DNA from: a virus
Strand: one strand, 5' to 3'
Length of the DNA: 21,457 bases
IMG/VR virus record: IMGVR_UViG_3300017779_000196
Location: 1 to 21,457 of that record
Shown here: positions 1-21,457 of the stretch, in pieces
How the letters are laid out: the number at the start of each line of letters is the position of its first letter
How positions within the stretch are numbered: position 1 is the stretch's first letter
Notes under the pieces: generated by a model
The model's database searches: none
Seen by the model: the letters and a program-made list of their open reading frames with translations, nothing else
What the model was told of the DNA's origin: nothing
Translations under genes and position numbers: made by a program

Positions 1-504
1 ATGGTTTCAGGCACTGACTCGGAAACTTCTAAGTTCTGGACAATCTACAAGCATCCCAAAAATCTTGTATCAAGCATCACATCAGATGTCAAGTCTCTGA
101 GAAGAATCAAATTTGCTCTTGAGTTCAGAGAACCGTATTTTACATCAAATACCTTTGGTTCTGCATTTGAAGTTGGAACAGTTGTAACACAAAGAAATGA
201 AACAATTCAAACAGCGATTGGCACTGTGGTCGCAAGAGAAATCGTAAAAAATTCACCTCTTAGAGCATCCGGTCCTACCTTTGAACAAGTGCTTACAATT
301 GACGTTTTGAACGGTGAGTTTACCAATGAATTCACACCCGGAGGCACGCAAATTCCTGTGGTTCCCGAAGGTGCAGTAAATGATTTTAGACTCATCAAAG
401 GTAGCAATGGTATCAACTATCTCAGTGATGTGAGCATCACCACAGACATAGAAATGCAACACATAAATATTGAAGACTTCATTTCAAACATGGAAAATAA
501 CTAA
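1..504 (+). CDS. Unidentified structural (baseplate-region) protein, 5' end not certain
   Basis: An open frame runs from the first base of the window to a TAA at 502-504. It gives 167 residues if the ATG at base 1 is the start. No upstream sequence is visible, so this ATG may be an internal Met of a longer gene such as the C-terminal end of a gp6- or gp7-type wedge protein. The sequence looks soluble and beta-rich, with no membrane segment or signal peptide. It ends in an acidic stretch (HINIEDFISNMENN). The N-terminus (MVSGTDSETSKF) resembles that of the giant protein starting at 2434 (MTIGTNSETSAF), which slightly favours base 1 as a real start. I do not recognise the family. Its place just before gp8 suggests a baseplate role, but that rests on gene order alone. 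The frame is certainly coding: it joins gp8 with a 9-base gap and a stop codon inside gp8's ribosome binding site. Confidence 0.7.
   Translation: MVSGTDSETSKFWTIYKHPKNLVSSITSDVKSLRRIKFALEFREPYFTSNTFGSAFEVGTVVTQRNETIQTAIGTVVAREIVKNSPLRASGPTFEQVLTIDVLNGEFTNEFTPGGTQIPVVPEGAVNDFRLIKGSNGINYLSDVSITTDIEMQHINIEDFISNMENN
462..469 (+). promoter_or_regulatory. Late-promoter-like box before gp8
   Basis: CATAAATA matches the T4 late box TATAAATA at 7 of 8 positions, and fits the looser NATAAATA form reported, as I recall, for marine T4-like phages. It lies 45 bases before the gp8 ATG, inside the end of the upstream gene, a usable distance for a late promoter. Confidence 0.3.
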
Positions 505-508
505 GGAG
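502..508 (+). promoter_or_regulatory. Ribosome binding site of the gp8-like gene, overlapping a stop codon
   Basis: TAAGGAG includes the TAA stop of the upstream gene and lies 5 bases before the ATG at 514. The strong Shine-Dalgarno fixes the gp8 start. The same TAAGGAGCA arrangement recurs at 2422, suggesting translational coupling in this part of the operon. Confidence 0.8.
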
Positions 509-513
509 CAGGC

Positions 514-2424
514 ATGGCCGTAGTCACAATTGACAATCAATACAAAACTCATCTTGCAGAGACATTTGTAAATTCTTACGATCCCTTTCGTAGAAAGCAA
601 ATCTTTGCGGGATTTGGAAATGTTGTAGGTGACGCACAGTCAACAAGAACAGAATCAAACGACGGTGCAACTCGTCGAAATATTTTGTTTATGAAGTCGT
701 TTACGCAAAATGATGTGAGTCTCATGACCACGCGAATTGACTGGACAGAGGGAACCGTCTACGACCAATACGATCCCACTGTGGATATGAAAACAAAAAC
801 TTGGTATGTTTTCAATTCAACAAATAATAGTGTGTATGCCTGTGTGAAAAATGGAAATGGTTCATCCTCCACAATTATTCCAAACACAACTTCTCCAGAT
901 CCAGAAACCTTCTCAGACGGATATGAGTGGAGATATTTGTATACAATTAGCAGTGATAAACAAAAATTTGTAGACTCTTCATACATTCCTGTGGAAACCT
1001 TGCCTTATTATGCAAATCTCATTTCTGGTGCATACTCCGACACAGCAAAGCAGAATCAATACTTTTCTCAGTATAATGCAATCAATGATTCGAAAAATGG
1101 TCAGATCAGTAGAATTGATATCGCAACAACTGGAACAGCAGTCTACGGTAAGGTAGTAAAATCTACTCCTGACAGAACTCTTCTGTCCACAAGTTTGACC
1201 GGCTCTGTGCTGGGTGGTGGTGCAAGTTCAACGGATGATTACTACAACGGCTACGGGATTCGTTTTATTGACGGGAACGCAATCGGTCGAGTTGAAAAAA
1301 TTACTGATTATGTTGGTTTGAATAACGAAGTAGTTTATGGAGCCATGACCGGAGCGATTCCCTCAATTGGTGACAAGTACGAAATTGTTCCTTTAGTTGA
1401 AATTACTGGAGATGGCACAGGCTGTACCGCCTTTGCAGAAGTATCAACTACTTTTGTTCCAACTGGCGTGGTTCTTGCGTCTAGCGGATCAAACTATACA
1501 ACAGCCACCGCGACAATTACAACGACAAAAGATAGTGGTGATGTATTTACCTTTACTCCTCGCATCTTCGATTCCCTTGGTCAAGATCCAGTGAAAGAAC
1601 TTCTTCCTTCTGTGGTAAAACTTAGAGTTTTGATCGAAGGTAGTGAGTCAAATCAGGCGATGACAGGAAATGATTTCAATGAAATTATCTTTTGGGAAAA
1701 TCCTACGGTTGGTTTGAGTTACGATAGCAGCGGTTTGCTCGCAGGTCACGACAACTACCCATCCACCGTGGTTGATGTTGAGCCAACGAGTGGTGAACTT
1801 TCTGCATCTTTTGTAACAGATTATACAGATTCTTTTGTGTATGGTAAAACCTCAAAGTATTTTGGTGAAGTTTCAAATGCCGTGCGAAATAGTAACTCTG
1901 CCGGTTCGATTACAATAAAAAACTTGTATAGAAACTTTACTGATCAAGAAGTTTTGGAGCGACTTGCAACTGTCGGTAGTTCTCTCGCAGTCCAAAGTCA
2001 AAATATCAAACCAGTTCGAACAAGAGAACTTGACTCAACTTATACAATCTCAAAAACTTCATGGCGATGTACCCATGCAATTGGTATTGATTATGATGCA
2101 ACCGATGGACTTCCAGCCGTTGACACCAGTATCACGGGAGCGAGCGGTTCTGTGGGCATAATTAGTCAAGTCTTACAACACCCAACTGCACCTACTGGTG
2201 CTACACTTTTTGTGACTGATGTGACTAAATCGTCCGGAAGTGGAACTTTAGATTTTACAAGATCTGAGGTTATTACAACAAGCGTTGGCGGTGTTACTGT
2301 CAGTCAACTTACAGGTCCAGAACTTGATTTGCAATCTGGCGACTTGTTATACATAAAAGGTATCACGGCAGTAAATCGAAGAGATAGTTCTGACGATGCC
2401 ATTGAACTTGTTATCGATTTCTAA
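514..2424 (+). CDS. gp8: Baseplate wedge protein, T4 gp8-like
   Basis: Predicted baseplate wedge component; T4 gp8 is a dimeric wedge subunit that binds gp7, gp6 and gp10. The N-terminal third carries the features I associate with the gp8 family: an opening with FVNSYDPFRRKQIFAGFGN, then W-(x)-VFNSTNNSVYACVKNGNGSS at about residues 94-115, then a DGYEWRYLYTIS motif at about residues 134-145. The protein is 636 residues, about twice T4 gp8 (334). The extra length is mostly after residue 200. It is rich in Gly, Ser and Thr, includes a Gly-Thr-rich beta segment near residues 300-335, and ends in a GASGSVGIIS-type loop region. The enlarged form is in keeping with marine T4-like phages as I remember them. 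The start is set by TAAGGAG 5 bases upstream. The next gene follows after 9 bases with the same stop/Shine-Dalgarno design. The family call is firm for the N-terminal part; the role of the extension is unknown. Confidence 0.85.
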   Translation: MAVVTIDNQYKTHLAETFVNSYDPFRRKQIFAGFGNVVGDAQSTRTESNDGATRRNILFMKSFTQNDVSLMTTRIDWTEGTVYDQYDPTVDMKTKTWYVFNSTNNSVYACVKNGNGSSSTIIPNTTSPDPETFSDGYEWRYLYTISSDKQKFVDSSYIPVETLPYYANLISGAYSDTAKQNQYFSQYNAINDSKNGQISRIDIATTGTAVYGKVVKSTPDRTLLSTSLTGSVLGGGASSTDDYYNGYGIRFIDGNAIGRVEKITDYVGLNNEVVYGAMTGAIPSIGDKYEIVPLVEITGDGTGCTAFAEVSTTFVPTGVVLASSGSNYTTATATITTTKDSGDVFTFTPRIFDSLGQDPVKELLPSVVKLRVLIEGSESNQAMTGNDFNEIIFWENPTVGLSYDSSGLLAGHDNYPSTVVDVEPTSGELSASFVTDYTDSFVYGKTSKYFGEVSNAVRNSNSAGSITIKNLYRNFTDQEVLERLATVGSSLAVQSQNIKPVRTRELDSTYTISKTSWRCTHAIGIDYDATDGLPAVDTSITGASGSVGIISQVLQHPTAPTGATLFVTDVTKSSGSGTLDFTRSEVITTSVGGVTVSQLTGPELDLQSGDLLYIKGITAVNRRDSSDDAIELVIDF

Positions 2425-2428
2425 GGAG
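2422..2428 (+). promoter_or_regulatory. Ribosome binding site of the giant DUF4815-type gene, overlapping a stop codon
   Basis: TAAGGAG includes the gp8 stop codon and lies 5 bases before the ATG at 2434. It supports this start over later in-frame Met codons, the next of which is at about residue 17 inside the conserved N-terminal region. Confidence 0.8.
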
Positions 2429-2433
2429 CAAAA

Positions 2434-5400
2434 ATGACGATTGGAACGAATTCTGAAACCAGTGCCTTTGACCCATCAATCATGGGGAGATCTCCTTTTT
2501 ATGATGATTATACCCCTGCTAAGAAATTCTTGAAGGTTCTCTTCAAGCCGGGTGTTCCATTGCAGGCAAGAGAACTTTCCCAAGCACAAAGTATTCTTCA
2601 AAATCAAATTGAAAGATTTGGAAAGCATATTTTTGAAAATGGCTCTGTTGTCTTGGGCGGTGAAGTATCGGTTTCAAAAACAAATTTTATTCGTCTTGAC
2701 AATAGTAATGTTCTGTCCTCCACGGCTTTGAAAGAGATCGTGGGTCAGAGAGTTACCGATGGTACTTCAACAATCGCCACGGTCGTTGGTGCATTTGATC
2801 AAGGCAGAGATGCCGATGGTCTTTCACAAGATCCGCATCAGGTTCTTTTCTTCAATTACAATACGAGCGGACAGTTTGATACAGGTACTCTGTCCACAAC
2901 TGGAGACGGTAATCTTGGTCTTACTGCTGGGATTGCATCCGGTAGCGTTACCGCTGGTATTACTGGTACGGCAACAAACTTTGTCACGGTTTCTGATGGT
3001 ATCTACTTTCTCGATGGGTATTTTGCACTCAACGATAGACAAGAGACTGCTGCGTATTCCACCACAGGTGGGTATAGAGACTTTTCAAACCCGTCAACCT
3101 CTGTTGGTTTCAATGTTGTAAAAACCACAGTAAACTCTGTCCAAGATCCAAGTCTAAATGATCCTGCATTTGGTTTCAATAATTACAATTCTCCCGGCTC
3201 TGATAGATTCAAGATTGAACCCACTCTTGCACAGATTGGAATTACTGGATCTCTTGTTGATCCCGGTGGATTTGTTATCGACGGGGCAACCAATGATTAT
3301 ATTGAACTTGTTCGTGTTGTCAACGGAACCACAACAAAAAAGGTTCGAGTCGCCGACTACGCTGAGTTGGAAAAAACTCTTGCCCAAAGAACTTTTGACG
3401 AATCCGGAAACTATACCGTCAATCCATTCACTCTCACTTTTGATGAATATGAAAATGTTTTTTCAGGAACAGACGAAACCAAGTTTGCAGGTGTGCTTTC
3501 TCCCGGCAAAGCGTATGTAAATGGTTATGTTTATGAAACAATTGCACCTTCTAACTTGTCAGTCAATAAGGCAAGAACAACAACCACAGTAAGTCGTGAA
3601 ACTGTTGATACACCAGAAGGTTCATTCTTCACAATTTCTAACGCCAATAATGTTAGATTCCACTCGGTGAATCAATCACAAACTATTGAGGGCGGCAAAC
3701 CGCTTTCAATTTTTGATGCTGACAAAGTATTCATCGGAACAATGAATCTCCGAACGGTGCGTCAAGAATCAACTAATACTTTCAAATTTTTCTTTTTCAA
3801 TCTTCGTCTGAACGCAGGCAAGGTTCTTGAAGACATTAGATTTGTTCAAGACACTGACATTGATAATCTTGAAAGTCCAACAAACACCACATGGTCAGAA
3901 ACAAACTTTGGTGCGACTCTTCCCACGGTAGATGTTTTCAAATCATTTACCAACAACAGACAAATTTTCTCTGTTCCACAAGGAAGTGCAGTCAATGATA
4001 TCAATGGTGCTGATTTTGACTCGACGTTTACCGTTGTAAAAACTTTCTCCGGAACCGCAGACTCTAATGGTGATGTTACTTTCAGTGGCGGTGGTAACAA
4101 TGATTTCTTTGAAAGTAATCTTCTTGTTATGGCTGCCACGGGTGGAGATCCTGCAACTGTTGTAGATGTGGATTTGAGCAGCATAACAAATCCTAATAAT
4201 GAAACAGGTCAAATTACTCTTTCTTGTGGTGCAACAAATTATGGAAGTAGGGTTGTTGCAACTCTGCCGATGCGTTATCAAAATACTCCGACCAATCAAA
4301 ATATTCGGTCAAAGACTTTGGTAAGAAACACAATTATCAATGGAGTTACCCTTGTAAATGGTGTTGGCACACTTTCTACTCCCGATGTCACTGAACTTAT
4401 TTCAGTCACGCAAAACGGAGTTGACATCACCGATAAGTTTACATTAGACAATGGACAGAAGATTGATCGCTATGATTTCTCTTCTATTGTTCTGAAGCAA
4501 GGTGAGTCTGTTGACACCACTACGAATTCTCTCAGTGTCACTGCACACAAGTACACTCACTCTTATGGTTTTGGTGGTCCTTTCACAAGACAAAGTTACA
4601 TCGAATCTGGCTTGACCTCTGGTATTGAATTCTCTCCGATCTTCAATGATCCTGAAACTGGTGAGTCGGTTCGGTTGTTCAATGCACTTGACTATAGACC
4701 AATTCGTGTAAATGTTGCTGGTAACTATGCCTATGGAACAGACGGTGTTTCTTTTGACAATGCAACAGTTCCTAACTTTGATCTTGCCCAGACACCATTT
4801 GTTTCTTTCGAAACCTTTACCCCAAGAATTGATAGTGTCGTTCTCGGATCTGATCGTGTTCTTCGCGTCATTGAGGGGACATCTGATCTTACTCCAACTC
4901 GTCCAACCATCGCCGAAGACGATATGGAATTGTATCGACTCAATGTTCCTGCCTACACATTCAACATTGATGATGTAAATGTTCAGTATTCAAATAATCA
5001 AAGATTTACAATGACAGACATTGGCAATATTGAAGATGCCGTGTTTGCCGATACCGAATTCAATTATAGATCCAACCTAGAGGCTCGGGCCCTCGCAAGT
5101 GCCTTGGGTCTTTTCCCCGGAGCAGAAGGTTTCGATGAGGGTATCTTTGTAGATGACTTGATTGGACATGGTAATGCAGATGTCACCAAGACCCAGCATA
5201 ATGTTGCAATTGATCCAGTGTCGAATACCCTGAAAGCACCATTTACAACTCTTGCTCCAAGTGTCACAAACGATGCCGGATTCCTGTTTACCAGATTTAG
5301 TAACGCTTATGGTGATCTCTACACATCAACTGGTCCTGTCGATGAAGCAGTGACCTTTGCATCTGGTCTTGATCCTGCAACCACACTCAATGTCAATAAC

Positions 5401-7968
5401 TTTGCAGTCGCGGATTATCTTGGCACAGTCAAACTCAATCCTTTGTGTGATCGTTACTGGAGTGAAACTAAAGCAGCAAAGGTTATTGTAAATACCTCTG
5501 GCGAAAACAACGCATGGAAAAAAGGTATCTCTGCACCTGATGGTGTAAGTGGTAAAAAGTTTGGATTTGGTACTCAATGGAAGGACTGGGAATCAATTTG
5601 GTTTGGTCGCACAATTGAGAACGAATCTGAAAATGATCAGTCTGATCCAGATAATATCAAATACCGTTCTTCTATTAGATCAAATTTTGTAAGAAGAGTT
5701 CTTTCAAATAAAATTACAAAAGAAATTGGTGGAAAGATTGTTGACCTTTCGGTTGTTCCATACATGCGTGCAACCACCATCAAGGCAACCGTCGAAGGCT
5801 TGCGACCAAACTCAACAGTTTACGCATACTTTGATGGTAAGGCGATTGGAAATACTGGAAGCGGATACTCTGTTGGATCAACTGGTTCTGCTGGTGTGGT
5901 TGAACTTGATATTCCAGCCGACACATATTTGACTGGTGAAAAGATTGTTCGATTTATCGATAATGCTGATAACGATCTAAACCTTGCAACCACATCTGCC
6001 GACTCGACTTTCTATGCAACTGGATCATTCGAAACAAATGAAGAAGGCGTAAATTCTTTCCGACCGTTGATTCGAAGAAGGGACTCCGCTAGTAGTGATT
6101 CCATTCTGAACGCAAACTATCTTGATCTCGTCGGTACAAACTCTGCATCCGTAGTCAACTCTCTAAACCCACTTGCTCAGACATTCACAGTGGATCAAAA
6201 TGATTTCCCTGATGGCATGTTCTTGAGTAGACTAAATGTTTTGTTTGCCACAAAACCCGACAACGACGGCGGTGTGATTCGTTGTGAGATTAGACCTGTT
6301 GATACCTTTGGATATCCAAAGAGAAATTATGTCATGCCTTGTTCAGAATCATACAAAACTCCAAGTCAGGTGAAAGTCTACGCTGAGGGTGATGACATTA
6401 GTGCAAAACAAACAACTTTTGATTTCAGAAGCGGTGGAGATGCAGGACCAGTATACTTGTCCCCCGGTACTTACGCAGTTTGCTTCCTCAGTAATGATCC
6501 AAACTATTCAATCTGGTCAAACGACACCACATCGACGAAGCCACTGAATTTTGATTCGGTATTTATTCCATCCAACAATGGACAGGTCACTCGCTATGGC
6601 GAATCCTATCTTGCTCTTGAAATGTCTCGACTTGCCTTTGATGACACCCAAGAAACAAATGTTAGATTTTCCTATCTTGGAGGAACCCTTGGTAATGCTC
6701 ATAACGCAAATTATCTTTCCACTGCGAAGCAATTGATTTCTAATAGTCCCCTTCAAGTGAATTATGATGGTACTGGCAGAATTCCTGTCAATGCCACAAA
6801 TCTTATTAGTCCTTTGAATTCAAATTCGTTGACCAACTTTACCGTTTTCTGGAATGCGACTGATAGATCCTCAAATGTGGTTGACGTTGCTCAAACACAA
6901 CCATTGTTTATCAACTCTAAGATTGAGCCTGTCGATGCTACTGAACTAACACTACAGACTCTCGCAAATGACAATCTTGCATCTGCAACCGCAAGATATT
7001 ATACAAAGATTGTTTCTGTTACAAAACCTGCGGCAAATATTTCTGTGAAATTGGATGCAAAACTTCCGCCTGCGACTAGAGTATATGTTTTTGGTAAATT
7101 CAAGGGAACTGATACCACAGGATCTATCGAGGATCAGCCATATGTTCGACTCACTGCCGTATCTGAACTTTCTTCGGATCAGGCTGTGGGAGAAGTTGAA
7201 ACTGTTACGAACAACTACAGTGCCCCCGTGTCAAGCGGCAGTGCAATCTCCGATACCGGATTATTTACTGAATACAAGTTGAAAATTATCTTGTCAAATA
7301 CGGGAGCCAATAAGAGACTTCCGGAAATATCTGGAATTTCTGCGGTTCCTTTGGGAAGAAAAAATCAAGCACAGTTTTTCCAGACTATTACACCATCGGG
7401 TTCTGTCTTGCCATATGCAGGAAAATTTGATCCACCTGAAGGATTCTTGCTCTGCGATGGTCAGACATATCAAAAAGATGATTTTTTACAACTTTATGAA
7501 GTTCTTGGTGGAGTAGATAATCCATACAACACTGACGCAAGTATTGATACCGCAACACAATTCCAAGTTCCCGACATGCAGGGAAGAGTGCCAGTTGGTT
7601 CAGGAACTTCGTTAGCGGTTACTCGGACTTTTGGAGACACTGGCGGTTCACCAAAACTCCAAGGTCACAGACACCACTTGCTCTCTTCTGGCGGTGGAGG
7701 TAACCTTTCCGAGGGCAGAAGTTTCGCTGAGGCAAGTAACACCGACAAAAACAGAAGTATTGCTCCGGGTATTTCTGAAGGGTCGGCTGCTACAGCAAAT
7801 GATAAGTACAAACTCGGAACTGCTCTTGATGTAACTCTGCAAAAGGAGGCCGCGTTTGCAATATCCAGTAATCCAATTGACAACACGGACTACACCCCAA
7901 ATTCCGATGAAACTCTCACTGAACAAATGCCACCGTTTGTAGTAACAAGATATATAATAAAGATCTAA
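2434..7968 (+). CDS. Giant virion protein: DUF4815/gp10-like body with C-terminal tail-collar domain
   Basis: An 1844-residue structural protein, probably of the baseplate periphery or short-fibre assembly. Residues about 12-72 (FDPSIMGRSPFYDDYTPAKK, then VPLQARELSQAQSIL) match the DUF4815 N-terminus found in marine T4-like phage virion proteins. Further family-type blocks follow: RFTMTDIGNIEDAVF near residue 856, GIFVDDLIGHGNADVTK near 903, WKDWESIWFG near 1050, IVDLSVVPYMRATTIKATVE near 1102, and LNPLAQTFTV near 1244. Residues about 1655-1720 form a phage tail-collar domain (PPEGFLLCDGQTY, then FQVPDMQGRVPVGSG). A GHRHH histidine cluster follows near 1744, reminiscent of the metal-binding histidines of T4 gp12. 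T4 makes gp10 and gp12 separately, so this looks like a natural fusion of both roles. The fusion is visible in one uninterrupted frame. Its precise function and receptor role are inference. Confidence 0.85.
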   Translation: MTIGTNSETSAFDPSIMGRSPFYDDYTPAKKFLKVLFKPGVPLQARELSQAQSILQNQIERFGKHIFENGSVVLGGEVSVSKTNFIRLDNSNVLSSTALKEIVGQRVTDGTSTIATVVGAFDQGRDADGLSQDPHQVLFFNYNTSGQFDTGTLSTTGDGNLGLTAGIASGSVTAGITGTATNFVTVSDGIYFLDGYFALNDRQETAAYSTTGGYRDFSNPSTSVGFNVVKTTVNSVQDPSLNDPAFGFNNYNSPGSDRFKIEPTLAQIGITGSLVDPGGFVIDGATNDYIELVRVVNGTTTKKVRVADYAELEKTLAQRTFDESGNYTVNPFTLTFDEYENVFSGTDETKFAGVLSPGKAYVNGYVYETIAPSNLSVNKARTTTTVSRETVDTPEGSFFTISNANNVRFHSVNQSQTIEGGKPLSIFDADKVFIGTMNLRTVRQESTNTFKFFFFNLRLNAGKVLEDIRFVQDTDIDNLESPTNTTWSETNFGATLPTVDVFKSFTNNRQIFSVPQGSAVNDINGADFDSTFTVVKTFSGTADSNGDVTFSGGGNNDFFESNLLVMAATGGDPATVVDVDLSSITNPNNETGQITLSCGATNYGSRVVATLPMRYQNTPTNQNIRSKTLVRNTIINGVTLVNGVGTLSTPDVTELISVTQNGVDITDKFTLDNGQKIDRYDFSSIVLKQGESVDTTTNSLSVTAHKYTHSYGFGGPFTRQSYIESGLTSGIEFSPIFNDPETGESVRLFNALDYRPIRVNVAGNYAYGTDGVSFDNATVPNFDLAQTPFVSFETFTPRIDSVVLGSDRVLRVIEGTSDLTPTRPTIAEDDMELYRLNVPAYTFNIDDVNVQYSNNQRFTMTDIGNIEDAVFADTEFNYRSNLEARALASALGLFPGAEGFDEGIFVDDLIGHGNADVTKTQHNVAIDPVSNTLKAPFTTLAPSVTNDAGFLFTRFSNAYGDLYTSTGPVDEAVTFASGLDPATTLNVNNFAVADYLGTVKLNPLCDRYWSETKAAKVIVNTSGENNAWKKGISAPDGVSGKKFGFGTQWKDWESIWFGRTIENESENDQSDPDNIKYRSSIRSNFVRRVLSNKITKEIGGKIVDLSVVPYMRATTIKATVEGLRPNSTVYAYFDGKAIGNTGSGYSVGSTGSAGVVELDIPADTYLTGEKIVRFIDNADNDLNLATTSADSTFYATGSFETNEEGVNSFRPLIRRRDSASSDSILNANYLDLVGTNSASVVNSLNPLAQTFTVDQNDFPDGMFLSRLNVLFATKPDNDGGVIRCEIRPVDTFGYPKRNYVMPCSESYKTPSQVKVYAEGDDISAKQTTFDFRSGGDAGPVYLSPGTYAVCFLSNDPNYSIWSNDTTSTKPLNFDSVFIPSNNGQVTRYGESYLALEMSRLAFDDTQETNVRFSYLGGTLGNAHNANYLSTAKQLISNSPLQVNYDGTGRIPVNATNLISPLNSNSLTNFTVFWNATDRSSNVVDVAQTQPLFINSKIEPVDATELTLQTLANDNLASATARYYTKIVSVTKPAANISVKLDAKLPPATRVYVFGKFKGTDTTGSIEDQPYVRLTAVSELSSDQAVGEVETVTNNYSAPVSSGSAISDTGLFTEYKLKIILSNTGANKRLPEISGISAVPLGRKNQAQFFQTITPSGSVLPYAGKFDPPEGFLLCDGQTYQKDDFLQLYEVLGGVDNPYNTDASIDTATQFQVPDMQGRVPVGSGTSLAVTRTFGDTGGSPKLQGHRHHLLSSGGGGNLSEGRSFAEASNTDKNRSIAPGISEGSAATANDKYKLGTALDVTLQKEAAFAISSNPIDNTDYTPNSDETLTEQMPPFVVTRYIIKI

Positions 7969-7980
7969 TAGGAAAAGTCA

Positions 7981-9927
7981 ATGGCAGGAAACGCTTTCGA
8001 CAATTTGAACACAATCGCACTCTCCGATAATTTCCGGGCATGGTTCGACAAAACTAACGAAGTTGTTGGTGCGTTGAATCCCGTTGCGGTTTATGGTGTT
8101 ACACCCGGAACTGGTATCACTGTTGCAATTGATTCTAATGGCATTGCCAGTGTGGGTCTATCTCTTGAAGATGCAACAACTGGTGATACAATGTTTACTG
8201 GCTCGATCACCTTTAGCAACGAGGTTCGATTTTCTGGTCTAACTCTCGATCTTCATCCAAGCGGAGGTAACGGTGCGACTGTATTTGGCAGAGTAGTAAG
8301 AAGTGTCAATGGTGCGACTGGTGATGTTACATTATCATTCACTGGTGTCAATGATCAAACAAGTCATACTGGCGATGTTCTTATCAAGGCAGCAGGAACA
8401 CTGAGTGCGTACACGATTTTCCAAGGGTTCACCTTTGATAGTAATCGTGCATTCAAAGTTTCCACAGAAGGTGGTTTGCTTTTGGGTGGATCCGCCGGTA
8501 TTACCGGATTGAATCAGATTGGCACTCGCTTCCGTCACGGTAGCCTTGCGATTGTTGGTGGTCCTTATGGCGACTCTGGAGTTACTTCAGCATTTCTTTC
8601 TTTACTAAATCTTGGTTACACAGGTTCGGATAATGCAGAGCGTGGTATGCACGCCTACTTCGGAAGAATCGGTAACGCAAACACAGACAATTTAGGTCTT
8701 GTTTTTCAGGCGGGTGGTACAAACGGTGATAATGATACCGATGGACCGCTTCTTGTTCTTGATTCGACCAATCGTAGAATTGGTGTCAATGGCATCACAA
8801 GTGCCTTGGGTGGAATTCACATCAAGACACAATCAACGGTTGCCACATCTGAAAATGATATTTTGATTCAGAACGCAAACGGAAACACCGCAGCGATTCG
8901 AACTGCTCTTTCTGGTTCGACTGGTGAATACGTTGGTCTTGAGGGATCTACCTCAATTACCACCCCTAGACTTGCTGGTTTCCAAAACCGAGATCGACTC
9001 AGAGCAATTATTGACGGTGGTATAAACAACTTTGGTGTTGAGTTGAGACATAACTCTACTCCAAGCACGTTCACAATCCAAACACAACATTCCTCTGGTG
9101 CTTCTTTGTCGCCTGCTTTCACAGTCAGTCAAGATGGAGACATCATCGTTGGCGGTATCTCTGCTGGTGTCACAGGCAGCACATTTGCTTCGGTAAATCT
9201 TGTTAGTGGTCGGCTCTTGCTCGGCGGAACTCATGGTGTCACCCTTTGTGAAGGCGGTGGTATTCAAACTATTGTGAGTGGTCGAACAGGCGGTGGAGAG
9301 TCCTGCTCGTTCCAAGTTATTTTTGCAGACAGTCCTGATGGTGGTGGGTCAACAACCAAAGTCACCAACGTCGAATTTAGTGGTATCATCACTGAAGACA
9401 TGGTTCATGACTTGAGGCAAAATGGAAATAACACAATTTCAGCAAATGACGAATTCGGAACAAGTCTCAACAATCCAAACGACCATTCAATAGATTTCTT
9501 TGACTTTGATTCGAGCGGAAACAAACGTTATGCTGTCGGACACTTTGAAATCGAGGTCACTTTGCCACTGTTCAAGTTTGTCTCAGAAAACAATTCCCGT
9601 CCAACAAACGACAATTTTGAGTACCCAATTGCCGGTATCGTTGCGAAACTTGATACAAAAGCAACAACTTCTCTTGTCGATCAGTCACCTAACAGTTTCT
9701 TAGTTGGGTCGCCAAGTAAAGGCACTCAACTCATCAACATTCGTGAAATGGTAGATGGAAAAAACGACAACACGACTCAGTTGAGATTTACTCTCACCGG
9801 AAACTGTGAGACAAGATGCTCATTGGATGTGGTCACAACATTGACTCACGCACTTCGTGGAAAAAGAGAGGGTGGAATTTACCTTGCACCCGGATCGTAT
9901 AAGGCTAAATTTACAAATGTGGAGTAA
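7981..9927 (+). CDS. Fibre-like virion structural protein
   Basis: A 648-residue protein with no membrane segments or signal peptide. It is rich in Gly, Thr, Ser and Asn, as in beta-structured phage fibres. The N-terminus (NAFDNLNTIALSDNFRAWFD, then KTNEVVGALNPVAVYG) resembles, from memory, N-terminal attachment regions of structural proteins in marine T4-like phages. Residues about 15-90 end in VNGATGDVTLSFTG. The middle contains two similar stretches, GGLLLGGSAGIT near residue 164 and GRLLLGGTHGVT near residue 409, which suggest repeated beta modules. Four Cys lie in the C-terminal third. The ribosome binding site is AGGAAAA at 7970-7976, and the gene starts 12 bases after the giant collar protein. 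In T4 this interval holds gp11, gp12 and wac; no sequence likeness to those is evident. A tail-fibre or collar-whisker role is inferred from composition and position. Confidence 0.75.
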   Translation: MAGNAFDNLNTIALSDNFRAWFDKTNEVVGALNPVAVYGVTPGTGITVAIDSNGIASVGLSLEDATTGDTMFTGSITFSNEVRFSGLTLDLHPSGGNGATVFGRVVRSVNGATGDVTLSFTGVNDQTSHTGDVLIKAAGTLSAYTIFQGFTFDSNRAFKVSTEGGLLLGGSAGITGLNQIGTRFRHGSLAIVGGPYGDSGVTSAFLSLLNLGYTGSDNAERGMHAYFGRIGNANTDNLGLVFQAGGTNGDNDTDGPLLVLDSTNRRIGVNGITSALGGIHIKTQSTVATSENDILIQNANGNTAAIRTALSGSTGEYVGLEGSTSITTPRLAGFQNRDRLRAIIDGGINNFGVELRHNSTPSTFTIQTQHSSGASLSPAFTVSQDGDIIVGGISAGVTGSTFASVNLVSGRLLLGGTHGVTLCEGGGIQTIVSGRTGGGESCSFQVIFADSPDGGGSTTKVTNVEFSGIITEDMVHDLRQNGNNTISANDEFGTSLNNPNDHSIDFFDFDSSGNKRYAVGHFEIEVTLPLFKFVSENNSRPTNDNFEYPIAGIVAKLDTKATTSLVDQSPNSFLVGSPSKGTQLINIREMVDGKNDNTTQLRFTLTGNCETRCSLDVVTTLTHALRGKREGGIYLAPGSYKAKFTNVE

Positions 9928-9933
9928 CAACTA

Positions 9934-10998
9934 ATGGGATCATTTACCTCAATCACATATTCTGGAGATCTTGCTGGTCAACTTGTAAAGTTGGTTTTCA
10001 ACAACGGAGTTTACAAGGGCTTCATTACCCCGACATCCACTACAAGTGCGTATGTCTCTGCTGGTGGTAACACTTTCTCTGACACTGTTCAGCAGTTCAA
10101 CTCCAACATTGCATTTACAAATTATGTAAAATCTGATGCAACCATTTCAACAATCAAAACAACTGGATCTGGACTGTTTGCAGGTAGTGGCACAAGTTTG
10201 ACAGGTAACGGTTCTGATGATGTTTTGTTTGGCGGAGATCCAAGAATTACTCACCGTGTCACCTTTCCACATGGTTCCACAAATCACATCGGAGTATCTG
10301 CCGGTACTGGTGTGAGTCATATGGATCAAGTGATTATCACAGATGCCTCTGGCACGACGTTCGACTGTTACTTTGGTCGATTCTTTGATGGTTTCACCAC
10401 GGGTTCGACAAACTCAATTGAAGTTTTGGCACTTGGTATATCCGGAAACGCCGCTGGTAAAACCGGACTCGTTGGGTTGACAGCACCGTTTACATTCGAA
10501 ACTCCAAATGGTTCCACATCAGCCGCAGCAGCAACAGGAATTGTGGCTTTGAAAAATACTAATTCTTTCAAAGAGCAAATGTTTGAACAAATTGGAATTT
10601 CTCTTGACGGTGGCACGTTTGATACAGTGACTTATGGAGTCGCTGACAACAAGTCGGCAGTCTTCTTCCGTGGAGCCTACGAATTGAGCGAACTGGCAAC
10701 CATCAGTTCTATGCTCAGAGCAAACAGTCTTGGTTCTGCTTCAGAACGGCTTGCATCCTACCATCTTCCTTTAGTTGGTATCTCAAGTGCAACGAGTCAG
10801 TATCTTGGAATTACTTTCAACGCCGCCACAGGTGGTACATACCCAACTTCAGGAACAACAACTGACATCTCTGAGTTTGATAACGCGATTGGAAATTTGT
10901 TCAAGGCAAGAACAACCTCAATCAATACTTTGAACACAACTCTTAGAATTTTTGATGGTTTTGGATCGATTCGAGAAATGACTACTACTAAATTCTAA
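9934..10998 (+). CDS. Probable virion structural or fibre protein, family not recognised
   Basis: A 354-residue protein that I do not recognise. It is Gly/Thr/Ser-rich without membrane helices. It opens with a beta-like segment (SFTSITYSGDLAGQLVKLVF) and has a long middle section rich in small residues. It ends in FDGFGSIREMTTTKF. A GGAG at 9921-9924, just before the previous stop codon, is 9 bases from the ATG, so the start is reasonable. The 6-base gap to the preceding fibre-like gene suggests they are translated together and may form one appendage. Position between the baseplate genes and gp13 corresponds to the variable T4 gp9-gp12/wac block, which is where host-specific appendage genes change most between relatives. 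That makes an appendage, neck-fibre or chaperone-partner role plausible, but nothing in the sequence proves it. Confidence 0.65.
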   Translation: MGSFTSITYSGDLAGQLVKLVFNNGVYKGFITPTSTTSAYVSAGGNTFSDTVQQFNSNIAFTNYVKSDATISTIKTTGSGLFAGSGTSLTGNGSDDVLFGGDPRITHRVTFPHGSTNHIGVSAGTGVSHMDQVIITDASGTTFDCYFGRFFDGFTTGSTNSIEVLALGISGNAAGKTGLVGLTAPFTFETPNGSTSAAAATGIVALKNTNSFKEQMFEQIGISLDGGTFDTVTYGVADNKSAVFFRGAYELSELATISSMLRANSLGSASERLASYHLPLVGISSATSQYLGITFNAATGGTYPTSGTTTDISEFDNAIGNLFKARTTSINTLNTTLRIFDGFGSIREMTTTKF

Positions 10999-11005
10999 TA
11001 TTATC

Positions 11006-11176
11006 GTGTCTGATCAATCAAAAAAGCCACTCGGAAAGCAACCTAGACGCAGGAAGCCTCGTTCCAATACATATAAAAGAAGGAGCGAAGTAGATGGCAA
11101 TACCAACGACACGCGAAGAACTAAAGCAGTATGCTCTAAGAAAACTCGGGGCACCCGTAATCGAGATCAATGTTGA
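11006..11176 (+). CDS. Possible very short, highly basic peptide gene (doubtful)
   Basis: The largest intergenic gap (10999-11093) contains an open frame from a GTG at 11006 to TGA at 11174-11176. It encodes 56 residues and overlaps the first part of gp13 in another frame. The part unique to the gap reads MSDQSKKPLGKQPRRRKPRS, then NTYKRRSEVDG. It is strikingly Lys/Arg-rich and starts like many real small phage proteins. Against it, there is no Shine-Dalgarno before the GTG, and the second half is just the gp13 start region read in another frame. It could be a small DNA- or RNA-binding peptide, a remnant of a displaced gene, or chance. I give it low weight. Confidence 0.22.
   Translation: MSDQSKKPLGKQPRRRKPRSNTYKRRSEVDGNTNDTRRTKAVCSKKTRGTRNRDQC
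11081..11085 (+). promoter_or_regulatory. Ribosome binding site of gp13
   Basis: AGGAG lies 8 bases before the ATG at 11094. An in-frame TAG directly precedes that ATG, so this start is the only possible long one. Confidence 0.8.
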
Positions 11177-11891
11177 TGACGCACAACTAGAAGACGCACT
11201 TGATGATTCTTTGCAAATTTTCAATGAATATCACTTTGATGGTGTTCAAAGATCGTTGTTCAAATACGCAATAACCCAAGACGATATTGATAATGGATTT
11301 ATCAACACGAGCAGTATCACCGCCGGAAATGGACCCGGAGATACCGTTCAAGTTGAAGGCGGTGATCGCATGGTGTCTGTTACTAAAGTTTTCAAATTCG
11401 ATCAAGGTGGGGCTGGAACAAATATGTTCAGCGTAAACTATCAACTCGCTTTGAATGATGTTTATGGTGTTCGCTCAGGTGGATCTATGTCTGAGTACGC
11501 CCAAACACAAAGTTACATTCAAATGCTTTCGGATATGCTAGATCCGGAAAAACAAATTGAGTTTAGTCGTGTTACGAACAGACTTTATCTCAAAATGAAC
11601 TGGAGCGATAATGTTAGTGTTGGTGATTCTATTCTGATTGAATGCTATGTCGCACTCAATCCTGACACGTACAGTGAAATTTATAATGACATTCTTCTCA
11701 AGCAGTATGTCACTGCAATGTTCAAGAAGCAATGGGCGATGAATCTCATCAAATATCAAAATATCAGACTCCCCGGCGGTGTCGAATTCAATGCCGACAC
11801 GTTGCTATCGGAAGCAAACGCGGAAATGGAAAGAATTGAGCAAGATCTTCAAGACAAATATGAACTACCCCCTGATATCTTCATAGGCTAA
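11094..11891 (+). CDS. gp13: Neck protein, T4 gp13-like (head completion)
   Basis: In T4, gp13 sits on the portal vertex of the filled head, and gp14 joins it to the tail. This 265-residue protein (T4 gp13 is 309) shows the family N-terminus: an early helix REELKQYALRKLGAPVIEIN, then VDDAQLEDALDDSLQIFNEYHFDG split over residues about 24-48. Its C-terminal half holds an ILLKQYVTAMFKKQWAMNL helix and LPGGVEFNADTLLSEA near residue 225, also typical. The start is fixed by AGGAG 8 bases upstream and an in-frame stop just before the ATG. The gp14 gene starts 2 bases after the stop. Order 13-14-15 is the T4 order. The identification is by sequence pattern plus strong synteny. Confidence 0.93.
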   Translation: MAIPTTREELKQYALRKLGAPVIEINVDDAQLEDALDDSLQIFNEYHFDGVQRSLFKYAITQDDIDNGFINTSSITAGNGPGDTVQVEGGDRMVSVTKVFKFDQGGAGTNMFSVNYQLALNDVYGVRSGGSMSEYAQTQSYIQMLSDMLDPEKQIEFSRVTNRLYLKMNWSDNVSVGDSILIECYVALNPDTYSEIYNDILLKQYVTAMFKKQWAMNLIKYQNIRLPGGVEFNADTLLSEANAEMERIEQDLQDKYELPPDIFIG

Positions 11892-11893
11892 AC

Positions 11894-12772
11894 ATGGCAG
11901 TAAATCCGTACTTCAATAAAAGAACTGTGTCCTCTGAGCAAACTCTTGTTCAGGATCTTGTTGACGAAGCGATTCAAATCCATGGAATCGATATGGTTTA
12001 CATTCCTCGAACGTTGGTGAACGTTGATGAAATTTTTGGTGAAGATCGTTTGCCAAAGTTTGAAAATGGTAAAACAATTGAAATGTATATTGAAAATTTT
12101 GATGGCTTCGAGGGTGAAGGTGAAGTCATGACACAGTTTGGTCTGGAGATCAAAGACAACTTAGATCTCACAGTATCTCGAAGACGTTTTTTAGAAACTT
12201 TTGCAACTGAAAATTATCCGTATCCACGAGAAGGAGATTTGATTTATTTTCCTTCAAATAGTGCATTGTTTGAAATTGATTTTGTTGAAAGGGAATATAA
12301 TTTCTTTAGTTTCGGAAAGACCTTTGCCTATCAAATGAAGTGCAGTGCCTTCAAATATTCGGGTGGAGATTTCGATTCTGGTTTCGATGTTATTGACGGA
12401 GTGACCTCGGCAGCCATGGATAAATTGTTCACAATCACCACCACGAGCGGTACGGGTGGGGAGTTTATCGATGGGGAGAGAGCCAACCTATACACAGACG
12501 CAGCAGCGTCCGTTACATCCGCCACAGTGGACATCATCGAGTGGGATGCCTCTTCAGATGTTGCAACTGCTCGCCTCTTAGACGGGACCACAGTGGGTGC
12601 AACGAGCATGCTCGGACAGTCCTCTGGAGCCTCTTACGGTATCGAAACAATTGGTCTTACCGCAGAATACTTTGTCAAGGATGGTTTTGAGGATAATACA
12701 GAACTCAACTTCGAAGCAAATAGTTTCCTTGACTTTACAGGTACAGATCCATTCAGTGAGGGTGAACTATGA
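11894..12772 (+). CDS. gp14: Neck protein, T4 gp14-like, with a GC-rich inserted C-terminal domain
   Basis: In T4, gp14 forms the neck with gp13, sealing the head and receiving the tail. The protein has 292 residues against 256 in T4. The conserved part is residues 1 to about 160 (MAVNPYFNKRTVSSEQTLVQ, then DMVYIPRT and FGLEIKDNLDLTVSRRRFLE). Residues about 172-255 are different in character: rich in Gly, Ser, Thr and Ala, with a DGERANLYTDAAAS segment and GTTVGATSMLGQSSGASYGI. The DNA for this part (12421-12660) is 54% GC by my count, against 30% in sampled upstream lines of the same gene. It is either an inserted beta domain or a locally different composition driven by residue choice. After it, an acidic C-terminus (FTGTDPFSEGEL) returns to the family pattern. 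The stop overlaps the gp15 start as ATGA at 12769-12772, so the two are probably translationally coupled. Confidence 0.92.
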   Translation: MAVNPYFNKRTVSSEQTLVQDLVDEAIQIHGIDMVYIPRTLVNVDEIFGEDRLPKFENGKTIEMYIENFDGFEGEGEVMTQFGLEIKDNLDLTVSRRRFLETFATENYPYPREGDLIYFPSNSALFEIDFVEREYNFFSFGKTFAYQMKCSAFKYSGGDFDSGFDVIDGVTSAAMDKLFTITTTSGTGGEFIDGERANLYTDAAASVTSATVDIIEWDASSDVATARLLDGTTVGATSMLGQSSGASYGIETIGLTAEYFVKDGFEDNTELNFEANSFLDFTGTDPFSEGEL

Positions 12773-13620
12773 AATTTGCAACTTTCTATAATGAAACAAT
12801 TAGAAAAACAGTCGTGGCTTTCGGCTCGCTGTTTGATGATGTCTTTGTGCAGAGAAAAGATTCTGCTGGAACTCTACAAAAGAAAATTCTTGTTCCAATC
12901 ACATACTCACCCAAAGAGAAGTTTTACAGAATGCTCAAAGAGTATCCGATTCTCAAAGGCAACGAAAGCGATGTACACATCGGGAACATTTTGCCTCGCA
13001 TGGGATTCGCAATCACAACAATTGACTATGATGGAACACGAAAAAGAAATACTGTTTCGAGAAGATTTGATAACTCAACCGTAGACAGCAGCACTGGACT
13101 TGTTCTATCGAATCAGGCTCAGTATGCAGAAGTACCATACACAATTGGATTCAATCTTTCGATTGCCGCGAGAACAAATGATGATGCTCTTCAAATTCTT
13201 GAGCAGATTCTTCCGTACTTCACACCAGAATTTTCTCTTTCAATCAACTACACAACAGTTTTCAATACAAAGATTGATGTACCGATCACACTCACGGGAG
13301 TATCTCCTGAAGTTGAGTTTGAGGGAGACACGGCAGAGCAAAGAAATATTATTTACAATCTTTCGTTCACTGCTCAGACTTATCTCTTCTCTCCGATCAA
13401 GACCAACAAGATCATTCGAGAAACCCAAGTGTCTGGATTCTTTTCAAACTTCGATGCAAACGGTGGCATCAGTGGTCCTACAGGAGCGGCGTTCTTGTCC
13501 GTGTCCTCAATCACTGGTCCGTCCGGTGCAAGTTCCATGCCGCCTGATGCTTCTGTTACCACGGAAACATTTGAGTTTGGTCTTGGACTAAGTATTACTG
13601 GAGGCACTTACGATGTCTGA
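12769..13620 (+). CDS. gp15: Tail sheath stabiliser and completion protein, T4 gp15-like
   Basis: In T4, gp15 caps the finished tail tube and sheath as a hexameric ring and connects the tail to the neck. This 283-residue protein (T4 gp15 is 272) has hallmark segments: MKFATFYNETIRKTVVAFGS, LFDDVFVQR, a VPITYSPKEKFYRML block near residue 42, and PRMGFAITTIDYDGTRKRNT near residue 76. A TLTGVSPEVEFEG-like block lies near residue 175 and QTYLFSPIKT near 202. The last 60 or so residues are a Gly/Ser/Pro/Thr-rich tail with ISGPTGAA and ITGPSGASS, coded by GC-richer DNA (13441-13560, 54% by my count). GAGGG at 12758-12762 is 6 bases before the ATG. The end overlaps gp16 by 8 bases. The identity is firm; the tail's job is unknown. 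Confidence 0.93.
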   Translation: MKFATFYNETIRKTVVAFGSLFDDVFVQRKDSAGTLQKKILVPITYSPKEKFYRMLKEYPILKGNESDVHIGNILPRMGFAITTIDYDGTRKRNTVSRRFDNSTVDSSTGLVLSNQAQYAEVPYTIGFNLSIAARTNDDALQILEQILPYFTPEFSLSINYTTVFNTKIDVPITLTGVSPEVEFEGDTAEQRNIIYNLSFTAQTYLFSPIKTNKIIRETQVSGFFSNFDANGGISGPTGAAFLSVSSITGPSGASSMPPDASVTTETFEFGLGLSITGGTYDV

Positions 13621-14053
13621 TTCACTTGAGGAATCACTCAATATAGATCCAGTTGAACCTGAAAAAGAACAAAAACAACTTCGTAAAAAAGTTGAAATTG
13701 ATACCTCAAATTATCCTGATCGACAGAAGATGGATCAGCGAAAAGACTATGGTGAAGTGCGTGAAAATCTAAAAGATGTAATTGAAAATAGTAAACTTGC
13801 AATTGATGGAATTTTGAAAGTTGCTTCAGAGAGTGACAGTCCAAGAGCATATGAAGTTGTTTCACAACTCTTGAAGACTTCGACTGAGGCAAACAAGGAA
13901 CTGCTTGATGTTCATAAGCAAATGAAAGATCTTGAAAAAGATGAGTCAGTAAAGAAGGTAACCAACAACGCTTTCTTCGTTGGCTCGACAAAAGAACTTC
14001 AGGATATGATTCAAAAGCAACTTCCCAAAAATAATGTAAAGAAGATTAGATAA
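13613..14053 (+). CDS. gp16: Terminase small subunit, T4 gp16-like
   Basis: The small terminase regulates packaging by the gp17 motor and helps recognise concatemeric DNA; T4 gp16 forms ring oligomers. This protein has 146 residues (T4 gp16 is 164). The first 50 residues are highly charged and probably disordered (PEKEQKQLRKKVEIDTSNYP). A helical central part follows at about 55-115, with a coiled-coil-like heptad pattern (KDVIENSKLAIDGILKVASE, then EANKELLDVHKQMKDLEK). This is the expected oligomerisation core. The C-terminus has NNAFFVGSTKELQDMI, a gp16-family signature, and a basic end (KNNVKKIR). A TGGAGG at 13599-13604 inside the gp15 end sets the start. The gene overlaps gp15 by 8 bases, and its stop shares one base with the gp17 start (TAATG). 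Confidence 0.9.
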   Translation: MSDSLEESLNIDPVEPEKEQKQLRKKVEIDTSNYPDRQKMDQRKDYGEVRENLKDVIENSKLAIDGILKVASESDSPRAYEVVSQLLKTSTEANKELLDVHKQMKDLEKDESVKKVTNNAFFVGSTKELQDMIQKQLPKNNVKKIR

Positions 14054-15699
14054 TGTCAAAAAAACATGACGGTGAGTCGTACCTTGGTAACTTGAACCTG
14101 AAGGCTGCTGGCGTTCAGACACAGTTTACAAAAGAACAAATTGAAGAATACGCAAAGTGTGTGGCTGATCCCATGTACTTTATCGAGAACTTTGTCAAGA
14201 TTGTTTCGCTTGATGAGGGACTTATTCAATTCCAGCCGTACGACTATCAAAAGAGAATGATCAATAGTATGCACAATGATCGCTTTGTGATTGCGAAACT
14301 GCCTCGACAGTCTGGCAAGTCAACGATTGTTATTTCATATCTTTTGCATTATGTTCTTTTCAATTCTTCAAAAAATGTTGCAATTCTTGCGAACAAACTG
14401 GCGACAGCCCGAGAACTCTTGAGTCGTCTTCAGTTGGCATACGAGCATCTTCCAAAATGGCTTCAGCAAGGTGTGATCGAATGGAACAAAGGTTCTATTG
14501 AATTAGAAAATGGTTCGAAGATTCTCGCATCTTCAACATCCTCCTCAGCCGTTCGGGGTGGTTCTTTCAATATGATCTTTCTTGATGAATTTGCGTTCGT
14601 TCCCGAAAACGTGGCTGATGATTTCTTCAGTTCTGTCTACCCTACGATCTCGGCAGGACAGACAACCAAAGTTTTGATTATTAGTACGCCCAAAGGTTTG
14701 AACATGTATTACAAACTTTGGAAAGATGCTGAGGAGGGCAACAACTCGTATACACCAATTGAGGTTCACTGGTCCGAAGTTCCGGGTCGAGATGAAAAGT
14801 GGAAAAAAGAAACAATTCGAAATACATCACCGGCTCAATTTAGAGCAGAATTTGAGTGTGAGTTTCTTGGTTCTGTTCTTACACTTATCAATGCGTCTAA
14901 GTTGAAGTCAATGGCTTATGTAAAACCTCAACAAGAACGAGATGATGGTCTAAAAATATATGAAGAACCGATAGACGGGCACATGTATTTCATGGGAGTC
15001 GATGTTTCACGTGGACAGGAGATCGATTACCACGCAACAACAATTATCGATATGACTGAAACACCATATCGGGTTGTTGCACAATATCGAAATAATAAAA
15101 TGCCACCTTTCTTGTTACCTAATATGCTCTACCCGATGGCGAAAAAATATAATGACGCTTACATGATGATTGAAATCAATGACATCGGGCAAGAAATTTC
15201 TGATATTTTACATAACGACATGGAATATGAAAATCTTTTGACTACTTCGGTTCGTGGTCGAAAGGGTCAGATCATGGATGGTGGTTTTGGTAACTTTGAT
15301 ACCCAGCGTGGCATCCGAATGAGTCCAAAGGTGAAACGAGTTGGCTGTGCGATGCTAAAAGAATTGATTGAAAATGATAAGATGCTTGTTCAAGATTATC
15401 ATATTATAAATGAACTCGCGTCGTTTGTTTCGAAAAAGCAGTCTTATGAGGCAGAAGTTGGTCACCATGATGATCTAGTCACCACGATGATACTTTTTGC
15501 ATGGTGTTCCACCCAACCATACTTCAAAGACCTTACCGATATAAATATTCGAGATAAACTTTATAAAGAAAAGATCGAAAAATTGGAAGAGGAGTTGATG
15601 CCTTTTGGATTCCTGAGTGATGCGGCTGAAGATGAGACAAGATTCACCGACAACGAAGGAACCGTCTGGAACGTGGTAGATGATGAGCCTCGACTGTAA
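14053..15699 (+). CDS. gp17: Terminase large subunit (ATPase and nuclease), T4 gp17-like
   Basis: This is the DNA packaging motor, which docks on the portal, cuts the concatemer and drives DNA into the prohead by ATP hydrolysis. At 548 residues it is shorter than T4 gp17 (610). The ATPase domain shows a Walker A, RQSGKST, at 85-91; a Walker B, MIFLDEF, at 174-180 with D178 and the catalytic E179; and a coupling motif, STPKG, at 211-215. The RNase H-like nuclease domain has GVDVSRG at 315-321 with D317, an MMIEIND strand with E373, and HHDD at 471-474. These would correspond to the T4 catalytic acids D401, E458 and D542. All key residues are present, so it should be active. The C-terminal 40 residues are acidic. 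The gene starts in a TAATG overlap with gp16 and has only a weak upstream Shine-Dalgarno, consistent with coupled translation. Confidence 0.97.
   Translation: MSKKHDGESYLGNLNLKAAGVQTQFTKEQIEEYAKCVADPMYFIENFVKIVSLDEGLIQFQPYDYQKRMINSMHNDRFVIAKLPRQSGKSTIVISYLLHYVLFNSSKNVAILANKLATARELLSRLQLAYEHLPKWLQQGVIEWNKGSIELENGSKILASSTSSSAVRGGSFNMIFLDEFAFVPENVADDFFSSVYPTISAGQTTKVLIISTPKGLNMYYKLWKDAEEGNNSYTPIEVHWSEVPGRDEKWKKETIRNTSPAQFRAEFECEFLGSVLTLINASKLKSMAYVKPQQERDDGLKIYEEPIDGHMYFMGVDVSRGQEIDYHATTIIDMTETPYRVVAQYRNNKMPPFLLPNMLYPMAKKYNDAYMMIEINDIGQEISDILHNDMEYENLLTTSVRGRKGQIMDGGFGNFDTQRGIRMSPKVKRVGCAMLKELIENDKMLVQDYHIINELASFVSKKQSYEAEVGHHDDLVTTMILFAWCSTQPYFKDLTDINIRDKLYKEKIEKLEEELMPFGFLSDAAEDETRFTDNEGTVWNVVDDEPRL
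15540..15547 (+). promoter_or_regulatory. Candidate T4-type late promoter box inside gp17
   Basis: TATAAATA is an exact match to the T4 late promoter -10 consensus, lying in the 3' part of gp17 about 195 bases before the sheath gene. A perfect 8-mer is expected about once by chance on this strand at this base composition. The only support is the location ahead of the most highly expressed tail genes. Confidence 0.35.
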
Positions 15700-15709
15700 T
15701 CACAAAATC

Positions 15710-15717
15710 ACTAAATA
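15710..15717 (+). promoter_or_regulatory. Weak late-promoter-like box just before gp18
   Basis: ACTAAATA lies in the 43-base gap between gp17 and gp18, 25 bases before the sheath ATG. It matches the T4 late box at 6 of 8 positions. Placement is good, as transcription would begin just before the ribosome binding site, but the match is weak. Confidence 0.25.
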
Positions 15718-15727
15718 ATAGGCATAC

Positions 15728-15735
15728 TAAGGAGA
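15728..15735 (+). promoter_or_regulatory. Strong ribosome binding site of gp18
   Basis: TAAGGAGA lies 7 bases before the ATG at 15743. It is among the best Shine-Dalgarno sequences in the window, which fits the high expression needed for a sheath protein. Confidence 0.8.
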
Positions 15736-15742
15736 TTCGTCT

Positions 15743-18166
15743 ATGGCATTTCAAGTCAGCCCCGGTGTTCAAATCAAGGAAATTGACCTTACTTCCATTA
15801 TCCCTGCGGTTTCAACTACTCGGGCTGGTTTTGCAGGTGAGTTTAGTTGGGGTCCAGTGGACCAGATTATCACTATAACAAGTCAAAATAATCTTAGGGA
15901 AACTTTTAGTGATCCTAATAACACAAATTACGTCAGTTGGTGGTCTGCCGCTAATTTTCTCGCGTACAGCAACAACCTTCAAGTTGTTCGTGTAATCAAC
16001 GGAGCATTGAATGCTGCCAATAGCGGTACAGGCGTTTTGATCAAGAATCAAGATGACTATGATACCAAGGATGCCGCTGGAAGTCTTGGAAGTAACATTT
16101 TTATTGCCAAGTATGCTGGTGGTGTCTCTGGTGATTTGGATGGTACACTTGGTAACTCAATCAAGGTTTCTGCATTCAATAGAACCACAACCGATATCGA
16201 ACTTCAAAGATTTGGCACTTACGGTCTAACTGGTGGAGCAAATCCGAATCTCGCAAGTGGTGCGGCTGCTGACAACTCTCCATCTGCATCCGAGGCTCTT
16301 TTCTATGCTAGTTCTCTTACCCCAGTCGCAGACGGGTTCACAAATGGCGTGGATTTGGAATACACCAATACCGGAACGACCATGGGTGATCTTCTTACAC
16401 TTACTGGTGGCTTGAATGCAAGAACAGTTACTGGATTCACCGCTGGTAGAGTTGGTGGAATTTCCTCGGCAGCGGTTTCTCTTGCAAGTGGAGCAACCAA
16501 AGCAAACATTATTGTCAAGCAATTTACTGGTGATGGTACAAAGGGTACAATCACTGCTGACAATCAATCCATTGGTAGAAAAGTCAAAGTAAATCTTGTT
16601 TTTGGTGCGACCACAGGCGTGTTCACTTCAACAATCGTTGGAGTTTCGGGTGCAGCCGATGCAGCAACCCTTGGAATTACAATTGACTTTGACGGTGGAC
16701 CCTTGGGAACCACTGCTTCAATCGCAGCAGGTAGTACCGTTGAACTTATGTCAATCATTGCAGTCGGAAGCACTGTTGAATCACAATCTGGTGTAACTGG
16801 TGCTGCTGTTCGTGCAAAGTATGCAGATAGTTTCACAACTTCTGTTCCTGCGACAAGCCAATCAACAATTGACAAGGGTGGTACAAACGACCTTATCAAC
16901 GTTGCAGTGGTTGACCACGCCGGATACTGGTCTGGAAACCGAGAAGAAGTTCTCGAAGTCTTCGACGGAGTATCCGTTAGTCCGAATGCAAAAGACTTTG
17001 CAGGAAATTCCATCTATTACAAAGATGTAATCAACGCTCAATCAAACTATGTTTGGTTCGGTGATCAGGTTACCAACACTGGCAAGGGTGGAGTCTTGGC
17101 AACAAGAGACAATACTGGTGTTGCCGGTGCTGCCTTTGGTGCAAACGCTGGGCAAGGAAGCAACTACGGTCTTCTTACTCGACCAGTAACCGTCTTGCTC
17201 TCCGGTGGCACAAGTGGTGCTGCTGTGAGTGATTTTGTCACCAACGGATACGAAAAGTTCTCTGACACTGAAACTGTCGATGTGAACATTCTTGTCGGTG
17301 GTGGAATAACTGGTAATAACGCCAGCAGCGTTGCTAACATTGCTTCGGATCGGAAAGATGCAATTGCATTCTTCTCACCACCGCAAGATGCAATTTTGGA
17401 TTCCACTGGTGCTGCCCCACTTACACAAGTTCAGTCTACTGCAAATGCAGTCGCATATCGCAAGGGAACAAACGGAAACTTCAATGGTGGATCAAAAGAT
17501 TATACTTCTGGCAACCTGAATATCAATAACTCATACGCAGTTCTTGACAGTGGTTGGAAGTACATCTATGATCGATACAACGATACTTTTAGATTCGTTC
17601 CATTGAATGCAGACACCGCTGGTGTTACCGTTCGAACTGACATCATTGCCGAGCCATGGTTCTCACCAGCAGGTTTCAACCGTGGTCAAATTAGAGATGT
17701 TGTCAAACTTGCTTATAGTCCGGTCAAGACACAACGTGATGATCTGTATCAAGCACAGGTCAATCCTATTGTTTCTTTCCCCGGTCAAGGCACAGTTCTG
17801 TTCGGCGACAAGACCATGCAATCTTCACCTTCTGCCTTTGATCGAATCAATGTTCGAAGACTCTTTATTATTCTTGAGAAGGCAATTGCAACGGCTGCTA
17901 AGTTCCAACTCTTTGAAGTGAATGATGCCTTTACCCGTGCCCAGTTCAGAGGATTGATTGAACCATTCCTCCGTGATGTGCAGGCAAGAAGAGGAATCAC
18001 TGACTTCAGAGTTATCTGTGATGAGAGTAACAATACTTCAACTGTCATTGACAGAAACGAGTTTGTTGCGAGCATCTTCGTCAAACCCACTAGATCGATC
18101 AACTTTATCACACTCAACTTTATTGCTTCGGCAAGCGGTGTGAATTTTGATGAGATCGGTGGATAA
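15743..18166 (+). CDS. gp18: Contractile tail sheath protein, T4 gp18-like
   Basis: This protein forms the contractile sheath around the tail tube. It has 807 residues, longer than T4 gp18 (659). The N-terminal segment (VSPGVQIKEIDLTSIIPAVS, then GFAGEFSWGPVDQIITI) and the C-terminal domain from about residue 634 (PWFSPAGFNRGQIRDVVKLA, NPIVSFPGQGTVLFGDKTM, FDRINVRRLFIILEKAI, GITDFRVICDE) are the conserved sheath core. The core forms the contractile lattice. Between about residues 200 and 370 lies a Gly/Ala/Thr/Ser/Val-rich stretch. It probably folds as an extra surface domain facing outward, as variable sheath domains do in T4 relatives, and it accounts for the extra length. The start is fixed by a strong TAAGGAG. 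The gp19 gene follows after 27 bases. The family call is secure; the inserted domain is not assigned. Confidence 0.96.
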   Translation: MAFQVSPGVQIKEIDLTSIIPAVSTTRAGFAGEFSWGPVDQIITITSQNNLRETFSDPNNTNYVSWWSAANFLAYSNNLQVVRVINGALNAANSGTGVLIKNQDDYDTKDAAGSLGSNIFIAKYAGGVSGDLDGTLGNSIKVSAFNRTTTDIELQRFGTYGLTGGANPNLASGAAADNSPSASEALFYASSLTPVADGFTNGVDLEYTNTGTTMGDLLTLTGGLNARTVTGFTAGRVGGISSAAVSLASGATKANIIVKQFTGDGTKGTITADNQSIGRKVKVNLVFGATTGVFTSTIVGVSGAADAATLGITIDFDGGPLGTTASIAAGSTVELMSIIAVGSTVESQSGVTGAAVRAKYADSFTTSVPATSQSTIDKGGTNDLINVAVVDHAGYWSGNREEVLEVFDGVSVSPNAKDFAGNSIYYKDVINAQSNYVWFGDQVTNTGKGGVLATRDNTGVAGAAFGANAGQGSNYGLLTRPVTVLLSGGTSGAAVSDFVTNGYEKFSDTETVDVNILVGGGITGNNASSVANIASDRKDAIAFFSPPQDAILDSTGAAPLTQVQSTANAVAYRKGTNGNFNGGSKDYTSGNLNINNSYAVLDSGWKYIYDRYNDTFRFVPLNADTAGVTVRTDIIAEPWFSPAGFNRGQIRDVVKLAYSPVKTQRDDLYQAQVNPIVSFPGQGTVLFGDKTMQSSPSAFDRINVRRLFIILEKAIATAAKFQLFEVNDAFTRAQFRGLIEPFLRDVQARRGITDFRVICDESNNTSTVIDRNEFVASIFVKPTRSINFITLNFIASASGVNFDEIGG

Positions 18167-18180
18167 GGTATACATATCTA

Positions 18181-18187
18181 AGAGGAG
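18181..18187 (+). promoter_or_regulatory. Strong ribosome binding site of gp19
   Basis: AGAGGAG lies 6 bases before the ATG at 18194 in the 27-base gap after gp18, as expected for a highly expressed tube protein. Confidence 0.75.
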
Positions 18188-18193
18188 AAAGAA

Positions 18194-18745
18194 ATGAACA
18201 TTGAAAAGTTCAAAAACGCAATTGGTGGTGGTGTTCGGAATGCACTCTTTAGAGTCAGAGGTAACATCGGTACTACCACCAGTCCCGATACTCTTAGTTT
18301 CCTTGTGACGGCAACAAACCTTCCTGTTTCCAATCTTGATACAATCGAAACAAATTACCGTGGTCGAACAATCAAACTTCCCGGTTCCAGAAAATTTGAT
18401 GATTGGTCAGTTACCATTCTCAATGATGAAAATATGGAACTGAGAACACTTTTTGAAAAGTGGCTCGACGATCTCAACGGAGCAGTTACCAATGTTGCTC
18501 AAAGAGATATTTCACTGACCAACCCTGTTGACTTTCCGACATGGTACGTTGATCAACTTGATCGTAATGGTAATGCAATCAAGTCCTATGAATTACATTA
18601 TTGTTTCCCAACTTCTGTTGCCTCAGTTGAACTGTCGGCAGAGAATGAAGGAATTTCTGACTTTGAAGTGACGCTTGCTTACACGTATCATCTTACGAGC
18701 GGTGTCAATGGTGTACCACTTGGTGCTGCACCAGAACGAGAATAA
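18194..18745 (+). CDS. gp19: Tail tube protein, T4 gp19-like
   Basis: This protein polymerises into the rigid inner tube through which DNA passes. It has 183 residues (T4 gp19 is 163), with no signal or membrane segment. The family pattern is clear: a short N-terminal helix (MNIEKFKNAIGGGVRNALFR), then a beta-rich body with FLVTATNLPVSNL near residue 36, NYRGRTIKLPGSRKFDDWSV near residue 54, and a FEKWLDDLNG helix near residue 92. A YELHYCFPTSVASVELS strand lies near residue 132 and VTLAYTYHL near 162. The extra C-terminal residues (TSGVNGVPLGAAPERE) are probably flexible. The gene sits between sheath and portal exactly as in T4 and is followed by gp20 after 12 bases. Confidence 0.95.
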   Translation: MNIEKFKNAIGGGVRNALFRVRGNIGTTTSPDTLSFLVTATNLPVSNLDTIETNYRGRTIKLPGSRKFDDWSVTILNDENMELRTLFEKWLDDLNGAVTNVAQRDISLTNPVDFPTWYVDQLDRNGNAIKSYELHYCFPTSVASVELSAENEGISDFEVTLAYTYHLTSGVNGVPLGAAPERE

Positions 18746-18757
18746 TAGGGGTTTTAT

Positions 18758-20281
18758 ATGCCGGTCGAACTGTTTGGCTTCTCTCTTGGTAGAAAAAAAG
18801 AGGGCGAATCACTATCATCTACTAACTTGACTGTACCCCAGTCAAAGAAGTCGAGATCTTTTGTTACGCAAGAGGTTGATGATGCTGTTACTATTGATGC
18901 TGGTGGTGTTTTTGGAACATACGTTGATCTTGACGGGGCACTAAAAACTGAAAATGATTATATCAAAAAGTATCGTGAGATGGCAAATCAGCCAGAGTGC
19001 GAGCAGGCAGTTGAAGATATCTGCAACGAGGCAATTGTCTATGACGAACAAAGATATCCAGTGTCTTTGGTTACTGATTTTGTAGATCTCCCCACAGCAG
19101 TAAAGAAGTCTATCCATGAAGAATTTCGAAATGTCTTGAGACTTCTTGATTTTCAAAATCGTGGATACGAAATCTTTAGAAGATGGTACGTCGATGGCAA
19201 GGGCTACTATCATATGATCGTAGATCGAAACAATGTCAAAAAGGGCATTATCGAAATGCGTCCGGTTGATGCTGCAAAAATCAAAAAGATTGCAAAGGTA
19301 GAAAAAGAAGTCGATCCGAAGACAGGTGCAAAAACTGTCAAAAATGTAAAAGAAGTTTATGTCTACCGTGAAAAGGCTGATGATGTAAATGGACTTGAGA
19401 TTGCACCGGAGGCTGTCAACTACTATCCGTCTGGTCTTATGGATCCGGCTAGAGCAAGAGCCATTTCATATCTTCACAAAGCAATCAAACCACTGAACCA
19501 ACTTCGAATGGTCGAGGACGCAACGGTTATTTACCGTCTTGCACGTGCCCCTGAAAGAAGAATTTTCTACGTTGATGTTGGTTCTCTTCCAAAGACAAAG
19601 GCTGAACAGTACGTTCGTGAACTTATGAACCGCTATCGTAATAAGTTGGTTTATGATGCAAGCACTGGTGAGGTTAGAGATGACCGAAAGTACATGTCAA
19701 TGATGGAGGACTTCTGGTTCCCCCGTCGTGAAGGTGGTAAAGGCACTCAGGTAGACACGCTTCAGGGTGGACAAAACCTTGGTGAGATGGACGATGTTTT
19801 GTACTTTGAAAAGAAACTTTACAGATCATTGAGTGTTCCTTTGTCAAGAATTGAATCTGACACCGGGTTCAACATGGGTCGGGCTTCAGAAATTGATCGT
19901 GATGAACTCAACTTTCAAAAGTTTATTCATCGTTTGAGAAACAAGTTCAATGTTCTTTTCTTGAATGCTCTTCGTGTGCAGTTGATTCTCAAGGGAGTCA
20001 TCAATGAAGACGAATGGTATTCGATTGTTCAAGATCTTCGTTTCGACTATGTTTCTGATTCTTACTTCACCGAAAGTAAAGATTATGAAATCATTGAATC
20101 AAGACTTCGCGTTCTTCGTGATATGAATGATTACATTGGGGAATATTATTCACGAGAGTGGGTTAGAAGAAATATCCTTCGACAGACAGATCGTGATATG
20201 GAAGAACAAGACAAACAGATAGATAAAGAAAGAGAATTGGGTGTTATTCCGCCCAAGTCTTCAGAGGGAATGGGCTTCTAA
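18758..20281 (+). CDS. gp20: Portal vertex protein, T4 gp20-like
   Basis: This protein forms the dodecameric portal at one head vertex: the start point of head assembly, the channel for DNA packaging and the docking site for terminase and neck. It has 507 residues (T4 gp20 is 524). Conserved blocks are visible: REMANQPECEQAVEDICNEA at about 73-92, YYPSGLMDPARARAISYLHK near 224, a FYVDVGSLPKTKAEQYVREL block near 270, and NRYRNKLVYDASTGEVRDDR after it. FWFPRREGGKGTQVDTLQGG lies near 319 and FNMGRASEIDRDELNFQKFI near 371. A charged C-terminal helix ends in IPPKSSEGMGF. AGGGG at 18747-18751, 6 bases before the ATG, is the ribosome binding site. The stop overlaps the next start by one base (TAATG). 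This is the gene long used as a marker for T4-like phages in the sea. Confidence 0.97.
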   Translation: MPVELFGFSLGRKKEGESLSSTNLTVPQSKKSRSFVTQEVDDAVTIDAGGVFGTYVDLDGALKTENDYIKKYREMANQPECEQAVEDICNEAIVYDEQRYPVSLVTDFVDLPTAVKKSIHEEFRNVLRLLDFQNRGYEIFRRWYVDGKGYYHMIVDRNNVKKGIIEMRPVDAAKIKKIAKVEKEVDPKTGAKTVKNVKEVYVYREKADDVNGLEIAPEAVNYYPSGLMDPARARAISYLHKAIKPLNQLRMVEDATVIYRLARAPERRIFYVDVGSLPKTKAEQYVRELMNRYRNKLVYDASTGEVRDDRKYMSMMEDFWFPRREGGKGTQVDTLQGGQNLGEMDDVLYFEKKLYRSLSVPLSRIESDTGFNMGRASEIDRDELNFQKFIHRLRNKFNVLFLNALRVQLILKGVINEDEWYSIVQDLRFDYVSDSYFTESKDYEIIESRLRVLRDMNDYIGEYYSREWVRRNILRQTDRDMEEQDKQIDKERELGVIPPKSSEGMGF

Positions 20282-20976
20282 TGATCGATCCAAGAATCAC
20301 ACATCTCGTCAACGAATCACTCGATAAGTTTAGTTTCGAAGTTGAAAAGAAACTTTCACAGGTTGCTCTGCATGAATTGAAACTTCGTGAGGAAAAGCAA
20401 CAGGAACTTGATGTCGAGGACCAAGAGGACACTGAAGAGAAGAGTGAGATCGAAAAGAATGATGCCGAGGCTGAAGAAGCAAAGGCAGAAACGGAAAAGG
20501 CTGAATCCGATACAGAAGATATTACTCTAGATCCAAATTTTCAAAAAGAATATTTTCTTGACACCTTTGAATACAAAGGAAAGGTAGTCACCCTGAAAAA
20601 GATTGGAACAGGAAACAATGTTCCCGTGTCTGCTTATGTTGATGGTAAGAGGACTGAAGTTTTCCTTACCATGAAGCAGGCAATGAATGGTATCAAAAAT
20701 GTTATTGATTTGAAAGACAAAACAAATAAAGATGATGTCAAGGAAGCCACTGTACTAAACCTGAAAACTGCTGGGTTGGATGGTATCACTTTGAAGCATC
20801 TTGACGAGTCCATGACTCACTTCACAAATACCGATGTAAACGACGTTTTGAAAATTTACAATAATCTAAATAAAGAGAACAAAGAAAGTTTTCAAAAAGA
20901 ATTTAGTTCATCACAGAATAGTGCCGTGAACATGATTCACTTCTTTCAAGAAAGACTAAAAAGGGATCTAGCATGA
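20281..20976 (+). CDS. Acidic protein in prohead-core position, family not assigned
   Basis: A 231-residue protein directly after the portal gene, where T4 has the small acidic prohead-core genes 67 and 68 and then 21. Three parts are visible. Residues 1-36 are an amphipathic helical start (MIDPRITHLVNESLDKFSFE). Residues 37-82 are an extremely acidic, Glu/Lys/Ala-rich low-complexity helix or coil (EAEEAKAETEKAESDTED). Residues about 83-145 form a compact domain (YFLDTFEYKGKVVTLKKIG, then VPVSAYVDGKRTEVFLTMKQ), followed by a helical tail. The charged middle part suits an internal scaffold or core protein that is removed or cleaved during head maturation, but this is inference from position and composition. 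Start and stop overlap both neighbours (TAATG at 20280, ATGA at 20973), so it is certainly part of the operon. I am not confident of homology to T4 gp67. Confidence 0.7.
   Translation: MIDPRITHLVNESLDKFSFEVEKKLSQVALHELKLREEKQQELDVEDQEDTEEKSEIEKNDAEAEEAKAETEKAESDTEDITLDPNFQKEYFLDTFEYKGKVVTLKKIGTGNNVPVSAYVDGKRTEVFLTMKQAMNGIKNVIDLKDKTNKDDVKEATVLNLKTAGLDGITLKHLDESMTHFTNTDVNDVLKIYNNLNKENKESFQKEFSSSQNSAVNMIHFFQERLKRDLA
20865..20872 (+). promoter_or_regulatory. Late-promoter-like box before the last gene
   Basis: TCTAAATA matches the T4 late box at 7 of 8 positions and lies about 100 bases before the ATG at 20973. Seven-of-eight matches are common by chance here, so this is only a candidate. Confidence 0.2.
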
Positions 20977-21457
20977 CTGACCACGAACCAAAAAATGACC
21001 TGATTGACATGATCATGAACGAGCGGCTAGTTGCTGCTGAAGAACTCATTCGTGAGTCACTGCAAACCAAGATTCACGAATCTTTGATTAGTAGAAAAGA
21101 AGTTGTAGCCGAGAATCTTGCTGCGAATGTTGAAGAAGAAAAGAAGGACTACGACACTTTTTTCAAATCGGCGATGAAAAAGTTCGGCATCTCATCGCCA
21201 GCAGATCTGAAGACCGATGAAAAGAAGAAGGAATTCTTTGATTACGTTGACAAAAATTTCAAGGCAACGAACGAATCATACAGTGGAGTTGAAGAGGAGT
21301 TTAGGTTTCGAAATCCTTACATGCCTGTAAGCACTCCCGCTGATTATGATCCCAGACCAGTAGGTGGTCGTCCCGGTCCTAAGATCACACGTGATCCAAT
21401 TGGTTTCCCACCCGACTTTCCCTATGATCCCAGACCAGTAGGTGGTCGTCCCGGTCC
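20973..21457 (+). CDS. Partial gene: helical protein with Pro/Gly-rich repeats, prohead-core position, 3' end missing
   Basis: The frame starts at ATG 20973 (ATGA overlap with the preceding stop) and is still open at the window end, giving 161 codons. Residues 1-60 are charged and helical (MTDHEPKNDLIDMIMNERLV, then EELIRESLQTKIHESLISRK). A compact block follows, FFKSAMKKFGISSPADLKTD then KKKEFFDYVDKNFKA, at about residues 63-97. From memory, this resembles a short motif that recurs in structural proteins of T4-like phages, though I cannot check it. From about residue 115 the character changes to Pro/Gly/Arg-rich: YDPRPVGGRPG occurs twice, 26 residues apart, with ITRDPIGFPPDFP between. The gene follows the acidic core-like gene after gp20, so a head-core or capsid-associated role is possible. 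The function is not known. The frame may continue through more repeat copies beyond the window. Confidence 0.7.
   Translation, partial: MTDHEPKNDLIDMIMNERLVAAEELIRESLQTKIHESLISRKEVVAENLAANVEEEKKDYDTFFKSAMKKFGISSPADLKTDEKKKEFFDYVDKNFKATNESYSGVEEEFRFRNPYMPVSTPADYDPRPVGGRPGPKITRDPIGFPPDFPYDPRPVGGRPG
21345..21457 (+). repeat. Exact 35-base direct repeat (two copies), coding for a Pro/Gly motif, cut by the window end
   Basis: Two identical 35-base copies lie at 21345-21379 and 21423-21457, with a 78-base (26-codon) period. Both are in the same reading frame and code for YDPRPVGGRPG. The sequences to the left of the two copies differ. The right edge of the second copy coincides exactly with the last base of the window, so the true repeat length and copy number cannot be seen. 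Confidence 0.9.

Follow-up and report, generated by a model that had tools for sequence, protein, structure and literature searches.

A marine T4-like phage contig probably ends at an assembly junction inside a length-variable, proline-rich head-region gene with a candidate recoding site

The window, the whole stretch of DNA analysed here, is one complete virus record of 21457 bases (IMGVR_UViG_3300017779_000196) and represents one contig from a marine T4-like phage. It ends within an open gene, here called the tail gene, which carries a perfect direct repeat close to its cut end. The account that follows is, taken as a whole, likely: the window ends at a k=123 assembly junction, the genome continues in a second contig (L001), and the interrupted gene would encode a prohead-core protein with a proline-rich extension that changes size between strains and is further lengthened by slippage at a run of ten adenines (A10). 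The gene itself is hypervariable, lies in the head region, carries a candidate recoding site, and is of modest interest. The relevant features of the window are as follows.

18758..20281, + strand: gp20, portal protein (PHROG 213, E 2e-191; Pfam Portal_T4, E 1.9e-172), the anchor for the head-gene order
20281..20976, + strand: charged ORF of 231 aa between the portal and tail genes (ORF list)
20973..21457, + strand: 5' part of the repeat-bearing tail gene, 161 whole codons, in the prohead-core position (ORF list)
21138..21278, + strand: conserved module of ~45 aa, KKDYDTFFKSAMKKFGISSPADLKTDEKKKEFFDYVDKNFKA, modelled as largely helical (alignment, AlphaFold2, profile scan)
21312..21339, + strand: 28-nt stretch encoding NPYMPVSTP (shared 25-mers, motif scans)
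21335..21457, no strand: exact 123-nt overlap with the end of IMGVR_UViG_3300017779_000414 (end comparison)
21345..21385, + strand: first copy of the repeat, 41 nt at full length (exact-repeat comparison)
21423..21457, + strand: second copy of the repeat, also 41 nt at full length, of which the window includes the first 35 (exact-repeat comparison)

The tail-gene ORF starts at 20973 and is still open at the last base of the window. Within it, TATGATCCCAGACCAGTAGGTGGTCGTCCCGGTCC occurs at 21345-21379 and again at 21423-21457, with 35/35 bases identical and a spacing of 78 nt, or 26 codons, confirming the identical 35-base repeat and 26-residue period given in a preliminary description of this DNA. 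From base composition such a pair would be expected by chance about 5e-13 times, and no further exact direct repeat of at least 16 nt is found anywhere in the window. The same description placed the window end exactly at the edge of the repeat, which proved incorrect: in L023, the reversed form of L001, both copies extend to 41 nt, ending …GGTCCTAAGAT, and the apparent edge arises because the contig end cuts copy 2 at base 35. Truncation alone can thus create a "repeat at the contig end," a caution for similar cases. The bases flanking the two 41-nt copies differ, and those following copy 1 are unlike those following copy 2. Joined into L023, the tail gene comprises 341 codons followed by a stop, and the 28-nt NPYMPVSTP stretch occurs a second time, identically, further along. 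The additional YDPRPVGGRPG units thought possible for this phage did not materialize, as the continuation holds exactly two perfect copies and a third that is partial and diverged (79% identity across 42 nt) before a normal gene ending and, later, gp21. The motif also appears beyond the window, its DPRPVGGRPGP coding form being shown in L001, L005, and L022.

That L001, the IMG/VR contig 3300017779_000414, continues the window is almost certain from sequence comparison. The first 123 bases of L023 are the last 123 of the window, the match failing at 124, and this is the only exact end overlap of at least 25 nt among the loci compared, a weak control since most loci were stretches cut at a set flank. 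When viral contigs were scanned for the 35-mer, in a search that may omit close neighbours of the window, the single further record shown was IMGVR_UViG_3300017779_000414 itself. After the tail-gene stop, L023 encodes a 156-codon ORF (ORF156), a 66-codon ORF, gp21, gp22, and gp23. An intact relative, G002 (34,985 b, containing locus L003), crosses the join with the order gp20, ORF231, tail gene, ORF156, gp21, gp22, gp23. The 66-codon ORF, at L023:1256-1456 between ORF156 and gp21, is missing in G002, where gp21 lies directly behind ORF156. The 231-aa ORF likewise has homologues at the same position in relatives, and a search of phage records with it gave zero matches at E<=1. It is very unlikely that L001 is a different strain or phage merely sharing 123 nt with the window; although the overlap is small compared with genome length, the two halves are equally identical to the one intact relative (84.5% over 2556 aligned nt for the window, 83.9% over 12,556 aligned nt for L001) and share its gene order, the overlap is exactly k, and the 35-mer is absent from any other viral contig shown. 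The first 541 nt of L001, belonging to the tail, fail to align with G002. The order of shared genes agrees further with that of Pelagibacter phage HTVC008M and Methylophilales phage Melnitz-3.

The preliminary description took the contig end for an assembly break at a repeat, and the first half of this holds: the final 123 nt, and no more, recur at the end of another contig, and this length equals the top value of the MEGAHIT k-list (23, 43, 63, 83, 103, 123) given in PMC6646334 and PMC8546676, a setting that was presumably applied to this sample. A common assembly of the window and L001 would fit this. The repeat as cause of the break is not supported by graph reasoning. At 41 nt it lies well under k=123 and therefore should not fork the assembly graph, and had an array collapsed, the fork should follow base 41 of copy 2 (TAAGAT, then C or T), while the window stops at base 35. 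Since the stop comes 6 nt before that fork, a variant between strains next to the 123-mer common to both contigs is the likelier cause, and the break is probably an ordinary assembly junction arising from strain variation. Among viral contigs, a set from which very near records are possibly omitted, none was found to carry the other branch. Collapse of a longer array of 78-nt units, with more copies in the true gene, would account for two copies perfectly identical over 41 nt at a period of exactly 26 codons, for four of the 10 Pro-rich-tail contigs (window, L001, L006, L021) ending or beginning within the tail, and for the N gap inside the tail of L004. It is nonetheless very unlikely, as the continuation passes from two copies to a unique exit, the sequence behind copy 1 is unlike that behind copy 2, the loop fork would be expected after base 41 rather than 35, and k=123 resolves a 41-nt repeat. 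At the clade's other broken locus (L101/L103, sample 3300030108) a k-overlap was also sought and ruled out, no exact overlap being present. This settles a practical question, in that the contig stops at a k-mer junction and the likely continuation has been identified.

The tail-gene protein has three parts: a conserved helical N-terminus of ~105 aa, a middle that is hypervariable, and an end that is rich in Met, Gln, and Gly and again conserved. Residues 1-105 are conserved in an alignment of 13 sequences, and the N-terminal 100 aa are helical in an AlphaFold2 model (mean pLDDT 80.2, pTM 0.41), the extension being Pro-rich. A profile scan found the ~45-aa module in 86 ORFs, one per locus, at 86/92 loci, which is not a frequency because the loci were mostly fetched by this protein and some contigs occur twice; in 63/86 it falls in the final 60 aa of the ORF as retrieved. 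The module occurs three times in one ORF of L055 (from 4968) and twice in an ORF of L054 (from 4983). In Vibrio phage Va1 a coding sequence containing it (L120:2447-2632) is labelled "DNA ligase 1," a label doubted here and taken as a probable misannotation since the sequence is only 186 nt. Pseudomonas phage SKa-4 encodes a relative of the module in the ORF directly after the portal gene, a single ORF separating it from the head maturation protease. The position of the tail gene between gp20 and gp21 follows from gp20 in the window and gp21 in L023, and both flanks lie on one contig in G002 and other relatives. Searches of Pfam and PHROGs with the window protein returned no gp67 or gp68 family at E<=0.1, in libraries that may hold no such models. 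Two of 13 relatives gave a weak match to phrog_1064, "prohead" (best E 0.0057), and a PDB profile search yielded a single chance-level match (E 0.26). The L023 tail and ORF156 matched nothing in phage records at E<=1, and neither these two nor three distal Pro-rich ORFs matched a PHROGs or Pfam family at E<=0.1. The composition of the T4 core and its cleavage by gp21 are described in PMC9958956 and PMC9026906, the former counting gp68 as one of the core proteins dispensable for assembly. The N-terminus would most likely dock in the prohead core, with the extension serving as tolerant filler or as internal cargo processed by the gp21 protease.

The extension beyond the module is highly variable. 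From the 86 ORFs, 32 + strand rows with gp20 or gp21 nearby were retained, representing 30 distinct contigs (L108 duplicates L005 and L110 duplicates L006). Excluding the distant L055 (506 aa beyond the module, gp20 at 25%), T4-like relatives with untruncated rows have 1 to 258 aa after it, and only 1-2 aa follow the module in L018, L019, L024, and L025. With at most 25 aa after the module in 16/30 distinct contigs, the Pro/Gly-rich extension is indeed unusual at this position, as had been remarked earlier. Pro-rich tails or tail starts are present in 10 contigs (window, L001, L003, L004, L005, L006, L021, L022, L093, and L094, with L021 counted for its NPYLPVST start), and an NPYxPxSTPxDxP pattern is shown in L001 (twice), L022, L006, L093, and L094. 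In L005, L022, L093, and L094 the Pro-rich tail is followed immediately by gp21, ORF156 being absent.

Length changes between close relatives remain in frame. L093 and L094, which come from the same dataset (L094 with ambiguous bases), are 98.6% identical over 1701 columns, and their sole gaps, of 51 and 30 nt, are in-frame tail repeat units. L003 and L103 are 97.3% identical over 1312 columns with inner gaps of 177 and 9 nt, the former bounded by a 9-nt repeat (8/9 alike), and L103 is without the Pro-rich middle. Repeat copies also vary among L005, L006, L021, and L022 (84-91% identity), which are given no weight because they are more diverged and some of their gaps are not multiples of three. 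The earlier suggestion of ongoing repeat-number change is thus borne out in relatives, close ones differing in copy number. Palindromic in-frame elements of the Rickettsia type were ruled out, with zero inverted repeats of at least 14 nt in the tails of four loci. The Pro-rich extension is probably disordered, and its middle most likely resizes through slippage or recombination between direct repeats; the strain variants so produced would be a likely reason for the graph fork. A tail of this kind, a non-essential C-terminus drifting by repeat slippage and without function, might be expected where four relatives retain 1-2 aa after the module and another, L103, lacks the Pro-rich middle. Neutral drift is rather doubtful, however, given that the frame is maintained in both close pairs, that the Met/Gln/Gly C-terminal segment and A10 are conserved beyond the variable part, and, weakly, that resembling Pro-rich segments occur in other genes of the same genomes.

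The A10 run precedes the tail-gene stop in 4/4 clade contigs that reach the gene end (L001, L003, L004, and L103), in the context GAAAAAAAAAATCT(G/A)A. Its locations are as follows.

L023:650-659 (L001 contig): A10 run
L003:2891-2900: A10 run
L103:3990-3999: A10 run
L109:161-170 (minus strand): A10 run

It is the sole A/T run of at least 9 in the window plus L001, in G002, and in G003, with zero in G004. In L001 and L003 the -1 frame stays open from A10 right through ORF156; in L004 and L103 it is open up to the contig limit. Between A10 and the ORF156 ATG (L023:775, opening 156 codons) this frame comprises 38 codons without a usual start codon; no ATG, GTG, or TTG is common to all four contigs in the stretch, and a possible rare start, ATT at codon 15, is. 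Differences in the A10-to-ATG interval concentrate on third positions of the -1 frame, 11/17 for L023/L003 (binomial 0.008) and 16/21 for L023/L004 (binomial 7e-5), with weak counts among the close three of 5/6 (L003/L004), 2/4 (L003/L103), and 2/3 (L004/L103), all of these being small and not independent. Together, A10 and the open -1 frame suggest that recoding yields a longer product. Slippage at A10, by RNA polymerase or else by the ribosome, would probably bring part of the product into the -1 frame and add 194 residues to it. A downstream stimulatory hairpin for ribosomal frameshifting was ruled out (z -0.84, 1.49, 1.19), and transcriptional slippage is therefore favoured over a stimulated ribosomal shift as the putative mechanism. 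On the other side of A10, immediately ahead of the run, a hairpin scores z -1.37 in L003 and is weaker in L023 (z 0.51). Bacterial precedents for slippage include nine-base A or T runs (PMC5009743). The lack of a downstream stimulatory structure would also suit a separate ORF156 gene, translated from its own ATG at L023:775 or from the codon-15 ATT present in all four contigs, with A10 incidental. Such a gene is unlikely, for the frame is conserved with third-position bias through 38 codons ahead of the ATG, no ATG, GTG, or TTG start is shared there, no Shine-Dalgarno-like sequence precedes the ATG in L023 or L003, and A10 stands alone among A/T runs of at least 9 in the window plus L001, G002, and G003. 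Should recoding at A10 be true, plain ORF annotation of the clade misses a longer head-region protein.

Pro-rich segments are also found elsewhere in these genomes. Comparisons with 200 shuffles each, among whose best 40 of 91 pairs several were not above their shuffles, gave a score of 139 for the L003 tail against the distal Pro-rich ORF G002_245 of the same genome (shuffled maximum 89), 152 for the window tail against both L001_199 and L001_216 (shuffled maxima 124 and 142), and 63 for the L004 tail against L101 ORF156 (shuffled maximum 50). These scores are weak because of low complexity, and homology of Pro-rich segments across genes is suggestive only. In L101:3-662, ORF156 carries a 63-aa in-frame Pro-rich insert that is not in L003 or L023. 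Three Pro-rich ORFs of no matched family, with motifs resembling the tail gene, lie after gp46 (L001:610-3499, minus strand; L104 around 6468-9570), and a 543-codon ORF of L018 (from 5152), downstream of gp23, contains many SFDDFKxDPxGxLxPxP-like repeats.

A broader reading, offered tentatively and as somewhat less probable than its negation, would make the tail gene a head-core gene of the clade whose disordered Pro-rich extension resizes freely, shares segments with other Pro-rich proteins of the same genomes, and is extended by slippage at the conserved A10, so that each phage would have a short and a long form of one tunable protein inside the head. The tail would also exemplify, in nature, how a phage gene of the structural region can vary in length between near-identical strains. 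Literature listings on T4-like prohead cores, frameshifting, and proline-rich or tandem repeats, in which few subscription journals were covered, showed no report of such a gene.

Several known systems bear comparison. HTVC008M and Melnitz-3 (Kyanoviridae) have the same order of gp19, gp20, gp21, gp22, gp23, uvsY, uvsW, 55, and 47, with gp20 50% identical in HTVC008M and gp23 53-54% identical; each phage has two ORFs just before gp21 (82-134 aa) without a Pro-rich tail, and the window gene is without a match there among the matches listed. Like gp67 and gp68 of T4, the tail gene lies between the portal gene gp20 and the protease gene gp21 and has a helical N-terminal part in the model; unlike them, it has no family match found, a long Pro/Gly/Arg extension, and probable recoding at A10. 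A parallel for the candidate site is tssM1 of Citrobacter rodentium, with poly-A transcriptional slippage at an A11 run (PMC4256274). There too a long A run stands shortly before the upstream-frame stop, no stimulatory RNA signal is present, and the longer product, here predicted, lies in the other frame; the present case differs in being a phage head-region gene with A10 and a candidate site only. As in the frameshift products of the T3 coat protein and Listeria PSA (PMC5009743), one gene would supply two lengths of one virion-related protein; theirs, however, arise by ribosomal frameshifting in capsid or tail genes, whereas the event predicted here would take place on a homopolymer, and the gene concerned occupies the head-core position.
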